Assembly (NCBI GenBank): GCA_017941355.1
Contig: JAGAWN010000016.1
Span: forward strand, 1-53,750
Direction: 5' to 3'
Origin: Ruminiclostridium sp.
Lineage (GTDB): Bacteria > Bacillota > Clostridia > Oscillospirales > Ruminococcaceae
DNA length: 53,750 nt
The notes under the pieces are model-generated. The model was not told where the DNA came from, made no database searches, and worked only from the letters and a program-made list of their open reading frames with translations. Within the stretch, counting starts at the first letter, position 1. The number at the start of each line of letters is the position of its first letter. The position numbers and the translations under genes are program-made. Below are positions 1 through 53,750 of this stretch, in pieces.

Positions 1-1143
1 ATGGGCAATATGGGAAGCGGGCATCTCGGCTATTATCTGAACGGAGAATGTCCGAGAGTTGAGATCACGGCTTTTGCGGATACCGCCCCCGAAAAGCTGA
101 AAAGAGCAAGCGAAAGGCTCCCCTCCGCGGCAGCTTATGACAGTGCGGAAGGGCTGATAAACAGCGGGAAAGCAGACGCTGTGCTGATAGCAGTCCCCCA
201 CTACGACCACCCCGCGATCGCAGTAAAGGCTTTTGAACACGGTCTGCACGTTCTGACCGAGAAGCCTGCGGGAGTTTACACCCGACAGGTGCGGGAAATG
301 AACGACGCTGCAAAGCGTTCGGGAGTAAAATTCGGCATTATGTTCAATCAGCGCACGAATCCGATCTATGCACGGGCAAGGGAGATAGTGAAAAGCGGAG
401 AACTCGGTGAGCTGAAAAGGCTTGTGTGGATAGTCACGAACTGGTACAGAACGCAGGCTTACTACGATTCAGGAACATGGCGCGCCACATGGAACGGCGA
501 GGGCGGCGGAGTGCTGCTCAATCAGGCTCCCCACAACCTCGATCTGTGGCAGTGGATATTCGGTATGCCGAAAAGAGTGCGGGCATTCTGCACTGTGGGC
601 AAATACCACGATATCGGCGTTGAGGACGATGTGACCATTTACGGCGAGTACGAAAACGGCGCGACAGCCACATTCATCACCACAACAGGCGAGGCTCCCG
701 GCACAAACAGGCTTGAGATCTCCGGCACAAAGGGCAAGCTTGTTTTGGAGGACGGGAAGCTGAAACATTGGCGACTGAAAGAGGACGAGCGCGTTACCTG
801 CGCGGAATGTAAGAACGGCTTCGTTCACCCGGAATGTGAATACAGCGAGTTCACAGCCCCCGAACTCGACGGTCATCCGGTGATACTCAACAATTTCGCG
901 GATCATATACTTGACGGTTCACCTCTGCTTGCTCCCGGTGAGGAGGGGCTGAATTCGCTCTCGATATCGAATGCCGCGTATCTGTCTTCGTGGACAGACG
1001 GCTGGGCGGAGATTCCTGTGGCGGAGGACGATTTTGAAAAGCAGCTCGCATGGCTGTGCCACAATGAAAAGCTTACAAAGAAACCGCCGCTTGTAAGTGA
1101 GCCGGCTGAAAAACTTGCGGAGCGCTGGAGGGTACACTGGTGA
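1..1143 (+). CDS. Gfo/Idh/MocA family NAD(P)-dependent oxidoreductase, 5' end cut by the window
   Basis: Cytoplasmic sugar or cyclitol dehydrogenase of the Gfo/Idh/MocA family. The visible 380 residues begin inside the Rossmann glycine loop (GNMGSGH at residues 2-8). The family normally has about 8-12 residues (first beta strand) before this, so the true start lies upstream and the ATG at position 1 is an internal Met. The EKP motif that binds the nicotinamide is at residues 87-89. The substrate-side region with GGGVLLNQAPHN follows near residue 170. The C-terminal half is the alpha/beta dimerisation fold. The stop overlaps the GTG start of the next gene, so the two are translationally coupled. 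The substrate cannot be told from sequence. Confidence 0.9.
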   Translation: MGNMGSGHLGYYLNGECPRVEITAFADTAPEKLKRASERLPSAAAYDSAEGLINSGKADAVLIAVPHYDHPAIAVKAFEHGLHVLTEKPAGVYTRQVREMNDAAKRSGVKFGIMFNQRTNPIYARAREIVKSGELGELKRLVWIVTNWYRTQAYYDSGTWRATWNGEGGGVLLNQAPHNLDLWQWIFGMPKRVRAFCTVGKYHDIGVEDDVTIYGEYENGATATFITTTGEAPGTNRLEISGTKGKLVLEDGKLKHWRLKEDERVTCAECKNGFVHPECEYSEFTAPELDGHPVILNNFADHILDGSPLLAPGEEGLNSLSISNAAYLSSWTDGWAEIPVAEDDFEKQLAWLCHNEKLTKKPPLVSEPAEKLAERWRVHW

Positions 1144-1976
1144 ACGGATTTGCTCTTATGGCAGGAGTCACACTCTGCTACACGATAACTTCGCTGAGCG
1201 ACAAATACGCCGCCGCAAAAGCGAAGCTTTCCCCTGACAATTTCACTTTCCTCATGTGCGCCTCGATGTCGGTGTTTCTTGCGCTGACGCTGCCGTTTCA
1301 GACGATAGAGTTCTCGCTCACATGGCAGGCTTTTGCCGGGATCGTGCTTGTCGCGGTGTGCAAGCTGCTGGAATTCCGAATGAGCATACTCGTCCTCAAG
1401 GAGATGTCTGCGTTTGAGCTTAAAGCATGGCTTGGCGTGACGATGTTCCTGTCGTACTTTGCAGATGTGTTCATGGGGGCAGTTCTCAGCCTGCCTAAAC
1501 TCGCCTTCATCTGCGCGGCGGCGGCGGGACTTGTGCTTATTGTCCGCTCGGACAAGGCGGAGAAGATTAACTACAGACGTATAATACTGCCGCTTGCGCT
1601 GTATCTTTGCGCGAGATTCGGCTACGGCTTTGTGATACGCACATTTTCCGGCTATGCTTCGTCCATAATGCTGCTTCTGCCGGGACTGGTACTCGTAGCA
1701 TCAGCCGTACTTCCGAAAGTGCGCTTCGGGGAGTTCCGGGAAAAGCCCAAAGGCACGGCTCTGGTAACTCTCGCGCGTATCCCCAATGCAGCCGGAATGA
1801 TAATGGAAAACGCGGTGATAGCGATAAGCCTTGCGAACTACTCGCTGATACAGCCGATGATACTTGTTACGCTGTTCGTCATCGGTCTTATACGGCGCGA
1901 AGCCTGCTCGAAGAAAAACATTCTCGGAGGTGTGCTTGCGATAGCAGGTGTTCTGGGATTCCAGCTCTGCGGGTGA
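1140..1976 (+). CDS. DMT/EamA-like integral membrane permease
   Basis: A 278-residue membrane protein with about nine to ten hydrophobic segments covering nearly its whole length and short charged loops (for example RSDKAEKINYRR in mid-protein). Length and layout fit the drug/metabolite transporter superfamily. The GTG start shares bases with the TGA of the upstream oxidoreductase (GTGA overlap), which supports co-translation. Together they suggest uptake and oxidation of one small polar compound, but that is inference. A strong terminator hairpin follows at 2041-2081. No substrate can be assigned. Confidence 0.7.
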   Translation: MNGFALMAGVTLCYTITSLSDKYAAAKAKLSPDNFTFLMCASMSVFLALTLPFQTIEFSLTWQAFAGIVLVAVCKLLEFRMSILVLKEMSAFELKAWLGVTMFLSYFADVFMGAVLSLPKLAFICAAAAGLVLIVRSDKAEKINYRRIILPLALYLCARFGYGFVIRTFSGYASSIMLLLPGLVLVASAVLPKVRFGEFREKPKGTALVTLARIPNAAGMIMENAVIAISLANYSLIQPMILVTLFVIGLIRREACSKKNILGGVLAIAGVLGFQLCG

Positions 1977-2040
1977 AAAGGTCGTTTGATGTTTGGAATG
2001 GATTAAGGCTATACCGACAACAGGCACATTTATCCTGCAC

Positions 2041-2081
2041 AGAAATCCCCTGACTTTGCTCCGGCAAGTCAGGGGATTTCT
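2041..2081 (+). terminator. Intrinsic terminator-type hairpin after the permease gene
   Basis: A perfect 15-bp stem, 2041-2055 pairing with 2067-2081, with an 11-base loop. It lies 65 bases after the permease stop. The stem ends in AAAT/ATTT rather than a long U tract, so termination efficiency is uncertain, but it separates this operon from the promoter at 2165. Confidence 0.75.
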
Positions 2082-2164
2082 GTCTTGCCGATCCGTCCAC
2101 ATTGAAACAAGTATAACAATTATCCCGAAAAATTGTAAAAATCTATTTTATTTCATAAGTCATA

Positions 2165-2193
2165 TTGATTTTCCCGTTTATGTATGCTACAAT
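2165..2193 (+). promoter_or_regulatory. Sigma-A promoter for the alcohol dehydrogenase operon
   Basis: -35 TTGATT at 2165-2170, a 17-bp spacer, and -10 TACAAT at 2188-2193 preceded by the extended -10 TGC. It sits about 50 bases ahead of the dehydrogenase start. Confidence 0.8.
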
Positions 2194-2243
2194 TAGGAAT
2201 AACATTTTCAACCGGAAGCAGTATATAACGGAGGAAATCAATA

Positions 2244-3425
2244 ATGGAAAATTTCAATTTCTACAGTCCCACTGAATTCGTCTTTGGCAAAGGGAGAGCG
2301 GCTGAAACGGGAAGTTTCGTGAAAAAATACGGCGGCACAAAGGTACTGATCCACTACGGCGGCGGCTCTGCCGTAAAGTCGGGTCTTATCGGAGCCGTGA
2401 AGAAGTCGCTCGATGAAGCGGGAATTGCGTACTGCGAACTCGGCGGCGTACAGCCCAATCCCCGCGACACTCTCGTTTACAAAGGCATTGACCTGTGCAG
2501 GAGCGAGGGCGTTGACTTCATTCTTGCAGTCGGCGGCGGTTCGGTCATAGACTCGTCAAAGGCAATAGCGGCAGGCGTGTGCTATGACGGAGATTTCTGG
2601 GATTTCTTCACCGGGATCGCCGAGGTGAAAAACGCCCTCCCGCTTGCGGTGGTGCTTACTATAGCCGCGGCAGGCAGCGAGGGTTCAAGAAGCTGCGTCA
2701 TAACCAAAGAGGACGGTATGCTCAAACGCGGCATCGGGTATGAGATCCTGCGTTCAAAGTTCTCGATCATGGATCCCGCGCTCACACAGACCCTGCCCGC
2801 GTATCAGACAGCCTGCGGCTGCACCGACATAATGGCTCACGTTTTCGAGCGGTATTTCACGAATACAAAGGAAGTCGAGATAACAGACCGTCTCTGCGAA
2901 GCGGTGCTTCTCACAATGGTCAAAGAGGCTCCCCGCGTTATTGCAGACCCGGATAACTACGATGCCCGCGCAAACATCATGTGGGCTGGAATGGTAGCTC
3001 ACAACAACATCGTCGGCGTAGGCAGACAGCAGGACTGGAACAGCCACGGGCTTGAACACGAGCTTTCGGGACTGTACGATGTGGCGCACGGCGCGGGACT
3101 TGCGGTGATAATGCCGTCATGGATGCAGTATGTGTATAAGCACAACGTCCTGCGGTTCTGTCAGATGGCAACGCGGGTGTTCGGCTGTCAGATGAATTTT
3201 GAAAACCCCGAAGCTACCGCAGTCGAGGGTATTCAGCGTTTCCGCTCATTCCTGCACGGTATCGGTATGCCGATCAATTTTGCGGAACTCGGCGCAAAGG
3301 AAGAGGATATCCCGGCACTTGTGGAAAAACTCGGCATAGGGGACGGAAAACTCGGCGGATTTATGGAACTCGACAAAAACGATGTGACGGAGATCTACAG
3401 GATCGCGGCTCACGCTTCTCTTTAA
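2244..3425 (+). CDS. Iron-containing alcohol dehydrogenase (butanol dehydrogenase type)
   Basis: NAD(P)H-dependent, metal-dependent alcohol/aldehyde oxidoreductase of the type III family, similar in build to clostridial butanol dehydrogenases. It has 393 residues, the usual length. The cofactor loop GGGSVIDSSK is at residues 97-106. The metal ligands are seen as DIMAHVFERY (Asp and His) and in the HGLEHELSGLYDVAHGAG stretch (two further His). The ATG is preceded by GAGGAAA at good spacing and by its own promoter at 2165-2193. It is followed after 7 bases by the epimerase-like gene, so it is the first gene of a three-gene operon. The physiological substrate is unknown; reduction of a fermentation aldehyde or a sugar-derived aldehyde both fit. 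Confidence 0.9.
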   Translation: MENFNFYSPTEFVFGKGRAAETGSFVKKYGGTKVLIHYGGGSAVKSGLIGAVKKSLDEAGIAYCELGGVQPNPRDTLVYKGIDLCRSEGVDFILAVGGGSVIDSSKAIAAGVCYDGDFWDFFTGIAEVKNALPLAVVLTIAAAGSEGSRSCVITKEDGMLKRGIGYEILRSKFSIMDPALTQTLPAYQTACGCTDIMAHVFERYFTNTKEVEITDRLCEAVLLTMVKEAPRVIADPDNYDARANIMWAGMVAHNNIVGVGRQQDWNSHGLEHELSGLYDVAHGAGLAVIMPSWMQYVYKHNVLRFCQMATRVFGCQMNFENPEATAVEGIQRFRSFLHGIGMPINFAELGAKEEDIPALVEKLGIGDGKLGGFMELDKNDVTEIYRIAAHASL

Positions 3426-3432
3426 GGAGGAT

Positions 3433-4455
3433 ATGATGAGAATACTTTTTATCGGCGGGACAGGCACTATCAGCATGGCGATAACCCGTCAGCTTGCGGA
3501 GCGCGGCGACGAACTGTACCTGCTCAACCGCGGGAACAGGAACCATGACCTGCCGGAGAATGTGAAGATAATACAGTGCGACATAAACGACGAGAAAGCC
3601 GTTTCCGAAAAGACCGCGGGAATGGGATTCGACTGTGTGGGGGAGTTCATCGGATTCGTTCCCGCGCAGCTTGAACGGGACTTCCGGCTGTTCGCGGGAA
3701 AGACAAAGCAGTTTATCTATATAAGCTCCGCGTCGGCATACAGAAAGCCCATGCAGGGATATGTGATAACCGAGGAAACTCCGCTTGAAAACCCGTACTG
3801 GGAGTATTCCCGCAATAAGAAAGCCTGCGAGGAATACCTTATGGAGCGGTACGAAAAGGACGGCTTCCCGGTAACGATAGTCCGTCCGAGCCACACCTAC
3901 GACGAGCGCAGCGTACCGCTGGGAGTTCACGGAAACGGCGGGAGCTGGCAGATCGTAAAGCGTATCAGAGAGGGCAGACCTGTGCTGATCCACGGTGACG
4001 GCACATCGCTCTGGACGATAACCCACAATTCCGACTTTGCGAAAGCGTACATCGGGCTTATCGGCAATCCCGCCGCGATAGGGGAGAAATTCCACATCAC
4101 AACGGACGAGAGCGTAAGCTGGAACGAGATATACGGCTATATCGCACAGGCGCTGGGCGTGCAGTTAAAGCCGTACTATGTGTCGTCGGAAACGCTTGCC
4201 GCGCTCGGAAAGAAGTACGACTTCACCGGCAGTCTTATCGGTGACAAGGCTTGCTCGGTTGTGTTCGACAACTCGAAGGTGAAGAAGCTCGTCCCGGGGT
4301 TCAGAGCGGAAGTATCGGCAAGAGAGGGCATACGCCGCACAGTGGAGTATGTGCTTGCACACCCGGAGTGTCAGCATGACGATGAAGAATTTGACAAATG
4401 GTGCGATGATGTTATCGCGGCGGCAGAGAGTATGAAGGAGAATTTCAATGGTTGA
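3433..4455 (+). CDS. NAD-dependent epimerase/dehydratase (extended SDR)
   Basis: Cytoplasmic extended short-chain dehydrogenase. The Rossmann loop GGTGTIS is near residues 8-14. The catalytic block reads ISSASAY, then YSRNK (YxxxK) about 30 residues later, as in nucleotide-sugar epimerases. Two in-frame ATGs lie at 3433 and 3436. The AAGGAGG at 3424-3430 is only 2 bases from the first and 5 from the second, so the second Met may be the real start. Its last 8 bases overlap the next SDR gene. The substrate is unknown; the company of a dehydrogenase and a second SDR suggests a small carbohydrate pathway. Confidence 0.85.
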   Translation: MMRILFIGGTGTISMAITRQLAERGDELYLLNRGNRNHDLPENVKIIQCDINDEKAVSEKTAGMGFDCVGEFIGFVPAQLERDFRLFAGKTKQFIYISSASAYRKPMQGYVITEETPLENPYWEYSRNKKACEEYLMERYEKDGFPVTIVRPSHTYDERSVPLGVHGNGGSWQIVKRIREGRPVLIHGDGTSLWTITHNSDFAKAYIGLIGNPAAIGEKFHITTDESVSWNEIYGYIAQALGVQLKPYYVSSETLAALGKKYDFTGSLIGDKACSVVFDNSKVKKLVPGFRAEVSAREGIRRTVEYVLAHPECQHDDEEFDKWCDDVIAAAESMKENFNG

Positions 4456-5206
4456 CGTAAAGGGAAAATGGGCGCTGATAACAGGCGCGGCAAGAGGTAT
4501 AGGCTATGGTGCGGCGAAGTTCATGGCGGAGCGCGGCTGCAACCTGATACTGCACGGAAGAACCGCTGAACACTGCGCAAAAGTGCTTGAAGAAGCCAAG
4601 GCACTCGGAGTCGAAGCGTATGCGGTCGGCGCGGAGTTCTCCGATCTTTCGCAGGTGGAGAAGATGCTCGGAGACATAGACGCACTCGGAAAGCCGGTGG
4701 ATATCATACTTAACAACGCGGGCATACAGGTGGCATACCGGACGGAGTATCTTAAAACCCCGGCGGAGGATTACGAAAAAAGCTTTCTGATAAACACGAT
4801 AGCGCCGATGATGATAGTTTATCATTTTCTGCCGAAAATGCAGGAGCGCGGTTTCGGGCGGATAGTCAACACAACGAGCGGTATTCGCCTTGAGCCGGAG
4901 CAGGCAGGCTATTCCGCAAGCAAGGCGGCGCTCGACAAGGTGACAATGGATCTCGCTTCAAAGTACGACGGAACGGACGTGATGATAAACATAACCGATC
5001 CCGGCTGGTGCAGAACGGATCTCGGCGGTCAGCACGCGCCGAACGCTCCCGAAAGCTCGCTGCCCGGAGTGGCAGTCGGCGCGTTCGTTGACGACAAAAA
5101 GTCCGGCAGGAATTTTGCTGCCGGAAACTTCTACGGCATGACCCTCGAACAGGCTGTGCAGCACGCAGAAAAGAATATCCCGAAATATACGGGTTCTATA
5201 GGATAA
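4448..5206 (+). CDS. Classical short-chain dehydrogenase/reductase
   Basis: A 252-residue classical SDR. TGAARGIG (cofactor loop) is near residues 13-20, NNAG near 91-94, the catalytic Ser is in NTTSG and the YSASK motif follows, so all catalytic residues are present. The ATG lies 8 bases inside the end of the upstream epimerase gene, so translation is probably coupled. Last gene of the operon that begins at 2244; a GC-rich hairpin follows at 5213-5233. Function is likely NAD(P)-linked oxidation or reduction of a small alcohol or keto-sugar. Confidence 0.9.
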   Translation: MVDVKGKWALITGAARGIGYGAAKFMAERGCNLILHGRTAEHCAKVLEEAKALGVEAYAVGAEFSDLSQVEKMLGDIDALGKPVDIILNNAGIQVAYRTEYLKTPAEDYEKSFLINTIAPMMIVYHFLPKMQERGFGRIVNTTSGIRLEPEQAGYSASKAALDKVTMDLASKYDGTDVMINITDPGWCRTDLGGQHAPNAPESSLPGVAVGAFVDDKKSGRNFAAGNFYGMTLEQAVQHAEKNIPKYTGSIG

Positions 5207-5212
5207 AAAGAT

Positions 5213-5233
5213 AAGGGGGCGAGCAGCCCCCTT
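5213..5233 (+). terminator. Terminator-type hairpin after the SDR gene
   Basis: AAGGGGGC (5213-5220) pairs with GCCCCCTT (5226-5233) around the loop GAGCA. It is a near reverse complement of the hairpin at 5364-5385, so the convergent operons end in matching hairpins. Confidence 0.6.
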
Positions 5234-5236
5234 TCA

Positions 5237-5385
5237 GTCTGTCGAAAAATTTCCTTTTTCGACAGACGTCCTACGCGGACAGCGGCAGGGCGGACCCTGC
5301 ACCCATGCCGTTTCACGGAGATTCGGGCATCTGTGGAAAGATATGAGACTTTATTGACAAACAGAAGGGGGCTGCTCGCCCCCTT
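5237..5385 (-). repeat. Structured intergenic repeat, family 2, copy A, with terminator hairpin
   Basis: Reading on the minus strand after the acetyltransferase stop there is a terminator hairpin (5364-5385), then the block TTTGTCAATAAAG, a small stem TCTGTG/CACGGA written on the plus strand as CACGGA (5314-5319) and TCTGTG (5330-5335), the word ACGGCATGGGT, and a hairpin GCAGGG/CCCTGC (5285-5290 with 5295-5300). A further 13-bp stem, 5237-5249 with 5255-5267, adjoins. Related copies lie at 11101-11155, 38701-38791 and 46933-46987. Function unknown. Confidence 0.75.
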
Positions 5386-5972
5386 TATCTTATCCTTTGG
5401 ACGTTATCATAAATACTCTTTATCACTTTGGCAGGGCTTCCCACGGCGATCATGTTTTCGGGAATGTCCTTTGTAACCACCGAGCCTGCACCGATAACGG
5501 CATTGTCGCCTATCGTGACTCCCGGAAGCACGACACTTCCGGAGCCAATCCACACGTTTCTGCCTATGCGTATCGGCTTCGGGTGCAGGTCAGCCCGCTC
5601 CTCCGGCAGCATACCGTGGTTAAGCGTCGCAAGCACGGTGTTATGACCGATAAGCGAGCCTGCACCGATGTAGATGCCGCCCTGATCCTGAAACTTGCAG
5701 CCCGCGTTGATGAACACCGCGCCCTCGATGTGGATATTCTTTCCGCAGTCGGTGTAAAACGGCGGGAACAGCCCGAAATGCTCATCAAGCTGCTGACCGG
5801 TGAGTTTTTCCATAAGAGCGCGCAGTTCATCGGGCGTATGATACGAACCGTTTATCTCGGCTGTTATCCTCAGCGCTTCCTGGCTTAACTCGTGCATTTT
5901 CAGATGAACGGGAGAACCGCCCTTTACCGCTTCCCCGCTGTTCATTATTCCGATAAATTCCTCTGTTGTCAC
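5385..5972 (-). CDS. Hexapeptide-repeat sugar O-acetyltransferase (maltose acetyltransferase type)
   Basis: Acetyl-CoA-dependent O-acetyltransferase of the left-handed beta-helix family. An N-terminal helical maltose-acetyltransferase region (PDELRALMEKL) is followed by hexapeptide repeats (IGAGSLIGHN, IGRNVWIGSGSVVLPGVTIGDNAVIGAG) and the closing SPAKV. The catalytic His fits the LNHG stretch. The reading frame is open further upstream, but the GTG at 5972 is the best start: GGAGAG lies 6 bases ahead and upstream residues do not resemble the family. That gives 195 residues, the usual length. Third gene of the hydrolase operon, 14 bases after the cyclophilin-like gene. The acceptor is unknown. 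Confidence 0.85.
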   Translation of the reverse strand: MTTEEFIGIMNSGEAVKGGSPVHLKMHELSQEALRITAEINGSYHTPDELRALMEKLTGQQLDEHFGLFPPFYTDCGKNIHIEGAVFINAGCKFQDQGGIYIGAGSLIGHNTVLATLNHGMLPEERADLHPKPIRIGRNVWIGSGSVVLPGVTIGDNAVIGAGSVVTKDIPENMIAVGSPAKVIKSIYDNVQRIR

Positions 5973-5986
5973 CTTGATCTCTCCAT

Positions 5987-6484
5987 TTAAATCACAGATA
6001 TCGTAATTGTCACATCGCCGTTTCCGAGAAGCTCCGAAAGCTCGCCTGCAGTCTTGCCCGTGATATGACCGAGCCTTGTATAAGCCCACGAATTTGAGCC
6101 GTAGAATATCACGATATTGCTGCCGGAATAGAGAACTATGTCGCCTGCGGAAGCAGTGGTCTGCACATCATTCCGGGCAATGCTTTTTCCGAGAGAGCCT
6201 ACCTGCTCAAATCCGCCGTACATCGACATCTGTATCACTATCGGCTCTTCCGCGGCAAGCTTCCGGAGAGCATTCACCGACTCATTGTCTTCCCATTCAA
6301 CAGATACAGGAGTTCCGTTGATCGCAAGTCCGAGCATTGTTTCTTTTGTCTCCTCTGCGTTATCCGCAGCCGTTTGCGTTTCAGCCGCCGTGACCGTCTC
6401 CTGCGCTGCCGCTGTGTCTGCTTCTGCCCTGCAGGACGCGAGAGACATTATTATCATTGCAACCGAGAGCAATTCCCTGAACAT
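5987..6484 (-). CDS. Cyclophilin-like fold lipoprotein
   Basis: Exported lipoprotein: hydrophobic signal ending in the lipobox LASC at about residues 15-18, then a Thr/Ala/Glu-rich linker, then a roughly 115-residue cyclophilin-like beta barrel (NGTPVSVEWEDNESVNAL, YGGFEQVGSLGKSI, GDIVLYSGSNIVIFYG, YTRLGHI). This small family often sits beside flavodoxin or alpha/beta hydrolase genes and has no proven isomerase activity. The ATG at 6484 has GAGGTGAG 7 bases upstream. A GTG at 6496 overlaps the hydrolase stop but lies within that ribosome site, so I prefer 6484. Role unknown. Confidence 0.8.
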   Translation of the reverse strand: MFRELLSVAMIIMSLASCRAEADTAAAQETVTAAETQTAADNAEETKETMLGLAINGTPVSVEWEDNESVNALRKLAAEEPIVIQMSMYGGFEQVGSLGKSIARNDVQTTASAGDIVLYSGSNIVIFYGSNSWAYTRLGHITGKTAGELSELLGNGDVTITISVI

Positions 6485-6492
6485 AGACGTAC

Positions 6493-7491
6493 TCACCTCA
6501 GATATTCCGTGTAGAATTCCGCAAGCTTATCAAACGGAATGACTTTCTTCTCACCGCCGTCATACAGGTCTGTATGCACCGCGCCTCCGATAACGAGAAA
6601 CTCCTTGTTGTCGGTGTACTTACTGCCCTTTATCATATTCTCATAGGCATCTTTTCCGAAGTAGAAAGAGTGCGCCTTGTCGCCGTGCATCACCATTACT
6701 GCGGAACGTATCTCATTGGAGTATTGCAGGATAGGCATATTGATGAATGACATACAGCCGGTCTTGTTCCAGCCGCCGTTGGAGTTCAGCGAGCGTTTGT
6801 GATAGCCGCGGGGAGTTTTGTAATAATCGTAGTAATCCTTTACGAAGAACGGCGCGTCCTCCGGCAGAGGATCGACTACACCGCCGCCAAGTTCATACTC
6901 GCCGGACTTATAATCCCTGATCCGCTGAGCATTAAGAGCCTGCTTCGCGGCATACCGCTTTTCCTCGCTGTCATCGGCATCAAAATACCCTTTTGCGTTC
7001 ACGCGGGTCATATCGTACATGGTAGATGCAACCGTCGCCTTAATACGGGTATCCAGTGCGGCAGCGTTTATCGCCATTCCGCCCCAGCCGCATATACCGA
7101 GAATACCGATCTTTTCCGGGTCAACGTTTTCCTGAACGGAAAGGAAGTCAACGGCAGCCATAAAATCCTCGGTGTTGATGTCGGGAGAAGCCATGTATCT
7201 CGGCTGACCTCCGCTCTCGCCGGTGAATGACGGGTCAAAAGCAACGGTAAGGAATCCGCGCTCCGCAAGCGTCTGTGCATACAGACCGCTGCACTGCTCC
7301 TTGACCGCGCCGAACGGTCCGCACACTGCGACAGCGGATAGTTTTCCTGCTGCGTTTTTGGGAGTGTACATATCGGCGGCGAGAGTTATGCCGTAGCGGT
7401 TATGGAAGGTGACCTTCTTATGGTCTGTCTTGTCTGATCTCGGGAAAGTCTTATCCCATTCCTGCACTAATGTGAGCATTTCGTCTTTCAT
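6493..7491 (-). CDS. Alpha/beta hydrolase with a Cys nucleophile elbow
   Basis: Cytoplasmic alpha/beta hydrolase of the dienelactone hydrolase/YcjY-like group, 332 residues. The nucleophile elbow reads GICGWGG, giving Gly-x-Cys-x-Gly as in dienelactone hydrolases rather than the common Ser form. The active-site His fits GGAVHTDLYD near the C-terminus. The start is ATG 7491 with GGAGGA 7 bases upstream; the open frame upstream to 7521 covers that ribosome site. First gene of a three-gene operon driven by the promoter at 7523-7551, divergent from a LysR regulator that probably controls it. Substrate unknown. Confidence 0.85.
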   Translation of the reverse strand: MKDEMLTLVQEWDKTFPRSDKTDHKKVTFHNRYGITLAADMYTPKNAAGKLSAVAVCGPFGAVKEQCSGLYAQTLAERGFLTVAFDPSFTGESGGQPRYMASPDINTEDFMAAVDFLSVQENVDPEKIGILGICGWGGMAINAAALDTRIKATVASTMYDMTRVNAKGYFDADDSEEKRYAAKQALNAQRIRDYKSGEYELGGGVVDPLPEDAPFFVKDYYDYYKTPRGYHKRSLNSNGGWNKTGCMSFINMPILQYSNEIRSAVMVMHGDKAHSFYFGKDAYENMIKGSKYTDNKEFLVIGGAVHTDLYDGGEKKVIPFDKLAEFYTEYLR

Positions 7492-7522
7492 TTCATATTC
7501 CTCCGTATTATTTGATGTCATC

Positions 7523-7551
7523 AGTATAACACATTTTGCCGGAAATGTAAA
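7523..7551 (-). promoter_or_regulatory. Promoter of the hydrolase operon
   Basis: On the minus strand: -35 TTTACA (7546-7551), 17-bp spacer, -10 TATACT (7523-7528) with extended TGT. It is back to back with the lysR promoter; only 27 bp separate the two -35 elements. Confidence 0.75.
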
Positions 7552-7578
7552 ATATCTATTTTGAATTGACTGTCATTC

Positions 7579-7607
7579 TTGACAGGAATAGCAAAATGAT
7601 TTATAAT
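7579..7607 (+). promoter_or_regulatory. Consensus promoter of the LysR-type regulator with an overlapping palindrome
   Basis: TTGACA (7579-7584), 17-bp spacer, TATAAT (7602-7607): a full consensus sigma-A promoter. The -35 is part of the palindrome TGTCA-TTCT-TGACA (7571-7584), which has the T-N11-A outline of a LysR box. This would suit autorepression and control of the divergent operon. Confidence 0.8.
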
Positions 7608-7633
7608 ATATGCAGAAAACGCGGAGGTGTACT

Positions 7634-8509
7634 ATGGAAATACGGGTATTACGCTATTTTCTCGCAATTGCACGAGAGGAAAACATGACAAGAGCGGCAG
7701 AGCGCCTGCATATATCGCAGCCCTCGCTCTCAAAAGAGATAAAAAAACTCGAAGATGAACTGGGGCATGAGCTGTTTATCCGCACGAACAAAAGTATGCT
7801 GCTGAATGACGAGGGAATGCTGCTGCGCAAGCGTGCCGAGGACATTGTCGCAATGGTGGACAAGACCGCCGAGGAGTTCAGTCAGCTTGACAGTATCATC
7901 GGCGGAGAGATACGCATAGGCTGTGCGGAAAGCTTTCTGATAAAATACCTCGCGCGGAGCATAAGATCGTTCAAGGAGCAGTACCCGAACTTCATATTCC
8001 ATATATTCAGCGGCGATACCGAACCTGTCGCGGAACGCCTTGACCGCGGACTGCTTGATCTCGCAGTGATAGCTGAACCGCCGAATCTGACAAAGTACAA
8101 TTATCTCTCTGTCCCCGAAAGCGACAAATGGGGACTTGTGATGCTCCGTGACAGCCCTCTCGCGGAAAAAGAATATGTCACCCTTGAAGATCTCTACGGA
8201 CTGCCGCTGTTCTGCTCAGAGCAGTCTATCCGTGTGGATTTTCCGCGCTGGTGCGGCGATAATACCGACAAGCTCAGTTTCGCCGGAACGGTCAACCTCG
8301 CATATAACGGCTCTGTTTTCGTGAAAGAGGGACTTGGATACCTGCTGGCATTTGAGCATCTGATAGATACAAGCGCGGAAAGCGGGCTTTGCTTCCGTCC
8401 TATCATGCCTACTCTTGAAACGAATATGTATATCATCTGGAAAAAGTACCAGGTATTCTCACCGATAGCGGAACTGTTCCTGAAAAGACTCAGGCAGGAT
8501 TACAGCTGA
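7634..8509 (+). CDS. LysR family transcriptional regulator
   Basis: DNA-binding regulator of 291 residues. The N-terminal winged helix-turn-helix is typical (EIRVLRYFLAIAREENMTRAAERLHISQPSLSKEIKKLE), followed by a linker helix and a two-lobed effector-binding domain with GGEIRIGCAES at its start. The start is ATG 7634 with GGAGG 6 bases upstream; the open frame back to 7610 lacks a site. It is divergent from the hydrolase, cyclophilin-like and acetyltransferase operon, the usual arrangement for a LysR activator and its target. Effector unknown. Confidence 0.93.
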   Translation: MEIRVLRYFLAIAREENMTRAAERLHISQPSLSKEIKKLEDELGHELFIRTNKSMLLNDEGMLLRKRAEDIVAMVDKTAEEFSQLDSIIGGEIRIGCAESFLIKYLARSIRSFKEQYPNFIFHIFSGDTEPVAERLDRGLLDLAVIAEPPNLTKYNYLSVPESDKWGLVMLRDSPLAEKEYVTLEDLYGLPLFCSEQSIRVDFPRWCGDNTDKLSFAGTVNLAYNGSVFVKEGLGYLLAFEHLIDTSAESGLCFRPIMPTLETNMYIIWKKYQVFSPIAELFLKRLRQDYS

Positions 8510-8563
8510 CGCAGTACCCTTTTCGACGCGGTATGACGGCTCATTCGTTTTTTCGCAAAACCC

Positions 8564-8592
8564 TTGACTTTTTTTGCGGTTAGTGGTATATT
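8564..8592 (+). promoter_or_regulatory. Promoter of the DUF6110/P-type ATPase operon, with a structured leader
   Basis: TTGACT (8564-8569), 17-bp spacer, TATATT (8587-8592) with extended TGG. A leader of roughly 100 bases follows. It holds the inverted repeat CTAAC/GTTAG around 8608-8627 and a longer stem GGTATCT.../GGAGATACC within 8644-8681. No known metal riboswitch matched by eye; the repeats could be an operator for a metal-responsive repressor. Confidence 0.65.
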
Positions 8593-8707
8593 ATAGGTTA
8601 TACGAGACTAACAGCACAATACGGTTAGTTTTCGCTAATGTATGGGTATCTGTGAAATCCGCACGGAGTTCGGAGATACCCGCATATTAATGAAAGGGTG
8701 TATTTGA

Positions 8708-8995
8708 ATGAGTGCATTAAAAAATATCGCGTTTCTTGCGGGAGGATTTCTTATCGGAACAGCAGGAGTAAAGATCCTCACTTCCAAAGAGGCTAAGAAA
8801 GTCTATGCTCACACGACGGCAGCCGTGATACGCGCAAAGGACTGTGTTATGACACAGGCTACAAAAGTCCGTGAGGGCTGCGGCGACATTCTCGCGGACG
8901 CGCATGACATCAACGAAAAGCGTGACGCGGAAGATACAGTCTGCGAGGTCATAGAAGACGAAGCCGCTTCCGGAACTTCCCCGGAGGAAGTATGA
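8708..8995 (+). CDS. DUF6110 family one-pass membrane protein, partner of the P-type ATPase
   Basis: A 95-residue protein with one N-terminal membrane helix (about residues 5-24, ending GTAGVKIL), an amphipathic middle helix containing two Cys (CVMT and EGCGD), and an acidic C-terminus with DAHD and further Glu/Asp. Its TGA overlaps the ATG of the ATPase gene (ATGA), so the two are made together. The family is found beside metal P1B-ATPases. The layout (membrane anchor with GxAGV, charged helix, metal-ligand-rich tail) recalls mycobacterial PacL/DUF1490 proteins that assist metal-efflux ATPases. That likeness is my inference, not established homology. Confidence 0.75.
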   Translation: MSALKNIAFLAGGFLIGTAGVKILTSKEAKKVYAHTTAAVIRAKDCVMTQATKVREGCGDILADAHDINEKRDAEDTVCEVIEDEAASGTSPEEV

Positions 8996-11088
8996 AGTGC
9001 GTCATACTGCATGAGTCCCACGGGCGCATGAGGGTACATATCGCGGGCAGCAGAATGTCTTTCCGGCAGGCAGATATCCTCGATATCTATCTGCGCTCAA
9101 AGCCGTTCGTCACGTCAGTAAAGGTGTTTGACCGCACCGGCGACGCGGTGATAAGATACAGTGGCTCCCGCGCGGAGACCGTTGCGGCTCTCGCGGCTTT
9201 TTCGTACAGCGATGAGACCGCAAACGCGCTTGTACCCGAACATTCCGGCAGAGAGCTTGACCGGAGATTCGAGGACAAACTGATAACCGAGATATCCAAA
9301 CGTATCGTAAGCAGGCTGCTGATACCTGCACCGGTAAGATTCGCGATATCGGTGATAAAATCGCTGAAATACGTCCGTGAAGCACTCCGCGCGATAGCAA
9401 ACAGAAGAATAGAAGTAGCCATACTCGACGCTACCGCTATCGTGATCTCGCTGATACGCGGGGATCAGAAAACCGCTGCATCTGTGATGTTCCTGCTGAA
9501 AGTGGGAGAACTGCTGGAGGAATGGACGCACAAGCGTTCTGTCGATGATCTTGCGAGAACAATGTCGCTGGGCGTTGACAAGGTGTGGCTGAAAACCGCG
9601 GATACGGAAGTTATCGTTCCCATAAACAAGGTGTCTGCGGGCGATGAGATAGTAGTCCGCACGGGGGGAATGATACCGCTGGACGGCAAAGTGATATCCG
9701 GCGAGGCGGAGGTCAATCAGGCTTCCATGACCGGCGAATCCATGCCTGTCCACAAAAAGGCGGGAAGCTACGTCTATGCCGGAACGGTAGTCGAGGACGG
9801 CAGCGTTGTGATCTGTGTTGACAAGATCTCCGGCAGCGGAAAATATGACCGCATCGTAAAAATGATCGAGGAGTCGGAAAAGCTGAAATCCGAAGCCGAG
9901 AGCAAAGCCTCTCACCTTGCGGACAGACTTGTTCCGTACAGTCTCGGAGGGACGCTGCTGACATACCTTATTACCCGCAATACCGCAAAAGCGCTGTCGA
10001 TACTTATGGTGGATTTCTCCTGCGCGCTGAAGCTTGCAATGCCGGTATCGGTCATCTCCGCAATGCGGGAAAGCAGCACACACGGCATTACCGTAAAAGG
10101 CGGGAAATTCCTCGAAGCCGCCGCGGAAGCCGATACCATAGTTTTCGACAAGACGGGAACGCTTACCCACGCCGAACCGAGAGTTGCAAGAATAATCACT
10201 TTCGGCGGGTGCGACGAAAACGAGTGCCTGCGCCTTGCGGCGTGCCTTGAAGAGCATTACCCGCACTCGATAGCGAACGCGGTGGTGAAAGAAGCGGAGA
10301 AACGCGGGCTGCTCCACGAAGAGAGACATTCGGCTGTGCAGTACGTCGTCGCGCACGGCATATCGAGTTCCATAGACGGCAGGAAAGCCGTTATCGGCAG
10401 CTACCATTTCGTTTTTGAGGACGAGGGTACGCAGGTGCGGGAAGACGAGAAGCACAAGCTGGAGGAACTGCCGGCGGAGTATTCTCACCTGTTCCTCGCG
10501 GTGGGCGGCAGTCTTGCGGCTGTGATATGTATTGAGGATCCTTTGCGTGCGGAAGCCGCCGAGGTAGTTTCCGGGCTGAAAAAACTCGGTATCACAAAGG
10601 CGGTGATGATGACCGGGGACAACAGGCGCACTGCCGAAGCGGTCGCTGCAAAAGTGGGCGTAGATGAATTTTACAGCGAGGTGCTGCCGGAGGACAAGGC
10701 TGAGTTCATCAGAAAAGAACACGCTGCCGGACGAAAGGTGATAATGATAGGCGACGGGATAAACGATTCTCCCGCCCTGTCGGAAGCCGACGCGGGTATA
10801 GCGATAAGTTCGGGCGCGGCGATCGCAAAAGAGATAGCGGATATAACGATATCCGCGGACGATCTCTACTGCCTGCTGACGCTCAGGAAGATAAGCATGG
10901 AACTGATGAAGCGCATAGATCTGAACTACCGCGCAATAATCGGGTTCAATCTCGGGCTTATAATTCTCGGTGTTGCCGGGGTACTGCCGCCCGCAGTATC
11001 GGCATTTCTGCATAACTCTTCCACCATTGCGATCGGTGCCGCAAGCATGAGGAATTATCTGAAAGAGAACTCGGAAAACCGGGACTGA
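8992..11088 (+). CDS. Heavy-metal translocating P1B-type ATPase with a non-canonical membrane motif
   Basis: Integral membrane ATP-driven metal exporter, 698 residues. A ferredoxin-like N-terminal domain (residues 1-75) lacks the usual CxxC. Actuator motif TGES is near 243. The phosphorylation site DKTGTLT is near 386, MTGDN near 540, and the hinge GDGINDSPAL near 585. The HP-type locus reads EEHYPHSIA. The membrane motif that is normally CPC or CPx is here SCALKLAMP, so metal choice cannot be read from standard rules. The last helix has HNSST. The ATG start overlaps the DUF6110 stop. Zn, Mn or another transition metal is possible. Confidence 0.9.
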   Translation: MKCVILHESHGRMRVHIAGSRMSFRQADILDIYLRSKPFVTSVKVFDRTGDAVIRYSGSRAETVAALAAFSYSDETANALVPEHSGRELDRRFEDKLITEISKRIVSRLLIPAPVRFAISVIKSLKYVREALRAIANRRIEVAILDATAIVISLIRGDQKTAASVMFLLKVGELLEEWTHKRSVDDLARTMSLGVDKVWLKTADTEVIVPINKVSAGDEIVVRTGGMIPLDGKVISGEAEVNQASMTGESMPVHKKAGSYVYAGTVVEDGSVVICVDKISGSGKYDRIVKMIEESEKLKSEAESKASHLADRLVPYSLGGTLLTYLITRNTAKALSILMVDFSCALKLAMPVSVISAMRESSTHGITVKGGKFLEAAAEADTIVFDKTGTLTHAEPRVARIITFGGCDENECLRLAACLEEHYPHSIANAVVKEAEKRGLLHEERHSAVQYVVAHGISSSIDGRKAVIGSYHFVFEDEGTQVREDEKHKLEELPAEYSHLFLAVGGSLAAVICIEDPLRAEAAEVVSGLKKLGITKAVMMTGDNRRTAEAVAAKVGVDEFYSEVLPEDKAEFIRKEHAAGRKVIMIGDGINDSPALSEADAGIAISSGAAIAKEIADITISADDLYCLLTLRKISMELMKRIDLNYRAIIGFNLGLIILGVAGVLPPAVSAFLHNSSTIAIGAASMRNYLKENSENRD

Positions 11089-11100
11089 GATAAACAGAGC

Positions 11101-11155
11101 TGCCGTGCCGCGGAGATCCGAACATCCGCGGAAAGATAAAAGACTTTATTGACAA
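11101..11155 (-). repeat. Structured intergenic repeat, family 2, copy B
   Basis: Between two convergent genes. On the plus strand CGCGGA (11109-11114) pairs with TCCGCG (11125-11130), followed by AAAGATAAAAGACTTTATTGACAAA. Copies A and C have CACGGA and TCTGTG at the matching positions, so the second base pair has changed from A-T to G-C with pairing kept. Confidence 0.75.
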
Positions 11156-11198
11156 AAAAACCTCCTTATCGGAAGTTATCCGAGAAGGAGTTTTTTTT
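11153..11198. terminator. Bidirectional terminator between the P-type ATPase and PP2C genes
   Basis: CTCCTTATCGG (11162-11172) pairs with CCGAGAAGGAG (11180-11190) with one mismatch, flanked by A7 on the left and T8 on the right. It has the form of a rho-independent terminator in both directions. Confidence 0.9.
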
Positions 11199-11203
11199 GC
11201 CGG

Positions 11204-12988
11204 TCAGTTATCCTGCTCCTCAGGCGTTTTCCCGCTGTATCTGACGCAGAGCATGGTAATGTCATCGGAATGGGGTATGCTGCCCACAAACGCGCTTACA
11301 GCCGAATTCATATTTTCTATAAGCTTTTCCGGCATAGCGTCCGGTTCCTTGTTCAGCACCGAAAGCATACGCTGCGTTCCGAACATCTCATTGCCGGCTC
11401 CCATCGCTTCCGGCGCTCCGTCCGTATATACGAACAGCGTTCCGCCGGGTTCGATATCGAACTCATACTCCGTGTATTTTTTATTTCTGACACCGAGAAC
11501 AAAGCTGTGCTTATCCTTCACAAGTTCAAATTCCCCGCCCGGCTTCCTTATCATGGGGTATTCGTGACCCCCGTTCGCTGCCGTGACATGACCCGCGGAT
11601 ATATCCATTACCCCGAACCACACCGTCACAAACATTTTGTTTCTGTTGTTTTCAAGGATACTGAGATTTGTCCGGGTCAGCACCTCCGCCGGCGAAAGAC
11701 CCTCCATTGCGTAGTTCTTGATAAGCATTTTCGACATCATCATAAACAGCGCTGCCGGTATCCCCTTCCCTGATACGTCCGCTATGACAAGTCCCAGACG
11801 CTTTTCGCCGATGAAGAAGAAGTCGTAGAAATCCCCGCCGACTTCCTTTGCGGGAACCATTGAAGCGCTCAGTTCAAATTCCGGTCTGTCGGGGAACTCT
11901 ACCGGAAGAATACCGTTCTGTATCTTCGCGGCAAATTCGAGTTCAGTCTCAACTCTCTGCCGCTCGCCTGCCAGCCGCAGGTTTTCCTGTGTATTGCGTT
12001 CTATCTCTGCCGCAAGTTCCGAGATACTGTCGGCAAGTCCGCCCACTTCGTTTTCCGCCTTTATCTCCGACATTTTCTTTATCACAGCCGTGCTGTCCTT
12101 GGTTTCCATATACTCACGGACGCTCTCGTTGATGCGGACGGTAGGTCTTACCGCACGGCGGTAAATGAACAGGATCAGCAGTCCGTTGGTAAGAAGCAGC
12201 ACTATGATACCCAGCAGTATCATAAAACGGAGGTTGTCGTCAAGAGTCCGAGCAAAGCTTGACCAGTTGTATTTGAAACACATGACATATCTCTGCTCAC
12301 CGTTTATGAACACCGGAACGAACGCCAGCAAAGACAGCGAATTGTTCCCCATAACGTCAAGTTCCTGATATACAATATCTCCGTAATCCACTCCGTAAGT
12401 CCCGTTCCGGATCTTTTCCAGCGCTTCATAGCTGTCTTTCATACGGTAATATGTACCGAGCTTGTGTGAGCCTGTACCGTCGGTGGAACTGCTGCATTCA
12501 AAAATAATGTACAGATCGTCTTTCTCTTCTTCGCAGAGATCGTCATTGCTGCGGATATCGAAACAAAAAACGCTGTCAAAGCTGCCGGATCCCCGTTTTT
12601 CATCAAAGTACGAAACGATATGATTATACATAGCTTTCAAAAAAGCCCGCCGGTCTTCCTCTGTGCGTTCATAAATGTCCGGCATCTCCACAACACCGTG
12701 GGAATAATACTCAAGCGTATCCTCATAAATACTCTGAAGCTCTGTTTTCGGTTCGGACATCATCTCCGGGTCTTTCTGCCACTCGTCAAGGACTGTCCCC
12801 GCAAGCTCCGGGGACATGAACAGACCTGTATATTGCGTTATCTCCTTTGATATCTTGTCCATGTTCAACTGTATGTACATATTCCTGGTTCCGTTGATAA
12901 CAATAAAACCGATAACAGCCATAGTCAGCATTACCATAACCGAAACAATGGCACTTACCTGCAGCGCAAGTTTCCTTGTTTTTCTCAT
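11204..12988 (-). CDS. Membrane-bound SpoIIE/PP2C-type serine phosphatase with HAMP domain (exporter cluster, second copy)
   Basis: A 594-residue sensor phosphatase. Membrane helix 1 is at about residues 8-30, an extracytoplasmic sensor of about 225 residues follows, then membrane helix 2 (FMILLGIIVLLLTNGLLILF), a HAMP/coiled-coil segment, and a C-terminal PP2C domain with GGDFYD, ADVSGKG, NGGHEYP and TDGAPE, the metal-binding set. Such proteins usually dephosphorylate STAS-type anti-anti-sigma proteins. ATG 12988 has GAGGTG 7 bases upstream; a GTG at 12997 lies within that site. It is a close paralogue of the phosphatase at 18096-19889 and ends the exporter gene cluster. A terminator lies 15 bases past its stop. 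Confidence 0.92.
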   Translation of the reverse strand: MRKTRKLALQVSAIVSVMVMLTMAVIGFIVINGTRNMYIQLNMDKISKEITQYTGLFMSPELAGTVLDEWQKDPEMMSEPKTELQSIYEDTLEYYSHGVVEMPDIYERTEEDRRAFLKAMYNHIVSYFDEKRGSGSFDSVFCFDIRSNDDLCEEEKDDLYIIFECSSSTDGTGSHKLGTYYRMKDSYEALEKIRNGTYGVDYGDIVYQELDVMGNNSLSLLAFVPVFINGEQRYVMCFKYNWSSFARTLDDNLRFMILLGIIVLLLTNGLLILFIYRRAVRPTVRINESVREYMETKDSTAVIKKMSEIKAENEVGGLADSISELAAEIERNTQENLRLAGERQRVETELEFAAKIQNGILPVEFPDRPEFELSASMVPAKEVGGDFYDFFFIGEKRLGLVIADVSGKGIPAALFMMMSKMLIKNYAMEGLSPAEVLTRTNLSILENNRNKMFVTVWFGVMDISAGHVTAANGGHEYPMIRKPGGEFELVKDKHSFVLGVRNKKYTEYEFDIEPGGTLFVYTDGAPEAMGAGNEMFGTQRMLSVLNKEPDAMPEKLIENMNSAVSAFVGSIPHSDDITMLCVRYSGKTPEEQDN

Positions 12989-13100
12989 CAAATGCACCTC
13001 TGAGATCAGGCGTGATCCCGATTAAACTCCAACGTTCAACACGGTGTCACATTACGTTCTCACCCGCCGGAACGAGCCGCTTTGCCCCGGATGGCAGAGT

Positions 13101-15296
13101 TTATTTTACGTCCTGCGGATCGAGTCTCTGCCTTTCCACAAGTTCCGCAAAAAAGCCTCCCTTTTCGATAAGTTCGCCGTAGGTGCCGTCCTCGATAACA
13201 TTCCCCTTGTCAAGCACGAGTATGCGGTCGCAGTGGCGTATCGTGGAAAGCCTGTGCGCGATCACGATACGCGTGCAGCCCATAGCGTCCAGCGCGTCCG
13301 AGACCTGCTTCTGCGTCTTGTTGTCAAGTGCGCTCGTGGCTTCGTCGAACATCAGTATTTTCGGTTTCGGCGCGACAGCTCTTGCGATCATAATGCGCTG
13401 TTTCTGTCCGCCGGAGATACCTCCCTGCCCCTCCGAGATCAGCGTCTGCATACCCATAGGCATATTGCGGATATCATCTGCGATACCGGCTTTCTCGGCA
13501 GCTTCCCAGGCATCGTCAAGAGTAAGCTCCGGCGCAGTTATGACTATGTTGGAGTAAATATCGCCCTGGAACAGCCCGCCCGTCTGCATCACCGTTCCGA
13601 TCTTCCTGCGCAGAGAGCCGAGATCGAGACTGTTGATGTCCTTTCCGTCATAGTATATCGCGCCTTTCTCCGGCTTTTCAAATCCCAGCAGCAGGCGCAT
13701 GAGCGTTGACTTTCCGCAGCCTGTTCTGCCTACGATCGCCACATATTCGCCCGGACGTATTTTCAGAGTAAGGTTGTTGATGATATACGGGGAGTTCTCT
13801 TTGTAGCGGAAATACACGTTATTCAGTTCGATACCGCCGGAGAGCCTTGTCACCGTCTCACGGTCGCCGGAATTCTCCGGTTCCGCTTCCAGAAACGGCT
13901 TTGCCATATCGAGGGTGGGCTTTATCCCGGCAACCGTGAGAGCTATCCCTGCAAGTGACGAGAACGCGCCCATTACCGAACTGTACGCTGCCGTGAAAGC
14001 GAAGTACGACGACTGATCCACCCCGCTCTCCACCGCGAGGAAATACAGGATTATATTTGAACCGAGACTTATTGCGAGATTTATGACGCTGTTGACCTTA
14101 ATGAACGCGGGCGGCGCATAGACATAGGAAATGCCCTTGGTATAAAGGTTCAGCCACCGTGCGAAAACGCGCTTTTCCGCGCCCGCAAGCTTTATCTTCT
14201 GGATACCGGTTATCATGGAGTATGACATACCGGATTCTTTCGCCTCATTCTCCATTATCTGCTTTGTAAGACGTATCTGGATAAGCGACGACACGGTGCT
14301 GAATATCACCGTCACAAATATTATCAGCAGCGACGGCACCACCAGCGCGGGCGCAAAGCTGAATATCTGCGTGATATACAGCAGCGACATCAGCGAAGTC
14401 AGTCCCGTTGACATCAGCGTACCGAGCAGCATATCGCACAGCGAGTTCACCGACATGGAACGCTGTGTAAGCTCACCGGCGCTGTACCTGCGGAAAAAGT
14501 CAGCAGGCAGCGACATGACGCGCATCATCATCGAAGCCTGTATGCCGAGGGACGTTTTGCTCTGGATCCGCGACATATACATCTCCTTGACCGAGCTTAT
14601 CAGCTGCGAGGAAAGGCTTGTGCATACCAGACAGACAGCAATGGATATCAGCATAGATATGTTCCCGCTTGAAAGCACGGGACCCGTCAGCGCCTTTGTA
14701 ATGCGCGGCACCATCATTCCCACAAGCGTTACCGCGAGGGTGGCAAGCACTATCAGCGTTATGTCGTTCGCGGACAGGCAGTTCTTCATATAAAGCATGA
14801 GATCCGGGATACCGATCTTCCGCTGCGGCAGCGGTCTGTAAAAGCAGTACCCCTTACGCTCAAAAAGTGCCGCTGTCTTTCTGTTGACCCGTACCCTGTT
14901 TCCAGTTTTGCCGTCAGTGTAATAATATCCGCGAAACAGCCCCGGCAGCAGCGCGGCAGGCTCCCCGCCGTCCTTTCCGAACGCGAGTATCACGCCGTAC
15001 GCGTCCTTGTACCAGCCGTCCTCCAGCGCTATCTCACGCCGCATTATCCCATAGGGGCGCAGACAGTAATCAATGTACTCTTCCTTGTCCCTGACCGATC
15101 TCGGAACTTCCACGGGCTTGCAGTGGTAGTATTTAAGCACCTCGTCTATAGCCTGACCGGTGATTATGCGGTCATCGCTTATCCTCGACGCGTATTTCTC
15201 ACCCATTACAACGCCGGCAGCTCCAAGCAGCGAATCCTCAAACAACTGCTGATCGAGATCGCTTCTTTGCTGTATCTGTTTTTCAAACCAACCCAT
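13101..15296 (-). CDS. NHLP-type bacteriocin/peptide export ABC transporter, permease-ATPase subunit
   Basis: A 731-residue ABC half-transporter. An N-terminal cytoplasmic region of about 165 residues without a C39 peptidase is followed by a six-helix membrane domain and an ATPase with Walker A GRTGCGKST (about residue 522), the LSGGQ equivalent ISGGQKQR and Walker B ILMFDEATSALD. Length and layout fit the second ABC subunit of NHLM/NHLP systems (TIGR03797-like), which works with a peptidase-bearing partner; that partner is the gene just upstream (65 bases). The ATG at 15296 has only a weak ribosome site. It probably forms a heteromeric exporter. The substrate is unknown. Confidence 0.88.
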   Translation of the reverse strand: MGWFEKQIQQRSDLDQQLFEDSLLGAAGVVMGEKYASRISDDRIITGQAIDEVLKYYHCKPVEVPRSVRDKEEYIDYCLRPYGIMRREIALEDGWYKDAYGVILAFGKDGGEPAALLPGLFRGYYYTDGKTGNRVRVNRKTAALFERKGYCFYRPLPQRKIGIPDLMLYMKNCLSANDITLIVLATLAVTLVGMMVPRITKALTGPVLSSGNISMLISIAVCLVCTSLSSQLISSVKEMYMSRIQSKTSLGIQASMMMRVMSLPADFFRRYSAGELTQRSMSVNSLCDMLLGTLMSTGLTSLMSLLYITQIFSFAPALVVPSLLIIFVTVIFSTVSSLIQIRLTKQIMENEAKESGMSYSMITGIQKIKLAGAEKRVFARWLNLYTKGISYVYAPPAFIKVNSVINLAISLGSNIILYFLAVESGVDQSSYFAFTAAYSSVMGAFSSLAGIALTVAGIKPTLDMAKPFLEAEPENSGDRETVTRLSGGIELNNVYFRYKENSPYIINNLTLKIRPGEYVAIVGRTGCGKSTLMRLLLGFEKPEKGAIYYDGKDINSLDLGSLRRKIGTVMQTGGLFQGDIYSNIVITAPELTLDDAWEAAEKAGIADDIRNMPMGMQTLISEGQGGISGGQKQRIMIARAVAPKPKILMFDEATSALDNKTQKQVSDALDAMGCTRIVIAHRLSTIRHCDRILVLDKGNVIEDGTYGELIEKGGFFAELVERQRLDPQDVK

Positions 15297-15361
15297 TATT
15301 CAATACACACTTTCAGATTTATGTTGTCGTCCGGCACCGCGGCAGCACGTTACGGACTTCT

Positions 15362-17545
15362 CTACTCATTGGTGACGAGTTCTGTGTAAACGCCGCCGAG
15401 TGCCATCAGTTCATCATGCGTTCCGCGTTCGGCAACTTTTCCGTGATCGAGTACGATTATCTCGTCGCAGTCGCGTATCGTTGACAGCCTGTGAGCAATT
15501 ACGATGCAGGTGATGCCCCGGTCAACGATAGACTTCACGACATCGTACTCCGTCTTTGCGTCCAGCGCGGAAGTCGCTTCGTCGAGAATAATAATCGACG
15601 GATCCTGCGCAAGCACGCGGGCTATCTCAAGTCTCTGCCTCTGACCGCCCGAAAGATCACGCCCCCCGGAGGTGAGCCGGTACCTGTAGCCGCCTTCGCG
15701 CTGTATTATATCCTCGTGTATCTGTGCGTCGCGCGCCGCGAGTATCATTTCAAAGTCCTTTATGGACTCGTCCCACATTTTGATGTTGTTGGCGATCGTG
15801 TCCTCAAAAAGCGTGATATCCTGATCCACTACCGCCACCGATCCGGTCATTACCGCACGGGGGTATTCGCTGCGCGGTTTCCCGTCAAACAGTATCTCGC
15901 CCTCCCACGGATCGTAAAGCCCCGAGATAAGCTTTGAAAGCGTGGATTTGCCGCAGCCGGAGGCTCCCACGAACGCCACCCTGCTTCCGGGCTTCATCTT
16001 CATCGAGAAGTTCTCGATCAATGCCTCGCCAAGCTTTGAGTAGCCGAAGGTCACATTCTTCAGTTCAACGTTTCCGCGCAGCTTTTCTTTCGGTGCATTC
16101 TCCGCGCTCTCATTGCCGACGACATTACTGTCCGACGGGTATTCCATAACGTCCTCGACGCGCTCCATCTGAGTACGCATCTCCTGTATCGTCTGACCCG
16201 CGCTCACAAGCGTCATCGCCGGAGACATGAACGAACTTAAAAACCCCTGGAACATCTGGAGGATACCCAGCGTGAACTCGCCCTCCATTACGAACCAGAT
16301 GCCTATAACAAGCACCGCGTACCCCGCAAGCGTGCTGAAAAACATCGGTATCATTCCGATGATCTCGTTCGTTTTCGAGGCTTTGACCGCCTGCGAATTA
16401 ACGGAAGCCTGATATCCCGCCCACTTGCGGAAAAAGCCGTTTTCCGCGCCGCTCGCCTTTATGGTCTCCACCATTTCGATGCCGGAAACGGTAGTCGAGG
16501 AAAGCTTGGCGCTGTCACGCTGCATGACGCGGGTAATGTTTATGCGCTTCGCGGAGATGATACGCGACATCACGATGTTGAGCAGCAGCGTACCTAACCC
16601 GATCGCGGTCAGTATGATGCTCCTCTGAAGCATAAGCACAAGATAGAACACCATCATGATCGTGTTCAGCGCGAGAGGTGCGACAGTATTCACAACAGTC
16701 TCCGCAATGGATTCATTCGTTGCGCGGCGCTGCTGGATATCTCCCGCCATTCGCTGAGAGAAGAACTCCATCGGCATACGCAGGACTTTCCACATATATG
16801 AGGTGCTGCCGATAACAGCCATTTTACCGCTGATCTTCAGCGAGTATATCGTCTGCACCCACGAAACCGTCAGCTGCAGAACGGCAAGTCCGATCATTAT
16901 CCAGATGAACGGCATGAGCCAGTCCCGGTTCACTCCGGTCAGCAGCCTGTCCATAAAGACCTGCGACATTATCGGGTTGATTATGCCGAAAAGGTACGCG
17001 ATCACCGTTGTGAGCATAACGAACGCTACCGCGGCGCCCGCACCGGCAAGACGCTTCTTCGCAAATCCCAGAGTGCTTTTTCTCTTTCCGCCGGGCTTGA
17101 AATCGGGACCCGGAACAGGCACTACCGTGACACCGGTGAAGGATCTGTCGAACTCCTCCTGCGAGACCTTCACAAAGCCGCGCGCGGGATCGTTTATGTA
17201 AGCGTACTTGCCCTTGAATCCGCAGAGTACGACGAAATGATTGAAGTTCCAGTGTATTATGCAGGGGAACTGACAGTTCCTGCGTATCGACTCCGCGCTC
17301 TTGCGGAAGCCCTTTACATTGAAGCCGTAACTCCGGGCTGCAAGATAGATACTCTTCGCGTTGGAACCGTCGCGGGAAATGCCGCAGTCGGCGCGCACCT
17401 GCTCCAGCGGCACCCATTTGCCGTAGTACGCCATAAGCATGGCAAGCGAAGCCGCGCCGCATTCCAGCGCTTCAAGCTGCATTATCACCGGCACCCTGAC
17501 CGTGCCTTTTGTTATTGTTGATTTTATCTTTTTTTCACTCATCAT
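15362..17545 (-). CDS. C39 peptidase-ABC exporter (NHLP-type peptidase/permease/ATPase)
   Basis: Bifunctional peptide exporter of 727 residues. The N-terminal C39 peptidase is complete: catalytic Cys in LECGAASL (about residue 28), His in HWNFNHFVV and Asp in INDPARG. A six-helix membrane domain and ATPase follow (GASGCGKST, DLSGGQRQR, IIILDEATSALDAK). C39 domains cut double-glycine-type leaders during export, so a precursor peptide should exist, but none is visible nearby. The frame is open to a GTG at 17608; I place the start at ATG 17545 (another ATG follows at 17542) because the added N-terminus is not family-like. The ribosome site is weak. Part of the phosphatase-exporter cluster. Confidence 0.9.
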   Translation of the reverse strand: MMSEKKIKSTITKGTVRVPVIMQLEALECGAASLAMLMAYYGKWVPLEQVRADCGISRDGSNAKSIYLAARSYGFNVKGFRKSAESIRRNCQFPCIIHWNFNHFVVLCGFKGKYAYINDPARGFVKVSQEEFDRSFTGVTVVPVPGPDFKPGGKRKSTLGFAKKRLAGAGAAVAFVMLTTVIAYLFGIINPIMSQVFMDRLLTGVNRDWLMPFIWIMIGLAVLQLTVSWVQTIYSLKISGKMAVIGSTSYMWKVLRMPMEFFSQRMAGDIQQRRATNESIAETVVNTVAPLALNTIMMVFYLVLMLQRSIILTAIGLGTLLLNIVMSRIISAKRINITRVMQRDSAKLSSTTVSGIEMVETIKASGAENGFFRKWAGYQASVNSQAVKASKTNEIIGMIPMFFSTLAGYAVLVIGIWFVMEGEFTLGILQMFQGFLSSFMSPAMTLVSAGQTIQEMRTQMERVEDVMEYPSDSNVVGNESAENAPKEKLRGNVELKNVTFGYSKLGEALIENFSMKMKPGSRVAFVGASGCGKSTLSKLISGLYDPWEGEILFDGKPRSEYPRAVMTGSVAVVDQDITLFEDTIANNIKMWDESIKDFEMILAARDAQIHEDIIQREGGYRYRLTSGGRDLSGGQRQRLEIARVLAQDPSIIILDEATSALDAKTEYDVVKSIVDRGITCIVIAHRLSTIRDCDEIIVLDHGKVAERGTHDELMALGGVYTELVTNE

Positions 17546-17617
17546 GTTCCGATTCTTTCTGAAACAGTTTCCCGTCACGGTAACGCTATGTGACGGCTGG
17601 CACCGCACGAAGCCGCT

Positions 17618-18040
17618 TTATCTGAATAAAAACGCGATCGGGGACAGGGACTCCACGACTACCTTTGACTCATAGTATCCGTCGGCAAGAGGTACCGGTA
17701 CGGATCCCACAGTCCTGTCAAACTCGTCCGTTATCACCGCCGCTATCTCGTATTCCTGCGAGCCTATGCGAACGGGCATATTCGCGGAGAGAGGATAAGG
17801 AGTCGCTTCGGTAAGATAAATATACGCTTCGCCGTTTTTTACTTCTGCCATTGCCTTGACCGCAGTCTCGATCTGTCCCACCGAAGCCCACGCGATAAAC
17901 CCCGCAAGCAGAGTTATCACCGCCGCGAGCAGCACCCATATCCCGGGATTCGTGACTTTAAGGTAGTCGTTGAGCTGCTCCGGCGAGTTTATCCTGTCAA
18001 GAGCCTGCTGATTGAATATTTTTCCTTTTTTCTCTTCCAT
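17618..18040 (-). CDS. Short NHLP-type secretion (membrane-fusion) protein
   Basis: A 140-residue protein. The N-terminal cytoplasmic stretch (IFNQQALDRINSPEQLNDYLKVTNPGIW) closely resembles the start of NHLM/NHLP HlyD-like secretion proteins. One membrane helix follows (VLLAAVITLLAGFIAWASVG) and then about 85 extracytoplasmic residues rich in beta strand. Full-length family members are two to three times longer and include a coiled-coil hairpin, which is missing here, so this is either a minimal adaptor or a shortened one. A good site, AAAGG, precedes the ATG. It lies just ahead of the C39 exporter gene and 55 bases after the first phosphatase gene. Confidence 0.8.
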   Translation of the reverse strand: MEEKKGKIFNQQALDRINSPEQLNDYLKVTNPGIWVLLAAVITLLAGFIAWASVGQIETAVKAMAEVKNGEAYIYLTEATPYPLSANMPVRIGSQEYEIAAVITDEFDRTVGSVPVPLADGYYESKVVVESLSPIAFLFR

Positions 18041-18095
18041 ATCCGTACCTTTCTGTTGATCTCAGCTGATCGCGTGTTCCCCGGACATACGGTAT

Positions 18096-19889
18096 TCATT
18101 CTTCAGTTTTACCGTTGTATTTAAGGCAGAGCATCGTCAGATCGTCAAACTGCGGAGCCGTACCGACAAACTCCCCGACAGCAGATGTCATATTGCCGAG
18201 CAGCTTTTCCGGCAAAGCGTCCGGTTCCCTGTTCAGAACCTCCAGCATACGCTCGGTGCCGAAGAGTTCATTGCCGGAGTCCGTGGCTTCCGCGGCTCCG
18301 TCGGTGTACACGAATACCGCGCCTCCCGGTTCAAGGTCAAACCCGTACTCCGTGTACTTCTTTTTCTTCATCGCGCCGAGAACGAAACCGTGCTTGTCTT
18401 TCAGCATCTCAAACTTCCCGTCCGGCTTTCTTATCATGGGGTACTCATGTCCCCCGTTCGCCGCCGTGACATGACCCGTCACGATATCCAGCACCGCGAA
18501 CCACACCGTGACAAACATCTTGTTCCTGTTGTTCTCGCAGACAACGGCGTTCGTCCTGTTCAGCACCTCCGCAGGCGGCAGTCCCATCATGGCGTAGTTC
18601 TTCACCAGCATCTTCGACATCATCATAAACAGCGCGGCAGGTACGCCCTTGCCGGAAACGTCGGCTATGACAAGACCGAGATGCGTGCTGTCCACAAAAA
18701 AGAAGTCGTAGAAATCCCCGCCGACTTCCTTTGCGGGATCCATTGAAGCAAAGAGCGAGAATTCCGGCATATCCGGGAACTCCGCAGGCAGCACATCATT
18801 CTGTATCCGCGCCGCGAGGTCAAGTTCAGCCGCGACTCTCTCCCTCTCCGCGGTCAGCCGCAGATTCTCCTTGTTATAACGCTCGATCTCGATTATAAGA
18901 TCGGATACACTGTCGGCAAGTCTGCCTATTTCGTTTCTTTCGGATATCGCCGTCAGTTTCTTTACGGTGTAAGCGCTGTTCTTATCCTCGATGTATCTCC
19001 GCACTCCGGCAGTCACCCGCACTGTGGGTCTTACCGCCTTGAAGTAGATAAACACCGCCAGCAGCAGATTGGTTGCAAGCAGCCCGATAATGCCCGGCAC
19101 TATCATATTTTTCAGATTGACATTGAGTATCTCCTCAAATGATGACCAGTTGTATTCACAGCACAGCACATACCGCACCTGCCCGCCGGCAGGAACGGGA
19201 ATCACAGCAACGAATTTAAGGATATTCTTCCCCGGATCCTCATATTCCCGGAACAGGATATCGCTGTCACCGTCATCGTATCCGCCGAGTATCATCGTAT
19301 CTATCACTGTATAGGAGCTGTCACCGGGAACTGCCGTCCCCAGCTTGTGAATACCCGTTTCGTCGGTATCGGGACTGCACTCAAAAAGCACACGGATATC
19401 CCCGCTGTCCTTTCTGCGCAGTCCGTCATAATCACGGATATCGTAGCAGTACACGCTCTCCATAGCGTCTTGTCCGCGCTTTTCGTCAAAGAACGCGGTC
19501 AGATTGACGTACACGGCTCTCAGGAATGCCAGCTTTTCCTTTTCGCTCCATGCTTCTACCGCCGTCAGATCTATCGTGCGGGCAAACTCGGAGTACATCA
19601 GTTCAAACTCGTAATCCGACTGCATCGTCAAAAGTTCCTCATCGTCGGTGACCGCGGTGACGGCTTCCGGATCTTTCAGCCACTCGTCAAACACCCACAG
19701 CGTAATATCCGGATCCATGAAAAGATCCCTGTATTCGCCTGCTTCATTTGAGATCTTTCTGATGTTTGATTCTATGTACATATTCCTGGTCCCGACAATA
19801 ACGATAGAACCGATAAGCGCGAGCGTGACCAGCAGCATCAGCGTTACCGCCGCACTGACCTGTAAAGCAAGTTTTTTTCTCTTCTTCAT
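18096..19889 (-). CDS. Membrane-bound SpoIIE/PP2C-type serine phosphatase with HAMP domain (exporter cluster, first copy)
   Basis: A 597-residue sensor phosphatase with the same plan as the 11204-12988 protein: membrane helix near residues 8-30, an extracytoplasmic region of about 230 residues, membrane helix 2, HAMP, coiled coil, then PP2C with GGDFYD, ADVSGKG, NGGHEYP and TDGAAE. The open frame continues to a TTG at 19970, but that would run into repeat DNA. ATG 19889 gives the N-terminus MKKRKKLALQVSA, which aligns with the paralogue start, and has GGGTGAGG upstream. First gene of the exporter cluster. The two copies differ most in the sensor region, so they may read different signals. Confidence 0.9.
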   Translation of the reverse strand: MKKRKKLALQVSAAVTLMLLVTLALIGSIVIVGTRNMYIESNIRKISNEAGEYRDLFMDPDITLWVFDEWLKDPEAVTAVTDDEELLTMQSDYEFELMYSEFARTIDLTAVEAWSEKEKLAFLRAVYVNLTAFFDEKRGQDAMESVYCYDIRDYDGLRRKDSGDIRVLFECSPDTDETGIHKLGTAVPGDSSYTVIDTMILGGYDDGDSDILFREYEDPGKNILKFVAVIPVPAGGQVRYVLCCEYNWSSFEEILNVNLKNMIVPGIIGLLATNLLLAVFIYFKAVRPTVRVTAGVRRYIEDKNSAYTVKKLTAISERNEIGRLADSVSDLIIEIERYNKENLRLTAERERVAAELDLAARIQNDVLPAEFPDMPEFSLFASMDPAKEVGGDFYDFFFVDSTHLGLVIADVSGKGVPAALFMMMSKMLVKNYAMMGLPPAEVLNRTNAVVCENNRNKMFVTVWFAVLDIVTGHVTAANGGHEYPMIRKPDGKFEMLKDKHGFVLGAMKKKKYTEYGFDLEPGGAVFVYTDGAAEATDSGNELFGTERMLEVLNREPDALPEKLLGNMTSAVGEFVGTAPQFDDLTMLCLKYNGKTEE

Positions 19890-20215
19890 ACCCTCACCCG
19901 TAGGGATATTTTCCGTAAACGTATCACTTTCAGAGGTTCCTTTTATTAATGTCTGCTCATCAGCCAACAAATTGCTTCATAGCGCAGCTTGAAGCAATTT
20001 GTTCGTCCGAAGGACGAAATGAGCTTGACATCAAGGAATGTGTCCGTTGTTTAAATGCACCGCAGGCGCATTTAAACAACATCTGAAAATCTGTTTTGCA
20101 GATTTTCAGCCAATAACTGCCAAAAGGCAGTTATTGAGGACACATTATTATATCATTATGCGGCATAAATGTCAAACCGGAACCGAATACAGGCTGTCGT
20201 TCCGGACAGTACCGG
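19890..20215. other. 326-base intergenic region holding repeat family 1, copy 1
   Basis: Between the exporter-cluster phosphatase start and the phosphoesterase end. Most of it is the multi-hairpin repeat described at 19967-20146. I found no clear -35/-10 pair for the exporter cluster within it and no small gene with a ribosome site. Confidence 0.6.
19967..20146 (+). repeat. Multi-hairpin intergenic repeat, family 1, copy 1
   Basis: Five consecutive perfect stems: 19967-19979 with 19990-20002; TTCGTCC-GAA-GGACGAA (20002-20018); 20046-20058 with 20068-20080 (13 bp); 20083-20093 with 20099-20109 (11 bp); 20111-20121 with 20126-20136 (11 bp, loop AAAA). The last three are bounded by terminal inverted repeats AATGTGTCC (20037-20045) and GGACACATT (20138-20146). 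The linker ATGAGCTTGACATCAAGG lies between stem 2 and the left boundary. Related copies: 37548-37714 and 53640-53749. Confidence 0.85.
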
Positions 20216-20791
20216 TCATATTACGGATATTCCCTTTTCGGGGCAGTATTCCATATAGCAGTCTCCCGACAGCGTTTTCCAGTAAAACGTGCCGTTCTCC
20301 AGCACCATATACCCGTGTTCCGAGCCGTTCTTCGGCAGCGACACCGAGCCGGGGTTGCAGTAAATGAACCCGTCATGTTCCTCGCACGCGGGAATGTGTG
20401 TGTGTCCGTGCAGCAGGATATCGCCCCTGTGAAGCGGAGGCGGATCGCCGCAGTTGTGAATATGCCCGTGGGTAGCGAATATCAGCCGTTTCCCGCAGGC
20501 AAGCAGCGCGTAGTCCGCCATTACCGGGAACTCCAGCACCATCTGATCCACCTCGGCTTCGCAGTTTCCGCGTACACAGAGAATGTCGTTCTTTATCCCG
20601 TTCAGCATTTCTGTCACCGCTTTCGGCGAGTATTCCTCCGGAAGATCGTTGCGCGGACCGTGATACAGCAGATCACCGAGCAGCAGGAGTCTCTGCGCGC
20701 CCTCCCGCCCGTATGCTTCCAGCAGCTTCCGGCAATAGTACGCCGAGCCGTGGATATCCGATGCAATAACCCATTTTATTTCTTCGTTCAT
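20216..20791 (-). CDS. yfcE: YfcE-type metallophosphoesterase
   Basis: Cytoplasmic phosphodiesterase of 191 residues in the calcineurin-like superfamily. The metal-binding motifs are all present: SDIHG near residue 11, LGDLLYHGPRN (GDxx), RGNCE (GNCD/E), THGH and HGHTH. YfcE/YsnB proteins hydrolyse phosphodiester model substrates with Mn; the natural substrate is not settled. ATG 20791 has GGGTG upstream; a GTG at 20800 lies inside that site and is less likely. It is driven by its own consensus promoter at 20812-20840 and is divergent from the chemoreceptor gene. Confidence 0.9.
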   Translation of the reverse strand: MNEEIKWVIASDIHGSAYYCRKLLEAYGREGAQRLLLLGDLLYHGPRNDLPEEYSPKAVTEMLNGIKNDILCVRGNCEAEVDQMVLEFPVMADYALLACGKRLIFATHGHIHNCGDPPPLHRGDILLHGHTHIPACEEHDGFIYCNPGSVSLPKNGSEHGYMVLENGTFYWKTLSGDCYMEYCPEKGISVI

Positions 20792-20811
20792 TAAAATCAC
20801 CCTATTATATA

Positions 20812-20840
20812 AGTATAGCTTATTGACGCGGTTTTGTCAA
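20812..20840 (-). promoter_or_regulatory. Consensus promoter of the phosphoesterase gene
   Basis: Minus strand TTGACA (20835-20840), 17-bp spacer, TATACT (20812-20817). About 20 bases ahead of the coding start. Confidence 0.8.
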
Positions 20841-20958
20841 GAATTTCATATACGAAATCGTATCTGTGCCGGGGATACGGCGTACTGCATCGTCAAAATT
20901 AATCACATTATTGTAATATTGTACATTAATTAAATATCTCATTTGTAAATAATGTTAA

Positions 20959-20987
20959 TTGCGCAAATCTATATAATATGATATAAT
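20959..20987 (+). promoter_or_regulatory. Promoter of the chemoreceptor gene
   Basis: TTGCGC (20959-20964), 17-bp spacer, TATAAT (20982-20987) with extended TGA, in an AT-rich stretch. Further TATAAT-like words lie at 20972-20978, so the exact start is uncertain. Confidence 0.65.
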
Positions 20988-21037
20988 AACAGTAATATAA
21001 AAAATAATAATACTCACCGATTCCGGAGGTACATATC

Positions 21038-22987
21038 ATGCCCAAGAAACGAAAGGCCCTGAAACTCAGACTCACCCTGCTGTCTGCGATACCGGTGCTT
21101 GCCGCGTGTATCATACTTGTTGTTATCTACATAGTTGTCAGCTACCAGAGATATATGGCTATGTACAAGGACGAAGGACTTGCGCTTTCCAAAGCATACG
21201 CTTTATCAATAGAAAACACCATTGATTCACTTTCGCAGCAGTTTGACGTTGTTGACAAAAACACCGCCATAGTTGATGAAAGCATTTCCATTGACGACAG
21301 AAAAGCTATGCTCAAAGACGCTGCTTCCACCAGCACATTCAAAGACTTTTCTATCGCTTACAGCACCGGAAAGACCTACAGCGATACCGATATCTCCGCC
21401 CGCGAGTATTTCAAGCAGGCTATGGCAACGCAGGGTTCCTATGTGTCCAGTCCGGTAGTCCGTATGACCGATAACTCCATTACCATAATGATGGGTAAAT
21501 TCTTCACCGCAAACGGCGAGAATTACGTCGTTTACGGCGGACTTGCCGCCGACACGTTCTCAAAGCTTGTCCAGGAAGTCCACTACGAAGAAAACGGCAT
21601 CTCGTTCATTATGGACAAGGACGGTATCATCGTAGGAAGCAGCACGAACCTTGTCCCGCAGCTCACCGAGCTTAAAGGCGAACATACCCTCGGCAAGTCA
21701 ATGACGGACGCTGCTGCCGCGGTATTGAGCAGCAAAGAGGGCAACGTTGAGTTCACACTTGACGGAAAAGCGTATATAGCGGGATTTGCGCAGATAAGAA
21801 GCGCCGAGGGCTGGTATGTGGTAACAGCAACTCCCAAACAGCCCGTACTTGACAGCATAATGACTGCTGCGCTGATGATAATCGTAGTAGCTATACTCGC
21901 AACTATCCTCTCGGTCATCATCACAGGGATCCGCATAAAGAACATAGCAGGCCCCGTTGCAGCGACCGCAAAGCGTATACAGGAAATGGCTGCGGGCGAT
22001 ATCACAACACCCGCTCAGATCTACAGGACAAACGACGAAATAGAAACTATGTCGGAAGCTTCCGAAACGCTTATAAACAACATGAGCGGCATCGTCAGCG
22101 ATCTCAGCCGTGTGCTGACCGCGATATCCGAGGGCGATCTGACAGTCCGCACAAGCGTTGAATACCCCGGCGATTTTGTAGAGATCGAGAACGAGATCAA
22201 CAGTATTCTCTCCGCACTCAACGGTATCATGTCGGATGTCAATATGAGCAGTACGGAAGTTCTCAACGGCTCAAATCAGATGGCAGAGGGTTCACAGTCC
22301 CTCGCGGACGGCACTACCCGTCAGGCTTCCGCTATCGAGGAGATCTCCGCTACTATCGCGGAAGTATCCACACAGATCGCGAATACCGCCCAGAACGCGG
22401 CAGAAGCCGGAAACCTTTCAAAACGCACTCAGGACAGAGTAAACGAGCAGGATACCGAGATACAGAACATGGTTCAGGCGATGAACGAGATAAGCTCCAC
22501 ATCGCAGGAGATCGAGAAGATCATAAAGACTATCGAAGATATCGCGTTCCAGACAAATATCCTTGCGCTCAACGCGGCTGTTGAAGCAGCCCGTGCGGGC
22601 GACGCGGGCAAGGGATTCGCGGTTGTCGCGGACGAAGTACGCAACCTTGCGAGCAAGTCCGCAGAAGCCGCAAGCAGCACAACATCGCTTATCAATGCTT
22701 CGATCGAGGCTGTCGGCAAGGGCAGCAAGATAGCGCTTGCAACCGCGGAATCCATGAAAGAGGTCAAGGATATGTCGTCCCAGACCGCAGATCTTATTTC
22801 GCAGATCGCATCGGCAAGCGCAGAGCAGAACGAGTCTATCCGTCAGATCACTACCGGCGTAGAGCAGATCTCGCAGGTAATCCAGACAAACTCCGCTACT
22901 GCCGAAGAGACCGCCGCTTCCTGCGAGGAGCTTTCCGGTCAGTCCAAACTGCTTCAGCAGCAGGTGGCAAGGTTCAGGATCCGCTGA
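21038..22987 (+). CDS. Transmembrane methyl-accepting chemotaxis protein with Cache-type sensor
   Basis: A 649-residue chemoreceptor. Membrane helix 1 is at about residues 13-34, then a periplasm-facing double-Cache-like sensor to about residue 275, membrane helix 2 ([21 protein letters not shown]), HAMP, and the long cytoplasmic coiled coil with the highly conserved tip [18 protein letters not shown] near residue 508. Glutamine/glutamate-rich heptads flank the tip as methylation helices. ATG 21038 is preceded by GGAGGT. It is monocistronic, with a promoter at 20959 and a terminator at 23009. No other chemotaxis genes are in the window, so it presumably joins arrays encoded elsewhere. Ligand unknown. 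Confidence 0.95.
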
Positions 22988-23008
22988 GTATCACGGGAAT
23001 ATACAGAA

Positions 23009-23046
23009 AGATCCGCAGTATGAGAATACTGCGGATCTCTTTTTTT
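23009..23046 (+). terminator. Terminator of the chemoreceptor gene
   Basis: A 12-bp perfect stem, 23009-23020 with 23027-23038, loop TGAGAA, followed by CT8. Confidence 0.92.
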
Positions 23047-23099
23047 ACGCCTGTTCATTACTGCTTTACCATGCACCGCTCCCCTCACCTTTCAGGAGA

Positions 23100-24359
23100 T
23101 CAGGAATTGCGGAGCTTCTCCGATACCTGCGCAATGACCTCCGCGTCGGAGGTTCTGCCGATACTGCACTTCTGCCGGTTGTAGAAACCGCCGGGTGTGT
23201 CCCACAGGACGGGTACGAAGCCGTGTGAAGTCAGCTTGTCAAGAACGATGCCGAGGCACTCGGAAGAATCTGTATGCTCCGCGTCGGAAGCAAAGTTCTC
23301 ACGCGGATAACGCGATGTCGTTTCACCGAGGAACACCGGTATTCCCTTTTCACCGAACGCCTTGTCGAGCAAAGCTATCTGACTGTCGGTGTAATCCAGC
23401 CATTTCTTCGAGCCTATCCGCTTTTCCCAGTACATCGAGTTGTCCACATAATGCACCGATACCATAAGGCGGTCGGGAACGCTGTCAGTCGGCATTGTGA
23501 ACTTATCGGAGGTGGTGTTGTCGATGTTCGTCCAGTAACCGGAAACTATCAGGACTCTCCCGGCGTTGTTCCCGCCTGTGGCTCTCACCGCGTCAACGAA
23601 AGTCTGATTAAGCGTGTTGGTCATAAGGTAAGCATCGCTTTTCGACTGAGCGGTAAGTTCCCCGGACGAGTTGAACCGATCGCCGCCGAGATACTCGTTG
23701 AATCCCTCAAACACGAGAGTTTCGGGATAATCCTTGAAATACCCGGCTATCTGCGTCCAGAGCGTTGTGAATATGCCGGTGCAGCTTTCGAGATCGTTCC
23801 TGCGTATCACAAACTCGTCAAAGTGGTGGATATTCACCACTGCGTACAGTCCGTCGTTCATGCAGTAATCCACGATCTCTTTCACGCGGGCGAGATACTC
23901 CGGCGCGATAGTCCAGCTGCCGTCGTTCTTCATCATATTGCCCCAGAACACGGGTATGCGGACGGTGCTGAATCCCGCGTCCCGTATGCCGTCGATCATC
24001 TCCTGCGTAGTGACGGGCGCTCCCCAGCAGGTCTCATAGTCTGACGGCGTGTTGCTGCCTACCTCGGGGATCCACTCATAAGAGATTTTCTCGCAGCCGT
24101 GAGCCTCATAAGCCTCCATAGTGTTGCCGAGGTTCAGTCCTACCCCCATTCCCGCCGCAGCTTCCGCGGCAGTGAGCGAAAACACTGTCCCGGCAGGCTC
24201 ATTCTCCGTTCCGGCAGCTTCATCGGCAGTATCCGGGGCAGTCTCCGCGGCAGCGGCGGTCGTTTCCGCTCTCTGCGATACGGCAGTGGCTCCTCCCGCA
24301 CATGAACCTGTAACGACAAGTGCGAAAGCAAGAAATACGGTTCTTAATAGTTTTTTCAT
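23100..24359 (-). CDS. GH5 family cellulase/endoglucanase, lipoprotein
   Basis: Cell-surface glycoside hydrolase of 419 residues. Signal peptide with lipobox VTGSC (Cys about residue 20), an Ala/Thr/Glu-rich linker to about residue 58, then a GH5 (beta/alpha)8 barrel: GLNLGNTMEA, STVRIPVFWG, VNIHHFDEF, proton donor Glu in FEGFNE, VSVHYVDN, and nucleophile Glu in VFLGETTS. Both catalytic Glu are present. No carbohydrate-binding or dockerin module is attached, so it is likely a membrane-anchored beta-glucanase acting on oligosaccharides near the cell rather than a cellulosome part. AAAGGAA precedes the ATG. It may be cotranscribed with the upstream prephenate dehydratase gene. Confidence 0.92.
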   Translation of the reverse strand: MKKLLRTVFLAFALVVTGSCAGGATAVSQRAETTAAAAETAPDTADEAAGTENEPAGTVFSLTAAEAAAGMGVGLNLGNTMEAYEAHGCEKISYEWIPEVGSNTPSDYETCWGAPVTTQEMIDGIRDAGFSTVRIPVFWGNMMKNDGSWTIAPEYLARVKEIVDYCMNDGLYAVVNIHHFDEFVIRRNDLESCTGIFTTLWTQIAGYFKDYPETLVFEGFNEYLGGDRFNSSGELTAQSKSDAYLMTNTLNQTFVDAVRATGGNNAGRVLIVSGYWTNIDNTTSDKFTMPTDSVPDRLMVSVHYVDNSMYWEKRIGSKKWLDYTDSQIALLDKAFGEKGIPVFLGETTSRYPRENFASDAEHTDSSECLGIVLDKLTSHGFVPVLWDTPGGFYNRQKCSIGRTSDAEVIAQVSEKLRNS

Positions 24360-24588
24360 ATTAATTCCTTTCCGGGACCGGTGCAGCGGTCTGACACCGG
24401 AGATCCAAGCGGATTGTCCGCGTATTGCATTATGGGTACTTTAAAACCGCTTTGAAAAGAGAAAAAAGACCGTTTGCAGTCATGGTTCCCGGGGCTGTCG
24501 TGCCTGTCTCATACGTTTATCGGCATAAGCCGCCTTTATCTGCCGTGTCCGTTGAGCAGCAGGCAGTCTTCCCTTTCATTCGCCGCGA

Positions 24589-25494
24589 TCATTTGCTGAC
24601 GGCGTTGAAGCTTCCGAGAAATCTCACGCTTTCACTGCTGCATATATCGTTTATCTGCTTCTCGGATATCCCGCCGGTAACTTCTATTATGTAGTTGTAT
24701 CTGCCGAGCCTGCTGCCCTCCGGGCGGTCATGTATCGTGACAAGCTCCGCGCCGGTGCCGTGTATCCCGACGATTATGTCGTCGATCATACCCGCGTCGC
24801 AGGAAGCCGCAAACACGGCATTGCTGCCGCCCTTTACCGGCTCCCGCGCAAGCACATAGAACCGGGTCTTGTTCGCGTCGGTGATCTGAACGTTCTCCGC
24901 AAGCACCTCCAGCCCGTACAGTTCCGCGGCTCCGGGAGCTGCGACAGCGGCTATGCTCTTGTCCCCCTGTTCGGCAACATAAGCTGCCGCGGCGGCTGTA
25001 CTGCCCATTTCCTCGGTCACGGCATCAGGCATATTCTCGCTTCTCCACTGCTCGGACTGCTTTATCCCCTGGGCATGAGAGCAGACGGTCTTTATGTCAG
25101 CCACCGAGGCTCCCGGAACTCCCATGAGCGTCTGACTTATGGGGATAACGACTTCCCCCACCACATACACATCATCGCGGCTCAGCAGCGCGTCAACGTA
25201 GTTGGTAACAGCTCCGCCGAGAGTGTTCTCCTGCGGTATCACCGCATAGTCGGCGGCTCCCGACGCGGCATCGGCTATAGCTTCATCTACGGTTGCTTTC
25301 GGTATGAAGCTGCCCTTTGAGTCAAAGAAAAACTTCGCGGCTTCTTCTGTGTATGTCCCCTCGGGACCCAGATAGCTGACAGCGGCGTTTTCCGGGAACG
25401 TTATCACCGTTTCCGCGCTGCCCTGCTGACCGTTTCCGCAGCCGGAAAGCAAAACCGCCGCAGCCAGCATGAATGATGCGATCCTATTCTTCAT
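24589..25494 (-). CDS. Prephenate dehydratase-like lipoprotein with ACT domain
   Basis: A 301-residue protein in which a lipoprotein signal (MLAAAVLLSGCGN, Cys near residue 19) precedes a type II (PheA-like) prephenate dehydratase. The catalytic domain reads VSYLGPEGTYTEEAAKFFF, PQENTLGGAVTNYVDALL and the TRF motif in NKTRFYVL, all intact. A C-terminal ACT domain (GMIDDIIVGIHGTGAELVTIHDRPEGS) follows. Ordinary PheA is cytosolic and makes phenylpyruvate from prephenate; export is unexpected. ATG 25494 has GGAGGAA upstream; the frame is open to 25638 but covers the promoter at 25610-25638, so the longer form is ruled out. It may have been recruited to sense or process an aromatic compound outside the cell. 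Confidence 0.85.
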   Translation of the reverse strand: MKNRIASFMLAAAVLLSGCGNGQQGSAETVITFPENAAVSYLGPEGTYTEEAAKFFFDSKGSFIPKATVDEAIADAASGAADYAVIPQENTLGGAVTNYVDALLSRDDVYVVGEVVIPISQTLMGVPGASVADIKTVCSHAQGIKQSEQWRSENMPDAVTEEMGSTAAAAAYVAEQGDKSIAAVAAPGAAELYGLEVLAENVQITDANKTRFYVLAREPVKGGSNAVFAASCDAGMIDDIIVGIHGTGAELVTIHDRPEGSRLGRYNYIIEVTGGISEKQINDICSSESVRFLGSFNAVSK

Positions 25495-25869
25495 TGTGTG
25501 TTTCCTCCGTGTTTGCGGTGATCTGTAAACGATCCTGCATATATTGAATAACGATACAGCCGGAACTTCCGGCTCCGTTGTTTCGGTATCGTGAGCAATG
25601 TTATTCTCAATTATAACAGAAAAAGCATCAGTTGTCAATCAGACTTTTATTATTTCGGCAATTTAATTATTATCTGATATATCATGTTCGTTCCCGCGGA
25701 CGGCGAGAAAAAACACTTAATTGCCGTATCAATAATTCACGGTCTATGCAGATTATCCCCCTTTACTGTGTCATGCAGCTTTCTGCCGCAGTTCTTCGTC
25801 CGAAACCCTGTTCATGCTGAATAACCGTTTTATTGCAGTCAATACTATCTGCCGTAAGGGGGGATCCGT
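25495..25869. other. 375-base intergenic region: prephenate dehydratase promoter, structured leader, recombinase upstream DNA
   Basis: It contains the minus-strand promoter at 25610-25638 and, in its transcribed leader, a long interrupted hairpin at 25546-25606: GAATAA with TTATTC, CGATAC with GTATCG, and the perfect 8-bp stem 25558-25565 with 25567-25574. The right half (25640-25855) is AT-rich with no gene I can support; no clear promoter for the recombinase operon was seen. Confidence 0.6.
25610..25638 (-). promoter_or_regulatory. Consensus promoter of the prephenate dehydratase lipoprotein gene
   Basis: Minus strand TTGACA (25633-25638), 17-bp spacer, TATAAT (25610-25615) with extended TGT. 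Confidence 0.85.
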
Positions 25870-26067
25870 ATGGACGGCAAAATGCAGCTCCGCACCTGCT
25901 ACGACAGCAGCGGAAAGATCATCGGTGACCGGAAGATACAGGACTATCAGCCGCTGCAAAAACTGCTGGATATGTTCGGAAGTCTCCGTGACGTGAACAG
26001 TCCGGCAGATGATACTGTTCCTGTTTTTCCTGCGGGATCCGCACTGCACACGGAAAGGGGGCAGTAA
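25870..26067 (+). CDS. Small hypothetical protein coupled to the serine recombinase
   Basis: A 65-residue soluble protein of unknown function (MDGKMQLRTCYDSSG...). GGGGGGA lies about 6 bases before the ATG. Its TAA is immediately followed by the recombinase ATG, so the two are almost certainly translated together. It is mildly charged, without membrane segments or a recognisable helix-turn-helix. A directionality or accessory factor for the recombinase is possible from position alone. Confidence 0.6.
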   Translation: MDGKMQLRTCYDSSGKIIGDRKIQDYQPLQKLLDMFGSLRDVNSPADDTVPVFPAGSALHTERGQ

Positions 26068-27423
26068 ATGCACACTGCGCTGTATATCCGCGTTTCCACC
26101 GATGCGCAGTATGAGGAGGGATATTCCGTTGACGCACAGAAGCAGAAGCTTGAACAATACTGCAGGCTGAAAGATATAACGGAATATGAGTTCTATATTG
26201 ACGGCGGCTGGTCAGGCAGCAACATAGACCGTCCCGAAATGAAGCGCATGATAGAGGACATAAGGAACAGGCGGATCTCGGCAGTCATCGTGTACAAGCT
26301 TGACCGTCTTTCACGTTCGCAGAAAGACACCGTTTTTCTGCTGGAGGACGTATTCATTCCGAACGGCTGCAGCTTCATAAGCCTGAACGAGAACTTCGAC
26401 ACCACAACGCCCTACGGCAAGGCAATGATAGGGATACTTTCGGTTTTCGCGCAGCTCGAACGTGAGAATATCCGCGAACGCACCCGAATGGGAATGGCGG
26501 AACGGGTAAAGTCAGGGCTGTGGATGGGCGGCGGAAGAGTGCCGTTCGGCTACGACTATGAGCCGGGCAGAGACATACTTGTTCCGAACGGACACGCGGA
26601 AGATGTGCGCAGGATCTATGAACTTTATCTGCAGGGCTACTCGACAACGCAGCTTGCGGAGATGTTTGATGTATCCGAGGACAAGCAGATCACGGATATT
26701 CTTGACCGTGTGACATATCTCGGAAAGATACGGTTCCGGGGCGAAGTTTTTGATGCAAGGCATGAACCGATAGTAACTCAGGAATTATGGGATATGGTGC
26801 AGGCTGAGCGCAGACGGCGTTCAACGAAAAAGGCTGTGCCGAACACATATCTGCTGACGGGACTGCTGTACTGCGGAAGATGCGGAGCAAAAATGCGGTA
26901 TCAGAAGTGGGGCAGGAACAAGGTCAAGATCTATTGCTACTCGCAGCAGAGTTCAAAGAAGTATCTGATAAAGGACAGCAGCTGCGACAACGTGAAAGCG
27001 GACTCCGCGCAGGTAGAAAGCATCGTTCTCGCGGACTTGTTCCGACGCACCGACAGCATATCCGCCGAGGGTGCGGTTTCGGAGATCACCGCGTCCGCGG
27101 AGCGCGTGCTGAAACAGCGTTATGACGAAGCCGCGGCAAAGCTGAAACGGCTGTATAACCTCTATGCGGCTTCCGGCGACGAACTGCTGCTGGAAACGAT
27201 CGAAGAGAACAAAGCCGCTCTGGCATCGCTGCGAAAGCAGCTGGAGGAAGAATCCGCAAGCCGCAGCACCTCCAGAGAACTCACCCGCCGGCTGCTCAAA
27301 GTCTCCAATCTCCGCAGCCAGTGGGACTCCCTCTCAATGAAAGAGCGGCAGCAGGCTGTCAATACCTGCATCGAAAAAATAGTTATCGACGGCTCGGATA
27401 TAGATGTGTTTTACAGATTCTGA
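26068..27423 (+). CDS. Large serine recombinase (resolvase/integrase type)
   Basis: Site-specific DNA recombinase of 451 residues. The resolvase catalytic domain carries the nucleophile Ser in YIRVSTDAQ (residue 10) and the Arg set in KLDRLSRSQKD and RENIRERTR. A recombinase domain with VPFGYDY and a zinc ribbon (YCGRCGAKM, later Cys in KIYCYSQ and SSCDN) follow. The C-terminal coiled coil is at about residues 350-420. Length fits large serine integrases and transposon recombinases. No capsid, replication or conjugation genes adjoin it and no att repeats were seen, so it may be a stranded integrase, a small element's recombinase, or an invertase acting elsewhere. A terminator follows at once. 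Confidence 0.93.
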   Translation: MHTALYIRVSTDAQYEEGYSVDAQKQKLEQYCRLKDITEYEFYIDGGWSGSNIDRPEMKRMIEDIRNRRISAVIVYKLDRLSRSQKDTVFLLEDVFIPNGCSFISLNENFDTTTPYGKAMIGILSVFAQLERENIRERTRMGMAERVKSGLWMGGGRVPFGYDYEPGRDILVPNGHAEDVRRIYELYLQGYSTTQLAEMFDVSEDKQITDILDRVTYLGKIRFRGEVFDARHEPIVTQELWDMVQAERRRRSTKKAVPNTYLLTGLLYCGRCGAKMRYQKWGRNKVKIYCYSQQSSKKYLIKDSSCDNVKADSAQVESIVLADLFRRTDSISAEGAVSEITASAERVLKQRYDEAAAKLKRLYNLYAASGDELLLETIEENKAALASLRKQLEEESASRSTSRELTRRLLKVSNLRSQWDSLSMKERQQAVNTCIEKIVIDGSDIDVFYRF

Positions 27424-27430
27424 AAAAAAG

Positions 27431-27465
27431 ACAGCAGGCTTTAAAACAAGCCTGCTGTTTCGTTT
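27431..27465. terminator. Bidirectional terminator between recombinase and MCP-like gene
   Basis: An 11-bp perfect stem, 27431-27441 with 27448-27458, loop TAAAAC. A7 precedes on the left and T5 follows on the right, so it can serve both convergent genes. Confidence 0.9.
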
Positions 27466-28386
27466 TTAATAACTCTTAACCAGCGGTTCTATCTGTTCCG
27501 CCATATTGTCTATGTTCTCGAAGAGAACGCTCTTTGTAGTACCGAGTGCGTTCGCACGCTCGATATGTTCATTTACGCTGCGGTACTGCTCACTGATACG
27601 CTCGAATGCGCCGTTCATCTCCGAAAGCTCCGCGTTCGCGTCATCGGCAGCCTTTGTGATCTGATCCTGAACAGTGTCCGCACCTCCGGCAGCCCTGTTG
27701 ATACTGTCAAACGTGCTGTTTGCGGATTCGAGATCGTTCATATTCTTATCCAGCGCGTCGGAAGTCTTGGTGATACTGTCATTGAACCGCCCGGTGTAGT
27801 TGTTGACCTTTTCTATCGCCTTGTCAACCTCGGACACCATAAGCTTTATCTGCTCCGCAAGCTTCTTGACCTCGATAGCAACTACCGCGAATCCCTTTCC
27901 GCCGTCGCCCGCTCTCGCCGCCTCGATAGACGCGTTGATCGCAAGAATGTTCGTCTGATCGGCAATTCCCGTAATGCTCTTTGTGTATTCGGCGATCTCC
28001 TTTACCGAGGAGACCAGCCCGGTGAAGATCTCGTTCATCTCTCCGAAGTCGTTCTTCACAGCTTCCGAGCTTGACCTGAGGGTGTCCATGTGCTGCTGCG
28101 CGTCGTTCACCGTCGCGGCAATGTCATTCTTGACGTTCTCAAACTGCCCCGCGGCGCTGCCGAGCGAATTGAACACATCGCCGAAATGCGACATCTTCTG
28201 TTTAAGCTCCTCATCGCGCTCCAGCACGACGCCGAAAGATTCCCGGATACTGCGAAGTTCCTCGAGCGAAGCGACTTCTTTCTGCGCAAGTTCCTTTTTG
28301 GAGGTCTTTATGCTGTTGGATATACAAACAAGCGGGTAGTAATCCGGCTTGGTATTCTTATCGTTTTTATTCCCGAATAATGCCAT
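27466..28386 (-). CDS. Soluble methyl-accepting chemotaxis-like protein
   Basis: A 306-residue cytoplasmic protein with no membrane helix or HAMP domain. The first 75 residues form a short helical region; the rest is an MCP coiled coil with the tip [23 protein letters not shown] near residue 150, which is the contact for CheA/CheW. ATG 28386 has GGAGGA upstream. It follows the FIST gene by 13 bases, so the FIST protein is probably its sensory partner in place of a built-in ligand domain. It may signal to CheA or a CheA-like kinase encoded elsewhere. Confidence 0.88.
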
Positions 28387-28399
28387 TTTGTCCTCCGTT

Positions 28400-29455
28400 T
28401 CAACCAAATACAACGCAGCTCATGGTCTGGTTGATAAACTGATCGTTGTAATGCTCGCCATTGCCGACAAATCCGCAGAAACTGCCGAGCTTGCTCATAG
28501 ACTGGAGGTAACTGGCGAGGAAGTTATGCTCCTTGAAGTACAGATACCGGAATGCGCAGTTGACCGCAAACACGCCGGAGATGCTGCTGAAATCCGCGCG
28601 TATCCGGGCTATGGTCTCAGCCGCGATCTCCGCGTGATCGCCTATTTCAAGCAATGTCAGAACGTCCGAGTCATTTACCTGCCTGTAGCAGCACAGACCG
28701 TTTCCGGACGGTTCTTTCAGAGAGATGATGCAGATCTCGTCACCGGTGATCTTGCCGAACGGATTGGAGAATGTCTGTTTGGAGATATCGCGCTCGCTGA
28801 TACCGAATTCATTCATATATACAGCTTTTGCAGGCTTGCCGTTGAGTTCGCCTATGTAGTATCTGCTCCTGTCCGTGCCGCTTGCGATGAAGCGTCTGTT
28901 ATCCATAGGACGGTACAGGTTTTCCTTGTAAACTTTTACCTTTCCGGTTTCATTTCGCACGATCGCGTAGGCGCAGGCATCCTGATAAACGGTGCCGTTC
29001 ACCGAGACTTTGCCGTCAAACGCCGTGCCGCCCATAAGCGAGATCCCCGACTTTTTCAGGACTGTGTTCATCGCGGCAATGGTCATAGCGTCGTTTCCGG
29101 AACACAGATCTATGCAAACCGAGTTGTTTCCGTTTGCGCTGACCTTGTGGACGTTCTTTTCAAACTCGCCGATATCCCTCATCGGCATAGACGAGACCGA
29201 GCGCAGGACTCCTGCCGCGGCTCTTACGCCCGACATAGCCACAACGCCGACACCGCCCTCGCGCAGAGTGCTTCCGTAGAAGTGACCGGTAGTGCCTATA
29301 CTCGGAATATTCGGGTACTTGGCATGGAGTTCGGCAACGTGCTTTTCAAACATATCCCCGTTTGAGATCATAATAATAAGATTGGCGGAACCGAGATTCC
29401 CGAGCAGGGATTTGAGATCGCCGGAATCGCTCTTGTAGTATGCCTGTTTCATCAT
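28400..29455 (-). CDS. FIST domain sensory protein
   Basis: A 351-residue cytoplasmic protein with FIST-N ([53 protein letters not shown]) followed by FIST-C (LDEIG-like stretch [21 protein letters not shown], then [15 protein letters not shown] and the closing [18 protein letters not shown]). FIST proteins are proposed small-ligand sensors that pair with MCPs, kinases or cyclic-di-GMP enzymes. ATG 29455 (or 29452) has AGAGAGGA upstream; its promoter is at 29502-29530. It forms a two-gene operon with the soluble MCP. The FIST ligand is unknown. Confidence 0.88.
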
Positions 29456-29501
29456 GAGTCCTCTCTTTCCGGATAAAACTGTTTCGTTTGGAAACACACC
29501 C

Positions 29502-29530
29502 ATTATATCACATTTTCCTAATAATTGCAA
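29502..29530 (-). promoter_or_regulatory. Promoter of the FIST-MCP operon
   Basis: Minus strand TTGCAA (29525-29530), 17-bp spacer, TATAAT (29502-29507) with extended TGA. It lies directly beside the broken end of the sigma factor remnant. Confidence 0.75.
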
Positions 29531-29552
29531 GTATTATTCAAAAAATAATCGT

Positions 29553-30062
29553 AGTTTTCGACAAATATACGCTGTTCCGATGATAGAAGGAGAGGTAAAG
29601 CGGCATATCCGGGACAGCGGACAGATCCGCGTTTCACGCTCTCTGCGCGACGTTGCTTACAAAGCCATGCAGACAAAGGAGCAGCTCACCGCGAAGCTCG
29701 GACGCGAGCCTACTGTCGAGGAGATATCCGGCGTTCTCGGCTGCAAACGCGAGGACGTTGTGATAGCGCTTGAAGCTGTCAGCGAGCCGGTATCGCTGTA
29801 TGAACCGGTTTTTTCGGAATCGGGCGACACGGTTTACGTTCTCGATCAGATAGGCGACAACAACGACGATATCAACTGGCTGAACGAGATCGCACTGAAA
29901 GACGCGATATCCTCTCTCGGCAGCAGAGAGAAAAAAATACTCAACCTGCGCTTTCTGCAAGGGAAAACACAGGTTGAGGTAGCCGAGGAGATCGGCATAA
30001 GTCAGGCGCAGGTCTCACGTCTGGAAAAAGGCGCGCTGAACAAGATAAAAAGCGGGATATGA
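29553..30062 (+). pseudogene. 5'-truncated forespore-type sigma factor (SigF/SigG) remnant
   Basis: Homology begins abruptly at IYAVPMIEGEVKRHIRDSGQIRVSRSLRDVAYKAM, which in SigF/SigG lies within region 2/3, so the first roughly 90 residues including the -10-binding part are missing. Regions 3 and 4 are intact and end with KTQVEVAEEIGISQAQVSRLEKGAL, the -35-binding helix-turn-helix typical of these factors. The upstream DNA is the FIST operon promoter, not a frameshifted N-terminus. No ribosome site precedes the internal ATG at 29580. It most likely marks loss of a sporulation sigma gene. A short expressed region-4 protein cannot be excluded. Confidence 0.75.
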
Positions 30063-30075
30063 CGGGTTACCCGCG

Positions 30076-31728
30076 TCAGCTCTGGGGAACATCTCTCGGT
30101 TCCTTTGCCGGAGCCTGTCTCTTCTCAAACAGCCTGATAACGTACAGCACCGCCAGCATCAGCGCAGCCGAGATACCGAGGACCGCAAACACGTTCTGCA
30201 CGAAACCGGAAATGATATATCCGACGGCGCACACTCCCGCAACCGTGAACGCATACGGAAGCTGCGTGGAAACGTGGTTCACATGATCGCACTGCGCACC
30301 GGTGGAAGCCATGATAGTGGTATCGGATATGGGCGAGCAGTGATCTCCGCAGACCGCGCCCGCAAGGCAGGCGGAAATGCAGATGATGACCATTTCGGGG
30401 ATCACTCCCGTTTCGGCTGTAGATGCAAGCTCCTGTGAGAACACACCGGTAACGATCGGGATAAGAACGCCGAATGTTCCCCACGATGTACCGGTGGCAA
30501 ACGCAAGTCCGATCGCCACAGCAAAGAGAATGACCGGCAGAAGGACCCGTATCGCGGAAACATTTGTAACAATGCCGGAAACGAAAGCTCCCGCTTCAAG
30601 CATGGAAGTCATGGTTTTCAGTGTCCACGCGAAACACAGAATAAGTATCGCCGGCACCATCTGCTTGAATCCGGCAGCGATGCTGTCCATGCAGTCAGTG
30701 AATGTAAGTACGCGGCGGACGAGGAAGTATATGATGTCGATGATGAGAGCGCCGACCGAACCGAGCGCAAGACCGTATGAAGCGTCACACTCCGCAAACG
30801 CGGTTATGAAATCCGTGCCGCCGAAGAATCCGCCCGTGTAGATCATTCCAAGCACGCACATGAATATGAGAATGACAACGGGGAGAATAAGATCCGCCAC
30901 CTTGCCGCGTGTGTGCTTCGGCTTATCGTCCTCCGGAAAAACAGTGCTGTGCGAGGTAAAGAGATCACCGTTCTGCGCGTTCAGCTCATGCCGCTTCATG
31001 GGACCGTAATCAAAGCTGCCGAGAGAAATGAACACTACCATAATGATCGTCAGGATCGCGTAGAGATTGTAAGGTATCGTGTTTATGAAAAGCCGGATAC
31101 CGTTCACGCCCTCAACCGTTCCCGCGACTGCCGCAGCCCACGATGATATCGGAGCGATTATACAGACGGGAGCCGCCGTAGCGTCGATCAGATACGCGAG
31201 TTTTGCGCGTGACACGTTATGCTTGTCCGTAACGGGGCGCATTACCGAGCCTACGGTCAGGCAGTTGAAGTAGTCGTCAACAAAAATAAGCACGCCCAGC
31301 AGGAACGTTGAGAAGCACGCGCCCTTGTGAGTTTTTATGTGCGCGGCAGCCCACTCGCCGTAAGCGCGGCTCCCCCCCGCCCTGTTCATCAGGACGACGA
31401 TAACGCCGAGAGCCACAAGGAAAACGAGTATCCCGACGTTGTACGGATCCGCGACATTTGCAATGATACCTTCATTGACGACGGTATTGAGCACACCCTC
31501 AAAACCGGTGCCGGCAGACAGCGCGCAAAGCACTCCGCCGGTGATTATACCGATGAACAGCGAAGAATAGACCTCTTTCGTGATAAGCGCAAGCCCTATC
31601 GCGACCACAGGCGGCAGCAAAGACCACAGCGAGCCTGCGGCTTCTGTGACCGGTGCCTGTATGATGCAGCAAACCATGAATATAAGAACGATCAGTGCAA
31701 AAAAGATCTTGCTGATATATTTTTTCAT
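30076..31728 (-). CDS. NhaC family Na+/H+ antiporter
   Basis: Integral membrane protein of 550 residues with about twelve hydrophobic segments. It carries the NhaC-family blocks VFLVALGVIVVLMNRAGG, GVLIFVDDYFNCLTVGSVMRPVTD and CLAGAVCGDHCSPISDTTIMASTGAQCDH. It is a predicted Na+/H+ exchanger, though some relatives move amino acids or malate with Na+. AAAGGAAAT precedes the ATG. The gene is convergent with the sigma remnant, 13 bases away, with no obvious terminator between. No substrate-specific feature was seen. Confidence 0.9.
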   Translation of the reverse strand: MKKYISKIFFALIVLIFMVCCIIQAPVTEAAGSLWSLLPPVVAIGLALITKEVYSSLFIGIITGGVLCALSAGTGFEGVLNTVVNEGIIANVADPYNVGILVFLVALGVIVVLMNRAGGSRAYGEWAAAHIKTHKGACFSTFLLGVLIFVDDYFNCLTVGSVMRPVTDKHNVSRAKLAYLIDATAAPVCIIAPISSWAAAVAGTVEGVNGIRLFINTIPYNLYAILTIIMVVFISLGSFDYGPMKRHELNAQNGDLFTSHSTVFPEDDKPKHTRGKVADLILPVVILIFMCVLGMIYTGGFFGGTDFITAFAECDASYGLALGSVGALIIDIIYFLVRRVLTFTDCMDSIAAGFKQMVPAILILCFAWTLKTMTSMLEAGAFVSGIVTNVSAIRVLLPVILFAVAIGLAFATGTSWGTFGVLIPIVTGVFSQELASTAETGVIPEMVIICISACLAGAVCGDHCSPISDTTIMASTGAQCDHVNHVSTQLPYAFTVAGVCAVGYIISGFVQNVFAVLGISAALMLAVLYVIRLFEKRQAPAKEPRDVPQS

Positions 31729-31825
31729 TTTAATTTCCTTTCCGGGATCGCATCGTTATGCACAGAAACGAAACACACTCTCTCTGAATGTTTGTGCGCA
31801 TAAAATGATTCCGACACTTTTAAAA

Positions 31826-31851
31826 ACGAGCCAATAATTCAATTGGCTCGT
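31826..31851 (-). terminator. Terminator after the DUF6465 gene
   Basis: A 10-bp perfect stem, 31826-31835 with 31842-31851, five bases past the DUF6465 stop; on the minus strand it runs into TTTTAAAA. Confidence 0.85.
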
Positions 31852-31856
31852 TTCGG

Positions 31857-32483
31857 TCACAGATTGATTTTGTCGCTGTCCTTACCGTTTACATAGTACA
31901 CGGTGTATTCTTCGGGTTTGATATAGATATTGAGGTTCTTTGAAACTCTCTTGCCCTTTGCTCTGATATCCTCCGCAACTCTCGACTTTATCTGTTCGAT
32001 ATCAAATTCGCTGCCTGCGAACTGGAGGATCACTGCGGATTCCGCTTTCTTTTCGGCGGTCTTTGTCTCCGCTTTCTTTTCGGCAGCCTTTGTCTCTGCT
32101 TTCTTTTCGGCAGACTTTGTCTCTGCTGTCTTTACAGAGGTTTTCTTTGCGGCAGCCTTAGCAGCGGGAGCTTTCTTTTCAGCCGCTTTCTCGGCGGGCT
32201 TCACGTCAGCTTTTTTTGCTGCTGCAGTTTTCTTCACAGTTGTTTTCTTTACAGCGGTTTTCTTTTCCGCAGCGGGTTTCTTTTCCGCAGCGGGTTTAAC
32301 TTCCGCAGCGGGTTTCTTTTCCGCAGCGGGTTTAACTTCCGCAGCGGGTTTAACTTCCGCAGCGGGTGCTGTTTCTGCGGCGGGCTTTACTTCCGCAGTT
32401 TTCTTTGCCGCTGTCTTTTTTTCTTCTTTAGCGGCAGAAGCGATTACTTTTTCTTCGGTTTTTATTTTCTTTGGTCTTGCCAT
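31857..32483 (-). CDS. DUF6465 family Lys/Ala-rich protein with histone H1-like tail
   Basis: A 208-residue protein in two parts. Residues 1-140 are almost only Lys, Ala, Glu, Pro and Thr in repeats such as PAAEKK and PAAEVK, resembling histone H1/HctB-like basic tails. The last 68 residues form a small folded domain (SAVILQFAGSEFDIEQIKSRVAEDI, LNIYIKPEEYTVYYVNGK). ATG 32483 has AAGGAGG upstream and a consensus promoter at 32514-32542. DNA or RNA binding by the tail is plausible but unproven. The 18-bp DNA repeat encoding the PAAE units could change in length between strains. Confidence 0.8.
   Translation of the reverse strand: MARPKKIKTEEKVIASAAKEEKKTAAKKTAEVKPAAETAPAAEVKPAAEVKPAAEKKPAAEVKPAAEKKPAAEKKTAVKKTTVKKTAAAKKADVKPAEKAAEKKAPAAKAAAKKTSVKTAETKSAEKKAETKAAEKKAETKTAEKKAESAVILQFAGSEFDIEQIKSRVAEDIRAKGKRVSKNLNIYIKPEEYTVYYVNGKDSDKINL
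32265..32370 (-). repeat. Six tandem 18-bp coding repeats in the DUF6465 gene
   Basis: Six consecutive units of the form TTCCGCAGCGGGTTTCTT or ending TTTAAC (plus strand), encoding PAAEKK/PAAEVK. Units are nearly identical at the DNA level, so slippage could add or remove six-residue blocks. Confidence 0.85.
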
Positions 32484-32513
32484 TGAAAATGTACCTCCTT
32501 TTATTTTTATTTT

Positions 32514-32542
32514 ATTATACATTTTTATTGTTGCGCTGTCAA
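32514..32542 (-). promoter_or_regulatory. Consensus promoter of the DUF6465 gene
   Basis: Minus strand TTGACA (32537-32542), 17-bp spacer, TATAAT (32514-32519), about 30 bases ahead of the start codon. Confidence 0.85.
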
Positions 32543-32585
32543 TAGTTTTTAAACATTTTTACTCTTTATTTGCACTTTATTTGCA

Positions 32586-32621
32586 AAAACAGTGACCCGC
32601 ATTTTTGCAGATCACCGTTTT
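32586..32621 (-). terminator. Terminator after the 100-residue hypothetical gene
   Basis: On the minus strand AAACGGTGA pairs with TCACTGTTT (one G-U), followed by TTTTTG. The long inner loop may hold extra pairing. Confidence 0.65.
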
Positions 32622-32630
32622 AAGTGCCGC

Positions 32631-32933
32631 TTACGCTATACCTGTCTCAAACAGCTCCTCGGGTTCTCCGGCAATAAAATCATCGAAGTGCGCATCGAGA
32701 ATATCCTGCTCATAATTGAGCGCGCTCTGCTTTGAAATAAACCCGCCCTTGTCGTACATTCTGAAATACGGCAGATGAAATCTCACCGCGAAACCGCTTT
32801 CCTCCGAACCTGTGATTTCGGCGTAGTAAAGGGTATTCTGCAATTTGATGTTCCTGTGAGTGACCTCACCGGGCTTATAATTCACAGAGAGATATGTGTC
32901 ACCCGATTCGGCAAAAATCATGGTCGTTTTCAT
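32631..32933 (-). CDS. Conserved-looking hypothetical protein, 100 residues
   Basis: A soluble acidic protein of 100 residues with mixed alpha/beta character, no signal peptide, and no family I recognise. The early part (TYLSVNYKPGEVTHRNIKLQNTLYYAEI) looks like beta strands; the C-terminus (QSALNYEQDILDAHFDDFIAG) looks helical and acidic. AAGGAGAT precedes the ATG, and a consensus promoter with a leader of about 110 bases drives it. It is monocistronic with its own terminator, so it is very probably a real gene. Confidence 0.7.
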   Translation of the reverse strand: MKTTMIFAESGDTYLSVNYKPGEVTHRNIKLQNTLYYAEITGSEESGFAVRFHLPYFRMYDKGGFISKQSALNYEQDILDAHFDDFIAGEPEELFETGIA

Positions 32934-33049
32934 AATATCTCCTTCTTTCGTTTCTGTTCATACACATTTTTTTATTTATCTTTTTATTGTCCGCAGGCAC
33001 AGCCGTCATACGCCGGAGAAAAGACATTGCGCGCCTGCATTCAGGTTTC

Positions 33050-33078
33050 ATTATAGCACCCGTTCAGCCGATTGTCAA
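33050..33078 (-). promoter_or_regulatory. Consensus promoter of the 100-residue hypothetical gene
   Basis: Minus strand TTGACA (33073-33078), 17-bp spacer, TATAAT (33050-33055) with extended TGC. It leaves a leader of about 110 bases before ATG 32933, with a short CCTG/CAGG stem. Confidence 0.85.
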
Positions 33079-33169
33079 TGAAAAAACGGCTTTTCGCGTA
33101 CTTTTGTAACAATTCACAATTTATATGCCCGTTACCGGAATAATACGGCATTTTTGTGTAAAAAAACGC

Positions 33170-34975
33170 TTATTTCAGAGCGGATTCAAGTATCTCGATA
33201 CTTGCCGAGCCGTCCTTGTTTGCGGTCATTTTCGCTTTCACGCCGAACGGCAGGAACATATTGTACTTTCCGTGACCCGCGGGGACTCCGGTGATGCAGG
33301 GCTTGTCCGCAAGCTTTGCGTATTCGCGTATAACATCGTTTACGGAGCAGGAATTGTAATCGTAGTTGTCCGCCATATCCCCGATAATGATACCGTCAAC
33401 TCTGTCAAAAAGTCCGCTTTCATAAAGCTGTAGAAGCATACGGTCAATACGCGAAGCAAACTCGCCTATCTCCTCGATGAACAGGATCGCGTGATCCGCC
33501 CGAAGCTCGTATTCCGTGCCGACAAGCGACGCTATCAGCGTGAGATTGCCGCCTATCACAACTCCCTCCGCGCTGCCGGGAACGAGGGTTTTCAGCTTTC
33601 CGCCCTCCGGCTGTTTTATCTTTCCCACCGGCTTGTCAGAGGTTATGCCGCTCAGGAACTGCTCCTTTGTGAATCCGGTGTAATTGTCGTTGTTGAATGT
33701 CGAAGCCATGGGGCCGTGAACTGTCACAAGACCGCACTTCTGATACAGAGCGATATGCAGCGCCGTAACATCGCTGTAGCCGATAAGCAGCTTTGGGTGC
33801 TTTGCTATCATCGAATAGTCAAGATAATCGAGGATACGTCCGCAGCCGTAACCCCCGCGCAGACACATTATCGCGTCAACGCTGTCATCGGCGAACAGAG
33901 CGTTGATATCCTCGGCGCGCTGTTTGTCGCTTCCGGCAAAGTTACGCTCCGTCGCGTCGCAGGAGGGCATGACCTTTACTTTATAGCCCTGCGCTTTCAG
34001 GAACTGCACGGCTTTTGAATAATCGTGATTTCTGACATAATACGCGGGAGCGGCGATACCGATGCAGTCGCCGGTTTTCAGTGCTTTTCCCTTTATGGTT
34101 TTAAGCCCGGTCACGGAACCGAGCGAGTCGGAAAGAATAACTTTTCCGTCCTCACCGAACAGATAGCCCACTCCGTTTTTTACGGCATGACCCACAGCCA
34201 TGCGCCCGTCCGGACGGAGAAGATAGGTTTTTACTCCCTTAGAGCTTACCCAGATATCTTTCAGCATTTTGCCTTTTTTATAATAGTATTTCTCTTCGCC
34301 GTCACGCAGCCAGCCGGAGAGCGGCACCGTGTTCCCGTTTTCGGAGATATATGTAATACCGTCCTTTACGCTGACATCGTACTTGTCTGTAAGCTTTCCG
34401 TCATCGCCGAAACGGTATATACCGCCGCCGCGTTTCATAAGCCCGGTCACAAGATATCCGTTACTGTCCGCGAAACCGGTCTTTTCTCCGCCCGACACTA
34501 TCCATGTCGAACTTACGGACATTCCTTTGCTGTAATAGCGCAGTCCGGAGCCTGTGCGTACCGTGCCGGTAAGGATACCCGTGACAGCGCCGTTCGCAGC
34601 GGAAATGTATGTAATGCCGTCCACCGTCATAACGGCTGTCGAAGAAACGAGCGCGCCGTTTTCACCGAACTCATACAGCGCGGAGCCGTCAAGAAAACGT
34701 CCCGTGAAAGGCGATCCGTCCTCCAGCAGCAGATAGTAAGTGCCGTTGTCCGCGACCCATGTATCGGTCATTTTAATGCCGTCCCGGAAATAGGCACGGC
34801 TGCCCTTTGCGGTCACCCAGCCGGTATAAAGCCCGAGGTCATCGCCGCTTTCGGAATAGCGGTGAGCTGTCCCGTCGATCACTTTCAGCGTGTCCGCATA
34901 AGCGGTCACAGACGAAACGGAGATCGCCGCCGCGGCAAACAGCGCGGCTATCGAAGATCTGATCGTGTGTTTCAT
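33170..34975 (-). CDS. Secreted S66 LD-carboxypeptidase with N-terminal cell-wall-binding repeats
   Basis: A 601-residue exported enzyme. Signal peptide of about 26 residues (IAALFAAAAISVSSVTAYA); then about 250 residues of choline-binding/glucan-binding-like repeats with alternating GWV...GSRAYFRDGIKMTDTWV, YYYKKGKMLKDIWV and GxYRFGDDGK units; then a peptidase S66 domain (GDCIGIAAPAYYVRN) with catalytic Ser in GYSD, Glu in the GGNLTL/EEIGE region and His in VPAGHGKYN. S66 enzymes remove D-Ala from tetrapeptide stems, usually in the cytosol during recycling; here the enzyme would act on the wall itself. ATG 34975 has AAGGAGA; the open frame to 35275 overlaps promoters and is not coding. Confidence 0.9.
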   Translation of the reverse strand: MKHTIRSSIAALFAAAAISVSSVTAYADTLKVIDGTAHRYSESGDDLGLYTGWVTAKGSRAYFRDGIKMTDTWVADNGTYYLLLEDGSPFTGRFLDGSALYEFGENGALVSSTAVMTVDGITYISAANGAVTGILTGTVRTGSGLRYYSKGMSVSSTWIVSGGEKTGFADSNGYLVTGLMKRGGGIYRFGDDGKLTDKYDVSVKDGITYISENGNTVPLSGWLRDGEEKYYYKKGKMLKDIWVSSKGVKTYLLRPDGRMAVGHAVKNGVGYLFGEDGKVILSDSLGSVTGLKTIKGKALKTGDCIGIAAPAYYVRNHDYSKAVQFLKAQGYKVKVMPSCDATERNFAGSDKQRAEDINALFADDSVDAIMCLRGGYGCGRILDYLDYSMIAKHPKLLIGYSDVTALHIALYQKCGLVTVHGPMASTFNNDNYTGFTKEQFLSGITSDKPVGKIKQPEGGKLKTLVPGSAEGVVIGGNLTLIASLVGTEYELRADHAILFIEEIGEFASRIDRMLLQLYESGLFDRVDGIIIGDMADNYDYNSCSVNDVIREYAKLADKPCITGVPAGHGKYNMFLPFGVKAKMTANKDGSASIEILESALK

Positions 34976-35008
34976 AGATAACTCTCCTTGATTAAGTTTT
35001 CTGTCTTG

Positions 35009-35037
35009 ATTATAGCAGAAAACAAAAACAAAATCAA
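35009..35037 (-). promoter_or_regulatory. Promoter of the LD-carboxypeptidase gene
   Basis: Minus strand TTGATT (35032-35037), 17-bp spacer, TATAAT (35009-35014) with extended TGC. Confidence 0.8.
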
Positions 35038-35128
35038 TCAGATTTTTGTCATTTACCGCAGGATTTTTGTTTGCAGATAAAAAGAAATGATCTCCGGCGC
35101 AAAAGTCCGGAAAAATTTCAAAAAACCC

Positions 35129-35156
35129 TTGACAAACCGAAAATTTGTGGTATAAT
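35129..35156 (+). promoter_or_regulatory. Promoter of the ylxM-ffh-rpsP-khpA operon
   Basis: TTGACA (35129-35134), 16-bp spacer, TATAAT (35151-35156) with extended TGG. Confidence 0.85.
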
Positions 35157-35249
35157 AGAAAAGCACTGTAAATGTTTTGAAGTTTACACACGGTCTGCTG
35201 CCCCCCCGCGAAAAGCTTTGCGGCAGCCTGCCGGACAGAAAGGTTAGCT

Positions 35250-35567
35250 ATGCTGAAAGACCTTGACAGCACCATGCTGTTCGATACCTACGCTCCCCTG
35301 CTCACCGAAAAGCAGAGAGATACCCTCGATCTGTACTACAACGAGGATCTCTCCCTCGCAGAGATCGCGGAAAGCGCGGGAACTACACGTCAGGCAGTTA
35401 TGAACTGCATCAGAAAGTCCGAACAGAACCTGAAAGATATCGAAGAAAAAATGCAGCTGTGTCAGCGTTCAAAACGTGCCGGTGAGATCATAGAAAAGCT
35501 CGCCGGTATCATAAAAAACGACAGCCGCGCCGGAAAGCTGCTTGATGAACTGCGTGAATTGATTTAA
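35250..35567 (+). CDS. ylxM: YlxM/p13-like helix-turn-helix protein of the SRP operon
   Basis: A 105-residue protein whose first two thirds look like sigma region 4 (LTEKQRDTLDLYYNEDLSLAEIAESAGTTRQAVMNCIRKSE). YlxM is found ahead of ffh in Firmicutes and binds or modulates the signal recognition particle (shown in Streptococcus mutans). The C-terminal third is charged and helical. AAAGG precedes the ATG. It is the first gene of the operon and ends 17 bases before ffh. Confidence 0.9.
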   Translation: MLKDLDSTMLFDTYAPLLTEKQRDTLDLYYNEDLSLAEIAESAGTTRQAVMNCIRKSEQNLKDIEEKMQLCQRSKRAGEIIEKLAGIIKNDSRAGKLLDELRELI

Positions 35568-35583
35568 GGAAAGGGTGAGCCGC

Positions 35584-36942
<1,359 letters not shown>

Positions 36943-37002
36943 TACGGTTATAGCGCATACGCGTTATATATACATTCAATTTAATTTGAGAGGTGAAAAC
37001 AA

Positions 37003-37245
37003 ATGGCAGTAAAGATCAGACTCAGAAGAATGGGTGCAAAGAAGGCTCCTTTCTACAGAGTAGTTGTTGCGGATTCCAGATACCCCAGAGACGGACGTTT
37101 CATTGAAGAGATCGGTTATTACGATCCTACAAAGGAACCCTCCGTTATCAAGATCGACAACGAAAAGGCTCAGCAGTGGATCAAGAACGGCGCACAGCCC
37201 ACCGACACTGTAAAGAAGCTCCTGAAGATCAACGGTATCGGCTAA
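37003..37245 (+). CDS. rpsP: 30S ribosomal protein S16
   Basis: An 80-residue ribosomal protein with the typical start ([24 protein letters not shown]) and the IGYYDP block. GAGAGG precedes the ATG. Located between ffh and the KH-domain gene, as usual in Firmicutes. Confidence 0.97.
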
Positions 37246-37259
37246 TCACGGAGGCGTTA

Positions 37260-37493
37260 ATGAAGGAACTACTGTATGCAATGGTCGAGGAACTCGTAGA
37301 GGACAAGTCCGCTATCGAGATAACCGTTGACGCTCCGACTGAGGACGGTACAACCGTTTATCATCTGCACGTCGCTCCCGGCGACATGGGCAGAGTTATC
37401 GGCAAGCAGGGACGGATAGCAAAGGCGATCCGCACGATCATGCGCGCCGGTGCAGTCAGATACAACGAGAAAGTCATGGTAGAGATTGACTGA
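37260..37493 (+). CDS. khpA: KH domain RNA-binding protein KhpA (YlqC)
   Basis: A 77-residue protein made of one KH domain, with the RNA-binding loop GRVIGKQGRIAKAIRTI. KhpA works with KhpB/Jag in RNA binding linked to cell division and elongation in Gram-positives. GGAGG precedes ATG 37260; the longer open frame overlapping rpsP is not used. Last gene of the SRP/rpsP operon; a terminator follows. Confidence 0.93.
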   Translation: MKELLYAMVEELVEDKSAIEITVDAPTEDGTTVYHLHVAPGDMGRVIGKQGRIAKAIRTIMRAGAVRYNEKVMVEID

Positions 37494-37504
37494 TCCGCGA
37501 CAGG

Positions 37505-37538
37505 TGGAAGAACCGGCTTTCGGTTCTTCCATATTTAT
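37505..37538 (+). terminator. Terminator of the SRP/rpsP/khpA operon
   Basis: An 11-bp perfect stem, 37505-37515 with 37521-37531, loop GCTTT, followed by TATTTATT. Confidence 0.88.
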
Positions 37539-37547
37539 TGTCGGCTG

Positions 37548-37714
37548 CAAAAGTGCAAAGGAAATTTTTATATTTCAGGATTTTCCTTGCACTTTTGTTC
37601 GTCCGAAGGACGAAATGAGCTTGACATCAAGGAATGTGTCCGTTGTTTAATGCACCGCAGGCGCATTTAAACAACATCAAATAACTGCCAAAAGGCAGTT
37701 ATTGAGGACACATT
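37548..37714 (+). repeat. Multi-hairpin intergenic repeat, family 1, copy 2
   Basis: Same order as copy 1. The first stem has a different sequence (37548-37558 with 37587-37597) but the same place; then TTCGTCC-GAA-GGACGAA (37598-37614), the linker ATGAGCTTGACATCAAGG, boundary AATGTGTCC (37633-37641), stem 3 with one base lost, stem 5 (AATAACTGCC/GGCAGTTATT) and boundary GGACACATT (37706-37714). Stem 4 of copy 1 is absent. It ends 8 bases before the ribosome site of the cyclophilin gene, so it may be part of that transcript's leader. Confidence 0.85.
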
Positions 37715-37732
37715 ATTTATTAAGGAGAATTT

Positions 37733-38626
37733 ATGAAAAAACTGAAAATAAAAGCCGCCGCGGTATTTATGTTTGCCGCAATGATGATATCCGGCTGTTC
37801 AACTGAACCTGCCGTCGAGACAGGAAGAACCACCGAGTTCAGATACTACGCGAGCAGCGGTGCGGGCAACTCCGGTGATGTGACACTGTCGCCGGGAGAC
37901 ACTTACGCGGTGATAAGCGTACACGATTTCGGTGATATAAAGATCAAGCTGTACCCGGATCTTGCGCCCTACGCGGTATATAATTTCACAGAGCTTGCAA
38001 AGCGCGGAGACTACAACGGACGCAACTTCCACCGGCTGATCGAGAATTTCATGATACAGGGCGGTTCCGGCAACGGCATCGGCTACGGCGGTGACAGCTT
38101 CGACGGCGGCAACTTCAAAAATGAAATAAACACAAGTCTGCGGCATTACTACGGAGCTTTATGCTATGCCTCTACAAATACGGGCGAGATCTCGGACGGG
38201 TTTTATATTGTGAACAGCAAGACTCCTGTAACGGGTATCGAAAATATGTATGATAATCTCGCCGCGAACTACAGCGGTACATCGCAGATATGCAGCTACT
38301 ACCTCCAGTCGCTCGATCCGTCAATGGATCAGTATGAGAAAGCCAAAGCGTACTACACCTCAATGATCGAGTACAACAGCAAAGCCGCGGAAGCAGTGCA
38401 GGCAATGAAAGAAACGATCACCCCGGCAGTTACCGAAACCTACAAAACCAAAGGCGGAGCGATCTCCCTCGACGGTGCCTACACGGTATTCGGACAGACG
38501 GTCGAGGGATTCGATGTTATCGATAAGATCACAAGTGTTGAAAAGACTACCGGTGCGGACGGCAAGGAAAGTCAGCCTGTCTCCGAGATCATCATAGATA
38601 AGATCGAGATCTTCACGCAGAGCTGA
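37733..38626 (+). CDS. Cyclophilin-type peptidyl-prolyl isomerase, lipoprotein
   Basis: Membrane-anchored extracytoplasmic foldase of 297 residues. Lipobox ISGC at about residues 20-23, a short linker, then a cyclophilin domain: YAVYNFTELAKRGDYNGRNFHRLIENFMIQGG (the FHR and Q of the active site), FKNEINTSLRHYYGALCYAS and, after an insert of about 70 residues rich in Tyr and Ser, YTVFGQTVEGFDVIDKI. The insert (YSGTSQICSYYLQSLDPSMDQYEKAK) is longer than in standard bacterial cyclophilins. AAGGAGA precedes the ATG. It probably assists folding of exported proteins. Confidence 0.92.
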   Translation: MKKLKIKAAAVFMFAAMMISGCSTEPAVETGRTTEFRYYASSGAGNSGDVTLSPGDTYAVISVHDFGDIKIKLYPDLAPYAVYNFTELAKRGDYNGRNFHRLIENFMIQGGSGNGIGYGGDSFDGGNFKNEINTSLRHYYGALCYASTNTGEISDGFYIVNSKTPVTGIENMYDNLAANYSGTSQICSYYLQSLDPSMDQYEKAKAYYTSMIEYNSKAAEAVQAMKETITPAVTETYKTKGGAISLDGAYTVFGQTVEGFDVIDKITSVEKTTGADGKESQPVSEIIIDKIEIFTQS

Positions 38627-38672
38627 TATATCAGTCCGGTATTTTAACACGAGATCACGCATATTCAGAAAC

Positions 38673-38700
38673 AGCAGCCTCGTTTACGAACGGGGCTGCT
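38673..38700 (+). terminator. Terminator of the cyclophilin lipoprotein gene
   Basis: A 12-bp stem with one G-T pair, 38673-38684 with 38689-38700, loop TACG, followed directly by CTGTTTGTCAATAAAG of repeat family 2. Confidence 0.75.
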
Positions 38701-38791
38701 CTGTTTGTCAATAAAGCTGTATCGGGTGTTCTGTTTGCAGAGTTACGAATCTCCGTGGTACGGCATGGGTCCAGCGTCACGCTGGCGCTGT
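38701..38791 (+). repeat. Structured intergenic repeat, family 2, copy D
   Basis: Plus-strand reading, after the cyclophilin terminator: CTGTTTGTCAATAAAG, then AATCTCCGTG, ACGGCATGGGT and the perfect stem CCAGCGT-C-ACGCTGG (38771-38785), then CGCTGTC. Copy A has the same flanking words but a stem of unrelated sequence (GCAGGG/CCCTGC). The small TCTGTG/CACGGA stem of copies A and C is disturbed here. Confidence 0.75.
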
Positions 38792-40008
38792 CAGATATAA
38801 TCCACCATTCCGATAGTAAGCAGGACTTCATAAACCTCGGGGCGGATATTCCGTATTTCAAAATCGCTGCTTTTCCTGAGGATCAGAACTGCGCGCACAC
38901 CGCCGGAAGAAAGGTAAACGCAGTCCGCAAGATCAAGAATGACCTTGCTGAAATACCCCGTACCCGAACGCAAATTGAACTCATCTATGATCTTCGGTGC
39001 GTTCGCGGCGTCCGCTCTCCCGTTCACGCTTATCAGCAGCTCTCCGTTTTCTATCGTCGAGTCAACGCTGAAAGTGCTTTTTTTGATCTCGCTGCCGCGG
39101 ACGCGCTCTCCCTTGGGCGTCATAAAAAGATACTTCGTTTTTCCGTACGCTTCTCTCACATTCTCCGGAAGATCTCCGAGTTGACTGAAATCATGGATAG
39201 GCAGTTCGCCGCAGCTGAAACCGAAGCTCTCTATGTATTCCGTCCGTTCCGCGCCTTTGAGAGTCATAAACCTGTTCTTGAAAACAACTCCCACACTGCT
39301 GTCATAAAAAGAGTTTTTCAGTTCACCGAGTATGCCGCGTTCGTCTTCGTCAAGCGCTGCGTCCGTGATAATTCTGACCCTCTCTTCGGAATCCGCGTCA
39401 CCGGTCACCCATACTCCCCCGAATTCCGAAAGCAGCTTCTGTATGACAGTCATAACTTCCCCGGCTTCCTGATCCGTGAGGTACATCATAAGATCATCGG
39501 TAACGATGAAAAGCGGTTCCCTGCCCTTTATGCAAGCCCGCAGCGAGTTGTAGTCGGTAACGTCGGCGACTATGTAGTTTATGCGGTTCACAAGATGCTG
39601 CATCAGTATCACGGAGCCGACAGCATTCTGCATATTCCCGATTATATCCGGCAGATCTATCCCGTAGTATTTCACGTCACGCATTTTTGAAACGCTGATA
39701 CCGCGGTGATTGTAACCGCAGCCGAGATCAACGATCGCGGACATTTTCAGCGCCGAAAACACCTTGTCGGTAAGATCGTGCCGCACCCGGACGGCTTTTG
39801 CGAGAAGCATCGTAAGTCTGCGCAGTTTTTCGATATCACTGCTGTCGGTCACGCTCACGGCTTCTCCCGCAGGCAGGTATTCTTTCAGAGCGCCGTAAAG
39901 CTTTGCCGCGTCCGTGTCACCCATTACCGCGCAGCATTTCAGGCTTGAACCGGCAGTAAGCACCGACGGGTTGATCCTGAAACGAAGATTGTTATTGTCA
40001 TTGCTCAT
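38791..40008 (-). CDS. LCM-like SAM methyltransferase fused to a STAS domain
   Basis: A 405-residue cytoplasmic fusion. Residues about 1-290 form a SAM-dependent methyltransferase like the leucine carboxyl methyltransferase/PPM family: VDLGCGYNHRG (motif I, about residue 92), YYGIDLPDII (acidic ribose contact) and LFIVTDDLMMYLTDQEA. Residues about 310-405 are a STAS domain (LLISVNGRADAANAPKI, ILDLADCVYLSSGGVRAVLILRK) with Ser in the position phosphorylated in SpoIIAA/RsbV proteins. This suggests a methyltransferase switched by, or acting within, a partner-switching circuit. The small-molecule target is unknown. Monocistronic-looking; followed by GH3 upstream on the same strand 52 bases away. 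Confidence 0.82.
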   Translation of the reverse strand: MSNDNNNLRFRINPSVLTAGSSLKCCAVMGDTDAAKLYGALKEYLPAGEAVSVTDSSDIEKLRRLTMLLAKAVRVRHDLTDKVFSALKMSAIVDLGCGYNHRGISVSKMRDVKYYGIDLPDIIGNMQNAVGSVILMQHLVNRINYIVADVTDYNSLRACIKGREPLFIVTDDLMMYLTDQEAGEVMTVIQKLLSEFGGVWVTGDADSEERVRIITDAALDEDERGILGELKNSFYDSSVGVVFKNRFMTLKGAERTEYIESFGFSCGELPIHDFSQLGDLPENVREAYGKTKYLFMTPKGERVRGSEIKKSTFSVDSTIENGELLISVNGRADAANAPKIIDEFNLRSGTGYFSKVILDLADCVYLSSGGVRAVLILRKSSDFEIRNIRPEVYEVLLTIGMVDYI

Positions 40009-40060
40009 TTTACATTCCCCTTTCTGCGGGATCCGGGCGCGGATCTGTGTTCATCGTCTG

Positions 40061-42133
40061 TCAATAGCCAAGACCGAAGCCTATCGGATAAACGATCTCG
40101 TCCGAATACCCCGCTCCCTCCGTGTAAGCGTAAAGATCTACCGGGAGCTTTCCTTTCGGAGAACTGCCGCCGAAAACGGTTATCAGCGCGGCAGGATAGT
40201 TCACTCCGTAAGCTTTCACATAGCCGTTGTATTCCGCCGGCACCTCCGTCATTTCCATACCGCAGTACGCGCACAGCATAGCGTCGGCTTCGGTATATCG
40301 CACAGCGTCATACGGCATATTCGTGCTGATATGAATGACCTTTATCCCGTTTCTGTGAGCAACGGCGGTGATCTCGTCGGCAAACACTGCCTGCCATGCG
40401 CGTTTTCCGTCTGTCCTGTCCATGTTCCCGGCGCGGTAAGTCTCCGTGGCAACGATAACTGCCCTGCATGAGCGTATCATTTCTTCATATCCGGCAGCGT
40501 CGGCCGCAATACCTTCGTAGTCGTCGGACGCGCTTTTCTCGGTAAACCAGTGACACTCCGCCGTGACGCTTTCGGGGACAGTTCCGTCGGCTTTCAGCCT
40601 GTTGAGCGCGAATGTCATTGTGTTCTCTCCGCCCTGAAACGGATAGAAGAACGCGACCTTTTCGTTTTCCTGCATTACAAGAGGAAGTACGGAATCCTCA
40701 TTTTTCAGCAGTGTTATCCCGCGCTCCGCAACTTCCAGTTCCTTGCTGTGATGTTCCTCGGAACCCACAAGCGCAGTCGCGGCTGCGGCGGCTGCATCGG
40801 TATCGACCGGCTCCGCGCCGATGATCCCCTTTTCAAGTTTCAGTGAGATTATGCGGACGACCGAATCGTCGATCTCACTTTCGGCAATGCGTCCGTCATT
40901 TACCGCTTCAACCAGCTTCGCAACATAATCCTCAAGTTCCTCAAATTCGGACAGATTGCGTGTGAATACAGGCTCCAGCAGCATATCCACGTCCGCGTTT
41001 ATCGCAAGCACCGCTGCATCAATAGGATCGAAGTTCACATCTATCGCGTCCATTTTCATAGCGTCGGTGGTCACGACTCCGCCGAATCCGAGATCGCCGC
41101 GCAGAATGTCTTTGATGAATGTCCTTGAAAGAGTCGCGGGGAGCAATACTTCGCTCCCGTCTGCCACGGAGGTATATGTTCCCGTTTCTATCTGCGGGAA
41201 CTGGATATGAGCGGTCATTACCATATCCGCTTCCGAGGCGGCAGCGGCAAACGGCACAAGTTCGCTCTTTTTCAGTTCGTCATAGCTTTTATCTATCATC
41301 GGCAGTCCGGTGTGGCTGTCGGTATCGGTGTCGCCGTGACCCGGAAAATGCTTTACGGTAGAAACGACGCCCTGTGCTTCGATCCCCCTGATAAATGCGA
41401 GTCCGAGCTTTCTGACAAGCTCCGGGTCCGAAGAGAACGAGCGCACGTTTATGACCGGATTTGACGGATTGTTGTTCACGTCCAGAACCGGTGCGAGATC
41501 GGTATTTATCCCGACTGCGAAAAGCTCGCTGCCGATAATGGAAGCGTTGTCGAGTGCCGACTGTTCGTCGCCCGCCGCTCCCAGCGCCATATTGCCGCCT
41601 GTTATGCAGCCGGTTGGAAGGCGGAAAATATTTCCTCCCTCCTGGTCTGCGGAAATCAGCATCGGTATCCCGTTCTCGCTTTCACGGGCGCATTTCTGAA
41701 TATCTGCCGTAAGGCGCACTATCTGGGCGGAGTCTTTCATATTCTCAGCGAAAACAGTGATACCGCCGAAATCGTATTTTCTGAGCAGTTCCCGCTGCGC
41801 GTCGTTCAGCTCGTAAACCTTGTCGTAGGTGTTATCCGTGTGACCTTCGTTCCAGTAGCGCAGAGTAATGCTTATCATCTGCGCTATTTTCTGTTCGAGG
41901 GTCATTCCCGCAGTTATCTGTTCCGCCGAAACTTCCGCAGCGTTCTCCGCCGTATCTGCGGTATCGGGTGTTGTCTCCGCCTCAGTCTCTGCCTCTGTCT
42001 CCGCCGGTGTCACCGGGACTTCCGACTGTATAGTTTCTGCCGCCGCTGTCGTATCCGCAGCGGGCTGCGAGTTCCCGCAGCCGCAGATAAAGGCGCAGAC
42101 AGTGAGCAGCGCCGCCAGCTTTCGGATTTTCAT
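40061..42133 (-). CDS. GH3 family glycosidase (beta-N-acetylhexosaminidase type), lipoprotein
   Basis: Surface lipoprotein of 690 residues. Lipobox ICGC near residues 15-18, a Thr/Glu/Ala-rich linker to about 75, then a GH3 barrel with LISADQEGGNIFRLP, STVKHFPGHGDTDTDSHTGLP (the His/Asp dyad of NagZ-type enzymes) and nucleophile Asp in VVTTDAMKMDAI. A second alpha/beta domain (RGITLLKNEDSVLPL onward) follows, ending near GFGLGY. The KHFPGHGDTDTDSH motif points to hexosaminidase/NagZ specificity, possibly wall turnover or chitin/mucin sugar release. ATG 42133 has CAGGAGGA upstream; the extra 8 residues to 42157 would overlap parC. Confidence 0.9.
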   Translation of the reverse strand: MKIRKLAALLTVCAFICGCGNSQPAADTTAAAETIQSEVPVTPAETEAETEAETTPDTADTAENAAEVSAEQITAGMTLEQKIAQMISITLRYWNEGHTDNTYDKVYELNDAQRELLRKYDFGGITVFAENMKDSAQIVRLTADIQKCARESENGIPMLISADQEGGNIFRLPTGCITGGNMALGAAGDEQSALDNASIIGSELFAVGINTDLAPVLDVNNNPSNPVINVRSFSSDPELVRKLGLAFIRGIEAQGVVSTVKHFPGHGDTDTDSHTGLPMIDKSYDELKKSELVPFAAAASEADMVMTAHIQFPQIETGTYTSVADGSEVLLPATLSRTFIKDILRGDLGFGGVVTTDAMKMDAIDVNFDPIDAAVLAINADVDMLLEPVFTRNLSEFEELEDYVAKLVEAVNDGRIAESEIDDSVVRIISLKLEKGIIGAEPVDTDAAAAAATALVGSEEHHSKELEVAERGITLLKNEDSVLPLVMQENEKVAFFYPFQGGENTMTFALNRLKADGTVPESVTAECHWFTEKSASDDYEGIAADAAGYEEMIRSCRAVIVATETYRAGNMDRTDGKRAWQAVFADEITAVAHRNGIKVIHISTNMPYDAVRYTEADAMLCAYCGMEMTEVPAEYNGYVKAYGVNYPAALITVFGGSSPKGKLPVDLYAYTEGAGYSDEIVYPIGFGLGY

Positions 42134-42149
42134 GCTCCGGTTCCTCCTG

Positions 42150-44375
42150 TTACTCAAACGTGATCTGGTTTATATCCAGATCCGACATAGCGCCCGCCGA
42201 CGGTATCGTTTTGGAGAGGAATCTGTCCGGCTCCTCGATCATACCCTCGCTGTACGGAAGCGCACTTGCAAGCTCGGTCTTTGTGAGCCTCATTACCTGT
42301 ACGCCCTGCGTGTCACGCGCGGCTTTGGGCAGCACGAGAGCCGAGTTGAAAATGAGTATCTTCCCCGCCGCGGACTGCAGAATGAACTCCGTGTCCTCCG
42401 GCAGCTTGTACATAGCGATAAGCTCCGAGCCGTCGTAATACGCATTGGCAAGCTTCTTGCGCTTTGTCTTTGTTTCAAACGAGGACAGCGGGACTTTCGC
42501 GCACTTTCCGTTTTTGAAGAAAAGTATTATGTGTCCGGAGTAATCCTCGGTAGTTATCATTCTTATAATGCGTTCGCCCTGCTCCATTTCAAGCTTTGCG
42601 GGAACGTAGTCGCCCATGAGGCTCGCCTTGGTATCCGCAAAATCGTTGACGCAGGATTTATAAACCTGGAACTTGTCGGTAAAGAACAGCAGTTCGGTCT
42701 TTCCGGAAAGCTCCTGCTCAAAGATCATCTCATCGCCCTCTTTGAGCTTCTGCTCACCGCTCATGCGGAGCGACGCGGCAGTTATGCGCTTGAAGTAGCC
42801 CTCTGCGGTGAGGAAGCAGTTCACCGTGTAATCCGGGATCTTCTCCTCCTCTTCCTCGTCCTCGTCATCAAACGCCTGCGCAAACAGAGTGCGGCGGGGC
42901 TGTCCGTATTTCTCCGATATCTCGGTAAGCTCCTCGATGATGAGCTTCTTTATCTTGCGCGGAGATTCGAGAGTCTCTTCCATGTCCGCGATCTCGTTTT
43001 TGAGGTTGTCTATCTCGTCCGTGCGTTTGAGAATGTATTCGCGGTTGATATGACGCAGCTTGATCTCGGCTACATAATCCGCCTGCACCTCGTCGATACC
43101 GAAGCCTATCATAAGATTCGGAACTACCTCGGCTTCCTCGTCGGTCTCGCGGATTATCTTTATCGCCTTGTCGATGTCGAGCAGTATCTTTTTCAGTCCG
43201 AGCAGCAGGTGCAGCTTTTCTTTCTTCTTGCCAAGCTCGAAGTAGATCATGCGCTTCACACATTCCATGCGGAAGTCTATCCATTCCTGCAGTATCTCGT
43301 AAACGCCCATGACGCGGGGATTCCCCGCTATCAGAATGTTGAAGTTGCAGGAGAACGCGTCCTGCAGCGGTGTAAGACGGAACATCTTGCGCATGAACTC
43401 GTCCGGATCCTTGCCTTTTTTCAGGTCAAAGGTAAGCTTCAGACCGGACAGATCCGTCTCGTCACGGATATCGGATATCTCGTTGACCTTGCCGAGTTTG
43501 ACGAGTTCGAGAACTTTGTCCATTATCGCTTCCACCGTGGTGGTGGGCGGTATCTCGGTGACTTCTATGCAGCGGCTCTCCTTGTCGAACGTGTACTTTC
43601 CGCGCACGACTATGCTTCCGCGTCCGGTCTTATAGACTTTCTGCATTTCTTCCTCGTCATACACGATAAAACCGCCGCCGGGGAAATCGGGTCCCTGCAA
43701 AGTTGAGGAAACATCATGCTCCGGGTCTTTCATCATAGCTATCGTGGTGTCGCATATCTCGCGGAGATTGAAAGAGCAGATGTTGCTCGCCATCGAGACA
43801 GCGATACCGATGTTGTTGTTCACCAGCACAGACGGAAAGCGCACCGGGAACAGCACCGGCTCGGTGAGGGTGTTGTCGTAGTTGGGCATGAAATCCACAG
43901 CGTCCTTATCGATATCCGTGAACAGTTCGGCGCATATAGAGTCAAGCTTTGCCTCGGTGTAACGTGACGCGGCGTAGGACATATCCCGCGAGTACGCCTT
44001 GCCGAAGTTGCCCTTGCTGTCGATGTACGGGTGCAGCAGTGCGCCGTTGCCGCGGGCGAGACGCACCATTGTGGCATATATCGCCTGGTCGCCGTGGGGA
44101 TTGAGTTTCATGGTCTGACCGACGATGTTTGCTGACTTCGTGCGGTCGCCTTTGAGCAATCCCATGGTGTACATGGTATAGAGAAGCTTGCGGTGCGCGG
44201 GCTTGAAGCCGTCTATCTCCGGCAGCGCGCGGGACACGATGACGCTCATGGCGTAGGGCATATAGTTTTCTTCGAGGGTATCGACGATGTTCTTCTGCTC
44301 GACGATGCCTGCGCCCTCGATGTAAGCGTCAAGCTTTTTTGTTTTCGGAAGTTTTGGTTCTCTTTTCTTTTTCAT
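42150..44375 (-). CDS. parC: DNA topoisomerase IV subunit A (GyrA/ParC family)
   Basis: Type IIA topoisomerase breakage-reunion subunit, 741 residues. Winged helix with catalytic Tyr in AASRYTEAKL (about residue 138), the HRKLLYTMY and NPHGDQAIYATMVRLA blocks, tower and coiled-coil domains, an acidic patch (EDEEEEEK) near residue 515 and a C-terminal pinwheel-like domain. The C-terminal repeats lack a clear GyrA box, favouring ParC. It partners the ParE at 44829-46829. AAAGGAAA precedes the ATG. The gene is separated from parE by a toxin-antitoxin locus, so parE-parC read-through must pass that locus. Confidence 0.9.
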   Translation of the reverse strand: MKKKREPKLPKTKKLDAYIEGAGIVEQKNIVDTLEENYMPYAMSVIVSRALPEIDGFKPAHRKLLYTMYTMGLLKGDRTKSANIVGQTMKLNPHGDQAIYATMVRLARGNGALLHPYIDSKGNFGKAYSRDMSYAASRYTEAKLDSICAELFTDIDKDAVDFMPNYDNTLTEPVLFPVRFPSVLVNNNIGIAVSMASNICSFNLREICDTTIAMMKDPEHDVSSTLQGPDFPGGGFIVYDEEEMQKVYKTGRGSIVVRGKYTFDKESRCIEVTEIPPTTTVEAIMDKVLELVKLGKVNEISDIRDETDLSGLKLTFDLKKGKDPDEFMRKMFRLTPLQDAFSCNFNILIAGNPRVMGVYEILQEWIDFRMECVKRMIYFELGKKKEKLHLLLGLKKILLDIDKAIKIIRETDEEAEVVPNLMIGFGIDEVQADYVAEIKLRHINREYILKRTDEIDNLKNEIADMEETLESPRKIKKLIIEELTEISEKYGQPRRTLFAQAFDDEDEEEEEKIPDYTVNCFLTAEGYFKRITAASLRMSGEQKLKEGDEMIFEQELSGKTELLFFTDKFQVYKSCVNDFADTKASLMGDYVPAKLEMEQGERIIRMITTEDYSGHIILFFKNGKCAKVPLSSFETKTKRKKLANAYYDGSELIAMYKLPEDTEFILQSAAGKILIFNSALVLPKAARDTQGVQVMRLTKTELASALPYSEGMIEEPDRFLSKTIPSAGAMSDLDINQITFE

Positions 44376-44522
44376 GTTTATTTCCTTTGTTCCTGTATTT
44401 CTATATTGACAAATCTTATGAAATATGCTATACTTTAAACAGACAGAGCCCGACTGTTAAACGGTCGCTGCTCCCTTTATGATTATTTAGAAAATAACCG
44501 CCTCAGGGGCAATTGAGGGCGG
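44376..44522. other. Spacer upstream of parC with antisense RNA gene and shared terminator
   Basis: It contains the plus-strand promoter at 44406-44434, the antisense RNA body and the hairpin at 44490-44530. I could not identify a convincing minus-strand promoter for parC here, so parC may depend on transcription from parE or from the toxin promoter. Confidence 0.6.
44406..44434 (+). promoter_or_regulatory. Strong promoter of the putative antitoxin RNA
   Basis: TTGACA (44406-44411), 17-bp spacer, TATACT (44429-44434) with extended TGC, pointing toward the 3' end of the toxin gene. No open reading frame with a ribosome site follows, which fits an RNA gene. Confidence 0.8.
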
Positions 44523-44536
44523 TTATTTTCTTTTGC
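44441..44536 (+). ncRNA. Putative antisense antitoxin RNA (RatA-like arrangement)
   Basis: Transcript of roughly 95 bases predicted from the promoter at 44406-44434 to the hairpin terminator at 44490-44530. It begins with a small stem (CGACTG/CGGTCG, loop TTAAA, 44451-44467) and its 3' part is complementary to the end of the toxin mRNA, including the toxin stop codon at 44523-44525. The toxin and RNA genes converge and share a terminator, as in txpA/RatA of Bacillus subtilis. Coordinates of both ends are estimates. Confidence 0.65.
44490..44530. terminator. Shared bidirectional terminator of the toxin and antitoxin RNA
   Basis: A 13-bp perfect stem, 44490-44502 with 44518-44530. The last toxin codons and its stop lie in the right arm. 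A/T-rich arm ends give U-rich tails in both directions (TTATTTTCTTTT and the complement of ATTATTTAGAAAA). Confidence 0.85.
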
Positions 44537-44627
44537 CGTTGTCTTTAGCTCTGATAATAAGATTGATTATCGCACAGATAAGTATTCCAAGTTGGAGTAT
44601 CTGTTCAAGCGTAATGTACATAGACAT
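44523..44627 (-). CDS. Holin-like type I toxin, 34 residues
   Basis: A tiny membrane protein, too short for ordinary ORF searches: MSMYITLEQILQLGILICAI then INLIIRAKDNGKRK. One membrane helix (about residues 7-25) and a basic tail, the plan of putative holin-like toxins (TxpA/BsrG/Hol_Tox group), many of which begin MYxTLxxLLQLGI. AAGGAGAG lies 3-4 bases before ATG 44627 (a second ATG is at 44621). It has a consensus promoter at 44790-44818 and a leader of about 155 bases with several stems, which would favour translational control. A convergent antisense RNA gene lies at its 3' end. Confidence 0.8.
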   Translation of the reverse strand: MSMYITLEQILQLGILICAIINLIIRAKDNGKRK

Positions 44628-44783
44628 CACTCTCCTTATGTTATTAAGGGAGCGCGATGCCATGGCATCGGAAACGACCGCCTAACACGTTGTGGTCGGG
44701 CTTTGTCCGGACGTTGTACCTGCCCCTGCGGCAGAGTACAGGTCTCGCAGACTATTCAGTTGCAGCAGGTGAAACAGCCTGCT
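44628..44783 (-). other. Long structured leader of the toxin mRNA
   Basis: About 155 transcribed bases without an open frame. Visible stems are GCAGCAGG/CCTGCTGC (44762-44785), a CGACC/GGTCG stem in 44675-44700, and the perfect 16-bp palindrome CGATGCCATGGCATCG (44655-44670) close to the toxin ribosome site. Such leaders in type I toxins delay translation until processing. Confidence 0.65.
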
Positions 44784-44789
44784 GCATTT

Positions 44790-44818
44790 ATTATACCACA
44801 AACGCGGAATATTGTCAA
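44790..44818 (-). promoter_or_regulatory. Consensus promoter of the toxin mRNA
   Basis: Minus strand TTGACA (44813-44818), 17-bp spacer, TATAAT (44790-44795) with extended TGG. It lies just beyond the parE stop codon. Confidence 0.88.
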
Positions 44819-44828
44819 ATAAAGGGAC

Positions 44829-46829
44829 TCAGCTCAGATCGAGATCGTCAAGGTACTGACTGCCGAACTCGGCAATGTAGTCCTTGCGTCCCTGGAGGTT
44901 GTCGCCGAGAAGCAGGTCAAACATCTCCTGCGTTCTCACCGCGTCGGAGGGCAGCACCTTGATGAGCCGCCTTGTTTCGGGATTCATCGTGGTCAGAGAC
45001 ATCATCTCCGGCTCGTTCTCACCGAGACCTTTCGAGCGCTGAATGGTGTACTTCCTGTCGCCGATATCCGCGAGTATCTTCGTTTTCTCCGGCTCTGTGT
45101 AAGCGAAGTATGTGCGTTCCTTCGTATTTATCTCGTACAGCGGGGATTCCGCGATATATACAAGTCCCTCGCGTATCAGCGTGGGAGTTAGCCGGTACAG
45201 CATGGTAAGCACCAGCGTGCGTATCTGGAAACCGTCCACGTCGGCATCGGTGCATATAACTACCTTGTTCCAGCGCAGATTGTCAAGGCTGAAGCCGGAA
45301 AGATCCTTTGTCTTGTTCGCTTTGGAGGTTACTTCCACTCCGCAGCCGAGCACGCGTATCAGGTCTGTGATGATCTCGGACTTGAATATCTTGTCGTAGC
45401 CCGCTTTCAGGCAGTTGAGTATCTTTCCGCGTATCGGCATTACCGCCTGGTACTCCGAGTCGCGGGCGAGCTTTACCGAACCCAGCGCCGAATCGCCCTC
45501 CACGATGTATATCTCGCGCTTGCTGACGTCCTTGCTGCGGCAGTCAACGAACTTCTCCACGCGGTTGGAAAGATCGAGTGTACCGGTAAGCTTCTTCTTC
45601 ACTCCGGCGCGTATCTTGTCGGCATTCTCGCGGGCGCGCTTGTTTATGATGATCTGTTCGCAGATCTTCACCGCCTCGTCCGGGTTCTCGATGAAGTATA
45701 TCTCGATGCAGTGCTTGAGCCAGTCGCGCATTGCTTCGTAAACGAACTTGTTGGTGATCGATTTCTTCGTCTGGTTCTCGTAGCTGGTCTGCGTCGAGAA
45801 GTTGGAGGAGATGAACACAAGGCACTCTTCTATATCCGAGAACTTTATGGAGCTTTCGCCCTTGTTGTACTTGTTGGTGGATTTGAGATAGCTGTCTATC
45901 TGCGAAGTGAGTGCCTGCTGCATAGCCTTGTCGGGGCTTCCGCCGTGTTCGAGCCACGAAGAGTTGTGGTAATGCTCGACAAGCTTCACCTTGTTGGAGA
46001 AAGCCAGCGCTACGTGCAGCTTGACCTTGTACTCGTCCTTGTCCTCGCGGTCTTTGCCGACACGCTGGGCTGTCCAGTCCTGCGGAGTGCCGATAGCGGT
46101 ATCTCCCACGATCTCTTTAAGGTAGTCGGTAATGCCGTTCTCATAGCAGTATTCTTTTTCTTCAAACTCCCCGTCCTCATTCTCGGAGCGGTACACGAAC
46201 ACAAGTCCGTCATTCACTATAGACTGACGGCGCAGCACGTCGTCAAGGTAGTCGTCGCCTATGTCGATATCGGTGAACACATCGAGATCGGGCTTCCACT
46301 TTATGACCGTACCGGACTGACCGGTGGATTTCGTGCGTATGAATCCCTTGCCGTCCTTGTCGCCGGTAACGTTGAAGCCTTTCTCAAAGCGCAGGGAGTA
46401 GTGCCATGTCCCGTTGTCGGCTTCGACAGTCATGTACTCCGCGGCGAACTGCGTCGCGCAGAGACCGAGACCGTTGAGACCGAGGGCGAAGGAGTAGTTG
46501 TCACCGGAGTTGTTGTCGTACTTGCCGCCCGCGTAGAGGGTGCAGAACGCAAGCTCCCAGTTGTACTTGTCCTCGTTCTTGTTGAAATCTATCGGGATAC
46601 CGCGTCCCATGTCGGCAACTTCAAGCGACATATCCGCGAAACGCGTGATAGTTATGCGCTTGCCGTAGCCCTCGCGCGCTTCATCTATCGAGTTCGAGAG
46701 GATCTCAAACACGGAGTGGCGGCAGCCCTCTATGCCGTCAGAGCCGAAAATGACCGCAGGGCGTTTGCGCACCTGATCGGGTCCTTTGAGGGACTTTATA
46801 CTGTTGTCATCGTATGTTTTCTTTGCCAT
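44829..46829 (-). CDS. parE: DNA topoisomerase IV subunit B (GyrB/ParE family)
   Basis: ATPase subunit of the type IIA topoisomerase, 666 residues. GHKL ATPase motifs: EILSNSIDEAREG (Asn for Mg), VADMGRGIPID and GLNGLGLCATQF. Transducer domain follows, then TOPRIM with YIVEGDSALGS (EGDSA), CTDADVDG and a C-terminal QRSKGLGENEPE block. It pairs with ParC at 42150-44375. The promoter is at 46860-46888 and GGTG lies near the ATG. The missing long insert of Gram-negative GyrB and the pairing with a ParC-like subunit favour topoisomerase IV over gyrase. Confidence 0.92.
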   Translation of the reverse strand: MAKKTYDDNSIKSLKGPDQVRKRPAVIFGSDGIEGCRHSVFEILSNSIDEAREGYGKRITITRFADMSLEVADMGRGIPIDFNKNEDKYNWELAFCTLYAGGKYDNNSGDNYSFALGLNGLGLCATQFAAEYMTVEADNGTWHYSLRFEKGFNVTGDKDGKGFIRTKSTGQSGTVIKWKPDLDVFTDIDIGDDYLDDVLRRQSIVNDGLVFVYRSENEDGEFEEKEYCYENGITDYLKEIVGDTAIGTPQDWTAQRVGKDREDKDEYKVKLHVALAFSNKVKLVEHYHNSSWLEHGGSPDKAMQQALTSQIDSYLKSTNKYNKGESSIKFSDIEECLVFISSNFSTQTSYENQTKKSITNKFVYEAMRDWLKHCIEIYFIENPDEAVKICEQIIINKRARENADKIRAGVKKKLTGTLDLSNRVEKFVDCRSKDVSKREIYIVEGDSALGSVKLARDSEYQAVMPIRGKILNCLKAGYDKIFKSEIITDLIRVLGCGVEVTSKANKTKDLSGFSLDNLRWNKVVICTDADVDGFQIRTLVLTMLYRLTPTLIREGLVYIAESPLYEINTKERTYFAYTEPEKTKILADIGDRKYTIQRSKGLGENEPEMMSLTTMNPETRRLIKVLPSDAVRTQEMFDLLLGDNLQGRKDYIAEFGSQYLDDLDLS

Positions 46830-46859
46830 TATATCACCTTTTCAAAAAAATACCTATAT

Positions 46860-46888
46860 ATTATAGCACAAACAGGCTCAGATTTCAA
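46860..46888 (-). promoter_or_regulatory. Promoter of parE
   Basis: Minus strand TTGAAA (46883-46888), 17-bp spacer, TATAAT (46860-46865) with extended TGC, about 30 bases ahead of the start codon. Confidence 0.8.
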
Positions 46889-46892
46889 GCAT

Positions 46893-46934
46893 TTTTTATC
46901 TGACTGCCCGTATAACTTTTTATCTGACTGCCCG
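46893..46934. repeat. Two 18-bp direct repeats upstream of parE
   Basis: TTTTTATCTGACTGCCCG occurs at 46893-46910 and again at 46917-46934, 24 bp start to start. They sit just upstream of the parE -35, between it and repeat family 2 copy C. A regulator site or a local duplication are both possible. Confidence 0.75.
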
Positions 46935-46987
46935 GACCGTTACACGGAGATCCGGGCATCTGTGAGCAAAAAAGGCTTTTTTTGACA
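46933..46987 (-). repeat. Structured intergenic repeat, family 2, copy C
   Basis: CACGGA (46943-46948) pairs with TCTGTG (46959-46964) on the plus strand, followed by AAAAAAGGCTTTTTTTGACAGAC, a diverged form of the TTTATTGACAAACAG block. This is the only copy between divergent genes (parE and the Na/Pi cotransporter). Confidence 0.7.
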
Positions 46988-47013
46988 GACCGCCTGTTTT
47001 TTTTAAAAAAATA

Positions 47014-47042
47014 GTGACTTTTTTCACGGGTTATGTTATAAT
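47014..47042 (+). promoter_or_regulatory. Promoter of the Na/Pi cotransporter gene
   Basis: GTGACT (47014-47019), 17-bp spacer, TATAAT (47037-47042) with extended TGT. The -35 is weak, so an activator or the extended -10 may matter. Confidence 0.7.
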
Positions 47043-47119
47043 AGAGGAGTATGCATGACGGCTTGGCTCACATTCCGTCTTAAAGAAAACCATGAAGAAA
47101 AAACTCCGAAGGATAAGTT

Positions 47120-48802
47120 ATGAGTACGACAGACATTATTACCGCGATCTTACAGCTCGCCGCAGGCATAGGCATATTTCTCACTGCCTGTTCGATGATG
47201 AGCGCAAATCTTGAATCTCTGAGCAGCAGCAAGCTCAGATCTCTTTTCTCGAAAGTCTCCGGCAGCAAGCTGCTCGGTGTGGGCATTGGCGCGGTGGGAA
47301 CTGCCGCGATACAGAGTTCCGGCGCGACAACGGTAATGGTCATCGGTTTCGTGAACGCGGGGATAATGTCTCTCACCCAGGCGGCAACCATCGTTTACGG
47401 CGCGAACATCGGTACGACGATAACCGGTCAGATAGTCGCGCTCGGTATGTTCGGCGGCGATTTTATCTCCACAACCGTCATATTCTCCGCGCTGGCGGGA
47501 GTGGGCGCGTTCATCGTCACGTTCGCAAAATCCGATACGGTAAAAAAGACCGGCGGTATCCTCGCCGGTTTCGGTATGCTGTTCGTGGGACTTGAAATGA
47601 TGAGCGCGTCTATGGACAGCTTCGCAAGACTTGACAGTGTGAAAAGCTTCCTTGCGGGAATAGACAGCATCGTGCTTCTGATAGTGATAGGCGCGATACT
47701 TACCGCTATAGTGCAGAGTTCTTCCGTTATGACCTCGGTTGCGATAACTATGGTAGTCTCGGGGCTTATCACTCTCGAACAGGGCATTTATCTCACAATG
47801 GGTTCAAACATAGGTTCCTGCGCAGTCGCTCTTATGGCAGGACTCACCAGCGGCAAAAACGCGAAGCGCACCGCGCTTATCCACCTTATCTTCAACATCA
47901 GCGGCGTTGTGGTATTCACGATAGTCGGCGTGCTTATTGATCTGCTTTCGGGCGGAGACGTGAACTTCGGGACAATGTTCGGGAGCCTGTTTCCCGGCGC
48001 TCCGCAGACCCAGCTCGCTATGTTCCATACGGTGTTCAACGTGCTGACGGTACTTCTGGTACTGCCGCTGACAAATCTGCTTGTAAGCACCGTTACGGTC
48101 ATTATCCCCGACGAAAAGGAGATCGTGCATGAGGAGAAGAATGTCCCGAAGCTGCACTACATCGACGACCACATGCTCGCCACACCGCCGGTTGCGGTAC
48201 AGCAGGCAAAAAACGAGATCGTGAACATGGCGGAGATCGCAATGCAGAACTTCTCGCTTTCCTGCCGTATCATCGGAACACTTGATTTCACCGATTTGGA
48301 GCAGTTCCGGGCAAACGAGGAAGAACTGAATTTTCTGAATCACAAGATAGTCGATTTTCTTGTAAAGCTTTCCGACGCGCAGCTGAGCGCAAAGGATATG
48401 CGGTATATATCCACCGCTTTTCACGCGGTCACAGACCTCGAACGGGTGGGAGACTATGCCGAGAACATCGTGGAATACGCGGAACATCTGAAAGCCGCGG
48501 ACGAGAAGTTTTCGGATGACGCGGTTAGCGAGATAGAAGCAGTCCGGGAACTGATAGAGGATCTTTTCGGTCATATCATGCGGGCATATATCAGCGGTGA
48601 TAAAGAAGCCCTCGATCTTGCAAACGAAGCGGAGGACGAAGTGGATATCGTCACTTCGGAAATGGCGGACAACCATATCCGCAGACTCAGCGAGGGCGTC
48701 TGTACAGCCGATGTCGGAGCGCAGTACCTTTCTCTGTCCTCCGACGCGGAAAGAGTTGCGGATCACTTCATAAATCTCGGCAAAGCTGTACGGGAATCAT
48801 AA
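47120..48802 (+). CDS. Na/Pi cotransporter family protein with PhoU-like domain
   Basis: A 560-residue protein. Residues about 1-335 hold two inverted membrane repeats with the QSSGATTVMVIGFVNAG and QSSSVMTSVAITMVVSG signatures of the NptA/PNaS family, sodium-coupled phosphate transport. Residues about 350-560 form a cytoplasmic helical PhoU-like domain (LNHKIVDFLVKLSDAQLSAKD, HAVTDLERVGDYAENI, RVADHFINLGK) with the D/E-x-x-x-D metal motifs. Many bacterial members work in phosphate efflux or balance. AAGGATA precedes the ATG. The leu operon starts 36 bases later on the same strand. Confidence 0.92.
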   Translation: MSTTDIITAILQLAAGIGIFLTACSMMSANLESLSSSKLRSLFSKVSGSKLLGVGIGAVGTAAIQSSGATTVMVIGFVNAGIMSLTQAATIVYGANIGTTITGQIVALGMFGGDFISTTVIFSALAGVGAFIVTFAKSDTVKKTGGILAGFGMLFVGLEMMSASMDSFARLDSVKSFLAGIDSIVLLIVIGAILTAIVQSSSVMTSVAITMVVSGLITLEQGIYLTMGSNIGSCAVALMAGLTSGKNAKRTALIHLIFNISGVVVFTIVGVLIDLLSGGDVNFGTMFGSLFPGAPQTQLAMFHTVFNVLTVLLVLPLTNLLVSTVTVIIPDEKEIVHEEKNVPKLHYIDDHMLATPPVAVQQAKNEIVNMAEIAMQNFSLSCRIIGTLDFTDLEQFRANEEELNFLNHKIVDFLVKLSDAQLSAKDMRYISTAFHAVTDLERVGDYAENIVEYAEHLKAADEKFSDDAVSEIEAVRELIEDLFGHIMRAYISGDKEALDLANEAEDEVDIVTSEMADNHIRRLSEGVCTADVGAQYLSLSSDAERVADHFINLGKAVRES

Positions 48803-48837
48803 CATACAGTATTATGTGTGGGAACGGAGGAAACACA

Positions 48838-50529
48838 ATGAACAATGTTACCAAATACTCAAGGCAGTTCTTTGAACCGCCGACAGTAAAGCGAAAGTGG
48901 GCGCAGCACTCATACATAGACCATGCGCCCCAGTGGTGCAGCGTCGATCTGAGAGACGGGAACCAGGCACTGATAACGCCGATGAATCTTGAAGAAAAGC
49001 TGGAATTCTTCAGAAAGCTCGTTCAGATAGGCTTCAAGGAGATAGAAATAGGCTTCCCCGCCGCGTCCGAAACGGAATACACGTTCTGCCGCACGCTGAT
49101 CGAAAAGAACATGATACCGGACGATGTGGCGATACAGGTGCTTACCCAGTCAAGAGAGCATATAATCCGCAAGACGTTCGACGCACTCGAGGGCTGTAAA
49201 AACGCTGTCGTTCACCTGTACAACTCCACTTCGCTGGCACAGCGCGAGCAGGTGTTCCGCAAAAGCCGTGAGGAAGTCAAAGAGATCGCCGTATCGGGCG
49301 CTGAGATGTGCGCGGAATACCGCCGGAAATACAAAGGGAATTTCCGTTTTGAGTATTCCCCGGAAAGCTTCACGGGAACCGAGCCGGAATACGCTCTTGA
49401 AGTCTGCAACGCTGTCCTCGATGTATGGAGACCGTCGCCTGACGACAAAGTTATCATCAATCTGCCGGTCACCGTTCAGCTCTCCATGCCCCATGTCTAT
49501 GCCGACCAGGTTGAGTATATGTGCGACAATCTGAAATACCGCGAAAACGTGACAGTATCGCTGCACCCGCACAATGACAGAGGCTGCGCTGTGGCGGATA
49601 CCGAAATGGGACTTCTCGCGGGCGCGGAAAGAGTCGAGGGAACGCTGTTCGGCAACGGCGAGAGGACAGGAAACGTCGATATCGTGACCCTCGCGCTGAA
49701 TATGTATTCACAGGGGGTTGACCCGAAGCTGGAGTTTTCCGATCTTCCCTCCATTTCCGAACTGTACAGCCGTGTCACCGGAATGAGCATCAACGAACGT
49801 CAGCCCTACAGCGGAAAACTCGTTTTCGCGGCGTTCAGCGGTTCCCACCAGGACGCTATCGCAAAGGGGCTGAAATGGAGACAGGAAAACGCGCCCGACA
49901 AGTGGAACGTCCCCTATCTGCCGATAGACCCCACCGATATCGGGCGGGTTTACGAAGCGGACGTTATCCGCATAAACAGTCAGTCCGGCAAGGGCGGTAT
50001 CGGATATATCCTCGAAACAAGATTCGGCTACGATCTCCCGAAGAAGATGCGCGAGAGCGTCGGCTATCTCGTCAAGGGCGTTTCGGATCACCGTCACAGG
50101 GAGCTGCAGCCAGAGGAGGTTCTCGCGATCTTCAAGGAAAACTATGTTAATATCACCGCTCCCCTCGATATCCCGGAAGTGCATTTTATCCAGGAAAACG
50201 GTATCGAAGCCACTGTGGAAATAGTCTATGACGGACACAAAGGAACTGCCGTGAACAGCGGCAACGGACGTCTCGACGCGGTAAGCAACGCAGTCAGGGA
50301 GTTCACAAAGCTTGACTTCTCGATAAACGGATATACCGAACACGCGCTCGAACAGGGTTCTTCGTCTCAGGCGGTATCTTACGTTGAGATCACAAGCTGC
50401 GGCAAAAGCTTCTGGGGAACAGGAGTTCATACCGATATCATCACATCATCTATCAGGGCTTTCGTCAGCGCTATAAACAATATGCTCACCGCAAAGAGAA
50501 ACGCCTCCGACCTCGGAAAGGATTATTAA
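48838..50529 (+). CDS. leuA: 2-isopropylmalate synthase
   Basis: First committed enzyme of leucine synthesis, condensing acetyl-CoA and 2-oxoisovalerate. It has 563 residues. Catalytic TIM barrel has [12 protein letters not shown] (metal Asp, about residue 35), [12 protein letters not shown], and [13 protein letters not shown] (HxH metal site). The C-terminal leucine-sensing LeuA dimer domain ([30 protein letters not shown]) is complete, so feedback inhibition by leucine is expected. [11 protein letters not shown] at the start marks the type 2 (mycobacterial-like) LeuA class. GGAGGAAA precedes ATG 48838. It is the first gene of leuACDB; no T-box or leader peptide is seen upstream. Confidence 0.95.
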
Positions 50530-50531
50530 CT

Positions 50532-51809
50532 ATGGGAATGACAATGACGCAGAAAATACTTGCCGCTCATTCCGGTCAGGAAAGCGTAAGTGCCGGTCAG
50601 CTGATAATGGCTGACCTTGACCTTGTCCTCGGCAACGACATAACCTCTCCCGTTGCAATAAAAGAGTTCGCAAAGCTCGGAAAAGACGGCGTGTTCGACA
50701 AGGACAAGGTGACTATGATAATGGATCACTTCGCCCCGAACAAGGACATAAAGGCAGCCGTACAGTGCAAGATGTGCCGTGACTTCTGCACGGAAAAGGA
50801 TATCACGCATTTCTACGATGTGGGAAGAATGGGCATAGAACACGCCCTTATCCCCGAAAAAGGACTTGTCACGGCAGGTAACTGCGTGATCGGCGCAGAC
50901 TCGCACACCTGCACATACGGCGCTCTCGGTGCGTTCTCCACCGGCGTAGGCTCAACGGACATGGCTTTCGGTATGGCTTACGGGAAAGCGTGGTTCAAAG
51001 TCCCCGCGGCGATAAGGTTCGTTATCACCGGGAAACCACGCAGATACGTTTCCGGCAAGGACGTGATACTTCATATCATCGGTAAGATCGGCGTTGACGG
51101 CGCTTTGTACAGATCAATGGAATTCACCGGTGAGGGGCTGAGATACCTCACCATGTCCGACAGACTGTGCATCTCGAATATGGCGATCGAAGCGGGAGCC
51201 AAAAACGGCATATTTGAAGTTGACGGCATAACCCTCGGATATCTCAGGGAACACGGAGCCGCCGAGCCTGCGATATACCGCGCTGACGAGGACGCGGAAT
51301 ACGAGGATACCATAAACATTGATCTCTCGCAGACAGAACCCACCGTGTCATTCCCTCACCTGCCGGAAAACGCAAAGACGTTCGGGGAGTTCGGAGAGAT
51401 ACGGATAGATCAGGTAGTGATAGGCTCCTGCACCAACGGACGGCTGGAAGACCTTGAGACTGCGGCGGAGATAATGCGCGGAAGAAAGTGCGCGAAGAAC
51501 GTGCGGGTCATTATAATCCCGGCAACTCAGGACATATATCTCGCGGCAATGGAGAAAGGGTATATCCGAACATTCATAGAATCCGGCGCTGTGGTTTCAA
51601 CGCCTACCTGCGGACCCTGTCTCGGAGGATATATGGGTATCCTCGCGGAGGGCGAACGCGCTGTGGCGACGACCAACCGCAACTTCGTGGGAAGAATGGG
51701 ACACCCCGGCTCGGAGGTCTATCTCGCAAGCCCGGCTGTTGCCGCGGCAAGCGCCGTTACAGGAAAGATCACAAGTCCCTGGGAACTCGAAAAGGAGGCG
51801 GCATTATGA
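50532..51809 (+). CDS. leuC: 3-isopropylmalate dehydratase large subunit
   Basis: Aconitase-family isomerase subunit, 425 residues. Iron-sulfur ligands are in SCTNG (about residue 301) and TCGPCLGG (about 362 and 365); substrate loops read [22 protein letters not shown]. Works with LeuD. It starts 2 bases after leuA and its TGA overlaps the leuD ATG. An alternative ATG (MTQKIL) lies at codon 4-5. Length fits the short archaeal/clostridial LeuC class. Confidence 0.95.
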
Positions 51810-52291
51810 TATGCAGAGGAAGCGCGATAAAATACGGAGACAACGTTGATACGGACGTTATAATCCCGGCAAGATACTTAAACACCAGCGACCATGCGGA
51901 ACTTGCTTCGCACTGCATGGAGGATCTCGACAAAACCTTTGTCGGAAGAGTAAAGCCGGGTGATATAATAATTGCCGGAGCAAACTTCGGCTGCGGTTCA
52001 TCGAGAGAACACGCGCCCATAGCTATAAAGGCAAGCGGCATCTCTCTCGTCATTGCGAAAAGCTTCGCGCGGATATTCTACCGCAACGCCATCAACATAG
52101 GTCTTGCGATAGTGGAATGTCCGGACGCTGCGGAAGCTGCCGCGGAGGGAGATACGATAGAAGCCGATCTCGACAGGGGCATTATCCGCGATATCACGGC
52201 GGGAAAGGAATTCCGCACCGAGCCTTTCCCGGATTTCATCGAGAAGATCATAGAATCGGGCGGACTGATGAATTTCAGGATCACGGAATGA
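51806..52291 (+). CDS. leuD: 3-isopropylmalate dehydratase small subunit
   Basis: A 161-residue swivel domain partner of LeuC, with [16 protein letters not shown] at the start and [16 protein letters not shown] in the middle. ATGA overlap with leuC sets the start at 51806; the longer upstream frame is an overlap with leuC. Short type, matching the LeuC class. Confidence 0.95.
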
Positions 52292-52323
52292 CCTCCGGTT
52301 TCCTGCAATGAAAGGAGCGCATA

Positions 52324-53397
52324 ATGGAATACAGAATAGCTTTGCTGAAAGGCGACGGGATAGGTCCCGAGATCGTTGACAGCGCGGTAAGAATACTCGA
52401 AAAGACCGGCGCGCGATACGGACACAGATTCATATTCACGCCATACATGATAGGCGGAGCCGCGATCGACGAGACCGGCGAGCCGCTGCCGGAGGAAACG
52501 GTAAAGGGCTGTCTCGCCAGCGACAGCGTGCTTCTCGGAGCGGTGGGAGGTCCGAAGTGGGACGATATGCCCGGCGACAGGCGCCCGGAAAAAGCCCTGC
52601 TCGGAATACGCTATGCGCTGGGGCTTTACGCGAACCTGCGTCCCGCAAAGATGTTCCCTGCCCTTAAAGGAGCCTCCCCCCTGCGCGAGGATATCATCAG
52701 CGCCGGTTTTGACATTATGATCGTGCGTGAACTCACAGGCGGCATCTACTTCGGAGACAGAGGTTACAGGCAGGGAAAATTCGGTGAGGAAGCATACGAT
52801 ACCGAAGCATACAGCGTCAGGGAGATCGAGCGCATCGGCAGAGCCGCGTTCGATATCGCAATGAAACGAGACCGCAGGGTCACGAGCATAGACAAGGCAA
52901 ACGTTCTCGAAACCTCACGGCTGTGGAGAAAGACCATGCACTCGCTCGCCGGCGAATATCCGGAAGTAACGTACAGCGATATGCTTGTCGATAACACGGC
53001 AATGCAGCTTGTGCGCAACCCGAAGCAGTTTGATGTTATTGTCACATCAAATATGTTCGGTGACATTCTCTCCGACGAGGCTTCGCAGATAACCGGCTCT
53101 ATCGGAATGCTCGCCTCGGCATCACTCGGGGATTCCACACTCGGTATGTATGAACCGATCCACGGTTCGGCTCCGGACATCGCGGGTACCGGAAAGGCAA
53201 ATCCGATAGCCACGATACTTTCGGCAGCGATGATGCTCAGATATTCCTTCGGGCTTTCCGAGGAAGCGGATCGTATCGAAAACGCCGTTGACAGCGTGCT
53301 GAACGAGGGCGCGCGCACGGCGGATATTCTCGGCAGCGCGTCTGAAAAGCCGCTCAGCTGTGCGGAGATGACGGAAAGAATAGCGGATAAGATATAA
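52324..53397 (+). CDS. leuB: 3-isopropylmalate dehydrogenase
   Basis: NAD-dependent oxidative decarboxylase of leucine synthesis, 357 residues. GDGIGPE is near residue 10, LRPAKMFP and [10 protein letters not shown] in the substrate site, the catalytic Lys in [14 protein letters not shown], and the metal Asp in [27 protein letters not shown] binds NAD. GGAGCG precedes the ATG, 32 bases after leuD. It completes leuACDB. Confidence 0.96.
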
Positions 53398-53639
53398 GGA
53401 GTAAACGGGTAATGTGTTGAAGCTGACAAAGGTAGTAAAGATAACGCCGTTTGCGATCCGAACAATAAAAGTGATATGAAAAGGATCATTGCGGATATTC
53501 GTGTTTTGTTCCGCCGCATAGAGAATCCCGATAAGGCGGAGACTATATGCGCCTGCATAACCGGGGGCGAGACAGCTGATGTGAACGGCGGAAACACTTT
53601 ATCAGATATTCTGAACAGCGATATTTCTGTTTTATAATT
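53398..53639 (+). other. Region after leuB, possible small ORF of 53 codons
   Basis: An ATG at 53476 opens a 53-codon frame ending at 53637 (MKRIIADIRVLFRRIENPDK...), with no good ribosome site. A 22-codon GTG frame at 53414-53479 overlaps its start. The 53-codon frame is open further back to 53410 without a start codon. It may be a small gene, a decayed gene, or chance. I recognise no family. No terminator hairpin was seen between leuB and the repeat at 53640. Confidence 0.3.
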
Positions 53640-53749
53640 AATGTGTCCTCAATAACTGCCTTTTGGCAGTTATTGCCTGAAAGTCTGTAAAACAGACTTT
53701 CAGATGTTGTTCCAATGCACCTGCGGCGCATTGGAACAACGGACACATT
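53640..53749 (-). repeat. Multi-hairpin intergenic repeat, family 1, copy 3, at the window edge
   Basis: Inverted relative to copies 1 and 2. Boundaries are AATGTGTCC (53640-53648) and GGACACATT (53741-53749). Stems are AATAACTGCC/GGCAGTTATT, CTGAAAGTCTG/CAGACTTTCAG and GTTGTTCCAATGC/GCATTGGAACAAC. Compared with copy 1, the last two stems have changed on both arms so that pairing is kept. The outer hairpins, if present, lie past the window end. Confidence 0.85.
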
Positions 53750-53750
53750 C

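What the first reader, a model, noticed from the sequence alone, without database searches (positions are those of the whole stretch)
44406..44818. Unannotated type I toxin-antitoxin locus between parE and parC
Seen directly: a 34-codon membrane peptide with a strong ribosome site, a full consensus promoter (TTGACA-17-TATAAT), a leader of about 155 bases with stems, and a second strong promoter (TTGACA-17-TATACT) on the other strand that points into the toxin's 3' end. Both transcripts would end at one 13-bp hairpin that overlaps the toxin stop codon. Established: txpA/RatA-type loci have this convergent design and holin-like toxins of this size. Inference: a chromosomal type I module sits inside a topoisomerase IV gene pair, and may affect parC transcription by read-through or interference.
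Basis: partly seen in the sequence, partly recalled or inferred. Interest (0 to 1): 0.78.

Follow-up and report, generated by a model that had tools for sequence, protein, structure and literature searches.

The report
Gut-bacterial toxin with leader-mimicking antitoxin RNA
Between two DNA-winding genes of a gut bacterium sits a small membrane-peptide toxin gene with an opposing RNA antitoxin, a cassette of a large, apparently undescribed family in which the antitoxin RNA begins with a look-alike of the toxin message's own leader.

Summary
In detail: a 34-codon hydrophobic peptide, two near-perfect convergent promoters and one shared 14-bp hairpin containing the stop codon. It is a type I toxin-antitoxin-like cassette inserted between parE and parC; none of 29 relatives' stretches holds it there. 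It belongs to a large family that Rfam does not match: its RNA model hits 76 of 245 genomes of the order, sometimes in tandem arrays. It is not simply txpA/RatA or Fst: the predicted RNAs overlap only around the terminator, and Fst-type direct repeats were not found. Instead the antitoxin RNA starts with a same-sense look-alike of its own toxin's leader, closer to its own leader than to foreign ones on average (z 17.6, 79 loci; z 16.0, 36 further loci). Promoters are not coupled, so selection on RNA is likelier than gene conversion. In 22 of 32 short-leader loci the match starts at the predicted mRNA 5' end; in the window it lies 76 nt inside. Many antitoxin terminator loops carry a U-turn-like motif, so repression probably begins by loop kissing (inferred). 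What the look-alike does is unsettled; transcripts, toxicity and effects on parC are untested.

The parts
44790..44818 (-). toxin promoter: -35 TTGACA 44818-44813, -10 TATAAT 44795-44790, extended TG
   Evidence: 12 of 12 matches; sequence
44486..44783 (-). predicted toxin mRNA: leader of about 156 nt, coding region, terminator (both ends inferred from promoter and hairpin)
   Evidence: fold z -5.2; ends not mapped
44670..44707 (-). leader segment that resembles the antitoxin 5' end in sense (GACAAAGCCCGAC..GTGTTAGGCGGTCGTTTCC), starting 76 nt into the predicted mRNA; contains GGCGGT, which could pair with the terminator arm ACCGCC
   Evidence: alignment; score 31 against at most 23 for the other 78 leaders of the set; 3 of 2000 shuffled antitoxins reach it
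44630..44654 (-). Shine-Dalgarno AAGGAGAG with upstream CGCTCCCTTA, predicted to lock it in a hairpin of about 10 bp in the full-length fold
   Evidence: sequence
44523..44627 (-). toxin open reading frame, 34 codons (32 from the second ATG at 44621); hydrophobic stretch by eye, basic C-terminus KRK
   Evidence: weak Hol_Tox (14.6 bits, cut-off 23.3) and PepG1 (19.4 bits, cut-off 70)
44489..44531 (.). shared bidirectional terminator-like hairpin, arms of 14 bp; contains the toxin stop codon
   Evidence: in the family 11 of 13 consensus stem pairs show at least one both-sided change that keeps the pair
44441..44538 (+). predicted antitoxin RNA, about 98 nt
   Evidence: fold z -4.3; R1 model match 66 bits (the model was built partly from this sequence)
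44446..44473 (+). antitoxin 5' hairpin, same-sense look-alike of leader segment 44670-44707
   Evidence: 5' halves of the family fold better than shuffles, mean z -2.3, 62 sequences
44406..44434 (+). antitoxin promoter TTGACA-17-TATACT with TG
   Evidence: 11 of 12 matches
44404..44822 (.). whole cassette, roughly from one -35 box to the other; absent from the parE-parC gap of relatives
   Evidence: exact ends inferred by eye, target-site duplications not tested

Best explanation
A chromosomal type I toxin-antitoxin cassette of a large, apparently undescribed family. The minus strand makes a short mRNA for a 32-34-residue membrane peptide whose ribosome site is locked in a leader hairpin. The plus strand makes a roughly 98-nt antitoxin RNA. 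The two meet at the shared terminator: complementary loops kiss, helped in most family members by a U-turn-like motif, the stems melt into a duplex of about 45-50 bp that covers the stop codon, and the mRNA is destroyed (RNase III-like) or kept silent. The antitoxin's 5' half is a same-sense look-alike of the toxin leader. I think it is a strand-exchange element: its 3' arm, ending in an anti-Shine-Dalgarno CUCCC, can pair with the leader's purine-rich segment once the terminator tethers the two RNAs. Shown by computation: architecture, recurrence, the look-alike and its absence from the promoters. Inferred: transcription, toxicity, kissing, degradation, strand exchange. The confidence given is for the type I cassette as a whole; for strand exchange alone I would say about 0.35.
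For: Architecture in the window. Family: 80 loci pass the filters; 53 of 71 genus genomes match the 8-peptide profile at E<=1 (the weakest look like chance); 76 of 245 order genomes match RNA model R1 at E<=0.001; of 48 further loci given to the layout detector, 36 gave a full layout. Terminator: 11 of 13 pairs with both-sided changes. Loops: TTTG/TTGG in 49 of 79 against 12.7 +- 3.2 in shuffles, YUNR in 71 of 79 against 52.5 +- 4.2. Look-alike: z 19.6 in 80 loci, 17.6 in 79, 17.2 in 44 records, 16.0 in 36 after removing overlaps, with complement control z 0.8. First 26 nt after the -10 box z 11.8, promoter spacer -0.2, upstream 0.4 (44 loci); for the 32 short-leader loci 10.8, -0.4 and 0.0. 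Antitoxin 3' arm x leader 5' segment: own pairs better than exchanged, z -3.9, 57 loci. Two loci of a second peptide class in this genome show the look-alike.
Against: No RNA or toxicity data. Strand exchange is not favoured by energies of the free 5' parts (own against foreign z 0.45); complementarity tests give z 1.2 and 0.8. The 57 loci were preselected for similarity, which makes z -3.9 partly circular. Where leader and antitoxin differ at stem positions, 32 of 89 (5' arm) and 27 of 80 (3' arm) still pair, no sign of compensation. The look-alike includes unpaired 5' bases (65% against 33%). The own leader is the best or tied best in only 26 of 79 and 22 of 36 loci, since related loci share types. 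The ribosome site is clearly closed (mean unpaired probability below 0.3) in only 52% of 79 leaders. In the window the U-turn-like UUGA lies in the predicted stem, and the look-alike is internal. Relatedness of loci overstates all z values; R1 E-values are rough.
Confidence: 0.8

Rival explanations
1. The look-alike is a 5'-3' lock of the toxin mRNA itself. A toxin transcript that reads past the shared terminator carries the complement of the antitoxin at its 3' end, and since the leader resembles the antitoxin, this tail folds back on the leader (as fbi/tac in hok, recalled) and is freed by 3' trimming.
For: Explains why the match covers unpaired bases too. Leader-antitoxin differences are more often A>G or C>T (196) than G>A or T>C (48), as G-U pairing between leader and tail would allow; 131 against 46 without the RRCGG motif (87 loci).
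Against: Needs read-through of a strong hairpin. The asymmetry is weak at stem positions (28 against 18 and 23 against 10), and A-rich antitoxin loops explain part of it. No coupling in the linker next to the hairpin (z 0.9).
Confidence: 0.3
2. The look-alike has no pairing role: the antitoxin arose by inverted duplication of the toxin leader and gene conversion keeps them alike, or both need the same 5' end for RNA stability.
For: Tandem arrays show that the cassettes duplicate (G014:C1, G215:C35). In 22 of 32 short-leader loci both RNAs start with the same segment.
Against: Promoter spacers and upstream DNA are not coupled. A difference is kept: GGCGG in 67 of 93 leaders and 0 of 93 antitoxin 5' halves. 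In long-leader loci such as the window the match is 34-87 nt inside the mRNA in 11 of 12, which a 5'-end stability signal does not predict. One genome, G001, holds three types of element, each best matched by a leader of its own type (6 loci).
Confidence: 0.25
3. A typical par/Fst-type locus, with direct repeats that place the antitoxin on the ribosome site.
For: Convergent promoters, shared terminator, sequestered ribosome site; in the window the antitoxin linker resembles the complement of the Shine-Dalgarno region.
Against: That window match is reached by 329 of 2000 shuffles. Linker or arm complementarity to the own leader does not exceed foreign pairs in 79 loci (z -1.7 to 1.2).
Confidence: 0.08
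4. A chance ORF beside a terminator: a regulatory RNA or attenuator of parC without a toxin.
For: No expression data; in this genome it lies upstream of parC.
Against: Not found at that place in any of 29 relatives; short hydrophobic ORFs ending in basic residues recur at the same position in 80 filtered loci, with a mean column identity of 28% in 42 of the peptides. The detector itself asked for hydrophobic ORFs and the filter for basic ends, so part of this is by selection.
Confidence: 0.05

Closest known systems
par (Fst, RNA I/RNA II) of pAD1 and its chromosomal relatives
   Same: Membrane peptide of 33 residues with charged C-terminal tail, convergent promoters, bidirectional terminator as a main site of complementarity, ribosome site locked in a leader hairpin, U-turn loop at the terminator (PMC7472228, passages; PMC4147584, passages)
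   Different: No direct repeats complementary to the ribosome site found; instead a same-sense look-alike. RNA II is about 40 nt, here about 98 nt predicted. The window peptide has no proline, so no PXXXG motif. The U-turn-like motif is on the antitoxin strand.
txpA/RatA, bsrG/SR4, bsrE/SR5 of Bacillus subtilis
   Same: Convergent mRNA and antisense RNA that meet at their 3' ends, small hydrophobic toxin, ribosome site partly sequestered; bsrE and SR5 have U-turn loops (PMC7430163, passages)
   Different: Overlaps given there are about 75 nt (txpA, PMC4147584) or 114-120 nt (PMC7430163) and antitoxins 163-222 nt; here about 50 and 98 nt predicted. RatA loops have no U-turn. Peptide below the Hol_Tox cut-off. 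A look-alike 5' end is not mentioned in the passages I saw.
sprG1/sprF1 (toxin PepG1) of Staphylococcus aureus
   Same: Only NCBIfam match of the window peptide, E 0.00058; 4 of 42 family peptides match at E<=0.1, best 4.6e-6
   Different: Window score 19.4 bits against a cut-off of 70; 34 residues against a model of 47
Type I modules of Clostridioides difficile (CD2517.1-RCd8 and others)
   Same: Convergent toxin and antitoxin genes in Clostridia (PMC6563280, passages)
   Different: Toxins of 50-53 residues and long complementary regions; the word beginnings ruminococc and oscillospir do not occur in that review's main text

Membership tests
Type I toxin-antitoxin system (general) | Small hydrophobic peptide encoded opposite an antisense RNA with its own promoter | tested here: met
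   as predicted from sequence; recurs in the family
Type I toxin-antitoxin system (general) | Peptide is toxic and the RNA prevents it | not testable with these tools
   needs expression experiments
par/Fst | Convergent promoters and shared bidirectional terminator | tested here: met
par/Fst | Direct repeats (DRa, DRb) giving complementarity at the ribosome site and start codon | tested here: not met
   (79 loci, z -1.7 to 1.2); window match reached by 329 of 2000 shuffles
par/Fst | U-turn (YUNR) motif in the terminator loop | tested here: inconclusive
   YUNR in 71 of 79 antitoxin loops against 52.5 +- 4.2 by chance; in the window it falls in the predicted stem. PMC7472228 notes that not all Fst relatives have it.
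par/Fst | Fst peptide with PXXXG motif | tested here: not met
   window peptide has no proline
txpA/RatA type (Hol_Tox, PF16935) | Peptide reaches the curated Hol_Tox cut-off | tested here: not met
   14.6 bits against 23.3; 8 of 42 family peptides match at E<=0.1, best 0.0058
txpA/RatA type (Hol_Tox, PF16935) | Antitoxin pairs with a long 3' stretch of the toxin mRNA beyond the terminator | tested here: not met
   predicted overlap about 44486-44538, hairpin plus a few codons; RNA ends not mapped
PepG1 (NF041589) | Score above the curated cut-off | tested here: not met
   19.4 bits against 70
Known Rfam RNA families | Match at the gathering score | tested here: not met
   0 matches in the window and 0 in 14 family loci; best weak match ctRNA_p42d 24.6 bits against 50

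The most novel reading that the evidence does not exclude
A large type I toxin-antitoxin family of Ruminococcus-like gut bacteria in which the antitoxin is partly a mimic: its 5' half copies the target's own leader in sense, is kept matched locus by locus by selection on RNA, and switches the toxin mRNA by exchanging hairpin strands (or by mirroring a 5'-3' fold-back lock of the mRNA), while the terminator loop supplies recognition.
Probability: 0.4. Interest if true: 0.82.

Novelty: new variant of a known kind. Interest (0 to 1): 0.62.

Why it matters
The RNA model hits 76 of 245 genomes of a major gut order, often several times per genome, so a frequent class of toxin genes and small RNAs there probably goes unannotated: Rfam has no match in the window or in 14 family loci, and the best family hits of 42 peptides are weak (Hol_Tox E 0.0058, PepG1 E 4.6e-6). 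A sense look-alike kept in step with its target is not mentioned in the passages on type I antitoxins that I saw, and poses a clear, testable question about how such an RNA acts. Arrays with like peptides and different terminator loops offer a natural experiment on how related antitoxins stay apart.

Tried and rejected
Fst-like direct repeats: suggested, rejected. Direct antitoxin-leader pairing as the source of locus specificity: duplex energies -26.4 own against -25.1 foreign, but own pairs beat only 52% of foreign ones and a few tandem loci drive the mean; alignment z 1.2; cofolding z 0.45. Leader-terminator 5'-3' pairing: the leader motif GGCGG fits the arm CCGCC (67 of 93 leaders, 78 of 93 terminators) but shows no covariation (z -1.1); left open. 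Compensation test of strand exchange: no support. Literature: the searches listed no paper whose title or abstract start names such a family; only open-licence PMC papers are held, and one search showed 15 of 51 papers. Phage and plasmid collections: no similar DNA. PADLOC: no match for 3 peptides. PHROGs: 4 of 42 peptides match a holin family, best E 0.00014, the window peptide none. NCBIfam also gave weak ComI hits for 5 of 42 peptides, best E 0.0081.

Rows dropped: one search gave 93 candidates, some plainly spurious ORFs; 80 passed the filters (antitoxin promoter 40-64 bases from the hairpin, score 11 or more, basic C-terminus), so near-perfect promoters are partly a result of selection. 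79 remained, 57, 50, 52, 90 of 93, 87 of 93. One search examined 48 loci and got 44 records from 36; 8 records overlapped the first set or one another, and without them has 36. One search found no antitoxin promoter by its pattern in 4 of 7 loci of the genome (C199, C297, two at C95), which were not tested there.

Full report
1. What is there. On the minus strand, 44818-44790 is a 12-of-12 promoter (TTGACA-17-TATAAT, extended TG), followed by a leader of about 156 nt, a ribosome site AAGGAGAG, a 34-codon ORF (44627-44523) and a hairpin with perfect 14-bp arms (44489-44502, 44518-44531) that contains the stop codon. The ribosome site is 2 bases from the first ATG and 8 from the second (44621), so the peptide may have 32 residues. 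On the plus strand an 11-of-12 promoter (44406-44434) starts a predicted RNA of about 98 nt that ends at the same hairpin. The promoter scan found 7 sites in 3 kb against 2.2 +- 1.4 in shuffles; these are its two best. Predicted folds: antitoxin z -4.3; toxin mRNA z -5.2, ribosome site in a hairpin of about 10 bp.

2. Place. parE ends at 44829 and parC starts at 44375 (named by their sequence, recalled). The parC search hit 41 of 41 genomes; the best 30 places became loci. In 26 of these 30, the window among them, parE was found on the same stretch, with gaps of 19 to 1125 bases. RNA model R1 finds the cassette in the window's locus and in none of the 29 others at E<=1. The four closest relatives (89 to 94% over the parC query) have gaps of 57, 268, 36 and 40 bases. 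So the cassette was most likely inserted here, with ends near the two -35 boxes. Other relatives carry other things in this gap: an HD-domain protein (checked in L049; four more look alike by eye) and, in L060, a Phd/YefM-ParE type II pair on the opposite strand.

3. Family. A second copy lies in the same genome at C199, near a gene that I take for lepA by eye. The 8-peptide profile A1 matches 53 of 71 genomes of the genus at E<=1, including weak chance hits. Sixty regions were fetched. A detector for the whole layout gave 93 candidates; 80 passed filters. An RNA model of the antitoxin (52 sequences; its structure holds the terminator only) matches 76 of 245 genomes of the order at E<=0.001, in 49 of 126 genera. 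Copies can stand in tandem, e.g. G014:C1:291061-292498 and G215:C35. A pattern scan of named genomes gave 22 stretches: 21 from Ruminococcus, Pseudoruminococcus, Ruminiclostridium, Ruminococcaceae, Oscillospiraceae or 'Clostridia', one labelled Gammaproteobacteria. Rfam has no match in the window or in 14 family loci. Of 42 peptides, 8 touch Hol_Tox at E<=0.1 (best 0.0058), 4 PepG1 (best 4.6e-6) and 5 ComI (best 0.0081); the window peptide is below the Hol_Tox and PepG1 cut-offs.

4. Terminator. In the antitoxin alignment 11 of 13 terminator pairs have at least one sequence with changes on both sides that keep the pair. The antitoxin loop is enriched in TTTG/TTGG, 49 of 79 against 12.7 +- 3.2 in shuffles, and in YUNR, 71 of 79 against 52.5 +- 4.2. 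This resembles the U-turn loops of Fst RNA I (PMC7472228, passages) and of bsrE/SR5 (PMC7430163, passages). In the window itself the motif lies in the predicted stem.

5. The look-alike. The first 35 or so bases of the antitoxin resemble the toxin leader in the same sense, not as complement. Own leader: mean local score 25.9; exchanged leaders: 17.5 (z 19.6, 80 loci). With stricter scoring z is 17.6 for sense, 1.2 for complement and -1.4 for the reversed control (79 loci). In 44 records from 36 of 48 further loci z is 17.2; after removal of overlaps and repeats 36 loci give z 16.0, 0 of 5000 permutations reaching it, complement z 0.8. The own leader is best or tied in 26 of 79 and 22 of 36 loci, since relatives share types. 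In the window the own leader scores 31, the best of the 78 others 23, and 3 of 2000 shuffled antitoxins reach 31. Relatedness among loci inflates the z values.

6. Where it sits. In the antitoxin the match begins within the first few bases in most loci. In the toxin mRNA it begins within 3 nt of the predicted start in 22 of 32 loci with leaders up to 100 nt; in 11 of 12 with longer leaders, the window included (76 nt), it begins 34 to 87 nt inside. Transcription starts are inferred from promoters.

7. RNA or DNA level. Between the two promoters of a locus the spacers (z -0.2) and upstream DNA (z 0.4) are not coupled, while the first 26 bases after the -10 box are (z 11.8; 44 loci); for the 32 short-leader loci the figures are -0.4, 0.0 and 10.8. 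GGCGG occurs in 67 of 93 leaders and in 0 of 93 antitoxin 5' halves; [AG]ACGG in 73 of 93 antitoxins and 46 of 93 leaders. A sharp edge and a kept difference speak against simple gene conversion. The GGCGG of the leader fits the terminator arm CCGCC (78 of 93); the antitoxin may avoid it so as not to disturb its own terminator (inference; no covariation, z -1.1). In genome G001 three types of 5' end occur in six loci, and each antitoxin's best-scoring leader is of its own type. In arrays with like peptides the 5' ends are alike while loops and linkers differ, so recognition between paralogs probably rests on the loops.

8. What the look-alike does. Antitoxin 5' halves fold into a hairpin better than shuffles (mean z -2.3, 48 of 62 below -1.64); the homologous leader stretch folds less well (-5.0 against -9.4 kcal/mol, 52 loci). 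The antitoxin 3' arm pairs better with its own leader's 5' segment than with foreign ones (z -3.9), while the leader's own two arms show no such fit (z 0.8) (57 loci preselected for similarity; leader 3' arm crudely defined). This suggests strand exchange. Against it: no preference in cofolding (z 0.45), no compensation at changed stem positions (32 of 89 and 27 of 80), and coupling of unpaired bases. The rival, a fold-back lock with a read-through tail, fits the excess of A>G and C>T differences (196 against 48; 131 against 46 without the motif), though base composition explains part. I lean slightly to strand exchange and do not claim it.

9. Verdict. A type I toxin-antitoxin cassette (0.8, by conservation), a new variant: Fst-like in layout and size, without Fst's direct repeats or PXXXG motif, and with a look-alike 5' half that I did not find described in the passages read or in the listings. 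The parE-parC setting looks incidental.

Noticed in passing
own genome G000: C142:50561, C297:43191, C95:1857 and 2315, C288:7196 (loci L214-L218): Five further R1 matches (E 4e-5 to 8e-4) with terminator arm AACCACC; C142, C297 and C288 show a second class of peptides (e.g. ..LLNHIGEAIHIVILNASGLGALIILTRDRFGRKKK). At C142 and C288 the look-alike is also present and includes the near-palindrome GCTCCCGGAGC or GCTCTCGGAGC.
   Followed up: partly
L060 2174-2735: In one relative the parE-parC gap holds a Phd/YefM-ParE type II toxin-antitoxin pair on the opposite strand: the gap seems to accept different insertions.
   Followed up: partly
L049 1014-1484 and the gaps of L050, L051, L054, L056: The parE-parC gap of several relatives encodes an HD-domain protein (Pfam HD, E 2.3e-10 for L049; the other four by gap length and eye only).
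   Followed up: partly
G014:C1:290982-292418, G215:C35:186-3604: Tandem arrays of the cassette; in G014 like peptides go with different terminator loops and linkers.
   Followed up: partly
window 44621-44627: Two in-frame ATG codons; spacing to the ribosome site and the start MYITL of many relatives favour the second, giving 32 residues.
   Followed up: partly
L169 1306-1353: The antitoxin pattern also hits a contig labelled Gammaproteobacteria MAG, perhaps a misbinned contig or a chance match; it gave no record.
   Followed up: no
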